Positions 1-64,000 of a DNA stretch of 64,000 nt are shown piece after piece; position 1 is the first letter of the stretch; the number at the start of each line of letters is the position of its first letter. The DNA is from Gonocerus acuteangulatus. Taxonomy: Eukaryota > Arthropoda > Insecta > Hemiptera > Coreidae. The notes below the pieces were generated by a model. The model saw only the letters and a list, made by a program, of their open reading frames with translations. It was not told the origin of the DNA and did no database searches. The position numbers were made by a program, and so were the translations under genes. The DNA lies in NCBI GenBank assembly GCA_946811695.1, contig OX328124.1, positions 27,299,448-27,363,447 of the forward strand, given 5' to 3'.

Positions 1-672
1 AAAAGGAGTTAATGGAAGGATACCCAAGGGGCATGGTAAAAATCTAGGTGGGAGGTCGGGAGAGTATTTGGAAAATATTAGCGTACATAGGAGAAATGCC
101 TTGTTGGTCAGTTTTGTAGTTTATATTGTTTTTTATGTCCGAAATATAGATTTTTTAAAACAAAATCATATTGAGGTTTATTTAGCCGAATCCCAACCAT
201 TCCATCTTTACTTATCACCTCGACGGCTAACTATCTAATCATCATGATAAATGTTTGTTAGTTTTGCATGACTGCTATTTTTAAGTAACAAATTTATGTT
301 GCTTTTAATTGCGTTTTCAGGTTTTTGGACATTTCATTTTGTTGTACACAAAAATTCATTTTCTGTGCCTCTGATTCAAGAATTCAATTTTTTCCATTTC
401 TCAGAATTGAACTAATTGCATGTGAAATTCAAACTTTTTTTTATTTTTTCAATACTCTTATCATTTGTACAAACCCTTTGCTAAATTGTTTGAAAAAATA
501 AATTTCTTGCTAAATGCCTTGATGGTGTATTATTAGTACTAAGCTGTGTTTTTAGTTTACTGTTGCTTTAATCATATTTTTATACATTGGCATTATTTAG
601 AAAATGGTAGTATGTAAATTAAATTAAATAGGAATTATAAATATTTTGTTTATTTATTTTATGTTTTTCCAG
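1..672 (+). other. Last intron of the CELF/Bruno-family gene (partial)
   Basis: AT-rich sequence ending in a polypyrimidine-rich acceptor (tttatgtttttccag, AG at 671-672) directly before the recognisable RRM exon. Around 177-235 it holds a fragment (TAGCCGAATCCCAAC, then CTTATCACCTCG and CGGCTAACTATCT) that is also found near 32450-32500 and, in part, in the Penelope/retrozyme-like repeats near 23.2 and 37.3 kb, so a repeat relic is present. The rest shows nothing I recognise. Confidence 0.7.
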
Positions 673-800
673 GTTTTGTGTCATATGATAGTGCACACAG
701 TGCACAAGTCGCGATACAAAATATGCATGGATTTCAAATAGGAACGAAGCGCCTCAAAGTCCAGCTGAAAAGATCGAAAGAAGCATCGCGTCCATATTAA
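673..800 (+). CDS. Terminal coding exon of a CELF/Bruno-family RNA-binding protein
   Basis: The exon begins with two bases (GT) that complete a glycine codon split by the intron, then encodes 41 residues and a TAA stop at 798-800. It starts [15 protein letters not shown] and ends [16 protein letters not shown]. This is the second half of RRM3 of CELF/Bruno proteins: the RNP1 end (GFVSYD), helix 2 ([12 protein letters not shown]), the GFQIG turn and strand 4 ([11 protein letters not shown]), with the family's short basic tail ending at Pro-Tyr. CELF/Bruno proteins bind GU-rich RNA and act in alternative splicing, mRNA decay and translational control, in nucleus and cytoplasm. The family assignment is strong; which paralogue (Bruno-1, -2 or -3 type) cannot be told from 41 residues. 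Upstream exons lie outside the window. The frame is fixed by the acceptor and the family match. Confidence 0.92.
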
Positions 801-3800
801 AACACACGAAGCAAGTGAGAGAAGAATCCACAATTTGTACGTTGCCTTTCTAATAACATTAAATAAATATAAAATAAAATTATATATAAAGACTTGAATA
901 CAATGATCCTAAGGATCTAATTCAGAGATGTATATTTCTAAAAGAATTTATTGCCATTGGCGATATCAACTAATGATTGTTCAGTATAAATGGTGTACAA
1001 TTTACGTTATTGTTTTATATGTTTTAAAAGTTACCAAGGAAGTAACTCTATTTTAAGACTGTTTTATGTTCACCCCTAAGAGGACCAAGTCTAGGGGATA
1101 CTTGTGGAAAGATGCTTTTGATGTATAACAGTGTATTTAATGTATTTAAATGTCAGTCTAAATGTATTTTGGTATTTTAAAAATTAAAAAAAAAACATAA
1201 AAAAATAAAAAATCTTAAATTAATATTGATGTCATATCAAAAACAAAAAATAGTTCAATTATCGATTTATTAAAGCGGATGTGTGTCTAAACAAATTTGT
1301 ATATATATGTCCTGAATTATATATTGTAGACAATGTTTTAGATTACATAAAAATTATGAGTCTTTGACTCATAGTTATAAAATTAAATGAAGCTTTGGGT
1401 GATATAAAATATGAATTAGGATATAAATTTCTGGGTAGTAATTTTTACTTTATTTTTACATCAATTAACTCACATCCTATTTGTTCTCATCATGCTTTTA
1501 CTTATTCTTTGGGTTTTTAAAAATATACAATTGCATCTTATCATATTGTAACTTTTTTTTTAACAATTAATTATATTGTCATTGATTGGCTTCGCCTATT
1601 TTAATACTAGCGAGTGTTAGAAAAAGTGCCTTGTTTGTTGCATATTACAATAGAGGAGTTCTAATTAAATGTTAGCTATTATTCCCATTACTTTTTTTTT
1701 TAATGTATCTATTCATTCTTTTTACTTTATGTTAATATCAAATCGTGTTCTGCTGATTTTAATTATAAGAAAATTAAGTCTTTCCTGTAAATCTGAGTGA
1801 TAATAAATTCAATGAATGTCTGGTTCAATAAAATAATTTTAATCCTAGTTGAAAAAGAAGGGAGGATATTAACTGATTTTCTGCCTGTGCAAATGACTTA
1901 AATGTTTAGGGACAAATTAATTTCAAGAAATTCTAGGTATTTGTAATTGATTTTTGAAAATTCTGATAACATTTAACATTAATCTCACAAGGAAGGAGAA
2001 TTAAATAAAAAATGTATCTCTTTTTTAGTTGTATGTGGCTTAGATAATAATAATTAAAAAAGAGTAACCTCAGTTTTTTGTACCACTTGATTAAATAACT
2101 CACTTAACCTTTTTTGTGGCCTCCATGATTTTTCAGGGGCCAATATAACCTAAACAATTGTTTAAAATTAATTTAGTTTTTTCATTTAAAACCTTTCCTG
2201 ATTTAACATTTCATTAATTGTCACTATTAGTCACTGGCTATTAATAACATGTTAAAAATAGAAACATTTTATACGAAAAAACCTAATGTTGTTTAATGAA
2301 GTGGTAAAAAATAAATACAGTTGTGAAGTGCTTTTTTAGATGACCTAAGCCACTTACAGCAAATATAAAAAGAAAAAAAAAGGAACAAAAATGCATCTTT
2401 TTGTTATTTTTCATAAATCTCTTCAGTGAGTATTTTTGTATTCCACGCATAAAAAACAATCAAACATATTAATCAGAACATGTGGATTTTCTTTCTTTGT
2501 ATTAAATAAAAAGCTCTTCTTTTATTTTACCATCATAACACAAAGAATTTTGATTAAGCATTACTAAAAAAATTGTTTCCTTCATTGAATAATATAATTT
2601 AAAAAACGTAAAAACAAAAGTAAATTACTACCCTCTAAGAACAATTGTTCAGCACTGTTGAGGTGCTGTCAATGGTCTAGATTTATAAAATGCCTTATAG
2701 TTTTATGAATATTGAATATATTGTGTTATATATGTGTGTGTGTTATAGTGAAGGCAGTTTTTGTGTTAGAGTAGTAGATGTAACACAGTGCTGCTCACGA
2801 TGCAACTTGTTCTGTTAATACATTGCTTTACATGTGTTCAATGGACAGTAGCTCCTGATAACTCTTCACATATAGAAAAACATTTTTAATTCCTAACAGT
2901 ACTGCACACAGCATAGACGTTGCTCACACAACTTCGGCAATTTAACTATTTTGCACCGATACTCTCTGTACCTTTTTTTCTCCCCCCCCCCAAAAAGTAT
3001 TTTCTTGTTATCCTCTATTTTTCTTAAATTTTTCTTTCGTATTATTTAAAAAAAAAAAGTTTTAAATGTTTTTAGTAAATTTAAAAGATATATTGGTTAG
3101 ATTGTATTGTGCCATACGCCATGTTAAGAGCTACCAGGATTTATTTTTATTATAAATTATTTATTTTAATTCTCTTGAAACTGCTTCACTTTTCACATTT
3201 CAACTATAACAATTTTAATAGAAGACTATTTTTTATTTGATTTCAATAGAATTTCCCCCGTCTTTTAAAAAATTGTACCTTGACATTAAATATATCTTTT
3301 CATCTTTAATTCAATGAAATTTCATAGAGGAATTTCTATTTATTTATTTGATTGAAAAGGCTCAAATTATAGTGAAAGATTTTAGAATAGATTTTATGTA
3401 AAATTATTATTGCCAGAGGAAATTGGCTTCACAGCAAACGTCTTTTATAAATAAATATCAAAACAAAATCAAAATTATTAAATTTATTTTATTTTGTTGT
3501 TTTATGTTTTGTTTGAGTAAAATGAGAAACTGCAGTTGTGCTATATCTACAAATGCTAAGTTGAAGTGTCGAAAAATGGAGCTATTTCTCTTTAAAGGGA
3601 ATAAAGCCGCCATATATTTTTATTTCATTTTGAAAAAGTGTAAAAATTGTTTTTGTTATTGGGAAAAAAAAATATATTTTTATTTTTCCTTAAAGATTTA
3701 ATTTGAATGTGCAGTGTAAGCCATTTCTAAATGTAAATTTATGAGATATAATGTTGTTTTCAGTGTTATTTAGATATATATATCTATATATATAGTTTAG

Positions 3801-4660
3801 TATGTGTATTATATATCTATATATATTGCATACATTTGTTTGTTATTTCTATCAAGGTGAGTGACAATATAGACCAAGAGAATTTTCAGACCAAAGAGGA
3901 TTATTCTTTATAATAGGTTACTGTTTGCTATGGCTCTGGATGTTTGTATGTTCAACATTCATTCTAGTAACCTTACACTTGAAATAACTTTTTAGTACAT
4001 TTTCACTGAATAATTATTGCTTCTATAAACTTTTTAGTACTTTGTATACTCGAGAACTCCAAACAAAAAAAAAGTAATAAATTTCTTTTGCAGTCTAAAT
4101 TATAATAAATGTTTTCTTTATGAGTACTTTGAAATAACTAAAATGTATTGATATTATTTATGTATGGTCCCCATTGATCAAAAGCTTATGAAGTACAATT
4201 AAGGCTGTTTTGACAAGTCAATTTTCCTTGTGCCGAGACTTGTTTCATTCTTTCCGTACTACCTTACCGACCAAACATTTTTTGTCTGAATGCGTCTTGA
4301 AATAAAATGTCTGTTGGCAAATATCTTGCTTTTAAATCTTCTTTCTTCTACTGTATACCCCATTTAATTGTTTTTTCTTTTGCCTTAATTTGATTTTCAA
4401 AAATTCTACAATTTGAAAATATTTTTATACTATTAGATTCGTTCTTTTTATAGTTCCTAGCAATTTAAATGTACTTTCATAAAATAAAACCAGAGTTTCT
4501 CTAATTATATCAAATAGAAAAGTAATATTGTTTGTCTCCCTTATTTTACTGTATAGTTTTCTTTCTTGCCTGATCAAGTTTCTTTCATTGCTTAAGAACT
4601 TTTTTTATTGTATTCTGTAATCAATTTTATTTTCTGACAAATAAAGTATTTGTATGACAC
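801..4660 (+). other. Probable long AU-rich 3'UTR of the CELF/Bruno-family gene
   Basis: After the stop there are almost 4 kb of AT-rich sequence that, unlike the rest of the window, has no transposon ends, SINE boxes or tandem arrays I can recognise. Several AATAAA-type hexamers are scattered through it (for example near 861, 1806, 4300 and 4487). The last well-placed one, at 4640, is followed by T/GT-rich sequence. Long, repeat-poor 3'UTRs are usual for CELF/Bruno genes, but the true end cannot be read from sequence alone. The short open frame at 3423-3701 inside it is low-complexity F/K/C-rich and is not considered a gene. Confidence 0.45.
4640..4645 (+). promoter_or_regulatory. Candidate polyadenylation signal AATAAA
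   Basis: AATAAA followed within about 40-60 bases by T- and GT-rich sequence (tttttgtatg, gttttgtgtc), the usual layout of a poly(A) site. It is proposed as the distal end of the CELF-family transcript. A second AATAAA at 5402-5407 is an alternative. Confidence 0.4.
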
Positions 4661-5894
4661 ATTATTCTCATCCAGTGACCAGTTTTTGTATGTTTATCTG
4701 TTTTGTGTCTAATCGCTTAACGTCCAGTGCCATAGCATGGTGTTTAGACTATTTTGGTCTATGTAGTTGTCACGAATTGTTGTTTTCTAAGGCCAGTTTA
4801 AAATGTATAAATATGTGTTTCTATCAAAGGTGGATTTTAGTCATTTCAAGATAATTTAATTATGAATTTATACCAAATAGAGTTAATTTTAGTTAGTTAC
4901 CAAATATTAGAGAAAGAATTATGTTCTTAGCCTTACAGTACAGAAAGAATTTATTTGCGTTGTACGTCTTTATTCATTAGCAATGTATGCAGAATACATT
5001 GGAGCTGAGTTTTATTTTTGTTCTTCAAGTGAAAAAAAAAAAAAAAAAATACAAAAAAAACTGTCTTATTTGCTCAGGAATGGTCCGATAGGTATGTTTC
5101 AGAATGAAGGTTTAAACAGGGATTACATTTCACATATTTTAGAAATGTTGAATTTAATTTTGACCAGAAGGTCATTTCTTTTGTATAATGTGAACTGCCT
5201 TTGTAAGTAGTACCATTTCTTTAAATGACCTTTTCAATCAAGGTCTGTCCTTATTGTGAATATTTATTCACACTGTATGTTTGTACTGTAGGAGCAGTGT
5301 TTTGTTGAAGTTTCTATTGAAGATGTACTTATAGTCCAATTGAAAATTTCATTATAAGAATTTGTGAAATTTTTCATTATATTGTAATATCTTAGTAGTG
5401 TAATAAAGTACCTATTTTGGGCATATAAAAAAAAAAAATTAATTAAGACCATATTTCTCCTTCCCCTCTCCTTTTCAAAGCTCTGCTTATTTAAATAATT
5501 TACATAAACCCAGGAGTTCAATTGCGCATGCCCGAACGTCTGGGCGGGAATTTCTCCCTGCACTCTCTCTTCTGTTCCGCCATTTGCAAAGCCTTTTAAT
5601 GATCAAACACTTAACGTGAATCACAATAAAAACTGATCATGTCTTATTTAGGAGTAGGGAAGACATTTAAAGGCCTGGCAAGGGAGACAATTTAAATTAT
5701 AACATTGCCAATTCCACAAGCGAGGCAACTGGGGTAACGGTTGAAAACTGATGAGGTCATAACAGGGAGTTCTTCAGGAATATAGGCCCCATCCCATTCC
5801 CCCCTCCAACTACTCCATCTAATTGAACAGGCTATAGTTTTAATTGTTTTCAGCATTAGCTTTGGCTAAGTATTGATAAACATTAAACACTAAC
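4661..5894. other. Intergenic or distal UTR sequence, no recognised feature
   Basis: AT-rich DNA with a 17-base A run near 5032 and another AATAAA at 5402. From about 5450 base composition rises towards normal GC (CTTCCCCTCTCC, CATGCCCGAACGTCTGGG), and a 14-base string TTCCGCCATTTGCA near 5574 recurs inverted near 7984, just outside the neighbouring foldback element. No gene is supported. Confidence 0.4.
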
Positions 5895-7923
5895 GGGCCA
5901 TTCCATGTCAATTCAACCAATGAAATGGTTGTACTGTATACAACCCGACCCTCTTAGATTTTTTTGAAATTTTGAATCCTAATAGCTCTAACAACTCCTT
6001 GAATGGTACAATTTTTTTTAAAAAAATTATCTGTTTCCGTTTTTTTAGTATTAATTTTCAAAGTACTAAAAAACCGCCTTTTTTTTTGGTCAACTGGAAA
6101 ATGTTAATTCCTTGATAGATTGAGTTCTATTTTAGCTAGAACAGTCAGCATAGTCTCATTGTTTAGCTTATTAAATGGACTTTAATTTGATATACAACAA
6201 GACCAACTTATTACAAATTTTACTTTTAAACAAAAGTTTCAAAAACTTGTACGTAACGGTTATTGAAAAACTGTACTTTTAAAATTCTGAAAAAAATATA
6301 TTTGAATCTTCAGTTCATTGACTACATATGCTGTTAGTTTCATTATGGGATGGGAACGGGATCATTTTTTAACATAATTTTGACTTTATAATTGTCACTG
6401 CATAGGTGATAAAAATATGGTGAGTGATGGATATTTGTATTGTAAATTCAGCAATAAGCATCCCTGATCAAAATTTGAATTTTTTTCAGACAGAAATTAA
6501 ATTAAAGGGGAGATTTGAAAAAAAAAAAAAAAAAAAAATTACTGGAACCCAGAAATTGCACCCTTTCATTCCTTTAATTAAGAAAAAAAATTAAGACTCA
6601 ACTTTACTCGAACTTCAATAAAAGTGAAATTGAATTGGTAGGTAACTGATTTAGACACAGATACAGTAGCCTTTAATGAAAAAATATGTGGCAGTTTTAT
6701 TGCCTGTGAATATGACGACCAGTGGTGGCTGACATGTGTACTCAACAAAAATGAGGAGATGGATGAAATAAAATTTAATATCCAACATGTCTCAATTATT
6801 ACAAATTTCATTTTTCAAAAAATGTTTTGAAAATTTGTACAAAACGATTTTTGAAAAACTGTACTTTTAAAATTCTGAATATATTTCAATCTTCAGTTCA
6901 TTGACTACATATGCTGTTAGTTTCATTATGGGAACATTCTACAACATAATTTTAACTGATTTAGACTCTGATCCAGTAGCCTTCAATGAAAAAATATGTG
7001 GTGGTTTTATTACCTGTGAATATGACAACCAGTGGTAGCTGGCATGTGTACCCGACAAATTACACACAATAGCACAAAAATGGATATGACCGTTTATTAA
7101 ATGCTACAAATGGTCTTGAAAAATGAAATTTGTAATAATTGAGACATGTTGGATATTAAATTTTATTTCATCCATCTCCTCATTTTTGTTGAGGCAATAA
7201 AACTACCACATATTTTTTCATTAAAGGCTACTCTATATCTGTGTCTAAATCAGTTACCTACCAGTTCAACTTCACTTTTATTGAAGTTTGAGTAAAGTTG
7301 AGTCTTAATTTTTTCCTTAGTTAAAGGAATAAAAGGGTGCAAGGGTTCAGGTTTTTTTTTTTTTTTCAAATCTCCCCTTTAATTTTAGTTCTGTCTGAAA
7401 AAAAATTCAAATATCCATCACTCACCATATTTTTACCAACTACGCAGTGACAATTACAAAGTCAAAATTATGTTAAAAAATGACCCCTTTCCCATCCCAT
7501 AATAAAACTAACAGCATATGTAGTCAATGAACTGAAGATTCAAATATTTTTTTTTTTCAGAATTTTAAAAGTACAGTTTTTCAAAAACCGTTACGTACAA
7601 GTTTTCAAATTTTTTTTTGAAAAGTAAAATTTGTAATAACTTGGTCTTGTTGTATATCAAATTAAAGTCCATTTAATTAGCTAAACAATGAGACTATGCT
7701 GACTGTTCTAGCTAGAATAGAACTTAATCTACCTAGCAATAAACATTTTCCAGTTGACCAAAAAAAGGCGGTTTTTCAATAGTTTGAAAATTAATACTAA
7801 AAAAACGGAAACAGGTTAAAATTGTTTTTGGTTATTTTTTGTTAGAGTAACCAGCCTACCAAATATTATTAAAATCCAAGAAGGTCGGGTTGTGACCCTT
7901 GTTGATTTGACATGGAATGACCC
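5895..7923. mobile_element. Foldback (long-TIR) DNA transposon, GGGNCATTCC family, copy 1
   Basis: The left end reads GGGCCATTCCATGTCAATTC and the right end is its inverse (GTTGATTTGACATGGAATGACCC). The two arms remain alignable for several hundred bases inward: for example GTACAGTTTTTCAAAAACCG near 7574 mirrors the 6260-6280 region, and the block about ATATGCTGTTAGTTTCATTATG occurs in both orientations near 6330, 6910 and 7510. There is no transposase frame. Flanking four bases are TAAC and TATC, compatible with a decayed 4-bp target duplication like the TGAA seen for copy 2. Superfamily is not settled. Confidence 0.8.
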
Positions 7924-9435
7924 TATCTCCTTCAGAGTTCTTTATTCAGTTCCACGGAGAGTGTTGTTCATTGAAATGGAAATGCAAATGGCGGAACCAT
8001 TGGGAATATTTCCCTCAGAATTTCGTGCATAGATGAAATTTAAAAAATGATGATGCTTAAAATACTAGTTTCATTTATGGCACTCTTATTTAATTTATTT
8101 TAATTACCTGCTGCTGAGCATGTTGGATTCAAACAATGCACAAGGAATAAAATTATTGAAGAATAAATATTTATACAATGTTTGCAAGAAAGGTGAGCAA
8201 AAAAAAAACAAGGAAATAACAATATTCATTTAAGCTTTTAGTAATAGTAATAATTACTTAAATAAATTGAAGCCAAGACTATTAATGTCTTCTTTAGCAA
8301 CGCTTGAACTTTGCCACAGCTAGTGCTTTATGAAACGCCTGATCAAATAAAATTTTGTTAAATGGTTTTTAGAAAATTAAAAGGTAAGACTTCATAAACA
8401 CAAACATTTATTTATTGCACCTATAAGTTTAAAAAATTATCAATATGTTTATTAAAGATGCTGTTTAAATCGCAGCATGAATGAAGCACTTCATTTAATA
8501 TTACAAAAACAAAAACTAGGTACTTTGGGTTTTTATTTTATTTACATTTTAACCCCTTTAAAAGTGTTTGCCTTATTTATTATTCATTGTAAAATTGCCT
8601 TAATTTGCAATATTTTTACGCTAATGGCAGTTGGCTTCTGAATAAAGCTGTATGTACCCTGTGCCTAAGATCCAAATCCCACTTGGGATGATGTTTTTTT
8701 CTTTCGAACAAAGAAAAGAAAAATCTGTTAAATCTGTATTACGTTATAACTGGAGATTAAAATTTAAATCAATTAAACGTCCACTTATTAATATTAATGA
8801 ATACAGATTTTTGGGACAGGTTATAATTTTTTTCTGGAGTAAAACCCAACTTCTCTTTTTTCACAAAATATGATTCTCATTTGTTGGTCAGGATATCTAC
8901 CAAGTTTTGTTGGAAGGAAGTAAAAATACCGGCCAGTATGGGCAAATTAATAATTTTGTTCTGAAGTAAACCTCTGTTCATTATGGACTGACTTTGCTTA
9001 TTTTTACAAGTCTTTTTCTTTAATTAAGCACCAAGTATACTGAATAACGGCAGATGGACTTCACAAAAATTTACCACCATCTTACATTTGTGTACACAAA
9101 CCAAGAAAACAGACTAACATTAATAAAATCAATAATATTAACAGGAGGTAATTGACCAGAAATTGCAAATATTTTATTTAATAAATAAAAGAGAGAATTT
9201 TAGAAATTTACCAAAAGTATAGGCATGGATGTAGAAAAAAAAATTGAATTCATGTTTTGATTCAACAATAATGAGTAATAATTCAAAACATATTCACTTG
9301 GAAACCCTAACCTCTCAAGAGAAAAAAACTTGAGCATCGGTTGTAGTTAAATTTTATTTTTATATTATTAACAAATAGTTTTAAAATAATATTTTACTTT
9401 AATCGATGCTTTTAATATTATTAAGTGGTGCTTTT
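7924..9435. other. AT-rich spacer, nothing recognised
   Basis: About 1.5 kb of AT-rich DNA between two foldback elements. I see no splice-flanked coding exon, tRNA box or terminal repeat. The open frame at 8652-8873 has no recognisable protein character. Confidence 0.4.
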
Positions 9436-9521
9436 AATATTATGGTAATTGTGAAGTTCAGGGGCCTCCTCACCACTTTTCTTCTGGTTGTTCTTTGAGG
9501 TATTTTGATGCACTAAACACT

Positions 9522-9582
<61 letters not shown>

Positions 9583-10185
9583 GCTCTCCGCTAGAAAAAA
9601 AGTTATTAGCAATAAGAAAGCTTGCTTAAAGAACGATATTTGTAAACATGCGTATGCGCGGGTATGAAAAAGTCCATAATAAAGTAGTCTAATTTAAATT
9701 TATCATCAATTATTTAAATTTGCCATCAGTTATTTATTCAGAAACATTTTTTTAAATAATAAAACATTCTTTACATTTTTCGTTTCGCTGTGGAAAAGTA
9801 TTATATAATAGATATCCCTTAATAATTAGGTAATGCCTTTATAATTTGCGCGCTCTGATAATTGAGAAGTAGATTAAGTGCTTAATAATAATAATAAAGT
9901 TGCACGAATTTTTAGCAATTATTCTTAGTGGAGAAGAATTATTAGTTTTTTTTTTAGTTGAAAACAAGCTTCTAAAGAATTCCATCGATTGTGGAAAACG
10001 TGGCGAGAAATTTAGTAAGTTTTAAACAAAAATAATATTACGTTTCGCTGCCGAAAATCAGCAACGAAATGCATTGTGGATTTGTATCCACCGAACATCA
10101 CTTCAGAAGATGTCTAGGAGATGGGCTAAAGAAGAACGACGAAGTATTTATATTTTTGTTTTTGTTATTTATATTTATTTCGCAT

Positions 10186-10274
10186 TGTGGGCATACGTGC
10201 AATGCGTTTCCACTCGCTCCAGAAGATATCCAAACTCTAGTCAACCCAACTCGCTAAAATTAATAGAATTCTAT
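10186..10274 (+). repeat. Core segment of the A family (first of three copies)
   Basis: The segment TGCGTTTCCACTCGCTCCAG, then GATATCCAAACTCTAGTCAA and TTAATAGAATTCTAT, is found again near 14389-14472 and 48255-48355 with few changes. It is better conserved than the surrounding DNA. I know of no function. Confidence 0.75.
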
Positions 10275-11037
10275 CATTTTTAATAGGCCTTAAAATTTAC
10301 AATTACATATTTTTCAATAAATTGTTTATCGACATTTCAAATGAAAGTTCTCTATTTCTCAATTTTACATCCCTGCGCATACGCATGGCAACAGATATCG
10401 TTTACGCTAGCTTTCATTACCTACATAACGGTGAAGGGTCATTCTACGTCAAATCAACACAAAAAACAAACATTTTCAACCTCACTATCTCAGAAATTGA
10501 TGACATTTGGTGAGGAGGTAGCCTTTGTATAGACATAGAAAAATACCAAAAATTATTGAAAAATATCAACTGATTTGGAAATTACAGCTATGTAAAATAT
10601 CACAAATTGTGAAAAAATGCCTGTACCTGAAATTTTCAAATTGCTATTGTGGCTCTTATATAGAGAGCTGGAAGGGGTGTTATTTTAAAGCTCTTTGTAA
10701 GAAATTTCTTTTGATATGCAACACCATATAGGTTAGGAGGAAAAAAAAATCTCAAATTCAAAAACAAAATTTTATTTGTATATATCTCAAAAAAGCATAT
10801 TTTTAAAAATTTTCAAAATTTTATATGTTTTTCTAAGTGTATTTGTGAACTTATTCCTAGGGCCGCCACATCTCAGAGTCGGGCCCGGGACCAGATCACG
10901 GGCCCCTACTTTTCAGAGCCGGGCCCCCACTTCTCAAAGCCAGACTGAAAATTCTAGAACTTTGCTATAGTACTTTGTACATTTTAAAATTATTTTCATC
11001 TTGAGTTTTGAGTGAAATGAGAATAAAAGCCGACAAT

Positions 11038-11110
11038 TCGGCGCTAATAGCTAAACAGTTGATGCGCCGTTAAAAAAAAAGAAAAAAAAAAAAAAAAAAA
11101 AAAAAAAAAG
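11038..11110 (+). mobile_element. Tail-only retroinsertion (about 36 bases plus A-rich tail)
   Basis: Between two copies of AAGCCGACAAT (11027-11037 and 11111-11121) lies only the 3' tail shared by several SINEs here (TCGGCGCTAATAGC, then GATGCGCCGTTAAA) followed by a run of A. CGGCGC and GCGCCG in this tail can pair as a hairpin stem. This looks like target-primed insertion that stopped right after copying the tail. Confidence 0.8.
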
Positions 11111-11377
11111 AAGCCGACAATCGCTGCACCAAAGGTCACTTTCGGTACTAGTAGTTTTATTACAACTCCTAATGAAATATACTATTCTGGGACTGCACTT
11201 GTTTTGTCGTTTATGTACATTAAAAAAATATATAGATCCCATCCCAATAAATATAGGCTACGCCCGACTATATTTCTAAACCACATTCTTTTTACAAGCT
11301 CATAACCTATACATTTTTTCCCAATTAGCGAGGCCCGGCCCGGGCCCCGGACAACAGTACCCGGTTGTCCCCCCTAT

Positions 11378-11673
11378 CAGAGTTGGGCAAACGTTAGCGC
11401 GCGCTAAAAGCTGATACCTCTCCGCTAATTTAGCGAAACTGTAGAAAGCCAGCGCTAATCTATTTATGAAATATCGTAATTGCTAATAGCTTAAGCTTTT
11501 ACAACTTGTAACTATAGCTTAAGCTATTAGCAATTACGATATTTCATAAATAGATTAGCGATTAGCGCACTGCCGCCGCTAACCGCTAATTATTAGCGCT
11601 GGCTTTCTACAGTTTCGCTAAATTAGCGGAGAGGTATCAGCTTTTAGCGCGCGCTAACGTTTGCCCAACTCTG
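11378..11673. mobile_element. Element D: nearly perfect palindromic hAT-type MITE
   Basis: A 296-bp near-perfect palindrome with ends CAGAGTTGGGCAAACGTTAG and the inverse, flanked by CCCCCTAT on both sides (11370-11377 and 11674-11681). The CAGNGTTGGGC ends are shared with the MITE at 18500-18932. Interior GCGCGC and TTAGCG repeats keep the arms paired. No coding capacity. Confidence 0.9.
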
Positions 11674-12264
11674 CCCCCTATGTGGGGGCCCTGCTTATTC
11701 CTAAAGTTTTATGATGGGATTCCAATGGGTTAACCAATTATTAGTTTTTTTTTTTTTTTTTAAGACGCTAATATTTTGGACGATATACAAAACATGATCA
11801 TATATGTATATGTTATGTACTTGCAATTGCAATACAACTTTAAATCTCTTTAAAATGTTTAAACATAATCTTTTTTTATTAAATAAAATGGTTGATAAAT
11901 TAGAAATTATAATTATAATAGTGAAAGCATTTTTATTAAAAAATATAATAAATCAGTACTAAATTAAACTTATATTATCATTACATTTTCTAATAACAAA
12001 CCTTAAACAAAATTGTACTTGCCTTCATTAACAAAACTACTTTAAGTTACAAGTAAAATTTAAGTACCTATGTCAAGCAAGAAGAGTATGTAGAAACTGG
12101 AAATTTCTTAAGTGACAGTTTTGAAAAGGCATTAACAATTTCATGATTTTTTACCTGTTGAAACCGTTTAAAAATCAAAGTAATGTCTTTTTCTTTTGAT
12201 CGTAGCTCTGATCGAAGCTGTGTCTAGTAAAAGATAATTAGAAAAACTATTAATAAAGGATATA

Positions 12265-12452
12265 GGGGTCTCCCGTGGTCTAGTGGCTAGCGCGCTAGAT
12301 TCATAAGCGGGAGATGGTGGGTTCGATCCCCACCGGCAACAGGAATTTTCTTATCTCAGGGCTCGCTGAGAAAATTCCTGGTTGCACCCTGGACGTCGGT
12401 GCTAATGGCCACGATTTGTCGATGCGGGGTAAAAAAAAAAAATAAAAAATAA
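12265..12452 (+). mobile_element. tRNA-derived SINE with the shared 3' tail
   Basis: The head has a tRNA-like A box (GTGGTCTAGTGGCTAGC) and a perfect B box (GGTTCGATCCC), the internal Pol III promoter. The anticodon-like loop reads TTCATAA, but its stem pairs poorly, so this is not a working tRNA. A palindromic body (GGAATTTTCTTATCTCAGGG and inverse) leads to the tail GGTGCTAATGG, then GTCGATGCGGGGTAAAA. It is flanked by a 13-bp duplication AATAAAGGATATA (12252-12264 and 12453-12465). Confidence 0.9.
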
Positions 12453-12837
12453 AATAAAGGATATAAGAGGTTACATAAGTATATGTAGATATGACACTAA
12501 ATGATGGTTGGCATATGTTTTGTATAAAAATGAAGATGAATTTAAGGTCACATTCTTGCACCCTGCTGGACCTTTCCCATATTTTATTTCTTGGGATGCC
12601 AGTTAATCATAATGGATGCTCAAAATTTAAATAAATAATGATCTATTGTATAAATTTATTCCTGTTACACCAACTGGAAGAGATTACACAGAGAAAATGA
12701 TACTCAAACAGCAAATGAAGCTTTGCAGGATATGACATAAGCTACTCAGCATTACTTTTCATCTCCTTAAAGTAATTTTGTTAATGAAGGCAAGTAAAAT
12801 TTTGTTTAAGGTTTGTTATTAGGCAATGTTTATTTAT

Positions 12838-13048
12838 TTAAATTTTAACATCCATTATTAATAACTGGGAATTTTAGGACAGGTTATCTATAGGTCACCA
12901 CCCTTTTCTTTCTAGCCAGGATAGGGCTGATGCCTTTTCTTTTTTCTAAAGAAAAGCCACCACCCCATAGTGGGTATCGAACCCACGATCCTTGGCACAG
13001 AGTTTTGAGTGCTCACGCCTTAACACTCATCACCACCGGGCCTTCCAT
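12838..13048 (-). mobile_element. tRNA-derived SINE, GAGGCC family, minus strand
   Basis: Read on the minus strand it starts GGAGGCCCGGTGG, has a B box GGGTTCGATACCC, an AAGAAAAGGCATCAGCCCT body and ends TGGATGTTAAAATTTAAATA. It aligns along its full length with the plus-strand copy at 62744-62950. It sits in the right arm of element B; the left arm near 11975-12000 lacks it, giving an approximate empty site. Confidence 0.88.
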
Positions 13049-13960
13049 TACATCATTAGAAAATATAATGATAATATAAGTTTAATTTAGTACTGATTTA
13101 TTCTATTTTTTAATAAAAGTGCTTTTACTATTATAATTATGATTTCTGATTAATTAACCAATTTTATTTAATAAAAAAAGATTATTTGTAAACATTTTAA
13201 AGATATTTAAAGTTCACTAATGTTGTATTGCAATTGCAAGTACATAACATATTCATATATGATTATGTTTTGTATATCGTGCAAAATATTACTGTCTTAA
13301 AAAAAAAAAAAATTAATAAATGGTTTACCCATTGGAATCCCATCATGAAACTTTAGGAATAAGTTCACCAATTCACTTAGAAAAACATATAAAATTTTGA
13401 AAATTTTTAAAAATACGCTTTTTGAGATATATACAAATAAAATTTTGTTTTTGAATTTGAGAATTTTTTTTTCTCCTTACCTATATGGTGTTGCATATCA
13501 TAAGAATATTCTTACAAAGAGCTTTAAAATAACACCACTCCCAGCTCTCTAGCTTAAATGTAAGAGCCACAATAGCAATTCAAAAATTTCAGGTACCGGA
13601 ATTTTTTCACAATTTTTTCGAAAATTTACATAGCTGTAATTTACAAATCAGTTGATATTTTTCAATAATTTTTGGTATTTTTCTTAGTCTATACAAAGGC
13701 TACCTCCTCACAAAATTTCATTTAAATCTGAGGTGGTAAAAAAAAATCACTGTGTTGATTTGACACGGAATGACCCTGAACTTTATTGCTTAATAACTTT
13801 TTCCCTAGTTGAGAGCGACATTTTTTTTTTAAACGTGTTTTGTGCATCAAAATACCTCATAGAACAACCAGAAAAAAAAAATTGGCGAGGAGGCCCCTTA
13901 ACTTCACAATTACCAATATTATTAACCGATGCTTTTAATATTATTAACATATAGTTTACA

Positions 13961-14092
13961 GAGGCCGATTGGCTATTAGTGCTAAGCCGTTAGCACTACA
14001 TGTTGTAGGTTCGATTCCCACTAGGGGGATGGTGGCTTTTCTTGAGAAAAAAAAAAACAACAGCCCTATCCTGTTATTGGATGAACAATTCG
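13961..14092 (+). mobile_element. tRNA-derived SINE, GAGGCC family, partial
   Basis: Starts GAGGCCGATTGGC, has the B box GGTTCGATTCCCA and the ATGGTGGCTTTTCTTGAG, then ACAGCCCTATCCTG body seen in the 62744 copy, and stops before the usual tail. It lies just outside the right end of element A. Confidence 0.8.
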
Positions 14093-14170
14093 TCTTATTA
14101 TAATATATGTATTTAAATAACATAATAATTACCTAAAGTATGGCAGATTAGGCAATGGAACATGTGCTTA

Positions 14171-14719
14171 GGTAAAACTGAAGGAGAGCGTCCTCAGCAC
14201 CGATTTTTTTCAAATTTTGCTATAATGTATTTGATGCATTAAACACGAATCCGTTAAAAAAAAAAAAGTTGCTCTCAACTAGGAAAGAAGTTATTAAGCA
14301 CTAAAGTTCACTGTTATGGAAGTTATAAAAGTTGGCGTAAGCAGCGTATTAATAAACATGCATTAAGAAGAATGTCTTGGAAGACTTTTGGGCAGACGTG
14401 CTATGCGTTTCCGCTCGCTCAAGAAGATATCAAAACTCTAGTCAATCCAACTCGCTGTTATAGATAGAATTCCGATGTTATGGAGGTTATAAATAGTTTA
14501 TCAACATTTCAAATGAGAGTTCTTTGTTTCCAAATGTTAGATGTCTGCGAAACACGCCAACTTTAACCTCAATAAAAGTGAATTTTAGTGCTTAATAACT
14601 TCTTACCTAGTTGAGAGCAACTTTTTTCTTTAATGGATTCTTGTTTAGTGCATCAAAATACATTATTGTGCAAAATTTGAAAAAAATCCGTGCTGGGGAC
14701 GCTCTCCTTCAGTTTTACC
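14171..14719. mobile_element. Element A2: shorter uninterrupted relative of element A
   Basis: Ends are GGTAAAACTGAAGGAGAGCG and its inverse CGCTCTCCTTCAGTTTTACC. Inside, arms share TTTAGTGCATCAAAATACAT-like and GTTGCTCTCAACTAGG-like blocks with element A. It carries the empty site for element B and the second copy of the conserved A-family core (14389-14472). No clear target duplication (TGTGCTTA versus AAAAAGTC). Confidence 0.8.
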
Positions 14720-15417
14720 AAAAAGTCATATATAAGTTTTGACTTCGGAAAGTGCTAAAAAAACTGTGCTAAACAGGGAATGTGCAGAAATGAATCATTG
14801 TTAGTCTGACTTAATGAAAAATGAACTTAAAGTTTTGTAGGATTTTTCATTGAAAAATTTATCTCTGATTGATACACTATTCAAAAGTGATTAATAAATG
14901 AAGACATTGGTTTGTTTTTAATTTCTTTGTTTAATAAAAAATTACTTGCCAGCCAAAGAAAGTATACTTGTTGTCCCGATCCACCTATCCCCATTTTATC
15001 GACAGACAACCATGCTTAGTTTAACAGCCTGGAATGTTTACCCTTCCTGTGAAATCTCTTTAAATCCTACAACAAAATTCCATATAATGGGCAGATGACG
15101 TTGAAGTTGGTTGGAGGATACTAAATTGAAAACTTTCTCACCATTGGTGCGGTTTTTTACCGCACTCAACATCAACCTAATCCCTAATCCCAGTGAGCTG
15201 CTGGTATACGAAGGGGCTGAGGGCAGCTCCCAACAACATTTTGCTTTTAGAGTCCCAACGATATACATGCACTATCTGCAGCTAGCTGTAATGCAAGGAA
15301 ACATTTGGGGGAAAACTGATCGGCCTGTAAGATTGCCTGAATGGAAGTGGAGGTTTTTAAATAAAATGTAATGTCCTGTAATTAAATTGAAAAACAAAAA
15401 TTGTAGCAAGGCTTTTA
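14720..15417. other. Spacer with no recognised feature
   Basis: A short GC-richer stretch near 15100-15370 is open on both strands but matches no protein family I recognise and has no exon borders I trust. I leave it unannotated. Confidence 0.35.
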
Positions 15418-15797
15418 TAATTTCAGACTAATTAAATAACCCATGTTGTCCATATTTCAAGAAACGTAAAAAAAAAAGTGTCTTTATTTTAATAATGATT
15501 AGGGTGCATTGCAGTGAAATGGCCACAATAGTCATTACAGTTAAGCCATTAATGCAGATCGAAACAGTTATTTTTTTTTTATCAAAAAAGTTAAAAATTA
15601 ACTGTTAAAAAACTTTTATTTTATAAGTTAAAAAATAACTGTTGAAAAACACTTTTATATTATAATTAAAAAAAAACCTTTTATTTAAGAGTAAAGGTTA
15701 TTTAGGAACTCTTTAAAATGAAGTAGATGAAAATAAAAGTTAAATTAATACTTTAATATGGACAACATGGGTTATTTAATTAGTCTGAAATTGTAAA
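15418..15797. repeat. Inverted repeat with about 45-bp arms
   Basis: TTTCAGACTAATTAAATAAC and CCATGTTGTCCATATT in the left arm are mirrored near 15751-15797. The loop repeats the motif AACTGTTRAAAAAC several times. It resembles a small foldback element, but no target duplication was identified. Confidence 0.65.
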
Positions 15798-17379
15798 ACA
15801 TCAAATTTAAACTAAGTAACATCAAATTTACAAGCACATAATCTGAAAATTATAATTGATAAAAAAATAATGAAAAATTATACAGATAATTAGATTGAAA
15901 ATGGCTTATAGCCGAAATGTTTCTACAATAACAAAAATGAAATATAAAATAAATGAAGACTGAATAAGCTGTTACCAACTACATACAACATCTTAGTTTT
16001 CAACTTAGGATCTACACATATAATTAATACTTTTATATTTTTAAATCTGAAATAAAAATTTGAATTATTTTAATCAAGAATTTTAGGGTTTCCTTGGTTT
16101 AAAAATAAGTGAAATGTTCTTTGCTTAAATTTTTTTTTTTTTTTTATTTACTGAAATATTTTTGTTGATACGAAACAAAAAATTGTTGAAAAAAAATTGA
16201 AAAATAACAGTAAAAAAAACTTTTTAAAAAAAAGTTGAAACCCAAAAAGTTATATTCGTACTTTTACTTTTTATAAATGGAAATAAAAGTAAAAGTTTAA
16301 AAAATACTTTTTTAAAATAAAAGCTAACAATTATTTTCGACCCATTATGAGCTTCTGCATTAATGAGCTTATTTCTCTTTCAGGTTTCCTTGGTAATTGT
16401 ATATATCTGTCCTATTGAACAAATTAAACCTGAGGAAAGAAGAAAAAGAAAAAAAAAAAAAGAAAAAAAACAATAAACCACGTCATATAATCTTATCAAG
16501 TTCATTCCTTTATAGTTCTTATAAATTTATTGTGTGAAAAAAAAAGAAGCAGTCCCATTCCAAACCCTGAGGAGCAGATACCCTAGAGATATCTGATTCT
16601 TGAACATACAGCAAGCCAGGAAGATTTATTTTTTGGTAATTTACAAATTATTATAATTAAATAAATTAAAAAAAAAAATTATAAAAATCAAAAAGACAGA
16701 GAATTGGACAACAACACAATGACACTCCCGAAGAGAAGAAATCGTTTTCATTAGACTAAGAATAGGACACACTGCGCTGACCCCTCACTGTTCTTCTGAA
16801 CAACCTCCATCACACAACGTGCAACACTTGCGACACAAAAAACTGAGTTGAAGATATACTTACATACTGCCACAAATTATTATTTTTTAGGGTTCTTTGC
16901 TGGGGAGAATTATTGACGTTAATACAACATTCTCCAGCGGTCGGTTTTTGTGGGTGATATTTCGCAGAAATCCCATTTTGCTTTGTCAGACCATTGTCCA
17001 TGTTTTTAATCAAAAAGAAAAAAAGTCGAAAACATTAAAAAACTTTTTTAACCAACTGAAATAAATTTCCATAATATTGATAAGTATGCTGTTTTTAAAG
17101 CACCCCAAAACATTTCAACAGAAAAATGTATTTTTAAATCAAGAATTTCTCTCACCAAGGTAAGAGCAGCCCTCAGTGTTGGATCACTGAGTTTTATGGG
17201 CGTAACGCCTAAAGTTATAGAACTCATAAATCAATAAAAAATAAAATATAATTTCTAAAGTATATTTTAATTAATATCTAATGTTATGTTAGACTTATAA
17301 TTAGGGAATGGATATTATTGTATTTAACATATTATTTTCTGATTCGTAAATCGTAAGTGTTGATATAATTCAGCACATA
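15798..17379. other. AT-rich spacer, nothing recognised
   Basis: Very AT-rich, with many homopolymer runs. I see no coding exon, SINE box or terminal repeat. The minus-strand frame at 16810-17013 shows no family signature. Confidence 0.35.
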
Positions 17380-17631
17380 TCGTCGCTACAAATGCAAAGT
17401 ATCGAATATGAAAATCACCACTTTTCAGAGTGGAAAAGCATTTATTCATAACTTTTTTTTGGACAGTCAAATATTCGGCAGATTTGACCTTTTGATAGTG
17501 GAATACCTTCCCTTTAATAGAGTGATCTAAGATTCAAGAATTTGCCGTACATAAGTCCAGCAGAAATTAGTAAAGATTGACAATGAAAGATGCATTTTTT
17601 CACATTCGTTACTTTGCATTTGTATCGGCGA
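17380..17631. mobile_element. 252-bp MITE with TA target duplication, copy 1
   Basis: Ends TCGTCGCTACAAATGCAAAG and inverse CTTTGCATTTGTATCGGCGA, flanked by TA on both sides (17378-17379 and 17632-17633). A second 252-bp copy in opposite orientation at 55390-55641 is also flanked by TA. The TA site suggests the Tc1/mariner group. The interior includes GGTCAAATCTGCCGAATATT in inverse form. Confidence 0.85.
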
Positions 17632-17739
17632 TATTAAGTGATGTTAAAACATTTAAACGGTGATGTTGAAGAAATAAACGGAAAACCGAGAAAGAAAATG
17701 ATACTTTACCCATTGAGTCAGGTATGTATATAAACTACA

Positions 17740-18104
17740 TCAATACTAGATACAAAAGGCATGTTGCTAGTGGATAGCATTGCAATCAAGCAGGGAGTAA
17801 TAGAGAAAATTCAGGTTTTAGAAGGAGATACTGGGAATAAAGTTAAAAGACTGTCTTGAGAAAAAACCCTGGGTGGAAAGATATCCAGATTATTGGGGAC
17901 ATCCACAGTGGCAAAACAGCAAGTAGATGTTTAACAGTTGAGTTGAATCCCATGGAGATTGCAGCCTTCAACTACACACCTGTTACTTCAGTGGATGTTG
18001 AAAGATCATTCAGTCGCTTCAAAAATATACTCAGATCAGACCGGCATCATTTCATGTTTGACAATTTAAAAATGTATGTTGTTGCAAACAATTTTCTAAA
18101 ATAA
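17740..18104 (+). pseudogene. hAT transposase C-terminal fragment, frameshifted
   Basis: The second part (about 17856-18104) encodes a typical hAT dimerisation region: KNPGW near its start, then PVTSVDVERSFSRFKNILRS and FDNLKMYVVANN, ending in a stop. In intact hAT transposases this C-terminal region mediates dimerisation needed for excision and integration. The preceding stretch (AIKQGVIEKIQ, LEGDTGNKVKRL) reads in a different frame and ends in a stop at about 17859, so at least one frameshift separates the two parts. The N-terminal zinc finger and the catalytic core are absent. It is a dead relic, possibly of the source of one of the hAT-type MITEs nearby. Family assignment is confident; linkage to any MITE is inference. 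Confidence 0.85.
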
Positions 18105-18373
18105 TGTTCATCTGTAGAAATTTTCAACTTCATTTTTCCCCTTTTATAATGAGTTCCCAATTTGTATGCTTTATTTTTCAATATTTTATAGAGTTTTAGT
18201 CATTTTGTTCTATACATTTTCAACTTTTGTTCTTTCCATTTATAATAACAGAGTTCCTATTTATTATTTATCATTTTATTTCCAATATTTTATTTTGTTT
18301 TAGGTATTTGTTTACTAAATATTTTCATTTTTTTTATTATATATTTCATTATAAATATGTAGTTAAAAATATA

Positions 18374-19069
18374 TGAGGCGTATAGATGCAAAAGCGCTTC
18401 TATCCCATTTTTGGCTTATAACGTTTTATTTCAAATCTGTACCAATCCTACCTACTTGTTATCAAAAATCACCAACGTTATAATATAGAACACTATAATC
18501 AGTGTTGGGCAAAAATTATTCAGAATGATGAATAATGATTAATGAATAAATGTATTATTTCATTCATGAATGAAGAATAATTACTTTTATTCATTATTCG
18601 TTATTCTGTGAATGAAGTTTATGTTTTATTCACAAATTATTCGAATGATCATTCAGAATAAACATGTTTTAGTGAATAACAATAGATTTATTATAATGTT
18701 GGCAACCAGAAATACGTATACATATGTGTGTTTGAGTAGGATTATTCAGTAGACCAACTAGAAATAAATAATAACGAATGATGAATAACTAATAATGAAT
18801 CACGAATAATTCTGTGAATAATTCATGATGTACTGTGTGAATAAGATAATTCAGTGAATTATTCATCATTCACTAAAAATTTATTCGAATGATCATTCGA
18901 ATAATAATTTATTCGAATAATGCCCAACACTGACTATAATATTCAGTATACTGTACATTATAACATTGGTGATTTTCGATACCAAGTACGTACGATTGGT
19001 ACAGATTTGAAAGAAACGATATGAGCCAAAAATGGGATAGAAGCACTTTTGCATCTATACGCCTCATAT
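18374..19069. mobile_element. Palindromic element with ATGAGGCGTATAGATGC ends
   Basis: The left arm ATGAGGCGTATAGATGCAAA, CTTCTATCCCATTTTTGGCT and the right arm inverse form a palindrome of about 255 bp once the hAT MITE at its centre (18500-18932) is removed. The flanks are AT-rich and no target duplication is clear. No coding capacity. Confidence 0.8.
18500..18932. mobile_element. hAT-type MITE inserted at the centre of a palindrome
   Basis: Ends CAGTGTTGGGCA and TGCCCAACACTG, flanked by ACTATAAT on both sides (18492-18499 and 18933-18940). The interior is a degenerate repeat of ATTCATTATTCG-type words. The ends are one base different from element D (11378), so both belong to one hAT-type group. 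Confidence 0.9.
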
Positions 19070-20100
19070 GTAGGAGAAGGTGTTGTACCTTTGACCAAAT
19101 TGTACCGTGTGGCGGTATGTAATTACATTTTATAAATTTTGGTGTAATTAGTGTTTAGTTCCTTCACTAGAGGGCTTGTGTACATACTTTGGATTATTCA
19201 AGTCAAAGAGGAATTTTGCAAATAATACTTATTCATTTCTATCATAAAAATGCAAGTAATTTATTGATAATGTTTTGCCGAAAAATATTTTTTGTGTTAT
19301 GTCTTTGTTGATGGAAATCATTGGTTTTAAATGCCCAATGTTTAAGATCCAATATTTGAAAAAACAAAGTTTAAGCGACAAGTTTACTTGAGAACATAAA
19401 AGTTTGTATAATATTGATAATAGAATACATTGTGGCTAAACTTCCATACCCTACTAATGCTAGTGGATCTGCTTGACAGTTAAAACGTTTATCATTTGGA
19501 GTGGATTTTTCAGCACATAAAGCTGGATAACATACTATCAATAATGGTCCCGTGTCCAGCTACCATAGCATCAGTTAAAAACAGCACAAATTGTTTAGAA
19601 ATATTAGGAAGTGCCGATAATGTTTGGCTCCTTCCATATACTGTTCATTGACATGTATACTTAGGCCAGCACAATTAATTATTGTACTTATAATTGTACA
19701 GATTTTAAATAAACATGGGGGGGGGAAGTTACTATCAATAATAGCTCTTTTATTATGCTTACATGCTTGCCCTGCATAAATTAAACTTACAATTATTTAC
19801 AATGTTACTGAATACATTTTTTTTTTATGCACTGCTGTGTAGTTTTTACGTGGTCAGAGGTACAACAACCCATGGTCAAAGGTACTATATGTTGTAGATT
19901 TGACCACAGTACGATTATTTAAGAAAAATAATAATAAAAAATATTAAATGTAAAGCTAGAACCTTGAAAAAAATATATATGATAAACAATAGAGTACTCA
20001 TTACAATAAAATAAAATAAAAAATAATTCAGCCTTAATATTCAAGCTAAGAAAAATTAAATTTTACAAAGTGTTCAAAGGTACAACGCCTTCCCCCATAT
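19067..20100. mobile_element. TIR element with AAGGYGTTGTACCTTTGA ends
   Basis: The left end ATATGTAGGAGAAGGTGTTG, then TACCTTTGA, is mirrored by TCAAAGGTACAACGCC and TTCCCCCATAT at the right. Related short blocks recur inside near 19850-19900 (AGAGGTACAACAACCCATGG). No intact reading frame; no target duplication identified. Its right end is within about 60 bases of the inferred first exon of the next gene. Confidence 0.7.
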
Positions 20101-20157
20101 ATTTTCAATTTTATTTTACATGAACATCCGTTCCCTACTTATAACATGTATAATGTT

Positions 20158-20337
20158 GCTTTCCTGCTGTGAACGAGAGAGTTCGCTAGAGTCGGGTCAC
20201 TCCCCTGCTGGAGTGTCGGTGCGCCTGCTCGGCTGCTTCATTCGTCAATATACCTCTGTTGGGTCAGGATCTTGGTCGCTCCTTGGTCCTCCCACATCTC
20301 TCGTGTATCTTCTCATCAGAGCATCATCTATCTACAG
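20158..20337 (+). other. Probable 5'UTR exon of a gene beginning here
   Basis: About 180 bases with no ATG, clearly GC-richer than the surroundings, ending in a consensus donor (CTACAG, then GTAAGAAAT at 20338). Two ATGs occur just before it (20147 and 20154). A TATAA-like string lies near 20139. It is read as a non-coding first exon spliced to the signal-peptide exon at 21999, leaving a 1661-base intron. The exon start and the link to the next exon are inferred. Confidence 0.45.
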
Positions 20338-21287
20338 GTAAGAAATAAAAATTATTCATTTAAATGCATTTTATTAGTGTATATTCGTCGAATAGTGATC
20401 TGATTATTTTTGTGTTGAAAATATCTGTAAATTTATTTTTAATAATTTTTGTGAGGGATTGACCGAAATCGAAATCTGTTTTTAAGACTTAATTGTAATA
20501 AAGCGCAATAAAACAATATTTCAATTGTTTAAGAACAATCATTTATATCTGTTTTATTTTTTTTCATATATAATTTTCCAACAAAAATTTCTCTACCTTG
20601 GACCAGATCTTTTTTTTTTTTTTTTTGTAAATTACAAATCTCAGAACACTTATCTCCCTACAGTTCTCTTCACTAAATTAATTTTATTATTTCTATACAT
20701 ATTTTGGTTCAAATATAAATATTAAAAATTTCTAATTCCTTGAGCAAAGTTCTTAAAGAGATGTTCAATTTCTTCAAATCCCGTAATATGGGTTAATTAC
20801 TTTCGGCATAATTTTAAATTAACTATTTAAAAATTGGTTCGTGATAAATTATTGTGAAATATCTTGTCATACCTCACCCCGTTTTTATTATTTAATTCTA
20901 GATTATTGAACAATATATGATCAAACGACATTAAATTTATTTTAAAGAGTTATTAATTATTTTAAGGTGAATTGTAGTTCATGAAATATCAATAAATTGC
21001 ATATAATTATATTTTCCCATTTAAATATCACTGCAAATTAATTGATCATAATTACGTATTAACTGGAAATAATTTTCACCATATGATTGAGCGTTTTAAT
21101 TTATTTAAATTCTATGCAGATATTTCCCGGACAAAGACAAGGAACCAGTGCCCCACCAATATTCCAAATGTATGATATCGGCTCTAAAATTATTAAAAAT
21201 AAAAGATTACATCGAATTTTTAATTCGCAACATTCAAGTTACCTACATCTTTTATTTAAACGTTAATATGTAATAGATATATATTTT

Positions 21288-21540
21288 TTCTTCTAGTGTC
21301 TTCGTTTACTGGTTGAATTCGGCCTCCCTGACCGTCCCTCGGCCAACCCAGCCTTTAATTAATTTAATAATGGGTACCTTGGTTGGTGCTAATGACTCTA
21401 GCAGTCGAAGCAGCCAAGGGGAAAATCAGGCGGCCGGAGCATAGTATTGACCACACTATCTCCCTAGTGTGCCGTATGGTCATGAATCAGATACCTCTAT
21501 AATATCTGCCCCTCAGGGCCCTCGTGGCCTGTTACGGGAC

Positions 21541-21577
<37 letters not shown>
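21288..21577 (+). mobile_element. 5'-truncated Ile-tRNA-type SINE with long T tail
   Basis: Matches the body of the full copy at 34904-35266: TTCTTCTAGTGTCTTCG, GGTTGAATTCGGCCTCCC, CAGCCTTTAATTAATTTAAT, GGTACCTTGG, CCGGAGCATAG, CAGATACCTCTA and TGTTACGGGACTGA, ending in about 30 T. The tRNA head is missing. It lies in the inferred first intron. Confidence 0.85.
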
Positions 21578-21579
<2 letters not shown>

Positions 21580-21794
21580 TATTTAAAAAATATAACGTAA
21601 ATTTTATAAACTTATTATTACATCTTGAGTTTTCATCAGTAACTTCCACTAACAATCAAGTAATCTGTGATTTAATAACACCTATAATATTTTTCGGCCT
21701 CATAAATTTATGCAACGTTAAATGCTTCTCACTTCATTCCCTGGTTACTTCAGGAACACTTAAACTTAATAACTTTTTGAGTGTCTAAAATATG

Positions 21795-21798
<4 letters not shown>

Positions 21799-21846
<48 letters not shown>
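21799..21846. repeat. (AT)n microsatellite
   Basis: An uninterrupted AT dinucleotide run of about 24 units. A shorter one lies at 22172-22201. Confidence 0.95.
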
Positions 21847-21852
<6 letters not shown>

Positions 21853-22082
21853 TTATAGAACCTACGAGTTAAGGAAAAATTGATGTAGGTACCTTATTGA
21901 TTCATAATTTGTTTTATGATTTTTATATTGATGTTATTTCTGTAAGTTTAGGATTACATTTTATACTTTTGTTTCATTTTGTATTGTTTCTATTTCAGGC
22001 ATTATCCGTAGTGCAGTGTAGTGATTTGAGATAGTGACAGTGAGAGTGAGTGTTGTGTAAATTATCGTTTGGCCCATTCGAG

Positions 22083-22125
22083 ATGTGGCCTACCGCTTTC
22101 CTGTTTTTAGCCCTCCTAGCCTCAG
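22083..22125 (+). CDS. Candidate first coding exon, signal-peptide start of a secreted or membrane protein
   Basis: The exon runs from 21999 (after acceptor TATTTCAG) to 22125 (donor CTCAG, then GTATGT). The first ATG in it, at 22083, has G at -3 and opens a frame for MWPTAFLFLALLAS plus the first base of a glycine codon. A short N-terminus followed by a run of Phe/Leu/Ala and small residues is a signal peptide core. The phase-1 intron after it is the usual place and phase for a signal-peptide exon. The 84 upstream exon bases contain no ATG. No later exon was found in the window, so the protein is not identified; a large intron is likely. It could also be a chance combination of splice-like sites, but three agreeing signals make this the second-best host gene here. 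Confidence 0.55.
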
Positions 22126-22164
22126 GTATGTTTATGTTTTAATATTTGTTTTATTAATTATTTA

Positions 22165-22206
<42 letters not shown>

Positions 22207-22306
22207 TATTCTTATAGATGACCCAAAATATCAAAATTCTTTTTTATCCTAGGAGGCATGGGGTCATTATAGCAGTCTTCCTTTATTACACCACTTTATT
22301 TATTGG

Positions 22307-22351
22307 GCCCGACATGTTTCGTGCATCTTTTCTTCGCACCTCTTCAGGGGC
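22307..22351 (-). ncRNA. Hammerhead-ribozyme-like motif, left arm
   Basis: Minus strand order: GCCC (stem I), CTGAAGA (core C3-A9 with N7=A), one extra G, GTGC, loop, GCAC (stem II), GAAA, CATG (two-base-pair palindromic stem III), TC, GGGC (stem I). All invariant core bases are present. The extra base between A9 and stem II departs from the standard fold, so activity is uncertain. Confidence 0.6.
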
Positions 22352-22440
22352 ACTTCTTGCAAGGAAGTCCTCCCGTTACCAGTATTAAGCCGGACTCCAG
22401 AGGGAGTACTTGGTAACGGGAGGACTTCCTTGCAAGAAGT

Positions 22441-22485
22441 GCCCCTGAAGAGGTACGAAGAAAGGATGCACGAAACATGTCGGGC
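22441..22485 (+). ncRNA. Hammerhead-ribozyme-like motif, right arm
   Basis: Same order as the left-arm copy: GCCC, CTGAAGA (22445-22451), stem II, GAAA (22472-22475), CATG, TC, GGGC. Predicted cleavage would follow C22481. Stem II is weaker here because GTGC has become GTAC opposite GCAC. The same extra base follows the core. Confidence 0.55.
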
Positions 22486-22557
22486 CCAATAAATAAAGTG
22501 GTGTAATAAAGGAAGACTGCTTTAATGACCCCATGCCTCCTAGGATAAAAAAGAATA

Positions 22558-23141
22558 TATATATGTGTGTGAGTGTGTGTGTGTGTGTATGATATATATC
22601 TATAAGTATGATATTTCGCTAGAACCCTATCCGGCTAAATATCCATCAGCCTAACAACCTACCGGTGGAGACACTAGCTCCCCAAAACTTGAAATCATAG
22701 CGTGGAGTCTTTGGCGGAATATAATAATAATATATTGTGTCTAGCATGACAATTACACGCATGCATTTATAGAAACTGCGAATTAAGTAAATCTGTTTTC
22801 AGTCAACAAGAAAAATGTATGTACCTTATCGATTTGTAAGTAAAAGGATTGTTTCTTTCATTTTACGATTGAAAAAATACCTCTTTAGAATGGAAAAACG
22901 GAGTAAATTTTTTTTTTCATTGTGGTAATTTCTGGTACCTTATACTGGAGTGGCGCGTAGCCGACAAGCATATTTAAAATATTTATGAGTTCTACATGGG
23001 AGCAATGACAAAAAAAAGTAAAAGTTACCATATAAACATTCAAGTATGCCATTTCTTTTATTATTATTATTTTTTCAAAATTTCATCAGGCAGATGGCCT
23101 TCGTTTACATACTTCCAAGCGAGCTAGAAGTCGTCTTTTAA
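22558..23141. other. Intronic or intergenic spacer with TG and AT microsatellites
   Basis: A GTGT run near 22565-22590, otherwise nothing recognised. Confidence 0.4.
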
Positions 23142-23521
23142 GGAACTTCATCGGGACTCTTCTATGAAGTCAGGGAATACTTGGGATCCGGCTAAGAGAA
23201 AGCGTCAGGTTTTCAGACAAATCTATAAGCCGACGTTTCGGCATGCTCTTTGGCAGCCTTCTTCCAAAAATGAATCTCCAGGGGATGAAGGAAGACCAAA
23301 GATAGCAGATTAGGTGACCATGGTGAAAATTCGGGGTTTTCACCATGCTCACCTAATCTTTTATTTTTGGTTTTCTTCTTCCACCCCCTAGGCATTCATT
23401 GGCGATGAAGGCTGCGAAAGTGCATGCCGAAACATCGGCTTATAGATTTGTCTGAAAACTTGACGCTTTTTCTTAGCCAGATCCAAAATACTCCCTGAAC
23501 TTCATAGTAGACGAAGTTGCC
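23142..23521. mobile_element. Palindromic Penelope/retrozyme-like repeat, copy 1
   Basis: Arms GGAACTTC, CTATGAAGTCAGGGAATACT, GGCTAAGAGAAAGCGTCAGG, CAGACAAATCTATAAGCC are mirrored to 23521, with a hairpin-like centre at GGTGACCATGG near 23314. Each arm has the hammerhead 3' half (GCATGCCGAAACRTCGGC at 23230-23246 minus and 23421-23440 plus) preceded by GAAGGCTGC, but the CTGANGA core is mutated in both. Related degraded copies lie at about 26450-26700 and 37250-37530. Confidence 0.7.
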
Positions 23522-23857
23522 ACTACGTCGAGAGCCTACAGAGGTGCGTATAAGATAACTTCAAGCACGTTTGAGACAATCCTTTGATGTAAGCGGAGGC
23601 CATCTTTTACTTTTTTCCACTTGCTTCCATGTACCGCCCTTTATAAAGTATTAATGAGGATTTTATGCAAATTTTTAAAGAATCTTTTATAGATACAAAT
23701 TCTATTTGTGCATTCCCTTGTAATTCGATGGACTTGTAGGAAACCTATGACTTATCGTAACTTGTAGGATATTTATTGGTTTCTATCAGTATTATTGTTA
23801 GCCTCTATTTCAGCGCTGAGATCACTGCAGACTTCCTTATGTCCAGGGCCTCCGCTA

Positions 23858-23958
23858 GGGGGAGGGGGCTCGGAGAACATTTGGTCAGGGGCCCGTGGTC
23901 TCTGGCGGGCCCGGAGAACATTTGTTCGGGGGCCCGTGGTCTCAGGCGGGCCCGGCGT
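23858..23958 (+). repeat. Tandem duplication of a GC-rich unit of about 45-50 bp
   Basis: The unit CGGAGAACATTTGKTC, then GGGCCCGTGGTCTC and GGCGGGCCC occurs twice. It lies in a GC-rich block flanked by TCCAGGGCCTCCG and AGGCCCTGATTATGTC, which resembles the ends of an hAT-type element (CAGGGCC), but I could not fix its borders. Confidence 0.6.
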
Positions 23959-24003
23959 CAATTTTTTAATGATGGGGTAAAGGGCCCCGCGAAGTTATTT
24001 TGA

Positions 24004-25540
24004 CAGGGCCTCGTTTTTCCTTCCGGAGGCCCTGATTATGTCAAGGATACTGGTGTACCTACCAGTGGGAGTCGCTTTTCAGGAAATTGCTATCTGTTGG
24101 TTACCAAACTTTCTACACAACTGTGTTGAAGTAGGTAGTTTATACGACAAGAATATCACTCAAAAACGTCCATTTTTTTCGTTTGGAGTGGAGGTACTCT
24201 TGTTTTTAATTATTCTATCCAGACCAAAAAAACGTCTACGTGCTTCAGAAGTAAATTTTCTTTTTATACGGCGTATCGGCATCAAAATACTCACCCTTTT
24301 TGATCATCCATGGAGAAACAGGGAATTCATCAGCCGGGCCATAGATGAAAGAACTCAACTTGCTCTGCAGGGGGAGTCGAACCCTCTTCTATCGCATGTT
24401 GAACCACAGCTATATACCACTGAATTCTTTACAAGTCCTAATTACAATTTTAATATATGCAATTGTATGTTGATGATTATAATAATCAGCATAAGCTTAT
24501 ATTTATTGAATAGGCAAACAAGTTATGTTTTTACTCTTGGAGGCTCCAATCTCTAATGTATTTAACACTACTACGCAGTTTTACGAATTTGTTATGCATT
24601 GATTTCTCCAGATGTATAACGTAATTACTGTAAAAAATGTAGAAAAAAACTATACTTCTCTCTGTTGTCCTTACTTTCTGTCCTTGGACTTATTTAAAAC
24701 ACGTTTGCTAGATAGTACTTTAAAACTTTACACACCTTATCTTAAAACAAAGAGAACTGCGTTTCTAGTTCAAACCATAACAGTTATAAGTGGCCTTCTC
24801 TTGTTTGATGGAGTCCTGTACATTTCATTTGCAAATTTTGTTTCTTTTTCTTATTTCATTGTAATTATCATAATTATATGATATTAAATATTAAATGTTG
24901 GTATATTGCAGCTGCGGTTGAAGCCAATGCATAACAAAGTATATCGTTGAAAATCAAACCAATATCTCATTTCCCGCACTGTTTATTTTGCCTTTGTGCA
25001 TAATATATGATATTTATAAAAACCGGAAATACGCTCCTTGTTAAATACTTTATAATAATTCGATATAGTATTTAGATCCATTTTCTGGTTAAATTGTAAG
25101 TAGTAGATTATTTTCTCATATTCTAGTTCGCGCTTTATTATTATATATATTCGATTCCTGCGGTTTCCCAGGGCAAATTTAAAGTGCTTGCGACCCTCTT
25201 TTTAGGTTATTTTATATGAATAGGAAGCTGAACAGTGTTTTCTCTGGATACAAAGTTCTATGTCGTTTTTTGGGGGAGCATTGATCTTGAAAAGCTCTGT
25301 ATTCGCAGATATGGAACTTATCCAAGAAATAAATTATGCCACATAAATCATACTTATGCTCTTGACAATGTGCTTAGTAATTAAATATAATAGTAATAAC
25401 AAATGTGTAATTGTTTTTGGTTGCGTTTTATGCAAGAGTACAGGTTTTCAGTACACTTCTAACTTATTCGACTCCATAGATGTCTTTTAATCCTCGTTTC
25501 ACTTGAATAAAGAATTGTTTCTCATGCGGTGTCCGTTTTT
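24004..25540. other. Spacer with an unexplained 172-codon open frame
   Basis: The plus-strand frame from 24038 to 24556 is the longest non-repeat frame in the window. Its protein is rich in Ile, Leu and Phe, has no domain I recognise, no splice context and no flanking homologous repeat. I do not call it a gene. A similar low-complexity frame follows at 24612-24881. Confidence 0.35.
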
Positions 25541-25588
25541 TAGTGCATGATATTTCGCCGGAATTCCACATCGGCTTCTTCAGGTACA
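25541..25588 (-). ncRNA. Hammerhead-ribozyme-like motif with a U-A stem III pair
   Basis: Minus strand: CTGAAGA (25583 to 25577), one extra A, GCCG, loop, CGGC (stem II), GAAA (25556 to 25553), then T A T C, where the usual C-G pair of stem III is replaced by U-A. Stem I is weak (a C.A mismatch next to the core). This is probably the end of a decayed Penelope-like or retrozyme element. Confidence 0.5.
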
Positions 25589-25644
25589 AAGTTCTTCGGG
25601 GCGGCGAAAAACTATAGCCTCGAAAATGTACTCATCTAGTGAAA

Positions 25645-26050
25645 AAGGTCCGTCAAGCAGGAGCTACATAACTAAACATATTCCTCAGAAGTAGGGTAGT
25701 TATGTACACTGCATTCCTGAATATTTTTATTAAACTAACCTACATAAAAAAAAAATATAAATAAAAAAAAAAACATCAATAGCTTTCAACTTTTATTTCG
25801 ATGATAAGCAGTTGACTAGTTATTAATTTTTTAATTACTTTTCTTCCGGAGTTTTGTGTATGCAAGGTACAACAGTACTTAATAAATACACAAAAACTTA
25901 ACATTTTTTTTTATTATTGATCTTGATCAATACAATAATAAAATCGTCCACATGTACAAAATGAACATCCCAGAAACCAACGCAGAGACCGGATACAGCT
26001 GTCAGCGTCGCTAATGGTACCTGTTACAAACTATGTCCGAGGTTTGGCGC
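25645..26050. repeat. Dispersed repeat, copy 1 (pair with 55005-55380)
   Basis: Shares GGAGCTACATAACTA, ATTCCTCAGAAG, ACCTAYATAAA, TTTTCTTCCGGAGTKTTGTG and GATCTTGATSAATA-type blocks, in the same order, with 55005-55380. No coding content recognised. Confidence 0.65.
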
Positions 26051-26449
26051 CTTTGTTAAATTTTAACATAATATGGAGTAAACATCAACTTCTAATGAAC
26101 CTATTTAGTTTATTGTCTCATCGGCTGTACACAGCTTGAGCTGTTCGATTCTAAGATTTTTGAAACATGAAATTTATCAATCCTAACTTAGGGCTTTGGA
26201 CCATACTTGAGGAAGAATTCCATACATAAAACGACCAGGTGGGCTTACAGTCGACCTGCTTTCCCAGGTAGACCAGGTACAATGGAGAACTACAATAGCT
26301 GCGCTTTTACAATAGATCTAGGAATCGCATCGCGCAGCTTCTAACAAACCTAGTCCTTTACGAAGGAATGTAGTGGATATTTACTCTTCCCTTTGGAGGA
26401 AAAAATTAGTTCTTATTTATCCCGCATCGAATGGAGGTCTATAGAGGTC

Positions 26450-26700
26450 AAGATTTTCAGCCAACATCGGGGATGAAATATTGCGTTGTAGATGGTTAGC
26501 AGTTGAGGTGATAAGAAGTCAAAGAATGAAGAGAACACTTATCCATGGTCACCAAAAAAGGAACGTGGTCTCCCTCCACCCTTTAGGCATTGGTTGCTAA
26601 AGAACGCTGCCAAAGATCAGGCTGGTAAGTTCTATATGTTGATATATGTTTCTGAAAATCTGAGGGTTTCTCTCATTTCCCATTCCTTGACTTCTTATCA
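26450..26700. mobile_element. Degraded palindromic Penelope/retrozyme-like repeat, copy 2
   Basis: Contains GAGGTGATAAGAAGTCAAAG and its inverse region near 26690, TTTTCAG followed by a degraded GCCGAAAC block, CCACCCTTTAGGCATTGG and GAACGCTGCCAAAGATCAGG in the same order as the 23142-23521 copy. Confidence 0.5.
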
Positions 26701-27128
26701 TTGATAAAAGTTACAGTAACATGTAAAATAAAGTAATGATAAACAGATTTAATGGTTTCTAGGACTGATCGGTTCTAATGCACCGTCTTTTGCCTTAGTT
26801 TTATATTAGCATTAAACGAAAATATTAAGCGAATTATAAATTACCGCAAGAATCCATAAAGAGGAATAGATTTTCAAGTAGTAGGACTTAAAAAAAATAC
26901 AATGGGAGGAGAGAAGCGAATTGGAAATCTTCCAACTTTTCATTCCCTTTTGGCTGGAATGCAAAATAGCATAGCAATGGTGGGAAGTAATTTTCTTTCC
27001 CTCCGTTAAAATTAATTAATTTCAGCTCTAAAAATAATTGAAAATGATAATTAACCAGATAATTTCCTCTTCTATTTATAATTTACTTACCCTTTGACTT
27101 TGATTTTTTGATTAAATAGGTGCCACTA

Positions 27129-27330
27129 AAATAAATTAGCATCTGGACGTATAGTTCTCAATCTTCCCATCGCCCTGATGAAGGCTTGAAGTTCAAGCCG
27201 AAACGTCGGCACAATAAAACCATTTTTACGATTAAATGTAGTTTTATTAAGTAGCAGTGACCGAACCCCGACAATCCCTACCTCGCATCATCTACGATCA
27301 ACGATCTCCTCTCAATAAAATAAATTATAT
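27129..27330 (+). mobile_element. Terminal fragment of a Penelope-like element or retrozyme
   Basis: Holds a hammerhead-like motif (next entry) followed by CACAATAAAACC and ATTAAATGTAGTTTTATTAA, a layout typical of such element ends. Borders are approximate. Confidence 0.5.
27171..27211 (+). ncRNA. Hammerhead-ribozyme-like motif
   Basis: GCC (stem I), CTGATGA (27175-27181), one extra A, GGCTTG, AAGTT, CAAGCC (strong six-base-pair stem II), GAAA (27200-27203), CG, TC (27206-27207), GGC (stem I). Core bases are all canonical. The minimal palindromic ACGT at stem III suggests a dimeric form. The extra A before stem II is non-standard. Confidence 0.6.
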
Positions 27331-27334
27331 ATCA

Positions 27335-29632
27335 CAGGAATCGGAACAATAAAATGAGACAGCCAGAGGTGCCAACGTTTTATGTATTTGCCTGTTCGGT
27401 TCCAACTATCTCAAAAAAGGGCCAATTTTTATGAAATTTAGTACTAAAATACTTCGTGTGATTTGAGAGGTAAGGTTCTATAATCACCCAAATATGTCCG
27501 CCATAACATGGTTTTATAGGCGAAATTCATGCGAAGAAAAATCGAAAAGCTTACGAAAGTAGGCTTCCAGGTACAGGTTTTATACGTAATTGGACGAGGG
27601 AAATCTTATGAAACCATTTTCAAGGCCATCTCTATAACCTTTGTTGAAGAAAGTGGAAAAAAGGTAGATTTTCCTTGGGATTTTCGGATATATTGTGATG
27701 TCTCTCCAAACCGGTTGAGAAATCGTCGTAGATTTGAAGCATCCATACCAAATCAAATTAAATTTCATACAAAACGGTTCTTTTGTGATTTTTGATAGGG
27801 TCATCTCATTTGGAAAAATATATTCTTAAATGGAGTAATTTCCACTTAGGATGCTGTCAGTTTTCCGTTGTTGCGCCTAAGATCTTACTTCGCTTTGAGA
27901 TTTCATTTTACATGTGTTTACACTTTTCACAAAATATTATGAAAAACATTAACTGTTCCTGCCGGTCGAATTTCTTTTAATTGGTGGCGTTTTCCTTTCA
28001 CCTCTTGGAGTTTCATCTCTTGGTCCCTTACTTGGAATACAGTCATGCACATTTTAACTCGTAGACTTCCACGGTCCAAGTCATTTCAAACATTATTAAT
28101 TTCGGGTGTTGTCCGGCCTGGTCACCATCTTCTTCGGTCGACGCTTCGCTAGTCCTGTTCCTACCGAAACGCCGGAGAACAAGATAGTGACGCGTTGAAT
28201 ACCCGAAGACCATAATGTTTGGAAAACTCTTCTTTCTATTAATTCTTTGCATCTGTTAGCCTAGGCATCAGGTCTTACCTTCTAGCCCGGGTGTTTATAG
28301 AAAATAGTGATATTATATCTACGATAGTGAGAGGCAAGCTGCATGAGTCAGCTACATTGATTGCAATCCCCTTCCATCCATGGGCTTGATGGAGTGGGGC
28401 TCCGTGTTCACCCACCAGCTGTGCCTCCATCTCCCCTCTAACTGACACTCACTACTTGCTCAGGAAAACTATTTCACCCTTCACATTTAACTCTTACATC
28501 TCACTATCATATGTGACATTATACCCGACCATAGTTCTGCAGGGAATTCGTAGCTGGATTATCTCTGTTTAACTTGTACAATTTATAATAACAATACCCT
28601 ACGGGCTCCTACTGGCAGCCTGGTTAATATTCCACTTAAGACATGCCATCAACAAGTACCGAAACGACGGATTGAGTTGAACATTTTTGGACACGCTTGT
28701 CATTCGTCCAAACTAAGATTTATAAATGGAGTAGAACTAATGCAAAGAAATGTACTGACTATTTACTAAAGAATGAACCAAAAAATTACCACTGAAGTTG
28801 AGTAACCAACGTAGCCAACAATAACTGCTGTAGTTCATCTTAAATATGCGCAATGTTTCCAAATCAATACTCGCCAAATTACGAATTTAATTTTCCGCCA
28901 AAATAAATTTTCGGTCATTTTCGTAGACTTCTGTTCATAGGACATTTTCATGTCAAAAAATATGTTATCAATTGCCAAGAAGAGTTTTGGTATATTTTCA
29001 TAAATACGTCAATATCGGTTCGGATTTGGTAAATGGAGAGATACAGAGAGGTTCATTACGGCCAACTCAGCCGCATAAAGCAGTGCTACAAATTTTTGGA
29101 AGTATTGATTACGATTCATAGAATGCAAAATAATATGAGTTTTGTATTTTAAGATTTCAAAACCGCCTGGTACAAGCACAGTGTTCCTTAAGCTGGACTA
29201 ATTATTATTCTCAGAATTGTGTCCAATATAGTTTGATAATACATATGTGTTAATTCCGCATTTACCGGAAACAGGAAACATGTTTTATTAAAAAAAGCAA
29301 TTATACTTATAAACACCGCATCCTTGTATTGTCATACGGACCTTATAACCGGACTATGATGGTCTGGGAATTCCTTTGCTGAGAACAGCGAGGAAGGGGA
29401 TGTCTGGCCAGGAACATCCTTCCGACACTAAACCAGCTCCAGCTAGGGATCAAGACATATTTATCACTTACCATTAAACATTTATCATCTTCCAGTGATT
29501 GATGCTAATTTCTATTCGCACCATTTGTTAGATTAATTTTGCCACTTTTTGCTATATTTTGTAGGATGAGGAGAATTGAAGTTTGCCAAGCGTATCCATC
29601 ATGTAATTCTCCAGGTGCTCCCAACACGTCTC
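27335..29632. other. Spacer with no supported gene
   Basis: Open frames at 27529-27795 and on the opposite strand overlap each other and have no family signature. Near 28120-28190 a CCGAAGAAGATGG, CCGAAACGCCGG pair hints at another decayed Penelope-like end. The rest is unrecognised. Confidence 0.35.
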
Positions 29633-29913
29633 ATGGGCATATATAAGGGATGGGCTGATGAGGCTGCACCCCCCCCCCCAAACTTAATTTGATGGTAAAA
29701 AGTGTGTCATAAAACCCTTAAAAATAAATTAAATAAGATAACTTAGTTCATAAAATATTAGTTTAGTGTAATAGCGTTTTAGTTTTAGTTTTTGCCTAAA
29801 ACTATTCCAAGTTCCAAATTGTTAGTATTCCATACCCCGGACACGAGGAAATGGCTGCCCCCCCCGAACCCCCCCCCCCCCCCCCCCAAAATTATTTAAT
29901 ATATACGCCCATG
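29633..29913. mobile_element. MITE with G/C homopolymer tracts and 9-bp duplication, copy 1
   Basis: Ends ATGGGCATATATAA and TATATACGCCCATG, flanked by ACACGTCTC on both sides (29624-29632 and 29914-29922). Runs of 9 to about 20 C lie near both ends. The interior matches 41299-41577 in inverse orientation. A 9-bp duplication fits Mutator-like or Merlin-like transposons. Confidence 0.88.
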
Positions 29914-30719
29914 ACACGTCTCGATCTATTGCCTAAATTTGTTTTGTTAATAGTTGATTTAGTGCGCTATAAAAAATATTAAAGAGTAAAAATCTTTTTA
30001 TTTATTTTAGTTGTCGTCTTCCTTAGGAATGCGCTCAGTATTCGCAGGTCCTACGTGACAATCGTTATTACTTCAAGAACATTTCTTCTCCTTTAAATTT
30101 TGATAAAATATTATGTTTTTGCAACATTTCTCATTATACACTGGTATATTTTTATTTTTTTATTATATTATTTTAAGGACCTATATTTTTTAAGTTCCTT
30201 GTTAACTGGAGAATTGTGACTTATCACGCTTACCCATCGAGCGTAATATTGTTTGGCGGGATCCTGTCAAAATAAATTCCTAAATATTGTGGTTCTAACC
30301 AATTATCTAATTCAAATATTTTATCGTTAGAAACCCAATTCTCTTCTGATCTCTTTAATTGACGTCTGGTGAGTAGTTAAATTATTTTAGTGTTTTATAT
30401 CTTCGGGGAACTCAACAATGTTTGGATAAGGGTGTCTGTTTTTCTACTGAAGTGAAGCATTCTTGTTAAATTCAGACATAAAATACGAGACGTGGCAATA
30501 AAAAAAAAAGATTAAGTCGGCCTTTAGGAGTTTTATTTATGTCTTTCCCTTGAATTCCCACTTCCAATGGTCTAATTCCGCCGGTTTGCATAATAAATCA
30601 TTAGATTTTTGTGAAAAAAGTTCTTTATGAAAATAAAAACAAACATTGTGTACGCTACCGTGTAACAGACACACACTTACTCCCTGACAAACAAACACGG
30701 TATAAATATGTATGGTTCT
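29914..30719. other. Spacer, nothing recognised
   Basis: AT-rich DNA without identifiable repeat ends or exons. Confidence 0.35.
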
Positions 30720-30857
30720 TGAATAAAGGGCAGACTAGTGAGAAACTTTGGTAAGTAAAATGGTGACACTAGAAGATAAATTCTTTAGGTCGCTGTCCGA
30801 ACTCAGGTTCTCCTCAACATAAGTGGAATGCTCTACCACTGAGCCAAACTCGCCACA

Positions 30858-30858
<1 letters not shown>
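30720..30858 (-). mobile_element. tRNA-derived SINE head, minus strand
   Basis: Minus strand: GGCGAGTTTGGCTCAGTGGT, GAGCATTCCACTTATG, GAACCTGAGTTCGGACAG, followed by TTATCTTCTAGTGTC as in the Ile-tRNA-type SINE. It lacks the 3' body. Confidence 0.8.

Positions 30859-30893
<35 letters not shown>
30859..30893. repeat. (AT)n microsatellite between two SINE fragments
   Basis: About 17 AT units, with a tRNA-type SINE head on the minus strand to the left and a SINE body on the plus strand to the right. Confidence 0.9.
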
Positions 30894-30894
<1 letters not shown>

Positions 30895-30902
30895 CTGTTA
30901 CT

Positions 30903-31030
30903 GGGAACCTGCAAAGGGGAAATCTGGCGGGCGGAGCATAGCACTGACCACTCTGGCGTTCTGTATGAGAATCAGATACCTCTAAACTATCTGCCCCTCT
31001 GGGCCCTCTCACCTGATATGGGACTTATTT
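30903..31030 (+). mobile_element. Ile-tRNA-type SINE 3' body fragment
   Basis: GGAACCTGCAAAGGGGAAAT, GGGCGGAGCATAG, CAGATACCTCTA and GATATGGGACT match the 3' half of the 34904 copy. Confidence 0.75.
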
Positions 31031-32138
31031 TTTATAATTTTTTATGTAGAATTATCGAACTCTACATCCGAAACCCCTTTTTTTGGTGGGCGGATTCTAC
31101 TTGTGAATGAACTTGGCCTTTCATTTAACGGATCGGTCTTTTCGTGACTTATGGCTCAAGAAACGTCATATTTTCTCATCTTCTAGTTCCGCATTGTATC
31201 ATCGGGGGTGTTACAACCGAGTTTCCACCTCGTTGGCAGGAACGAAATACACCCCTAGCTTGTGTTTCCTTGAGTGTTGCCACTTTTGTAATGTTATGTC
31301 CAGAAGGAAATTAAGGGGTCTATGTGAAGCTTCTTTTGCGTAATAATCGTAAACCTGATGATGAACCTATTATGTATCATCGATATTAAACAGCTGAGGA
31401 TTCGCCTAGTATGATTGGAAATGTAAATATCTAGTTTTTCGCCATTACCACATTTGTTCAAATTTGACTCCATTTTCCTCAAAACATTGAGTTTGTTACT
31501 TAGAACCCTTGACCTCTCTGGTCCTCAATTGTGAGTCTATTGATACTTTGGCTGCCAACTAAGAATTATCTCGTAATTTGTGCTTTTGTGTTAAATGTCA
31601 AATCTCGCTCAATACTGGTGTATGAGGAAAGTATTAATTTACAAAGTTATCACCTAAGACGCCAATTCTTATCATCGATTCAGATCACCTCCTGACTCAA
31701 CATCGGAGTCCTGTTGAATACTTTGGCAGTCAGCGTGGTAATATGATAGAAACTGATGTTTGCATTGTTCTTGCGATAAGAAATTGGGATTCTTCGTTCA
31801 TTGAACTGGAACAAAGCAATCATACTTACCGGTTGTCTAAAGTTTGTCTTTGTAAGCGTGATAAGTAGTACTTAGTGCTAAGAAGTACGTTATACTTATA
31901 GCCCACTAATACATACAGCTAAGTATTCCTTCAAAGGATCCTTAGCTTATACCTATAGGATTACCGTTCACTGACCCCTGAGGTGGATCCCTGTATGTTA
32001 CCAGCCTCTGGGGTATTCTAGTGTCCTAACCTCAATCCCTCTATTTATCTCGGATTCTGTTTTCAACCATTATTCTTGGCTCTGGGGTATGGGACTTTGT
32101 TTATCATGGGATACATCACTGTCGGCAAAATGTTTTGA
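31031..32138. other. Spacer, nothing supported
   Basis: The open frame at 31107-31343 is Ser/Cys/Arg-rich with no recognised domain. No exon borders convincingly frame it. Confidence 0.35.
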
Positions 32139-32408
32139 TTAAAGAAGTTTTATTGTAACTATACTTTTCAGTCTGAATTCTACAGATCTATTACGTGGTT
32201 TTTGGCCTGGTTCCTCTTGGCCGAAGGATAACCCGCTTGTGGCGATGACTCGATAACTTAATGGATAAGTATGGTTTCTAACCTTAGATATTTTGTAAAG
32301 AGTAATAGATAACCCGCAAAGAACCTCTAAGCTAATCAGCAAGTACCAAAATCACTGTTTAAAATCACGACAGATGCTTCAAAGTACCTGGATGTGGCAA
32401 AAAGACCC
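32139..32408 (-). mobile_element. 5' fragment of the GGGTCTT hAT-like family, minus strand
   Basis: On the minus strand it begins GGGTCTTTTTGCCACATCCA and contains GCTGATTAGCTTAGAGGTTC and GGGTTATCTATTACT, the same order as the left part of the element at 47350-48635. The other end is missing; the border near 32139 is approximate. Confidence 0.7.
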
Positions 32409-32744
32409 CGTCGAAAATATAGATTAGTCCAAAGATCTGACTGTTTTTCTTAGTCGAATCCCAACTAATCACCGACTTATCACCTCGGCGGCTAACTATC
32501 TGAATCTCATTCCATTGAAATACTTCTTACACAATAGTTTCTTTGAATTTTGCCTTCATGAAATAAATATCTATATTTATCTTCATTTATGGGACGCCTA
32601 GAGAGGGCTAAGCTCAGAGAGAGACATGGGGGCTACCCCAGGAGAACGTTTTTGTGGTGGCCACTTGAGGACTGAGCAGGAAGCTCCCCCACCTCTTCGT
32701 TTTGTTATTCTACTTTCAAGGGCGGTTGTATGAGTCGCACATCC

Positions 32745-33050
32745 TGGATCTTGTCTGAGAACTAAGTTAATTTTGGCACTTCTGTAGGACATACGTTTGA
32801 AACTCGGACGGACCTAAAGATTTTAACTTCTAATATCTTCGTTAGAGGGTCAGTGTCGGGGTCCCAGACCGTCCTTGGCTCGTTCAGCCTTTAATGGGTA
32901 CGCCGCAAAGAGGAATTACGACTGACGGAGCATAGTACTGACCACATAATCTCCTAGTTTGCTGTAAGGTCAAGAATCAGATACCTCTACAATATCTGCC
33001 CTTCTCGGCCTATTAAGGGACTGATTTTATATATATTGTTTTTTTTTCGC
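32745..33050 (+). mobile_element. Ile-tRNA-type SINE, head degraded
   Basis: A decayed B box (GTTTGAAACTC) precedes CCTAAAGATTTTAACTTCT, GGGGTCCCAGACC, CAGCCTTTAATGGGTAC, CGGAGCATAGTACTGACCAC, CAGATACCTCTACAATATCT and AAGGGACTGATTTT, ending in a T run. Confidence 0.8.
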
Positions 33051-33344
33051 TACGAAATTCTCTACTTCGTTAAAAAATGAAAGAACGAAGTCGTTAGCCA
33101 GTAAAGTAGGCCCAACAAGAGAGAAAGTTTATCTTTTGTCCCCCTATCCACAGTTAAATATTAATGTGTGCGTTACGGCCACAGTTATCGTTGTCAAACC
33201 ACGTTATCTCAAATTAATGAAGATAATGTATCCTGAAAGTGAGCAAAACCTATTTATTTGTTGAGGAGGAGTTTAACTGAGATTACACTCAAAATTAGAA
33301 ACGTACCTCTGCCGGCCACAAAATATTTGAAATTCAAAATTTAG

Positions 33345-33440
33345 CGAGCCCATCGCTGAAAAAAGTCAACCTTCCACATCGGGCCTCGAACTCACATCTC
33401 CCTCACGAGAATCCAGCTTGCTAGCCCCTAGACCACGGGG
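33345..33440 (-). mobile_element. tRNA-derived SINE head, minus strand
   Basis: Minus strand: CCCGTGGTCTAGGGGCTAGC (A box region), then GATTCTCGTGAGGGAG and GTGAGTTCGAGGCCCG (B box). The following CTTTTTTCAGCGATGGG is probably the SINE body. Not a canonical tRNA gene because acceptor pairing is lost. Confidence 0.65.
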
Positions 33441-34903
33441 TGTTGCAATGTTCTGAACCTCGTATTCTAACAATAAACCATCCAGAACATTTTGTAGTCA
33501 TACACCATATTAGAACAAATGTTTTTCTAAATAGTACCAGTGTTTTAACTCTTTGACAAATACCGGAAGCCTTTGAAGTGTTAAGGCTGCATATCCTGGC
33601 GTTAGCCTTTAGTTTTTTCTTGCACATGTCATTGACAAAGGACTGGCAGCTGTGTACGTTAGGCGTCCTCTCAGCATTCCACGTCCTTATTGACGGATTC
33701 GTAAACAGTCAATGTTTGACTGAAGACATTTAAGAGCATTCTTGTGGGCTTACAAGTCAGGAAAGCATGGCCGGGATATGTTTCATGGTATTCAAAATAA
33801 TTTTGATACTCTTCAGATGACTGGGTAGCACCACTGAGTTTGGCAAGAATGATATTTTTTTTTGTTTTTTTTTTAGTATTTCGTAAAGAATGTCAACAAC
33901 ATCTCGAAGAAATCGGATAGATCACAAAACACACGTAACTGACGGTAGCCAACTTACACAGAAGCGCATAATTCTTAATCCTCATTCTTGAGGAAGGCTG
34001 TAGAAGTCAATACAATTATGTACTGAAAACGTACTCACTCTTCAACTACTGCTCAGAAGGCTCTATACCAAACACCAAAAATTCGTTGTCTTAAGCATCT
34101 TGTTTTACTAGAAAATACATTTTACTGTTAAAATCAATTGTAAATATGTACTTCATGGCGAATAAAATTCCATTCCCTCGTGGGTTAAATCTTTGCTATA
34201 AAAAAATAAATAATGATGATTTCAGTTTTAGCTGTATGAGGAAGGTTATATAGCTACAACTGAAATATGAATTAAAAACAAACGTATTTATACGCCATCT
34301 TGATTTGCCACAGCCATCATGATTAGCCACAGCCACTCCAAACTTTTTACCAATAACTTTCATATTTTCTCGACTTCTTTTACTAATGTACTAATCTTAG
34401 TGATAAATGCAATTTAAAACAATAACATAAATAAATAAATAAAAATAACCAATTAAGAAGTGAGTTAAACAAAGACAAAAATCGGTATTATATAAAAAAT
34501 GCAATTAAAAGTTTTACTTTGTCGCACAATTGAAATAAGTGAACAAGTACAAACATTATTATTGTTCTAACAGCAGTAAATGCCTTTGTTTGAATAAGAG
34601 TTAAAGAGGATACAAGAGGTCATAATATTTTTCGAATTATCATTCAGATTATGTAATTCATTATAGATAACTTGTCTTTATAGTAAATTTATCAGTACTT
34701 ACTAGAGTTCTGGTTAGAATTGCATAATTTATTTGTATCGATGTCTATATAACCTTTTTGTTCTGGTGGAATAATTTCTCAGCAAGCACAAGAGTATAAT
34801 AAGTAAAAAATGTTTTGCTCTTATATATTTTAGTTAACCAGGTCACAAATTACTTTTTAACAAAAGTTATGAAACAAATACCTGCTTTTTCTTTTCCGAA
34901 GGG
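33441..34903. other. Spacer, nothing recognised
   Basis: No SINE boxes, terminal repeats or coding signatures. The minus-strand frame 33421-33627 starts inside the SINE head and is not a gene. Confidence 0.35.
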
Positions 34904-35266
34904 GGCGAGGTTAGCTCTGTGGTAGAGCACTGGACTAATAAGTTGGAGGACCTGAGTTCAAATCCCGAGCAAGCACTAAAGACTTTTTCTTCTAGTGTCT
35001 TTGTTCATGGGTTGAATTCGGCCTCCCTGACCGTCCCTAGGCCAACCCAGCCTTTAATTAATTTAATAATAGGGTACCTTGGGTGCTAATGACTCTAGCA
35101 ATCGAAGCAGGCAAGGGGAAAATCAGGCAGCCGGAGCATTGTACTGACCACGCTATCTCCCTAGTGTGCCGTATGGTCATGAATCAGATACCTCTATAGT
35201 ATCTGCCCCTCAGGGCCCTCGTGGCCTGTTACGGGACTGACTTTTTTTTTTTTTTTTTTTTTTTTT
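34904..35266 (+). mobile_element. Full-length Ile-tRNA-derived SINE
   Basis: The head GGCGAGGTTAGCTCTGTGGT, AGAGCACTGGACTAATAAG, GAGTTCAAATCCCGAGC is tRNA-Ile-like with an AAT anticodon position, followed by the body (TTCTTCTAGTGTCTTTG, GAATTCGGCCTCCCTGACCG, CAGCCTTTAATTAATTTAAT, GGAAAATCAGGCAGCCGGAG, TGTTACGGGACTGA) and about 25 T. Flanking CTTTTTCTTTTCC at both sides is a likely target duplication. This is the reference copy for the fragments at 21288, 30720, 30903, 32745, 35415 and 59802. Confidence 0.9.
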
Positions 35267-35414
35267 CTTTTCCCATATTTTTTTTCAGAATACATTTTTT
35301 TTCTGGTGCGTCGAGTGCTATGGTCATTAGCTCCCTTCTATTGTATTAGGGTTTCCCAATTTGTCTGCAAAATCTATAGGGAAGCTCGTTTGTAGCTATA
35401 TGAAATATTTCGGA

Positions 35415-35640
35415 GGCGAGGTTAGCTCAGTGGTAGAGCACTCGACTAATTAACTCGAGGACCAAGTTTCAAAACCCGAGCGCGCACTGAAGATTTTTAT
35501 CTTCTAGTTTCGTCGTTCGAGGATTGAATTTGGGGTCCCAGGTCGCCCTTAGGCTCACCCAGCCTTTAATTAATTAATGGGTACCTGAAAAGAGAAAAAT
35601 GTGTCTTGTGGTCAAGAATCAGAAACTCAACATTCTCATA
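35415..35640 (+). mobile_element. Ile-tRNA-derived SINE, 3' truncated
   Basis: GGCGAGGTTAGCTCAGTGGT, AGAGCACTCGACTAATTAAC, then the body to GGGTACCTGAAAAG and a remnant GGTCAAGAATCAGA. The long T tail is missing. Confidence 0.82.
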
Positions 35641-36249
35641 TGAAACTATTATAAACCATCAAGACTCATGCTTCCAACAAGTATATTGGTTTGTTGCTCT
35701 TAATCAATAGAAATGTTTTATTTTAATTGATTACCACCATATATTCTTTATATTTAGTTTCAATTTCACACCACTAAAATAAAGTGAATGTCGTCGTAAT
35801 GTTTTAATTTACTCTATCGTCTCAAGTTAACCAGTTATTAGAGGTTTTATTCCTAGATAGCCTACCGAATAAATAGTCTTCTGACCTGGTTTATACAATG
35901 AATTAAACGGTTAAACTAAACAGTTTACCTGTTTAAACAAACTTGTGTTTAAAGTTAGACCCCTGATGAAAGGACATGTGTTGTACTTGTCTTCGAATGC
36001 TTCTTCCGTCCTTCCGTTGTAAAAACCTTTCCGGCTCAGGAAACTAATTTAAAACTCACAAAGAAAACTTGCTCGCTCAAAATACATTAATTGTTAAAGA
36101 GTCAATATTTCTTGGGCATGAAATCGGCTTATGACGTCTACCCGAAAACGTAAACCAGAGATGCTGACTTGTATTTGTGTGTGTGTATGCTAACACACAT
36201 CGCCATGAATGGTGATTTTCGTATTTAGGTATAATAAAAATGAATTACT
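35641..36249. other. Spacer with a possible decayed hammerhead-like end
   Basis: Near 35962-36000, CCCCTGATGA, AAGGAC and TTGTCTTCGAATGC resemble the hammerhead order CTGATGA, stem, GAA, but the last A of GAAA is T and stem III is lost. The rest is unrecognised. Confidence 0.3.
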
Positions 36250-36436
36250 TATTTAATTCTTAAATTATAATTAACTCAGAGTTTTAGGACGTAGGGTTAT
36301 CTATAGGTAAACACCGTTTTGTAGCCAGGATAAGGCTTTTTGCAATGAAAAGCCACAACCCCAGTTGTGAGTAAGTACTCCCCAGTAACGGAGTGTTAAG
36401 TGTTTTGGACCTAACACTCACGGCCACCGGGCCTCT
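36250..36436 (-). mobile_element. tRNA-derived SINE, GAGGCC family, minus strand
   Basis: Minus strand: AGAGGCCCGGTGGCCGTGAG, TAACACTCCGTTACTGG, GGTTGTGGCTTTTCATTGC, CTTATCCTGGCTAC, ACCTATAGATAA-like and GTCCTAAAACTCTGAG. The B box is eroded. Confidence 0.78.
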
Positions 36437-37249
36437 AAATTAAAGAAAATGTATTTGATTGTTAAAATGTACGATATTGTTATATTGGGTAAATATATCA
36501 AAATGAAGGTGTCTATGCGAAATCTTAATAAGATCTCTGCATGAAGGGTTTGAATGCAAAACTTTGATCAAATATGTTCCATAATGCCAAGTTTACACGA
36601 GCTTAGTGCTTTTCTCTAGCTAAGTGACAAGTGCCTGTTGACACGTTTTTTGACAAATGCGTTCAGTGCGGTACTTGTCATACTGTATATGAAACAATCC
36701 GGTGTCCTAGTCAAGAAGTTACTATTTCTGAAAACAAGGATTTTAAAATGCCCTTCCTTGTGTTTAATACCGTCCTAGAAAAATGAATATTTAACATGAT
36801 TAGTTTGTAAGTGAATATTTTTTAGACATGTTTTTCAATCCTGTGCCTGGGAAAAATTACATCATTTACACAGTAAGGCATTTACAATCTTTAACAGATC
36901 TAAGAATGGACGAATCTATAAATACTGAATAAACCAAAGCAGATCATTATCATCTCCACGCTTCCTTCCGAAAATTTACAACTTACAATCATAAACAAAA
37001 CATAATTCTATTATAAGACTTTGCTATTGCTAAGAATAACCACTGACGCCATCCAGCCATTTTCCGCAGGGATCTTTTCCATCATACTCGAGTTCTTGTT
37101 TGATAACAGATGAAACGTATATCGATTGGAACCTAACCACAAGAGCAGTAGTGTTAATTTTATTTGTGTTGATATATTTTTCTGTAGTAGGTTCTTTAAA
37201 TATATAAAGTATAAGTAGGTTCCCTAAATATACATCGCTCGACAATCAT
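36437..37249. other. Spacer, nothing recognised
   Basis: AT-rich. The minus-strand frame 37030-37245 has no recognised signature. Confidence 0.35.
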
Positions 37250-37530
37250 TAGGTATCACGGAATGGTTGGAATTCGGCTAAAAGAAAACGATACATGTTC
37301 TGAAAAATCTTTATTCCGTTTTTGTTTTTTTTATGCTTTTTGGCAGCCTTCTTCAGTTTCAAATGTCTAGGTGATGAAAGAAGACCTCGTTTAGGTGACT
37401 ATGGATATGTGCGAGCCGCCAAAGAGCATGCCGAAACGTGTTCCAAATACAGATTTTCCTTAAATTCTGACGTTTTCTCTTAGACCAATACAGCCATCCT
37501 TTGGCTTCTTATCACCTCATCGGTTTCTCT
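37250..37530. mobile_element. Degraded Penelope/retrozyme-like repeat, copy 3
   Basis: Contains TTGGAATTCGGCTAAAAGAA, TTTTTGGCAGCCTTCTTCAG, GATGAAAGAAGACC, GCCAAAGAGCATGCCGAAAC and GACGTTTTCTCTTAGAC in the order of the 23142-23521 copy. One hammerhead 3' half (GCCGAAACGTG) remains. Confidence 0.65.
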
Positions 37531-39621
37531 CATGATTCATTAATTATATCCGTTTTGAAGTTTGGGTCGAATCAGAAAGTATCCAATGACTATGGCTTCT
37601 AGTTACGTGGAAATTCATCAGTGCTCTGTGTATTACACTCGACGGTTACTACGTTATAGAGAAATTAACTCTTCGGTATGGGTATTGAACCCAGATACTC
37701 CCGGTTTAGGCTCGGTTTTCTTGCCAAATATGCTACTGGTCATCGTGCCACAGGAAGTTAATCTCTGTAACTTAACCGATGAAGCCAGAGAATGTTATTG
37801 TCTTATAAGGCTTGGAAGAATTGGTACCCCTACTATGATTTTAGTTTATTAACGCACTATATAATGCTAAGGATTGTAAACATTTAGAAACTTAATTTTT
37901 TTGTAACTCTACGTGTTTAAAAAGGGACGATCTGAATTCAAATCTGAGCGTGGTGATTTAATTTTTCTAAAAAATCAACATTTGAAATGAACATTAAAAT
38001 GGCGATGTGGCAATTTCAAAGGGTTAGCAAGAATGTAGATCATGAAAGCGGAAAATACATGGTACAAGAATGCATCCTGTAAGGATTCTACTGTTCTAAA
38101 GATCGCTATCACGAAGTGACATTTGAAAGTTTGGTCAAGATCATTAGTTGCCTTAGTAACTTTACTAAAGTCCCAGTAAATGACAGGAAACCCCTTCAAG
38201 TTTTTGTTAGTTCTCAGGACCCTCATTAAGGATAGGATCGAAAAACCCATGGGAGCTCGAGTAGATATACCAGAACCAAAAGAAGATATAAAACCAACGC
38301 TCTATCTTAAAAATAAGATAACCCTTGAGCTTTGGCATTTGGTAAAATGTTTCTGTATACTATTTTTTGCAAGACACACATAGTTTGAGTTATAAGAAAT
38401 TACATTCCAGGTTTGGGATCCAATTTTACATAGATTCACTTTTAGATCAGATTCGAACCAAAAACGTCTTAAGAATTTTATTTTTTCTTCTACAGAAATG
38501 TCATTTTGATACAACAGAGAATATTGCACCTTGTATGTCAAAGCCCACATTGCAAATTCTAAACTTGACTTGGAGTTAAAGTCGTAGGAATTCTATATCA
38601 AGACAAGTTTTTTTTTCACAAAATCGTAGAACATTGAACTTCCAAATGGGAGACACGAGACAATCGATTGACATTATAGCGTTATCTTTCGAATTGTGGA
38701 CGGTTTTCGAGATATAGTCTCCAGTTAGCAATGTGGGCTTCAGAAAACATATTTTTAATAGAATCCCCCTCTCCCCCGGATTTAAACCCAATTATGTATA
38801 CAATCCTCGATAATATATATAGTAATAAAAAATAAATGTACTTGAAGAGCTGACACACACATTTAAATTGGCCCTGGAGAATGTGGGAACCCATAGAGTC
38901 TTCAAAGTAAAAAAAAAAAATCAGCCTTCAAAGTAAATGGCAAAAGAAAGGAGTTCCCTCCGCAGAAATATCAGGCGTCCAATGCTAACGTTTTATTATA
39001 TATGATCATCCCAAAAGTCAATTATATTTAGTCATTGATGAAGAACATGTCATTCATTTGTACAAGCGACAAAGTATGACTGTCTGGATAAAAATATCAG
39101 ACAATTGCGAGAATTTGTTTCCAATTATGGGTGAAGCTTTAGTGGGTAAAGCTTGGCCTACCAAGACAGCAGGACAGTTTGAGCTGAGGATAATCCCCAA
39201 GAATGTTAAACAGAAGAAAAAATTAATCTCTTCTTCAATTCTTTTGCTCCGATCTAGTGCTCATGTCAGGTGACAAATAATTTTCAAAACGACACGAAAA
39301 CTCTGATTAGCGAATGATTAGCAGTCTGTAGGCACCTTAGCTGCATGCAACAAATGTCTTGTCGCTGCAACAACAACTGTGTCGCTGTTAGTGGAACGTT
39401 TTAAGAATCTAGAAATAAATACTGCACTCCTACCTCCTGGTGAAGATTCCATTAAAGGCCGATCAACACCCAAGGTCGGTTAGTTTCAGCTTGTGGATGA
39501 CTGCCCTAGATAAACCACACTGCCACCTGGTGGAGTTGGAATTTAATATCTCCTGCCTGTATATATAAAATGGGTAATAAAATATTTTTATTACACAGAA
39601 ACTGCAGCATTACACAGTTCC
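37531..39621. other. Spacer, no supported gene
   Basis: Several overlapping short frames on both strands (37562-38894), none with a recognisable family. A minus-strand B-box-like string (GGGTTCAATACCC) at about 37682-37694 hints at one more decayed SINE. Confidence 0.35.
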
Positions 39622-39810
39622 GCCAACGGCCATAGCCACGTTGAATGCACAGGTTCCCGTTGATCACCGAAGTTAAGCAACGTCGGGCGTCAGAACCTGA
39701 ATGGGTGACCGACCATGTGCTGTTGGCATTATGAAAGGGTGGCAACCTGTAGATAGCCCGGCGTTAATAGCCTAATTGTCGATACGCCGTTAAACACGAG
39801 AAAAAAAAAA
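39622..39810 (+). mobile_element. 5S-rRNA-derived SINE, copy 1
   Basis: The head follows 5S rRNA from its first base (GCCAACGGCCATAGCCACGT) through ATCACCGAAGTTAAGCAACG (the A-box/intermediate promoter region) to GAATGGGTGACCG (C box), with small gaps (CGGGCGTCAG lacks TGG). The last 5S bases are replaced by ATGAAAGGGTGGCAACCTGT and the tail CGGCGTTAATAGCC, GATACGCCGTTAAAC, then an A run. It is a SINE3-type element, not a functional 5S gene. Confidence 0.9.
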
Positions 39811-41298
39811 TACAATAATAATACAGAGTATCTGTCCTATCTTTGCATTGAATTCGAGTTTGTTAGTATTGAGTGTTTATTTCGAAGCCCATTTAAAACA
39901 AATTGGTCTGTCCTGCATACAGACAACTGTTTACTATGCCAAACTTCGGTAGTATTTTTAAATTCTCTTAATTTGTTTTCTTTGTCTTAACCATTGTACT
40001 CGGCAATACAGACTTTTGGCTGTCTTTTTTGTTGTTTCTCTATGTCTTTTTGATTTGAGTTGCAATGGGAAATCTTATACATATTTCTTGATTTAATTGA
40101 ACGATATTTTTCTTCAATTTCTTATTTGTCCTTTTATGACTAACGTAGCTTGTAATGAATGCAGTTCTTACTTTGCCTTACAATGAATGAAGTAGAATAG
40201 GGATTAATGTCCTTGTATGATTCATTGAAATCTTTTTTTTCCCTCACAAGAATTCTCATTCCTGTTGAATGACTCTAGCCTTGACCGATCCTGCGGATTG
40301 TACTGTGTGCTGTAATTGAAATGGTTTAGGTTCAAATATCCCTTAAAGAAAAGATAGACTAGTCTTTGTGCCCCAGGGAACCGAGGGCGTAGTGTTTGTA
40401 TATTTTATTTTGAGCTACTGGTCATAAAAAGAATTGGTGGAGTCCGATATTAATAAATTATTTTCAAGATAACCATACAATCATTATTTTCCTTTAGAAT
40501 GAGGTAATAATTGTAACATTGGCGATTTAAAAGAAAATCATTTGATTCCGGATTATTTGTTGTAAAAAAATGACAAAGTCCTTATAAGAAAAACAAATCT
40601 ATTAAACTATTATAAATTTCATAGGAAGTCAAACACCTTCAGTGCCTTAATTTTAACTCTTATTTTTCCTAAACAATTATGGCAATATGATTACATGGAG
40701 AAAAAAAGCATTCTAACATAAGTACAAATTGTGGTTCAGAAGCATTTATTGAAAAAATTTGCTTCTGAATAACTACCAAACGGATGGAAAGAAGTAAGAC
40801 GATATAAATATCGACTAGACATTTGTTGCATGGTGGTTTGGAGGCCTGCTGACTGCTAGCAATCACGCACCTTACTAGACCCCTTTGATCGTGTCCTTTA
40901 CGCATAATCTAGAGGAAAATCAACAAAAAAATGATTTCATTCGTCACGCAGTGTTTTCGTATCGTTTTGAAAATTATGTATGACACCTGACATTGGCATT
41001 ATGAGGACAATCGGAGCTATAAGAATATTTGAAAGATTAATTTATTCTTCTGTACTAACATTCTTGGGGATCATCCTCAGGTCCTGCTTGAGTAGTTGTG
41101 CTGTCCCGTGTTGAACGACTTATATATATATGTATATATGATGTATATATATATGTCATACTTGAGCTGACGAACTCTCCATTAATGCCTAAATATAATG
41201 GATTTTGGATCGTTTCTTTTGGTAGTTATTTGGCATAATCATAATAAAATATAACAAAACGTTGGTATTGAAAGACCAGATATTTATGCCCTACGAGG
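39811..41298. other. Spacer, nothing recognised
   Basis: A TATATATATGTATATATG-type run near 41120-41150. No coding or repeat signature otherwise. Confidence 0.35.
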
Positions 41299-41577
41299 CG
41301 TGGGCGTATATAGAAAATAATTTCTGGAGGGGCTGGGAAAATTTCGGGGGGGGGGGGGCTGAGACCATTTCTGGGGTATGGAATACTAAAAATTTAGAGC
41401 TTGGAATAGTTTTAGGCAACTAAAACGCTATTAGACGTAAAATAAAATATTTTTTATGAACTAAGTGAGCTTATTTAATTCATTTTTAAGGGTTTTACGA
41501 CAAGTTTTTACCATCAAATCAAAATTTCGGGGGGGGGGGCTGCAGCCCCCTCAGCCCCCCTTATATACGCTTATGCC
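41299..41577. mobile_element. MITE with G/C homopolymer tracts, copy 2
   Basis: Inverse orientation copy of 29633-29913: CGTGGGCGTATATAGAAAAT at the left, TTATATACGCTTATGCC at the right, GGTATGGAATACTAAAAATT and CTATTAGACGTAAAATAAAA-type interior, and runs of 13 and 10 G. Flanks share ACGAGG (41293-41298 and 41578-41583), the remains of a 9-bp duplication. Confidence 0.85.
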
Positions 41578-41583
41578 ACGAGG

Positions 41584-42107
41584 GCCCTAATTTTTGTTAC
41601 AATTTACGTTCAACGTTTAAATTAGAACACTCCATGGTTTACCACATCCTCTACGGTCAATTTAAATTTTATCGCACTTCTATTTAGTAAAATTTATATT
41701 TAATTTTAATAACGTAATACATGCTAGTCATCCTGAACTAAATAGTGGCGTAATAATTTTTCTGCTTAAAATGATTTTAAATTTATCTTTTTCATCAATA
41801 ATATAAATTAAAATGTATTTACAAGAAGTAAGGTGTGTTTCTTGTCGACAGTTGCATATAGAATACGAACATCATTTACCACGAATTCTTAACCATCTAT
41901 GAGACACACTTTACCATTCATACACACATAAGATATTTACCATGCATACGGCTATATATAAGATTCATTTAATCAAACATAACAAAACATACTTTGATGT
42001 GTTGTTGACCATAAAGAAGACATACTCTACCACACACAAACCACAAGTCCAAGTGGGTCTGTTTTCTGCCAAGTAATATATGAAACTTTTACAATTTTTC
42101 TCTTTAC
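41584..42107. other. Spacer beside a candidate exon
   Basis: If the exon at 42108-42231 (-) is real, this is the start of its downstream intron. Nothing else is recognised. Confidence 0.3.
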
Positions 42108-42231
42108 CAAGTTGAGGTTCGCCATTTGAGAGCTTCGATCCATCAATTGAGTCCATTTCCGACTTGACGTCTGTTTCCTTTTCTTCGACGTCTGGAAAGT
42201 TTTCTCTGAGTGGTTGCTTAATTCTTTTCAT
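42108..42231 (-). CDS. Candidate first coding exon of an unidentified gene
   Basis: On the minus strand an ATG (at 42231) directly follows an in-frame TAG and opens 41 codons of strongly hydrophilic, acidic and non-repetitive sequence: MKRIKQPLRENFPDVEEKET, then DVKSEMDSIDGSKLSNGEPQ and Leu. It ends at a possible donor (CAACTTG, then GTAAAGAG), leaving a phase-1 split codon. The residue composition, rich in Glu, Asp, Lys and Ser, differs from the Phe/Ile/Lys-rich chance frames of this AT-rich DNA. A cytosolic N-terminal tail of a membrane transporter would look like this, but that is only a guess. The frame beyond the donor (to 41965) reads as ordinary intron. No further exon was recognised. 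Confidence 0.3.
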
Positions 42232-44140
42232 CTATCTTTCTAAATCCAATTGAATTTTTATTTATGGCATGACAAGATTGATGTAGCCCTGTTTCTTACT
42301 AGGATGTACAGAGGAAATCAATAATAATCGTTAAAAAAATATTGTGGAATTGGAGGAATAAAATGTATTTATTTATTTACTTTAGTTCAATAAAGAATTT
42401 ATGTTATCAAGGTAATCAAAACTCATTTGTGCTAAAAGAGTAAAAGCGATTCACTTTGAATTCAATTCCGCGCGTAAAACGTCTTATTGGAAGCTATTGG
42501 AGGTCTAAGTACTGAATAATGCTAAGAATATGTCATTCAAGATTTTCGGGCATGTTTTCTATCTATTGAAGTAGAAGGCCGATTCTGGTTCAGTTGAAAA
42601 ATAATAACTAAAAAGGAGGAGACCTAAATAACCTACTCCTTGTCCGGGTTTAATCCCAAGATGTGTGCTGATCGTACGAAACCCAAGGTATCAGACCTTT
42701 CCGGTGCTACGCACACAAATATAGCATGCTTCGGTGTCTCATCCTGGTCTCTACACCATCTCAAAATCTGTTCACAATTTATGTATGTTATTTTAAGGTA
42801 AAGTGTCCAGAGACAATATAAGAGCTAAATGTCCTTATCTAACCTTCTGGGGTCTTCAAAGACCTTTTCCAATATTTACCAAACTTTACTTTAGTTTGTG
42901 CTATTATTGCATCTCTACCACTGGCCCACCAACTCTACGTGTCGATGTATGTATATAGACAGATATTTACAACGCATTTCTCCGGGTAATATCTCAACCC
43001 CCAAAACTAGGGTTTTATCTGTTCTATAATAAGACATTCAGACAATCGGATTAATATTTAATTTAATAATATGCAGATAAAAAGTTAACGCATATAGTGT
43101 TATTATTAAGCTTGGATATATGGAACGCTGAGAAATACAAGGTCTCAAGAGGTCGAGAGAGTGTAACATTACGTCAGATTCTGAAATGCCCAGTGAGTCT
43201 CTTGTATTATACGGTCTACCTATATTACTCATTCAAAAAAAAAAAAAAAAAAAAAAAAAAATGCCAGAACAGCGTTAATTCATGTCGTATAACTGGTCAA
43301 TGAATCATACTGTTAATACGGCCTTCTTATTTTAGCATGCGCTCACGATATTAAAGGGTACCCTTACAGCAGTGGTTTCCTGTTTTTTTTTTCTTGATCA
43401 TTTTGTTTCTTTTTGGCAGTTGTCCTTATAACTAACAATTTTAGAATTTGTACTTTGCAAAGGCCATCTGTTGGGATAAGGAGATAGCTTTCTGATTACA
43501 AAACTCACTTCTCCTTTTGTTACGAAAACACAACTCGTACACTGTTTAAAAATATGAAAAATTGTATTTTTCTTTCATCTTGGGTAGTAGTGTTTCATCT
43601 TGTTTGTGTTCTTAGATCCTTGATGATCCTTATTATTATTTTAAATTATTATTATTATTATTAAATTATTTTAATTGGTATAGCTACCTTGCTTAAAAAC
43701 TTGCTCCGCTCACACAGCTCCTGCGTGATTCAATTTTTTTATATGAACGTTTTGAAACTTATAAAAATATAAAAGTTAAACTGCTATATGAAGATGAGTA
43801 GTTGAGGAGGAAGTGGGGACTAAAAGAAGCAACCATGTGTGATGTCTCCCCGGTTTTTCGGTTCATTTCACTGCTAGACTTTAACTGATTATCACCGCCT
43901 GGATTCCAACTCACAGACCCCTGTACTGCCTCCAGCCATATAGAATACAACATCAGCGTTTCTTATGAACCAGATTCAGACATGCATTCAAAAGCATGTC
44001 AACAAAATATCATAAAGATATTTTACACTTCGTAATGCATTTGTATATCATTGTCGCTCGATTTTTAGTGTGTTTCACCTCGGTATTCTGTGTAAAAGCT
44101 GTATTAGTGCAGGGGAAAAGAAAATCCCCTGAGGTTTATC
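42232..44140. other. Spacer, no supported gene
   Basis: A 28-base A run near 43236-43261, (TTA)n-like sequence near 43635-43670 and a degraded minus-strand tRNA-like B box near 43895-43910. Frames at 43038-43303 and 43759-43953 are not recognised. Confidence 0.35.
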
Positions 44141-44144
44141 TAAC

Positions 44145-44595
44145 TCCCATCAGCCGAAATATCTCCAATCAGCTGAAATATTCCAGATCAGATGAAATAT
44201 CTCCTATCAGCCGAAATAATTCACATCAGCCGAAATATCTCCCATCAGCTGAAATACCTCTATCAGCTTAAATAACTCCCATCAGCCTTAATATCTCCAA
44301 TCAGCCGAAATAATTCACGTCAGCCGAAATATCTCCCATCAGCTGAAATACCTCTATCAGCTTAAATAACTCCCATTAGCCTTAATATCTCCAATCAGCC
44401 GAAATAATTCAAATCAGCCGAAATATCACCCATCAGATGAAAAACCTCCACTAGCTGAAATACCTCCCAAAAAGCTGAAATAACTCACATCAGCTGAAAC
44501 AACTCATATCAGCTAAAATACCTGCCAACAGGTGAAATATCTCCTATCACCTGAATTACCTCCACAAGCCAAAATAACTCACATGATCTGAAGAA
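44145..44595 (+). repeat. Degenerate minisatellite, unit about 19 bp
   Basis: Over 20 copies of a unit like ATCAGCCGAAATATCTCCC. Central copies form a longer repeat: the run CACATCAGCCGAAATATCTC, CAGCTGAAATACCTCTATC, CAGCTTAAATAACTCCCAT, CAGCCTTAATATCTCC recurs nearly unchanged about 115 bases later. Units decay towards the right end. The open frame at 43996-44271 only reads into it. Confidence 0.9.
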
Positions 44596-44599
44596 CTCA

Positions 44600-45631
44600 G
44601 TTGATACTGCTAGGCAGTTGTTATTGGACGGGCTTATTTGTTTTACATGGGAAGTTAAATATTAATATAAGTAAAAAATGAACACTGAATGAGGTTAAGG
44701 ATGACAAAATACAAATTTGACATTTCTAATGCTAAAACTATATAATAATAATAAAAACAAATAAGAATAATAGTTAGTGAAAACTTGACTTGCTTGAATT
44801 TTCAGAAGACCTAGGGTCATTAAATTGTACTCTAGTCCTACCGATTTTTACATTATTTTAACGGTAATGTAAGTTTTTCTGTATTACTAGTAAACAAAAA
44901 TCAGGAAAAGGATGTTTTTACAGTTGTAAGATTATATTTTGTGTTCGTAATACCAAGTTCCTTCAGAACTAGCAGATGTATAGATACAGAATGACTGATT
45001 TGCTTACTTTGTCTATGCATTCTGGCCATTTTAGCCCCAAAAATCGCATTTCTTAACGATTTCCAGAGAGTATTTACATTTTGTTAAGAGAATTACAAAC
45101 ATATTCTATGCCCATTACCTTCCGTGGTTGAATACACCCATTAAATAAATAAATCATTCTATTAGCTTCTTCTTCCAATGTGAATGAACAGCTCGCGAAA
45201 AAGGCTTTCTGTTCACGAACACCAGTATGAGTATTCAGTCATTCAACTCTCGCGAATAGCTCCAGGATTCCTGAGTGTCTGCATTGTCCCATAGTTGCGC
45301 ATTTGTATGCAAACCTTATAGTAAGAATGGCGAGGATTTGGCCTCTAAATTCCATTTCGTCTACTATTTTATGTTTTATTTTTCGCCTTACCTCTTTGTT
45401 TATTCTTATTTAGTTGAAGCATCATAAATTGATGTAGGGATTAGATGTTTACGAACTGAAAGTTCATTTACCATTTAGTTTAATTTTCTTATGTAAAAAG
45501 ACCATCCAGTTTTAGGAAGAATTTTTTAGGACCCATTTGTAATTTTTTATACTTACAAAATACTACAATTTTTGTTATAATATCCACTTAGAAAGCTCGA
45601 TTATTCGTACTTTTTGTCTAAAGTAAATATA
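44600..45631. other. Spacer, nothing recognised
   Basis: No repeat ends, SINE boxes or coding signatures. Confidence 0.35.
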
Positions 45632-45800
45632 GAGGCCCGAAAGCTGAAAGTGTGAACATATCAGCACTCCGTGATTATTGTCGTGCGTTCGATTCCAGTT
45701 AGGTGTCATGGATTTTCTTTCAAAAAAATAAAATACTTCATCCCTATCTTAGATAGAATAGGGTGGTAACCTGTCGATAACAGGTCCCAAACAATCTGTA
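45632..45800 (+). mobile_element. tRNA-derived SINE, GAGGCC family
   Basis: Starts GAGGCCCGAAAGCTGAAAG, has the B box GTTCGATTCCAGTT, the body CATGGATTTTCTTTC, CTATCTTAGATAGAATAGGG, and ACCTGTCGATAACAGGTCCC. The tail is lost. Confidence 0.8.
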
Positions 45801-45869
45801 TTATGTATAAGTGGGGCTTATTAAAATTTATATAAATGAATAATGTTTATAAAAATTTACCTGTTTTCA

Positions 45870-46265
45870 CATGTATGTATATGTATAGATACATACATGC
45901 ATACGCACACACACCCCAGCTATTTGTATATGTATATATACATACATGCATACACACACACACCAGCTATTTGTATATGTATATATACATACATGCATAC
46001 ACACACACACACCCCAGCTATTTGTATATGTATATATACATACATGCATACGCACACACACCCCAGCTATTTGTATATGCCTATATACATACATGCATAC
46101 ACACACACACCAGCTATTTGTATATGTATATATACATACATGCATACACACACACACCAGCTATTTGTATATGTATATATACATACATGCAGACGCACAC
46201 ACACCCCAGCTATTTGTATATGTATATATACATACATGCATACGCACACACACCCCAGCTATTTG
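45870..46265. repeat. Minisatellite, unit 47-51 bp, about 8 copies
   Basis: Each unit is CAGCTATTTGTATATGTATA, TACATACATGCATAC, then a variable CA run with or without CCC. CAGC anchors occur at 45917, 45964, 46015, 46064, 46111, 46158, 46207 and 46256. Each unit holds a TATATGTATATATACATA palindrome. Three plus-strand frames and minus frames stay open through it; they are artefacts. Confidence 0.93.
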
Positions 46266-47341
46266 AATGCAGACTACAATATTCTAGTAGTTTTTTATAG
46301 CATATAAATAAATACCTAACTATCTAACAAAATATTCTGAGTTACCGTAGGAAATAGGTTAAAAAAATTAATATTATAAATTTAAACAATTCGGTAAAAA
46401 TGATATACATGAAATTCCTGCACAAAAGTTTGTTGGTCTTTCAGGAGCTCCCGCTAAAATCCTCTGTGCTATGACAGAACAGCTGGAAGGTAACGCAAGC
46501 TGCGGAATGTGCTTAGCTTGTTTATTAGAAAATAAACTTTTCTAGAGAAATTTGTCTTATTTAATTTGTACCGAATATTGCCATTCTCTACCAGCTACCA
46601 CACATTATTAAAACAATTGTTCACATACATTTTAATAGCATAATTAACATGCTAGTGGTTTCTAAAGCCTACATTTTGAAAATAGCGCATCGCTCCAATA
46701 GCAAGCTCTGAAATCGCAATAAAAAATATATATGATACTATTATTTCTGAAAATTATTTAATTTATTCCTAAGTAAAAGAATAATTCTTGGCAACCTTCA
46801 CAGCTGGTTGCTATCTGTTTCCTTGCATGCATGAATATAATTAAAAAACTCTACTTATCCACTTCATTATCCAAGGTTCTTTTTTCTTATGTATTTTTTG
46901 AACGTTAAATTTTTCACGATTATTAAAAAAATTTAATTTTAAAGAATACTACTGTTGGCTCTGATTTGCTAGATATAATCATTCCTATATTTAAATTTTA
47001 CAACTATTAGTTTAACTTTCGATTTCTGGGAACCCACGCTTTCGACCAAAAGTTAAATAAAAGTTCAATCTTCTCAAAATCGTAGTTAAACCTGATAGAA
47101 TTTTAACAGGTTCCCCAAACAAGAGCTCGGAGAGCCATGAGTTTGGCTTGGCGGGAAGGAGGTGGCAAGGCAGGAATGAGACAGGAAGATCATGTATAGA
47201 ATACATTAAGGAGATAGTGTCCTAAGAAATGTTCGGATGTGTAGGAACAGGAGATGCCTATCGTAAAAAATGTCTTGTAGTATGGATACGATATTACTTG
47301 GTACATATCCATAAATATGCAATGATTCCGTAAATGAAAAT
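46266..47341. other. Spacer, nothing recognised
   Basis: AT-rich, no recognisable elements. The minus frame 47012-47206 has no family signature. Confidence 0.35.
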
Positions 47342-47445
47342 AAATAATCGGGTCTTGTAAGACCACATCCAGTTACTTTCGAAGTAGCAGTAGTGATTTA
47401 TAACTGTTACTCGTACTCGCTGATTAGCTTACTGATTAGCTTAGA

Positions 47446-48092
47446 GGTTCTTTGCTGGTTATCTATTACTACTTGACTCGTTATCTACGGTTATAATCCA
47501 TATTCGATAATGGCAAGCAATATTTCTTAATAAAAAGGTAGAGGTTCTTTGCTGGTTATCTATTACTACTTGACTTGTTATCTACGGTTATAATCCATAT
47601 TAGATAATGGCAAGCAATATTTCTTAATCGGTTATAATCCGTATTAGATAATGGCAAGCAATATTTCTTAATCGGTTATAATCCGTATTAGATAATGGCA
47701 AGCAATATTTCTTAATAAAAAGGTAAGAGGTTCTTTGCTGGTTATCTATTACTACTTGACTCGTTATCTACGGTTATAATCCATATTAGATAATGGCAAG
47801 CAATATTTCTTAATCGGTTATAATCCATATTAGATAATGGCAAGCAATATTTCTTAATCGGTTATAATCCGTATTAGATAATGGCAAGCAATATTTCTTA
47901 ATAAAAAGGTAGAGGTTCTTTGCTGGTTATCTATTACTACTTGACTCGTTATCTACGGTTATAATCCATATCAGATAATGGCAAGCAATATTTCTTAATC
48001 GGTTATAATCCGTATTAGATAATGGCAAGCAATATTTCTTAATCGGTTATAATCCGTATTAGATAATGGCAAGCAATATTTCTTAATAAAAA
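47446..48092 (+). repeat. Two-level tandem array, 44-bp unit in 185-bp blocks
   Basis: The 44-bp unit (CGGTTATAATCCRTATTAGA, TAATGGCAAGCAATATTTCT, TAAT) starts at 47488, 47585, 47629, 47673, 47771, 47815, 47859, 47956, 48000 and 48044. Each block opens with AGAGGTTCTTTGCTGGTTAT, CTATTACTACTTGACTCGTT. The first block has one unit, the next three have three each, giving a 185-186-bp higher-order period. Confidence 0.93.
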
Positions 48093-48104
48093 GATTAATA
48101 AGAT

Positions 48105-48370
48105 ACAAATCAAATCTCTCAACTACGAAAAAAGTTATTAAGCATTAAAGTTAACTGTTTTGCAGGTTATGAAGGATAACATAAACAATGATATTTGTAA
48201 ACACATATTTTATTCCTTTACTCTCTCTCTTTGGATATTCTACATTTATTTAGCATTATGGGCTTACTTGCTATGCGTTTCCGCTCGCTACGCTCGCTCA
48301 AAAAGATATCAAAACTCTAGTCAATCCAACTCCCTAAAATTAATAGAATTCTATTTTTTTTTGCGACTAA
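48105..48370 (+). repeat. A-family fragment including the conserved core (third copy)
   Basis: AAGTTATTAAGCATTAAAGT and GGTTATGAAGGATAAC match the interior of element A2, and TATGCGTTTCCGCTCGCT, GATATCAAAACTCTAGTCAA, TTAATAGAATTCTAT is the core. It lies inside the hAT-like element, so it is either an insertion or an internal part of it. Confidence 0.7.
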
Positions 48371-48852
48371 GAAACCAGTCGCTTTTTCTTTGTCAGGAAC
48401 ATCGCGAACTAATTGTAAAAGACCCATTTTTCCTCACTAACATAAGCAGAGCTTTTTCATAAACAAACTCTAATTCACTGCTGAAGGTTACTTTACTCCC
48501 AGCAAGAACCAACACAATTGGTCTTCGGAATCCTCCAATAGGAAGGCAAAGGAGTTATGCGCATGCGCTGAATCACTGATACAATCACTACTGCTACTTC
48601 AAAAGTAACTGGATGTGGTCTTCGCAAAAAGACCCAAATAATCTATTGTATAGAATGTAATTTTTTTTTTAACTAGGCGTGAAAGTAATTTTATATTTTT
48701 TTAAAAGTTGTTTACATAAACAAAAAACAAAACAATAACAACTTTAATCATAACAACGCAGTATACTGGATACAGAAGTTCACAAGCATGCAGCAGCGCC
48801 TCTGGAGGTGTCCATAACAACGGATGCCCTAAGTTTGGCGGCTTTTAATTTA

Positions 48853-49460
48853 AACGTGATCCGGAGCAAAACCCCAACTTGTATTAACCGTTTTTTCCCC
48901 CTTTACATTACATCTTTATCTCTAGACACCCACAACTTAGTCAAGTTAATTTGAACGTGATCCGGAGCAAAACCCCAACTTGTATTAACCGTTTCCCCCC
49001 CCCCCCCCTTTACATTACATCTTTATCTCTAGACACCCACGACTTAGTCAAGTTAATTTGAACGTGATCCGGAGCAAAACCCCAACTTGTATTAACCGTT
49101 TTTTCCCCCTTTACATTACATCTTTATCTCTAGACACCCACAACTTAGTCAAGTTAATTTGAACGTGATCCGGAGCAAAACCCCAACTTGTATTAACCGT
49201 TTCCCCCCCCCCTTTACATTACATCTTTATCTCTAGACACCCACGACTTAGTCAAGTTAATTTGAACGTGATCCGGAGCAAAACCCCAACTTGTATTAAC
49301 CGTTTTCCCCCCCTTTACATTACATCTTTATCTCTAGACACCCACGACTTAGTCAAGTTAATTTGAACGTGATCCGGAGCAAAACCCCAACTTGTATTAA
49401 CCGTCCCCCCCCCCCTTTACATTACATCTTTATCTCTAGACGCCCACGACTTAGTCAAGT
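48853..49460 (+). repeat. Tandem array, unit 101-107 bp, six copies
   Basis: The unit is GAACGTGATCCGGAGCAAAA, CCCCAACTTGTATTAACCGT, a T/C homopolymer run, then TTTACATTACATCTTTATCT, CTAGACACCCACRACTTAGT, CAAGTT. ACGTG anchors: 48854, 48955, 49062, 49163, 49266, 49367. Length varies only in the C run. Confidence 0.94.
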
Positions 49461-49720
49461 TTCGTTGCAATGTATCAAAAATGTCTATATAATAATTTTG
49501 GTCCAGAATAAACCCCCTTTCCAGATATTACTGGTTACGAAACTATAATAGTCTAACCATTCGATACGGCAATGCATTATGCCAAGTTTCGTAGCGAAAA
49601 GAAAAACATTGTGGACACTCGTGTTACTGACACAGTAGATAGGATCAATAAGAATTTGAATACATTTCTCAAACGTTTTGGCATGAGTGTTACAATAAAA
49701 AATGTTAATATTTCGCATTG
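49461..49720. repeat. Dispersed repeat with AAGTTTCGT words
   Basis: TCAAGTTTCGTTGCAATGTA, GGTCCAGAATAAACC, GGTTACGAAACTATAATAGT and GCCAAGTTTCGTAGCGAAAA are of the same kind as words near 33045, 56592 and 57424. It looks like part of a widespread non-coding repeat of unknown class. Confidence 0.5.
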
Positions 49721-50519
49721 AATGGAATATAACAAGCTCTTCGAAATCATGTATTTCTAACTAGTAGCTGGTCCAACTAAATCTTACCCCTGAAAATGTT
49801 TTGTTGAAAAATTATTATGCTTGGGAATTCACACAATTCACTAACCACAACTTCGCAACCGCTTTCGAGTTACTTCCGAAAAACCAGAAGTCAAAAAGTT
49901 GATAAATTATTTTTTTTAAATACTTACTCTACTCTAAATATAATTAAATTCGTTAAACCTTAATTTTCACTAAGATCGAATGTTTTGGCTATCTAGAAAC
50001 TAAAATTCTAGCTTTTATTTTCATTTTTCTCCACAATGGTAACGGGTATAACCTTGAAAGTATTATTATTCCATTCTTCACGCCAATTACCTACAAAACA
50101 TGTATCAGGAAGTCTATTAACGCAAACCGATAGGAGTTTCGATTTTTCTTTTCGTGCGAATATCGCCGAATAAACGTATAAAAACTTTATATTTCACTTT
50201 AGGCGAATTATTTGTGTCATATTTCATTAAAATCTGTTAATTTTTGTTGTTGGTTCAATAAGATTAGTGCCCAATGTGTTATAACATGACGACTTTCCTC
50301 GTCAGCACATTCCTTTGCGTCTTCATAAGCGTGTTTCCCCTATAGTGACGTAGGAAGCACGAACAACGGGTTAAAGATGAAAAATAAAGCTAAATTGAAA
50401 CTTAAAATATATAAACTAGATTCCTAGAAATTCGTATTTAACCAAGAACGTTGTTTAATTGAAGAAGGAAACCAGGACTCCTAGATATTGAGTGGGAAGC
50501 AATTTACAATTGGAGATTA
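49721..50519. other. Spacer, possibly 3' flank of the LINE relic
   Basis: No recognised feature. Part of it could be the 3'UTR of the minus-strand LINE fragment that follows. Confidence 0.35.
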
Positions 50520-51090
50520 CTCCAGATTCTTGAGTTAAGTTGTTTAGTAATTGGGTCAACTCCTTTGTGGTCATCTCCAATTTTGTACTATATTGGAGAG
50601 AGGGAAGTTATATGTTTTTAGTAAGCCTATTAATGTGTATGTTTATTAAATGTTTAAATATTGTGTCTATGTCGTGGCTGTCATCTCCGAGGAGTTCTGT
50701 CAAGTCAAATGGGAAATCAAGGTTCTGTCTTAAATGGCAGTCAGTCAGATTGTGAGTCCCGAGTTACACGTTCGGCACGTAGGTTTGTCCTTGTTAGTCT
50801 TCAGGTACTCGTGAGTCACACGACTGTGGCCGATACGTAGTCTGGCTACCACTACTTCTTCACGTCGTGAGCTTATGTAAGACGAAGGCAAGTCTTTAAC
50901 CGTAAACTTCACTGTCCTGTTGCGTTAGTCTAGTCTAGTTGTCAGTAGTGTAACGTTGGTAGTGGCAAGTTGGTCAGTGTAAAGTATTACGTCTTCACAG
51001 GACGATTCTAGTGGCTGGTAAGTTTGTTTTTCTGTTACAAGTTTGGCGTATCGGTCAGCAGTTGTGTTTAGTCCTAAGTTTAAGAGTTAA
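50520..51090 (-). pseudogene. Non-LTR retrotransposon (I/Jockey-type) C-terminal relic
   Basis: Read on the minus strand, three stretches in different frames match the end of ORF2 of RNase-H-bearing LINEs: an RNase H end (GLNTTADRYAKLV, from the GNE-AD-AK motif), then VVVARLRIGHSRVTHEYLKT, NKDKPTCRTCN, GLTI (the R-GH-LTH, P-C-C motif), then DCHLRQNLDFPFDLTELLGD, DSHDIDTIFKHL. Stops and frameshifts separate them, and the reverse transcriptase and endonuclease are missing. It is a dead fragment. Clade is uncertain (RNase H favours the I group). The plus-strand frame at 50540-50755 is its antisense shadow. Confidence 0.75.
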
Positions 51091-52541
51091 ACAGATCCTG
51101 AGTAACAGATTTAAAACAGCAAATTAAAACAGAAGGACACTATCCATAACTATTTGAGGTTAATAACCTACTAGTCAGTTCTCAATTAACAGTTTAATAC
51201 GCTCCAATTACCAATGACAGGAGATACATCTGTCTTCCATTACCCTTAGAGGAAATGGTCTTAGAACAAGCAATAATGATATGCTTATAATTATTTTAAA
51301 TTTATTGGTACAAGCCAAAAACCGCATTCAGCATTGAGGCGATATTATATTCTGAAAGTGTTTCAGAGTTTTTATCATATTTGATCGTCGTCGATTTAAG
51401 TCCATATAACATCCGGTTACAATTTTCCGGCTATGTACTCACTGAAGACAGGCCCTACTTCTGGATGGATGTTTACAAAAAGTGGCATGCATTGAATAAC
51501 CAGGACCTAATTCCCCTGGAAAAAAAAATATATATAAAAAAAATTATATTTGAATCGATCCATGCAAAAGAGGCTTCAGTCCAAAATCGGTAGTTTTGAG
51601 AAAATTAGACTGAAGCCCTTCAGCTTGGATTAATTTATTTAAATTTGATCGTCCATTATAATGCAATAAGGAAGCATGGAATAATAAAATTAGGACTTTG
51701 TTTCTACGGCAGTAGAGTATTGGACTTAAGTCCTTTTAAAAAGTCCTGGAAAAGTGGACTCAAGCCTTTTTTGGATCTCTGTTAATATAAATAAAAATAA
51801 AAACAAAACAAAAAAAAAAACGACGTTTTAGAAGCGTTTAAGTTTTTCATACAAATATTAAAAAAAAAAAAATTAACGTTTTTTTTCCTGTTTTCTATGT
51901 TGGAGTACCCCTCTATGTAGGAGTTTATTTTTGAAGTACGTGCGCTATCCTTACTGTATACTATACGTACATAAACGTAATAATGTTATTTAATAATTAA
52001 CATAAATATTTCATAATAATAATAAATAATACTAACATAAACAAAAAAATTAAGAATGATAAATACAAAAAATATATACATATGTATACAATCAGATGAT
52101 TTGGATGAATTTGCTAGTCATATATACGTTACAATGTGGACGATGTGATAGTCTTGAGTTATTTATACACTTACAATACAGAATTCAAAAAAATAAATAA
52201 TAATAATTACAAAAATAACAATTAATCCTAGCAAAATGACATTAAGTTCCCCATAAATATAAGGACCATTACAAATGTTAATGTTTACTTCACTCAAGTT
52301 TGCTTAAATTGGCCGCCCTCGTTAAGTGATCGCTGGGATCCAAGTTGAAGATGACAGTGACAAAGCAAGGAATAGCAGACAGGTGGGATCGTAAAAAGCT
52401 AGCGTGCAGAGCTTGGCAGTATTTCAAGAAAGGATGGCAGTCAGGCACTAATATCTTAACTGCTCCTATTCACCTGGCCACTTACTACAGATAAACTGGA
52501 ACTTTGCTGTTCTCTTATCAGTCCTTATTGGTTAGTCTGTG
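51091..52541. other. Spacer, nothing recognised
   Basis: AT-rich with A runs near 51795-51870. The frame at 51381-51593 has no recognised domain. The GC-richer stretch near 52310-52480 is unique and unassigned. Confidence 0.35.
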
Positions 52542-52549
52542 TTTATATC

Positions 52550-53664
52550 TAGGGACCGGATTCTTAGGTTTTCACCTATTTTTTTCCTTTGTGCCAAACA
52601 TGATAATGATCGGTTTTTTATATGATTCGCGTCTTGTGAGTATCATTCGTGCAAATTAGGAAGGACCTAAAAAAACCTATTAGAGATGATATCACCTAAA
52701 TAACCTAGAAATAATGGAATGACCTAGAAATGTCTAATCTTTAAAATAGAAAATACAATTCAATGAACTCCTTTCCTCGATCATACAAATTTCCTTTAAA
52801 GCATCTTCCCGGGTCCAGACGTTCAGGGGAATTTTACTAGGAGTGTCGCTTCCACCAGAACCCATTTTAACATGCCGGTGAAAAAATAAAAACAGTTGTT
52901 GACTCTTAGGATATGAATGAAGGATCTGCCATTTCTAAGGCTTAGATGGTCCTCCAGACCAACGACATCTTACAAATCTCATTGGAAAATTGGAATAAAG
53001 CCTTAACATATAAAAAAGGCCTTTAATTATTTGCTTTGTTCTATGTTATAATTTTTTTTTAATTTTTATTAATGTATGTTTTATTAAGTAATTTAATTAT
53101 GTTTTTTAAACATTGCTTTATTTCTAAAATATATTTTATTTATATGAATTTCATTTACTTTGTGTTTTAAATAAATATATATTTTTTTTTTTTTATTTTT
53201 TAAATAATAACTCATATTCCGTTTTATTTTTATTTCCTCATCTTTTTCCCCTTCTCAATATACTATTCTATAAAATAATGTTATTTGTTGTTTATTTTTA
53301 TGTCACTTTTTATATACATATTAATTTAACTATAAATTAATCAAAATTATTAATGATAAATTATAATAAGGTGAAATTATTTTTTGAGCCTATTGAAACA
53401 TTTTTACCACCTAAAAAAACTTAAAATGGATTTTTGAATAAAAACCTAAAAACACCTATTTTTTGAACCTATTGAAACATTTTTACCACCTAAAAAAACT
53501 TAAAATGGATTTTTGAATAAAAACCTAAAAAGACCTATTTTTTGAACCTATTGAAACATTTTTATCACCTAAGAAGGATTTTTAAATAAAAACCTAGAAA
53601 GACCTATTATGCCAGTTGGAAAACCCAATTCGATGCTTATTTTATCCTAAAAATCAGGTCCCTA
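52550..53664. mobile_element. hAT-like element with TAGGGACC ends
   Basis: Left end TAGGGACCGGATTCTTAGGT, right end inverse CCTAAAAATCAGGTCCCTA. Flanking octamers TTTATATC and GATATATC agree at six of eight bases, so a decayed 8-bp duplication. It carries many ACCTA/AAAACCT words and a 79-bp tandem repeat near the right end. No transposase frame. Confidence 0.72.
53379..53611 (+). repeat. 79-bp tandem repeat, three copies
   Basis: Unit ATTTTTTGARCCTATTGAAA, CATTTTTACCACCTAAAAAA, ACTTAAAATGGATTTTTGAA, TAAAAACCTAAAARCACCT, starting at 53379, 53458 and 53537. The third unit has lost bases from its middle. It lies within the TAGGGACC element. Confidence 0.93.
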
Positions 53665-53879
53665 GATATATCATATGATTCACTGAGCCAAATGATCCCT
53701 CGAGTATTCTAATATCAAATCTTATCAGCAGCAAGTCTTATCAGTTAATTACTATACTCGTTTTGAAAATAAATAAAACATTATTTTAGACTTATTTACA
53801 TAACACTTCCTGAAATATGATATCTCCAGGCTTCAAAGGAGCCAATTTATTTTCTTAACGTTCAACAAACTTTTTTTTG

Positions 53880-54945
53880 TATTCTATCAGTACTATCGAA
53901 TACCGGTCAATGTATATTTGCATTCTATCAGTACTATCGAATACCGGTCAATGTATATTTGTATTCTATCAGTACTATCGAATACCGGTCAATGTATATT
54001 TGTATTCTATCAGTACTATCGAATACTGGTCAATGTATATTTGTATTCTATCAGTACTATCGAATACCGGTCAATGTATATTTGCATTCTATCAGTACTA
54101 TCGTATACCGGTCAATGTATATTTGTATTCTATCAGTACTATCGAATACCGGTCAATGTATATTTGCATTCTATCAGTACTATCGTATACAGGTCAATGT
54201 ATATTTGTATTCTATCAGTACTATCGAATACCGGTCAATGTATATTTGTATTCTATCAGTACTATCGTATACCGGTCAATGTATATTTGTATTCTATCAG
54301 TACTATCGAATACCGGTCAATGTATATTTGCATTCTATCAGTACTATCGTATACAGGTCAATGTATATTTGTATTCTATCAGTACTATCGAATACCGGTC
54401 AATGTATATTTGTATTCTATCAGTACTATCGAATACCGGTCAATGTATATTTGTATTCTATCAGTACTATCGTATACCGGTCAATGTATATTTGTATTCT
54501 ATCAGTACTATCGAATACTGGTCAATGTATATTTGTATTCTATCAGTACTATCGAATACCGGTCAATGTATATTTGTATTCTATCAGTACTATCGAATAC
54601 CGGTCAATGTATATTTGTATTCTATCAGTACTATCGAATACCGGTCAATGTATATTTGTATTCTATCAGTACTATCGTATACCGGTCAATGTATATTTGT
54701 ATTCTATCAGTACTATCGAATACTGGTCAATGTATATTTGTATTCTATCAGTACTATCGAATACCGGTCAATGTATATTTGTATTCTATCAGTACTATCG
54801 AATACCGGTCAATGTATATTTGTATTCTATCAGTACTATCGAATACCGGTCAATGTATATTTGTATTCTATCAGTACTATCGAATACCGGTCAATGTATA
54901 TTTGTATTCTATCAGTACTATCGAATACCGGTCAATGTATATTTG
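53880..54945 (+). repeat. 41-bp satellite array, exactly 26 copies
   Basis: The unit is TATTCTATCAGTACTATCGA, ATACCGGTCAATGTATATTT, G. All 26 units are 41 bp with only four recurring point variants (C for T at base 1; T for A in CGWATAC; T or A for C in ATACYGG). Because 41 is not a multiple of 3 and the unit has no stop in any plus frame, all three plus frames stay open for about 335-372 codons. Those frames are not genes. Confidence 0.97.
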
Positions 54946-55004
54946 TTCCATTTTACAGGGAATTAAACAAAGCCCGACTCTATTTACGGAATTAGTTGGA
55001 AACT

Positions 55005-55380
55005 TAAATGATCACGCAGGAGCTGCATAACTATGCACATTCCTCAGAAGGTGGGTAGGGTATGCTGCATTCTTAAATAATTTGCTTAAAATAACCTATA
55101 TAAATATAAATAAAAAAAGAATAGTTTTTCTCTTTTATATCTGCAATGAACAGATAACAAAATTATTAATTTTGTTAATAAATTTTCTTCCGGAGTGTTG
55201 TGTATGGGAGGTACTAGATCACTTAATACATATTTGTTAGATGATCTTGATGAATAATAAACGAGTACAAATGTAAAACCAGAAAATCCCACTCGCCGAT
55301 TAAACACTCTTCTATTTGTGAATAGGCGCGCGAACACTCGCACCGCTTCTAAATCTTTACCGTCGCAGAAACCGTACACG
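55005..55380. repeat. Dispersed repeat, copy 2 (pair with 25645-26050)
   Basis: CAGGAGCTGCATAACTATGC, ATTCCTCAGAAGGTGGG, TTTTCTTCCGGAGTGTTGTG and GATCTTGATGAATAATAA correspond to the first copy. It starts about 60 bases after the 41-bp array. Confidence 0.65.
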
Positions 55381-55389
55381 ATTACTATA

Positions 55390-55641
55390 TCGTCAATACA
55401 AATGCAAAGTAACGAATGTGAAAAAATGCATCTTTCATTGTCAATCTTTACTAATTTCTGCTGGACTTATGTGCGGCTAATTCTTGAATCTTAGATCACT
55501 CTATTAAAGGGAAAGTATTCCACTATCAAAAGGTCAAATCTGCCGAATATTTGACTGTTCAATAAAATGTTATGGATAAATGCTTTTCCACTCTGAAAAG
55601 TGGTGATTTTCACATTCGATACTTTGCATTTGTAGCGACGA
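55390..55641. mobile_element. 252-bp MITE with TA target duplication, copy 2
   Basis: Inverse-orientation copy of 17380-17631, same length: TCGTCAATACAAATGCAAAG at the left, CTTTGCATTTGTAGCGACGA at the right, TA on each side (55388-55389 and 55642-55643). Confidence 0.88.
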
Positions 55642-55893
55642 TATCACCACCAAGAGATTGAATTTTAGTAATTGGTTTCTTGAATCAATTTGCAATGACA
55701 ATTTTTTCCATAGAAAATTTAAGTAAGTAAGTACAAAAATTCAAAACTTGTCTCGTTTATTGTTTTGCGATTTTCTCCAAAACGAAGCAAAAACGAGCAA
55801 ATCTCTAAAGAACTTCTCATCTTAGTTTTTCGGTGCCACCCTGTAATTTAAATATCGGGACACCCTGTATATCTACGGGCGCTGGCATTTAAT

Positions 55894-55939
55894 TTATTTT
55901 TTAACGGCGCATCGACAAATCTGGGCAATTAGTGCCGGA
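55894..55939 (-). mobile_element. Tail-only retroinsertion, 46 bases
   Basis: Between two copies of TGGCATTTAAT (55883-55893 and 55940-55950) lies, on the minus strand, only TCCGGCACTAATTGCCC, AGATTTGTCGATGCGCCG, TTAAAAAATAA: the shared SINE 3' tail. The host is a repeat whose end reads CAGGGTG-like on the minus strand near 55840-55870. Confidence 0.85.
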
Positions 55940-55950
55940 TGGCATTTAAT

Positions 55951-56663
55951 ATCCGCAAACTTCTCTGCGCCCCAGTATTTTCTCGGGAAAACCAAAACAT
56001 TTATGCCTGAGATATCTCGGACGTGGCCCTTAAGCGTTTAATGTGTTAAAACGTGTTTCTGTTTGAACTATATATAATGACTAGGAGTATTATTATTAAG
56101 AATGCTCTGGACATTCTAGAGACCTGCGGAAGAACTGGAATTACAAAAAGAAGTGTAGGCCCAGGTGAGTCGCTCCAAAGCCCAAGGTCAACTCGGACAG
56201 GTTTCAGCTAAGGCGGAGTGCATTGCGAAACAGCAAATGGGAACGGACAGACCTTTAGTTGTAGATAGTTAGTGAATAGTGGTGATATGTTAGTAATCTA
56301 GTGTTATCACCGTAACTCGATAAGGGTCACCACTTACTGAGTCATTCACCAAAATTAGGAATTACGTGGTCACCTCTTTTTTCGGGAATAAGATTTACTA
56401 CGGAGTACTCAATAACCGTCACAAGTCATTATATCTTGTGATGTCTTGATAAATGTAACTACAAGTTGCACTCATGAAAAATATTTAGAGAAATATCTTC
56501 AAATCTTCTCCAATCCTACATAATAGATACGGATAGTGAGTCGTTAAAATTATATATGTCTATATAACACGATAGAGGCCACAGTTTTTTTTTTTTGTTT
56601 TTTTTTCGCTACGAAACTTCGTATAAAGCATTCCCACAGCAAACAATTGTACGAGTTCGGCTG
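55951..56663. other. Spacer with unassigned repeat words
   Basis: A T run followed by TCGCTACGAAACTTCG near 56592 is shared with 33048 and 49590 regions. No gene is supported. Confidence 0.35.
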
Positions 56664-57332
56664 TACCTACATTGGACCCGTATTTCTCGCGATCCGATCC
56701 GAAATCGGTTCACCGACAGCGACCGACGTGAGTGACAGCTCATCAGTAATGAACTCATAGTAGAGTGAAAATGATTCATTTAAGAAATACCACCTAATAA
56801 GCTTAAAAACATTACCTTGTTGGAGTTATAAAGGAGTTGAGATGCCAAAACATCTTCCGGAAGTATATAAGTCCCGAAAAAAAAATCTTATTGTAACAGT
56901 TAATTTTTAACTGTTACATTACGATAAACGAAGCATTAATAATCATATTTTAAAATAATTTATAAGAAAGATAGCTAGAAGTTCTTAAAAATTGAAAGGT
57001 TATAAACATCTTTCCACGCAATTTAATAAACAAGGGAAACAAAAATGTGCCTAACGAAATTGTTCTAAATTTTATTCGCTTTCACTTAAAGAAAAAAATG
57101 CTTTGAGAGGCTGTAGACTTCCTTGAAACTCAATATGTCGTTTGGTGCTACTGTGCGTCGGTCGTCCAATATCGGTCTAGAAACAAACAAGATTGAACGG
57201 CAGTGTATCGGGAGTCATCGGATCGGATCGAGTGGGGACCAATGTATTATAGCCGCCTCCATTGAGATGCTTGTGTTCGTTTTCCTTCCGACAGTCGGTG
57301 GCTATCGGATCGGATCGGGAACAATGTAGGTG
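56664..57332. mobile_element. TIR element with GYACCTACATTG ends
   Basis: The left arm GTACCTACATTG, then GCGATCCGATCCGA and CACCGACAGCGACCGAC is mirrored at the right by GTCGGTGGCTATCGGATCGG, ATCGGGAACAATGTAGGTGC. GATCGGATCG words recur inside near 57220. No target duplication was identified and there is no transposase. Confidence 0.65.
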
Positions 57333-57409
57333 CCCCTTCGTTCATGAGCGAAATTCTGGGCTGGGAAGGGTTATCCAGGCCCCAAATTACTAATTTGCCC
57401 ATATTACCA

Positions 57410-57600
57410 GTCACATTTGTTATATTGCAACGAAACTCGGTATGGCTCCTGGGTATTAAAAGGGAAAGATATGTTGTTAAAATCAACTAAATCAGTCATT
57501 CAGGTGTGGGGGTTTCGCCTTGAACCAAATTATTGTTGTGCACTTTCCGGTCATTATTTTTACTTTCTTGCAACAAAATTCGGTAGGTATCATACCCAAC
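57410..57600 (+). repeat. Dispersed repeat with CGAAACTCGGTATGG words
   Basis: TTGCAACGAAACTCGGTATG, GCTCCTGGGTATTAAAAGGG and, about 150 bases later, TTGCAACAAAATTCGGTAGG with CATACCCAACCAATGAGG: an internally repeated module. The open frame at 57417-57761 is a product of this repeat and is not called. Confidence 0.5.
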
Positions 57601-58053
57601 CAATGAGGAACATTCATTGTAAAAAAAAAAAAAAAAAAAAAAATAAATATATATATTTATTTTCACCATTATATGGTGAAACTTGCTTAAATGATGTCTC
57701 TTACCAGAGTAGAGAGAAATATGAAAATGCGGCTTTCATTATTATTTATTTTCTAATTTAATTCAAGCAACTTTTGAGCTTTTCGGTTTAAAAAGTGGTA
57801 GTTTATTAAGCAAAAAAGCCAAAAAAGTACAGACGTTAGGGCCACCAAAGTATATTGTATTTAGTTATTTTTTATATTGTGTTTTGGATTTATTGTTCTA
57901 AAATAAGAACTGACTACTCAGCCACCTTCCTGCAGGGAGGAAAATTCGCCAACTATATGACGCAATCAAAGAGTATTGGCAAGAAATATCAACGTTCGCT
58001 AATTCATCAATGAATATGTATGGTTATTTATACGTCTACAGATATATAAATAA
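57601..58053. other. Spacer
   Basis: A 22-base A run at about 57620-57641, otherwise nothing recognised. Confidence 0.35.
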
Positions 58054-59214
58054 TCTACTATATATTTGTCAAATACCACTCACTCACTCACTCACTCATC
58101 TATCAACGCCCTGCCCAAACCGCTCGACAGAAAATTTTGATATTTTGCATGGACACTCCCTATATAACGTAGGCGCTCGCTAAGAAAGGATTTTTTGATA
58201 TTCGTATTTTTAAGCATTTTTAGGGGGGTTTAAAGTTTGAGTTGGTTAGAGAAGGCAAGCCTAGGCAGCCTGCGTTGCTAGGACGATAAAGAACAGCTGT
58301 TACCTTACATTATCTATCTCATAGTTTTATTTCTAATTGAGGTTAATTTCAACTATGATGGCAGACCTTGAATTACTAGAAATTAACTGTCCCTCATAGA
58401 GTTTTAATTGCGTTTCTTTTCTGCCTGTCCCCGTCAGATAGGCTTGCCATATTTTTGGAGAGTTAAACCGAGACACATTAATATGGGATGGGCATACCAG
58501 GGGGGGGGGGATAAAAAGAGTACAAATTATAAGCAAAATGTTTGGTGAGTTTTAAGCCTAGCAACTAACGGGAAGGGGGAATCCTAAACTGTTAGTCTAC
58601 CCAAACCTTAAAAATAAGAACGAAACTTTTTTTGCTACTTGATTTTCTTAAAAAAATCTCTCAGCCAAATAGTAGTGTCTGGCAGCTGGCAGCGCTGTGC
58701 AGGTAGTTCCAGCGTTTTACAGTTAGATTACTTCTCATTTCTTTGACACTGTTAGCAGTAGTAAAAATGTTGATTGTAGAAAAGTAACCGATTTATAAAA
58801 GATTCTTATAAACATGAATTCATTACTTTTTGCATCTTACAGCCTTTTCCGGGACATTGATAAAACCGGGCGGGACACCGAAACAATTGCAAAATACCGG
58901 GACAGTCCCGGTCAAACCGTGATGTATGGCATATCCTTAGGTTTTCCAGGAGTGGTAATAATATCCGGAACCCTTGCACAGCCTCCTCGCCTATAACCTT
59001 GGTAATACTCGTAAATATATTGGGTGTTACCATATGACTTCTTGGAAACATAAACTTTTAAATTTTAACGCCCATTGAATAAAATATAGTATGACGGGAA
59101 CCGTGCTGTAATAAACTGCACAGAATTGTATAGTAACGTAATTTTAATGAAACATTATTTAACGCAATAAAATAACTACTTATCTGCCGTGACGAAGCAC
59201 GGTTATTCAGCTAG
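58054..59214 (+). mobile_element. Non-autonomous Helitron-like element
   Basis: Begins TCTACTATATATTTGTC after an A, and ends with a short GC hairpin (CCGTG, ACGAAG, CACGG at 59186-59201), a spacer and CAGCTAG followed by T. TC start, CTAG end, hairpin about ten bases before the end and insertion between A and T are the Helitron hallmarks. Inside are an ACTC microsatellite (58078-58101) and the string AACGTAGGCGCTCGCTAAGA, common in insect repeats. No Rep/helicase frame. Confidence 0.75.
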
Positions 59215-59801
59215 TCCTACATATAAGCAACCGTACTTATAAGTTTATCGACACAATTGTTATACTCAAAATCAATAAAATAATCCCCTATAAACAAATA
59301 CTCTAAATAGCCTATTTGTTTTTATGCTTATGTTGGTAAAGGACGCTACTTTATGTGTAGTTGACAAACGGGCGCTAACAAGTTGATGACATTAGTTTAT
59401 TTGTCGGCCTTGTAATTACTCATGTTGTTTAATTGATAAAGAGTTGAGTGCTTCTCCCTTATCATTAGAGTTCATTAGGGACTTGTATTGCACCCAAGCT
59501 TGTTGAACCTTTATCAGTAAATATAAAATGTAAATATAATATGAAGTAACTGGATAACAAAATAAATAGTTAAGTTTAGCATTAGGAACTTGACCTGTTA
59601 GAAATAATTTATACTGTGAAAACCAAGAATTATGAATTATGAAGAACTAATGCATTCCTAGATTTTATTCCCCATGGAAACTAGTTAAAGACGGAAGCGT
59701 GGATAAAAAATGTCAACGTTTCATAACCCATAATTAATGAGAAACATGGTCTTTCATTAATTATGGGTTATGAGAAAATATATGTATATGTTTGGGGTAG
59801 A
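59215..59801. other. Spacer with a short inverted repeat
   Basis: CATAACCCATAATTAATGA at about 59720 is mirrored by TCATTAATTATGGGTTATGA at 59755-59774, a hairpin with a short loop. Otherwise unrecognised. Confidence 0.4.
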
Positions 59802-59990
59802 ACTGAGTGACAAAGCACTAATGTACTGGAGGAACTCAGTTCAAAACTCTAGCATGCATTACACTTTTTATCCTCCGGTGTCGTCGTTTGAGGATTGGGT
59901 TCGGCGTCCCAGATCGACCCTAGGCCTCCTAGCCTTTAATTAATTTATTAATAGGTACCTGCAAGGGAAAAACTCGGGCGGAATTCATGC
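59802..59990 (+). mobile_element. Ile-tRNA-type SINE, diverged head, 3' truncated
   Basis: GGGGTAGAACTGAGTGACAA, GCACTAATGTACTGGAGG, AACTCAGTTCAAAACTC (B box), TCCTCCGGTGTCGTCG, GGGTTCGGCGTCCCAGATCG, AGCCTTTAATTAATTTATTA and GGTACCTGCAAGGG follow the order of the 34904 copy. Confidence 0.8.
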
Positions 59991-61814
59991 GGAATAAGAA
60001 CTTAGTTTTTGTGTTAATTGGTTTCCATGTTTTTATAGGTAGTGAGAAACGAGGGATGCCACTTTGCCAAGTTGCTGAGACCCGCTAACTTAGAATGTGG
60101 GCTTAATGACCGCAACTTTGCGTTTCTTGCATCGAAATCCACTATATAAATCAAGCAATTGAGAGAAACGAAATATTGGCAAAAGAAACTCCGATATATT
60201 AAATGTGGGGATTTAAATGAATAAAGGAAAAATTGTATTATATGAAATTAAAAAAAAATGGCACCTGACCGGAGGCAATTTTTAATTTCGGATTATAACT
60301 TTGTAATAATAAATGCAAGTATCCCATTAAATTTGAATCGTATTTTTTTAATATATTTTAATTTTAACGAGTCTCTTTTAATTACCTCTTGTATAAATCA
60401 CAATTGTATTTTTCTTAATTAAGATTAATTATTATTTTTTCTCATGTTATGAATTAAATTAACACGGTAATTTTCGTATAAAAGTGAAAGTGTTGTTATG
60501 CAACAGAATAGAATAAATGGTTTAACATTACTGCCTTTTCCATAATGTTCAGTTGTTGGAAGAACTTCGTAACAGCCTTTAGTGTAACTTGATTCCTGTT
60601 TTCGTCTCGCTAAGAAGCTTTGTCGGGGTTTCGTTTCAGCTCGAATCAAAGGAACATTTCAAAGGAGGACACGCTATGATTGTAACTTTATTCTTATTGA
60701 TTTCCCCAGTTACTCGGTTATTTTGGGCAAATTTCCTTTGATAGGTTTTATAAGAAGGTTATGAGATTCTTGATTTATCAGTATTATTGTTTCATTTTTA
60801 AGGGTGGCGTGATGGATTGAAATTACTACGTGGCCAATATTTGTCTAGAATATTGTAGGCTATACAAAACGATGGGACGAATCACCGAACAATTAATATT
60901 GAGAACGCGAGGGGTTCCAGACAAGATCATGATGATTTATGCTTATCCTCAAATTAAAATTGAAGAATTAAATCGAATTAAGTCAAAGTTTGTGAAAATA
61001 GCCCACAGATGGCAGTATGATTGTATTTTCTACCAAAACCGAAGAACAATTTGCAAATAAAGTAAGACTTGACATGATTCAGTTCAAACTTTTACCGCTT
61101 GCTTTCTTGACCCTTCATGTAAGGCGTTATACATTCAGTAATCGCGCAAATAACAGATATGTTTAAGATTGAGATTATAGTTAATTACACACAGGGTCCC
61201 CTGTTAAGATCTAATAATTGAATAACATATCGTACTAGTATTTCTAAAGTGACACTGGTCAAAAATCGGTGTTTTTCAGTTATGCCTATGAAAGACATGG
61301 TAAATATCTCATGGTCGGGTGATCAACCATCAAAACTGTATGTATCAAAGCCTTCAGAGCTTATAAGCCAGAGGGAACTTATGTCACTCCCTATTCCGGA
61401 GTGGGGCTTCATTTGGGACAAAAATTATTATGTTCCCAACGAACGTAATATGTCGGTATTTCGGAAGTGACACAACTCAAAATAAAACTCAACTGAAGAT
61501 GTGTAACTCTTGCTTTATAATGCTATTCCCCCTACGTAGGCCAGAGTTACACATATTCAGTTGATTTTTTATTTATTTTTAACATAATAATTTGTGCCCG
61601 CTTGAAGCCCCACTCCTGATAAACCTATGTTGCTTATTTTCTTGGAATTCCTCGATCATTCTGTTCTGATGTTGTCTATTGAATTTCTGTGATATATAAC
61701 AAACACTACGATTTTTAAGGATCTATTGATCATTTGGACCCGGAGGAAACTTCCCTCTCCCGATGGATCAATCGGATTAGCACTATAAGCGTATTTTCCT
61801 CAATTAAGAACAAG
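59991..61814. other. Spacer, no supported gene
   Basis: Frames at 60425-60649, 60830-61060 and 61249-61470 have no recognised domain. Near 61482-61500 and 61540-61560, AACTGAAGATGTGTAACTCT and AGAGTTACACATATTCAGTT-like strings form an inverted repeat, and CCACTCC(G/T)GA-type words flank it, suggesting another small foldback element. Confidence 0.35.
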
Positions 61815-61995
61815 GCTAACGGTCGTAGCCACGTCGAGTGCACCGGCTGTTGTCGATCACCGAAGTTAAGCAATGTCGGGCGTGGTCAGAACCTGAATGG
61901 GAGACCGACCACGTGCTGTTGGTATTATAAAAGGGTGGATAAACCTGTAGATAGCCCGGCGTTAATAGCCTAATTGTTGATACGCCGATTTTTCT
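61815..61995 (+). mobile_element. 5S-rRNA-derived SINE, copy 2
   Basis: GCTAACGGTCGTAGCCACGT, GATCACCGAAGTTAAGCAAT, GTCGGGCGTGGTCAGAACCT, GAATGGGAGACCGACCACGT follow 5S rRNA with few changes, then GCTGTTGGTATTATAAAAGG and the tail CGGCGTTAATAGCC, GATACGCCG. Unlike copy 1 it keeps the TGG in CGTGGTCAG and has lost the A run. Confidence 0.9.
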
Positions 61996-62743
61996 TGCAA
62001 AAGCTAAGGTTAACAATGGTTAGTCCAAGGCTTACTCAATGGTGTACGTATTAGTTGAACATAGTCTGTTAGAGCAATAAAACATAAATTTATTTATTAA
62101 TTGTAAAAGTTGTTTAAGTAATTGATTGCTCTTGACAGCGTGTGAATAAAAAACGAAGTCATTTTGATGTTAATGTTATTTATAAACTTACCATCCGTTC
62201 GCGTGTTTTACCCCGCAGTCACCACCGAAGCATATTCCACTCCATTGCCAGGATGCGGGTACCATCTCGTATATTGATCGGCTTAATTCTTCATGCAGAC
62301 AACACCTATAGGCTTGTCACACGCAACGGGTTATTTTTACAAAAAACGTTCGATAGTTATCTTACTTGCTTATTGATTTTTATAAAATTCAACCTCTTTT
62401 CCAATGAAATTAATTATGAGAAACATCTAATCATTCACCTCAAACCAGAAACTTATTTGTTTATTCATTCCTCTTTTACAAGACGTATCGGCCATTTTTA
62501 CCCCCTTACTTTTTTATACAAATTTCTCAAACCTCTGGTCAATGTTTATACATAATTTAAAACTAATATTACCTTAAAAACAACTGCCTCTTTTATGCAA
62601 TCTGTAATCTAGGCTGGCTTTAAAAAGATGCCGATGTTTAAGGCAAAATAAGATTTTAAATAATGTACAAATGTTAGAAAGATAGCCGATAATTGATGTA
62701 AAGGAGTAATATAGGAATTTTATGATATCTAAATACTTTACTT
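61996..62743. other. Spacer with an unexplained 137-codon frame
   Basis: The plus frame 62142-62555 is fairly long for this composition and His/Arg-rich at its start, but I recognise no domain and see no exon borders. Confidence 0.35.
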
Positions 62744-62950
62744 GGAGGCCCTGTGGCCGTGAGTTTTAAGGCGTGAGTACTTAACACTCCGTGCCAAAGG
62801 CGTGGGTTCTATTCCCACTATGGGGTGGTAGCTTTTCTTTAGAAAAAAGAAAAGGCATCAGCACTATCCTAGCTAGAAAAGGGTGGAAACCTATAGATAC
62901 CCCGTCCTAAAAATTCTTAGTTAATAATAATGGACGTTAAAATTTAAATA
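62744..62950 (+). mobile_element. tRNA-derived SINE, GAGGCC family, full length
   Basis: GGAGGCCCTGTGGCCGTGAG, GCGTGAGTACTTAACACTCC, GCGTGGGTTCTATTCCCACT (B box), GGTAGCTTTTCTTTAG, AAAAGGCATCAGCACTATCC, CCTATAGATACCCCGTCCTA, AATAATGGACGTTAAAATTT. Flanks ATACTTTACTT and ATACTTTAACTT are a likely target duplication. Best copy of the family. Confidence 0.9.
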
Positions 62951-63488
62951 ATACTTTAACTTTCTTCTAGCGTGAAAATGGCCGAAACGTCATGTAAAAG
63001 AGGAATGTTGTTGGTTTGAGGTTAGGTTAAAATAAGTTTGATCGACGATTTTTTTTAATGAAACAAATGTTATAAGGCAATTAATTATGAGCTTAAACAA
63101 GAAAAAAATAATATGATTCATCATGATATTGTGCACATGGTCAGATATCTAGATCTTGATGAAATCTTTTGTCAATTTTGAGGGATTCGTTCTACTATTT
63201 ATGCAACATGAAATTTCTATTGTGTGTTTTCATACGTTTAACGTTCATATAACCCAGGATCCTGGATACGTTTGGTGTAAAAAAAGTATTACAAATAAAA
63301 TATTTTATTAACAGAAATGATCAGTCTTGTACATTTTCTTGAATATCTGTTGAAAAATCGTGGTAGGTGATCATTCGAAAGCGCAATAAAGTTTATATCA
63401 AATAGCCATACATTTCTATAGGGCCACTTGAGATGCAGAAAACGGTACTTGTAGTTTAGTTACATTAAGGGCGTTATTTTATAAGTTA
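62951..63488. other. Spacer, nothing recognised
   Basis: A lone GGCCGAAACGTCATG at about 62981 resembles a hammerhead 3' half without its core. Nothing else. Confidence 0.35.
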
Positions 63489-64000
63489 CTAGCTGTTACC
63501 CGGCGTGCCATGCTACACCTACTTTCTGCATATAGAAGAGCCCCAACAAAATTAGAAACCAATAGAGTATTATTAAAATCTAACAACACAAACCTGTAAC
63601 TGTTTCGAACCCTTGACCTCCCAACTTTGAGTCCTAGACGACTTTGACCTAACCTATAACACCCCCGTATCAAGACATACATTTATGCCAAGTTTGGTGA
63701 AAATCGGTCTAACGGAGTGGATTTTTATAAAAAAAAACAAAAAAAAAAAAAAAAAAAAAAACATACAGACTGCAGCTGGTAGACGTTTTTGACTTGGCCT
63801 ATGACAATCCCCTGATCAAGACCAACCTGTGTGCCCAGTTTGATCAAAACATATAGAACGGTTTTGATTTTATAGGGAACAAACATACAGACAGACAGCT
63901 GGTAGAGGTTTTTGACCTAGCTTACGGCACTCTCCAGATTAGGATCTACCTGTGTACCGAGTTTAGTCAAAATCGGACGAACGGCGTGGATTTGTATGAG
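63489..64000 (-). mobile_element. 3' end of a Helitron-like repeat with CATACAGACAGACAG modules
   Basis: On the minus strand the element ends GGCACGCCGGGTAACAGCTAG followed by T, i.e. a small hairpin (GGC, AC, GCC), spacer and CTAG. To the right are three diverged modules of about 125 bases, each with a CCAGTTTGRTCAAAATC-like word, ACGGNGTGGATTT-like word, CATACAGAC and AGCTGGTAGANGTTTTTGAC. The element continues beyond the window. Confidence 0.55.

Follow-up and report, generated by a model that had tools for sequence, protein, structure and literature searches.

A hammerhead-bearing palindrome in Gonocerus acuteangulatus as a probable head-to-head insertion of a short, non-autonomous Penelope-like retroelement

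Within the 64,000-nucleotide stretch of Gonocerus acuteangulatus DNA analyzed here (the window) lies a palindrome that is best read as one insertion of a short (176 to 217 nt), non-autonomous Penelope-like retroelement, for which the genome offers about 1,100 candidate places, 40 of them scored per search. Such insertions were very probably made by priming on both target strands, with one cDNA per strand copied from RNA of a single source, the two cDNAs beginning at two different start sites and being joined 5' to 5'. The parts of the insertion are as follows; here and below, statements on published systems refer to the part of each paper covered.

22195..22556, no strand: whole insertion, a head-to-head pair of units of the putative short non-autonomous Penelope-like retroelement, flanked by AT repeats
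22195..22384, minus strand: arm 1, unit positions 217 to 27, with tail, 5'-truncated
22381..22556, plus strand: arm 2, unit positions 1 to 176, with complete 5' end and without tail
22195..22235, minus strand: tail, the interval between two presumed reverse-transcription start sites, with (TA)n at its end (PMC11167929, PMC3846280)
22219..22266, minus strand: TGACCC...GGGTCA hairpin with the short (S) end inside its loop (fold and inspection by eye)
22305..22353, minus strand: minimal hammerhead ribozyme with every scored pair intact, predicted cut between 22311 and 22310
22439..22487, plus strand: minimal hammerhead ribozyme in which one pair of stem II is broken, predicted cut after C22481
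22167..22202, no strand: (TA)n at the left border, the commonest border among the sampled copies

The palindrome described in an earlier note on this DNA is real: inverted-repeat alignment pairs 22236-22381 with 22411-22556 in 146 ungapped columns with 3 mismatches, and a second repeat-detection measure gives 154 nt at 96% identity. The box drawn for the element in that note, 22236..22557, does hold the palindrome, but the repeat unit exceeds it and the insertion spans 22195-22556 (C5:27321642-27322003), with the two arms overlapping by 4 bases of microhomology at the center. The 362-bp insertion has no open frame of at least 110 codons, so that a reverse transcriptase (RT) with a GIY-YIG endonuclease is not supplied in cis and the element is non-autonomous at most; RT plus GIY-YIG frames do occur elsewhere in the same genome. 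A transcript spanning the locus is predicted to form a long hairpin of -285.5 kcal/mol, in which the ribozymes would probably be locked, each annealed to its complement. Rfam matches of the microRNA-precursor kind all fall below the gathering score and reflect this long hairpin, and they were set aside.

A genome search with the left arm returned 1,091 first-look candidates, 40 of which were scored; among the 71 matches listed, 41 are 99 to 100% identical over all 154 positions. The fetched copies revealed that the unit extends beyond the palindrome on one side and that the second arm is the same unit inverted, stopping at S. This non-coding unit has AGTATTAAGCCGG as its 5' end (AGUAUUAAGCC being the 5' end expected of a unit-length RNA) and runs either to ...GGATAAAAAAGAAT at position 176, the short or S end, or onward through TTTTGATATTTTGGGTCATCTATAAGAATAAATAAT and (TA)n to the T end, reaching up to 217 nt with the tail. 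A tail-agnostic search, for which the query piece lacked the tail, returned 1,101 first-look candidates, of which the 40 scored correspond to 40 insertion clusters, and the left-arm search added 22, including a 63-bp fragment, for 62 clusters in all; the expectation of further genomic copies was thereby borne out. With an arm counted when at least 20 nt aligned, a cut on which the arm counts depend, the 62 comprise 43 simple two-arm clusters (30 + 13), 14 with a single arm, and 5 with three or four arms; at the border of some copies scored as having one arm, a few bases from a second unit are visible. In 29 of the 62 clusters both 12-nt flanks consist solely of A and T, in 26 one flank does, and in 7 neither (at least one side in 55/62), and the (TA)n flanks mask any target duplication in this short family.

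The layout is uniform. All 43 simple two-arm clusters in the sample of 62 have a minus-strand arm followed by a plus-strand arm, with the 5' ends facing each other, and direct or tail-to-tail simple pairs number 0 of 43; same-strand pieces occur in multi-arm clusters, two of the form '-++' and two '--+'. The two ends of a pair also tend to differ. Among the 30 simple pairs in the tail-agnostic set of 40, 24 combine one S and one T end, one is T/T, one is S/S, and four have one end of unassigned type, so that S/T holds in 24 of 26 scorable pairs (P = 5.2e-6 for at least 24 of 26 at even odds), this count leaving aside the four end-unassigned pairs (two of which look like one segmental duplication) and two three-arm clusters. 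The other 22 clusters contribute 13 S/T pairs out of 13 simple ones, which are not independent evidence, as their query favored T ends, and a multi-arm cluster that is T/T. Of the arms in the tail-agnostic S/T pairs, 18 of the 24 with a T end have a complete 5' end (position 5 or lower) and 6 are truncated; of the 24 with an S end, 11 are complete and 13 truncated. Center junctions consist of overlaps of 1 to 5 nt, short filler, or, in L053, long filler. Head-to-head order, variable centers, and A/T flanks are together the expected trace of two separate cDNAs joined 5' to 5' in AT-rich DNA. Inspection by eye extends the pattern to longer copies: L107 and L108 each have one S and one T arm in head-to-head order and show target duplications of 11 to 12 and 7 to 9 bp, L105 is complex and appears T/T, and the four close pairs visible among 49 places with a GIY-YIG match (see below) are all minus then plus.

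These observations bear on the proposal that the palindrome serves to provide a ribozyme in transcripts from either direction, which we do not uphold: the head-to-head double insertion is the usual form of the family (43 of 43 simple pairs), stem II of the plus-strand copy is damaged, and the long hairpin (-285.5 kcal/mol) is predicted instead. Most likely, the palindrome is an integration product and the two ribozymes are a by-product of integration.

Each arm carries the hammerhead elements in the order GCCC-CTGAAGA-G-stem II-GAAA-CATG-TC-GGGC. The core CUGANGA, GAAA, and NUH, as well as stems I and II, are present, with the left arm fully paired; on the right, position 22455 is A in place of the G of the left arm, which sets A opposite C within the short stem II. 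The claim of a complete hammerhead per arm therefore holds for the core order in both arms but fails for stem II of the right one. Stem III is the six-base palindrome ACAUGU without a loop, so that a single copy would be unable to close it in cis; hammerheads with a weak or absent stem III, some of them working as dimers, have been described (PMC3088659, PMC6155905, PMC7229834). A covariance model built from 11 ribozymes at Penelope-type (GIY-YIG) loci recognized both arms at E = 1.2e-8 and 6.6e-7, the next score in the window being 2.6; it was trained solely on such loci of this genome, with the window arms outside the training set, and its rows (model R1, alignments A2 and A3) were picked by a scan requiring at least 4 bp of stem II. 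The assignment of the arms to the hammerhead class is confirmed by this comparison, and we take their ribozymes to be real; self-cleavage at the given sites is a prediction.

Other searches responded unevenly. A simple rule that asked for an undamaged core, stems I and II of no fewer than 3 bp, and 2 bp of stem III found, in the window, the left arm and a motif at 27175 and missed the right arm, and the 11-ribozyme model missed the 27175 motif; a pattern search of viral contigs gave 44 matches, none of which had stems under the same simple rule. The Rfam hammerhead models returned no match to the arms even at E up to 10, no hammerhead at the 27175 motif, and none for a control ribozyme beside an open Penelope RT/EN frame. 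As Rfam is silent on this last ribozyme too, its silence on the arms carries little weight, and its models seem not to cover this kind of hammerhead (silent on 4 of 4 motifs tried). The covariance-model search on both strands suggested in the earlier note thus finds both arms with the own-genome model and neither with Rfam.

The 27175 motif is itself part of a second hammerhead-like sequence in the window (27169-27213, plus strand), whose stem III is ACGU, which has the extra base too, and which belongs to another high-copy family. A search for that family gave 882 first-look candidates, of which 40 were scored, and the 57 matches listed fall into 40 clusters, of which 25 are single, 13 are head-to-head pairs, and the other two have the orders '-+++' and '++'. 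More than one family hence has the head-to-head layout, but the 27175 family also includes direct copies. In its '-+++' cluster (C15:6795151-6795757), further same-strand copies come after an inverted unit, a tandem arrangement that no simple pair of the palindrome family shows.

The same ribozyme recurs at the resident Penelope-type elements. A GIY-YIG search of the insect's own assembly (1.106 Gb, 135 contigs) recovered 49 places among 150 scored of 1,673 candidates, and 40 of the 49 were examined for a ribozyme. The motif CTGANGA...GAAAC[AG]TGT[ACT], which specifies core letters only, is present in 21 of these 40 loci and lies in sense, downstream of the endonuclease match, in 18 of the 40, in agreement with the Penelope-like link proposed in the earlier note. 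Upstream of the endonuclease, 20 GIY-YIG loci have antisense motifs in 6 cases and a sense motif in one (L105). The most complete arrangement is at L096, where a single open stretch of 609 codons with RVT_1 (E = 2.6e-7) and GIY-YIG (E = 9.8e-6) domains precedes the ribozyme; a PDB sequence search with this frame gave no match. The 25 motifs at the GIY-YIG loci represent 24 distinct places, L103 and L164 holding one and the same motif, and in 21 of the 24 a stem II of at least 5 bp follows one unpaired base (the exceptions are L104, L109, and L159). The extra base between the core and stem II, which had been considered either a family trait or a sign of decay, is accordingly a trait of the family.

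Alignment of these ribozymes provides evidence of covariation. The alignment (A4) holds 18 of the 25 core-only rows plus both window arms, the 7 omitted rows being letter-identical to kept ones, and counting identical rows once leaves 16 distinct rows and 144 cells. Of these cells 95.8% are paired, a level reached by none of 500 shuffles, and 18 cells are changed on both sides of stem I or II, again equaled in 0 of 500; these are the compensatory changes that the earlier note had asked for in the two stems. Sliding the structure by 1 to 3 columns gives at most 50.7% pairing. The rows are related, so that the shuffles overstate significance, whereas the slid controls keep the relatedness. Two measures were weaker, namely, pairs with a double change (5, reached in 17 of 500 shuffles) and further pair types (9, reached in 368 of 500). 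Stems I and II covary across the ribozyme families of this genome. The minimal hammerheads of Penelope-like elements (PLEs) are said to act as dimers, reportedly in the work of Lunse et al. (2017) and of Cervera and De la Pena (2014). The absence of a closed stem III, its palindromic sequence, and the PLE association are common to those and to the ribozymes here, which are unlike them in the extra base between A9 and an intact stem II in 21 of 24 motifs; such an insertion reportedly occurs in a viroid hammerhead.

The unit has a second feature in common with the Penelope-type loci. On the 3' side of the ribozyme, inspection by eye showed a TGACC...GGGTCA pair, or a close variant of it (GGGTTA, AAAGGTCA), both in the unit and at most of the loci inspected, L111 being one where it was not seen; both window arms have it (by eye and from the fold of the unit hairpin). 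In the unit, as in the L096/L105/L107/L108 family, the S end falls inside the hairpin loop and the T end past it. The insertion thus contains a 3' control region like that of the resident PLEs, hammerhead plus presumed RT-start hairpin. The search recovered no autonomous element with the full sequence of the unit, and positions 1 to 59 gave matches at chance level (E = 2.7 or worse) among 20 Penelope-type loci.

Comparison of the two arms of each insertion offers a view of the template. The comparison took 41 head-to-head pairs from two-arm clusters whose arms reach 26 nt or more, with the segmental duplication represented by a single copy; 9 variants are common to both arms and 37 are unshared, so that arms often differ; random re-pairing of arms gave a mean of 0.71 shared variants and a maximum of 6 in 5,000 trials. 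Most of the unshared variants are singletons, but position 159 A is confined to one arm at C1:169474930 and position 173 T to one arm at C1:66659505; the three differences between the window arms are all unshared. The excess of shared variants over chance points to arms that tend to stem from one source, be it a single RNA that served as template for both or sister RNAs from the same locus; sharing could also be raised by later gene conversion from one arm to the other. The arm starts further indicate the state of the RNA. The predicted ribozyme cut separates unit position 101 from 102. Of 116 arms, 76 have their 5' end within positions 1 to 5, two at 104 and 105, and none at 102, just past the predicted cut, which rejects a ribozyme-cut template; most insertions were evidently copied from RNA that the ribozyme had not cut. 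For the anole Penelope protein (PAc), unprocessed RNA is described as the main insertion substrate, the ribozyme cut occurring only when protein is present (PMC11167929). The role of the ribozyme probably lies elsewhere in the element cycle.

We accordingly propose the following course of integration. The unit would carry a Penelope-like 3' control region, a minimal hammerhead with a palindromic, loop-less stem III followed by the TGACCC/GGGTCA hairpin; a resident Penelope RT/GIY-YIG protein probably mobilizes it in trans, presumably by binding this hairpin, and would cut both strands of AT-rich repeat DNA. Each target 3' end would then prime one cDNA in vivo, one from the S site in the hairpin loop and the other from the T site past the hairpin, and the two cDNAs, having reached the RNA 5' end or stopped short of it, would be joined there via microhomology or filler. 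The outcome would be a palindrome with one outward-facing ribozyme per strand.

The steps of this scheme have partial precedents. With a preference for AT-rich DNA, PAc cleaves both strands and extends each of them, using two internal start sites on the RNA, the interval between which is a tail of 30 to 40 bp; its start sites show no strand difference in vitro, and the later integration steps are described there as unvalidated (PMC11167929). Penelope elements have adjacent inverted pLTRs with a tail on one of them, head-to-head being the commonest order, and self-priming on an antisense template was suggested for their palindromes (PMC3846280). This last idea is the chief rival to two-strand priming. 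The template would fold back at the 5' end of the element and be copied into a second arm, and the rare variants common to both arms of an insertion fit it, as do junction microhomologies such as ACT, which a folded-back 3' end would also produce. The copied arm should, however, repeat the tail, whereas in 24 of 26 scorable pairs the tail is on one arm only and the other ends at or near S; truncation, moreover, is found in both kinds of arm, in 6 of the 24 T and 13 of the 24 S arms. The S/T pairing thus argues against self-priming (PMC3846280) and fits two-strand priming (PMC11167929), and we regard the former as unlikely.

An animal non-LTR retrozyme, that is, a ribozyme-cut, circularized RNA copied into tandem arrays, would account for the size of 176 to 217 nt, the hammerhead, and the lack of coding capacity (PMC7229834), but it is very unlikely given 0 direct tandems in 43 simple pairs, 76 of 116 arms starting at positions 1 to 5 with none at 102, and a ribozyme of the minimal kind rather than canonical type I. 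Slighter again is the chance that a functional double ribozyme or a long hairpin RNA specific to this locus has a role in regulating the gene around it: the left-arm ribozyme is intact in its pairing and the hairpin very stable, yet the sequence belongs to a high-copy family, the right-arm ribozyme is damaged, and the hairpin competes with the ribozyme fold. It is scarcely credible that the palindrome is a DNA transposon of the foldback or MITE type, with long terminal inverted repeats on which a transposase acts. A long inverted repeat in many near-identical copies speaks for it, but the centers vary among the copies read, the two arms differ in that only one has the tail, single arms make up 14 of the 62 clusters, no fixed target duplication was seen in the copies examined, and a similar layout and ribozyme are found at Penelope-type loci. 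A terminal-repeat reading was accordingly rejected, fixed terminal inverted repeats and a constant interior not being found among copies with variable centers and unequal ends.

Parts of the picture are already in print: hammerheads in Penelope elements, tailed inverted pLTRs, and Penelope elements that are short and nonautonomous (PMC6685494). Like the family here, the Penelope/Poseidon-type PLEs have inverted pLTRs (PMC3846280; PAc, PMC11167929), a hammerhead (in PAc), and head-to-head ends; those of A. vaga have an optional tail of 30 to 40 bp on one inverted end, and these PLEs have AT-rich targets and variable target duplication (a duplication being read here by eye in two longer copies). 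Unlike them, the present unit is short and non-coding, has mostly AT-repeat borders, and occupies about a thousand candidate places. Its nearly strict S/T pairing in the sample also contrasts with the lack of a strand difference in vitro in PMC11167929. The elements of heliconiine butterflies (PMC6685494) are likewise short, non-autonomous, and recent, and the part of that paper covered mentions neither ribozyme nor layout. Animal non-LTR retrozymes (PMC7229834) are also small non-coding retroelements with a hammerhead, but they have tandem repeats, canonical type I ribozymes, and circular RNA in contrast to the head-to-head pairs and mostly uncut templates found here. The strict S/T pairing and the same-source arms look new, neither appearing in the titles and abstract openings of the literature surveyed.

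The family matters as a record. Short, young, and with about a thousand candidate places in the genome of a single species, it preserves the Penelope reaction in nature, with center junctions, start-site pairing, and template identity readable for each insertion. On the origin of Penelope inverted ends, for which self-priming (PMC3846280) stands against both-strand extension in vitro (PMC11167929), it argues for two-strand priming with paired start sites and against self-priming; it also exposes a kind of ribozyme missed by the Rfam hammerhead models in all four motifs tried. We are evenly balanced on a further generalization, that Penelope-type integration is a paired reaction in which one RNA, or two sister RNAs perhaps held together by their palindromic stem III, gives an S-site cDNA on one strand and a T-site cDNA on the opposite one. 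If so, the tail would be the footprint of this S/T asymmetry, and two-armed, one-armed, and truncated copies would be outcomes of one mechanism.

Several other features were encountered. Two equal-scoring GIY-YIG matches, C1:126554129 (minus) and C1:126558935 (plus), with one in-frame stop each, lie head-to-head 4.8 kb apart and possibly form a large palindromic Penelope copy. Upstream of the insertion, 22003-22126 (plus strand) is a possible first exon by eye, with AG before it, an ATG and hydrophobic start (MWPTAFLFLALLAS), and GT after it, perhaps the basis of the host intron assumed in the earlier note. A 5S rRNA-like segment at 39622-39728 (plus strand; 51.8 bits, gapped against the model) is possibly a pseudogene or the head of a 5S-derived SINE. 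Tandem arrays occupy 44144-44564, 45876-46265, 47488-48093, 48845-49461, and 53876-54946 of the window and include a 41-bp unit in 26 copies with 97% matches.
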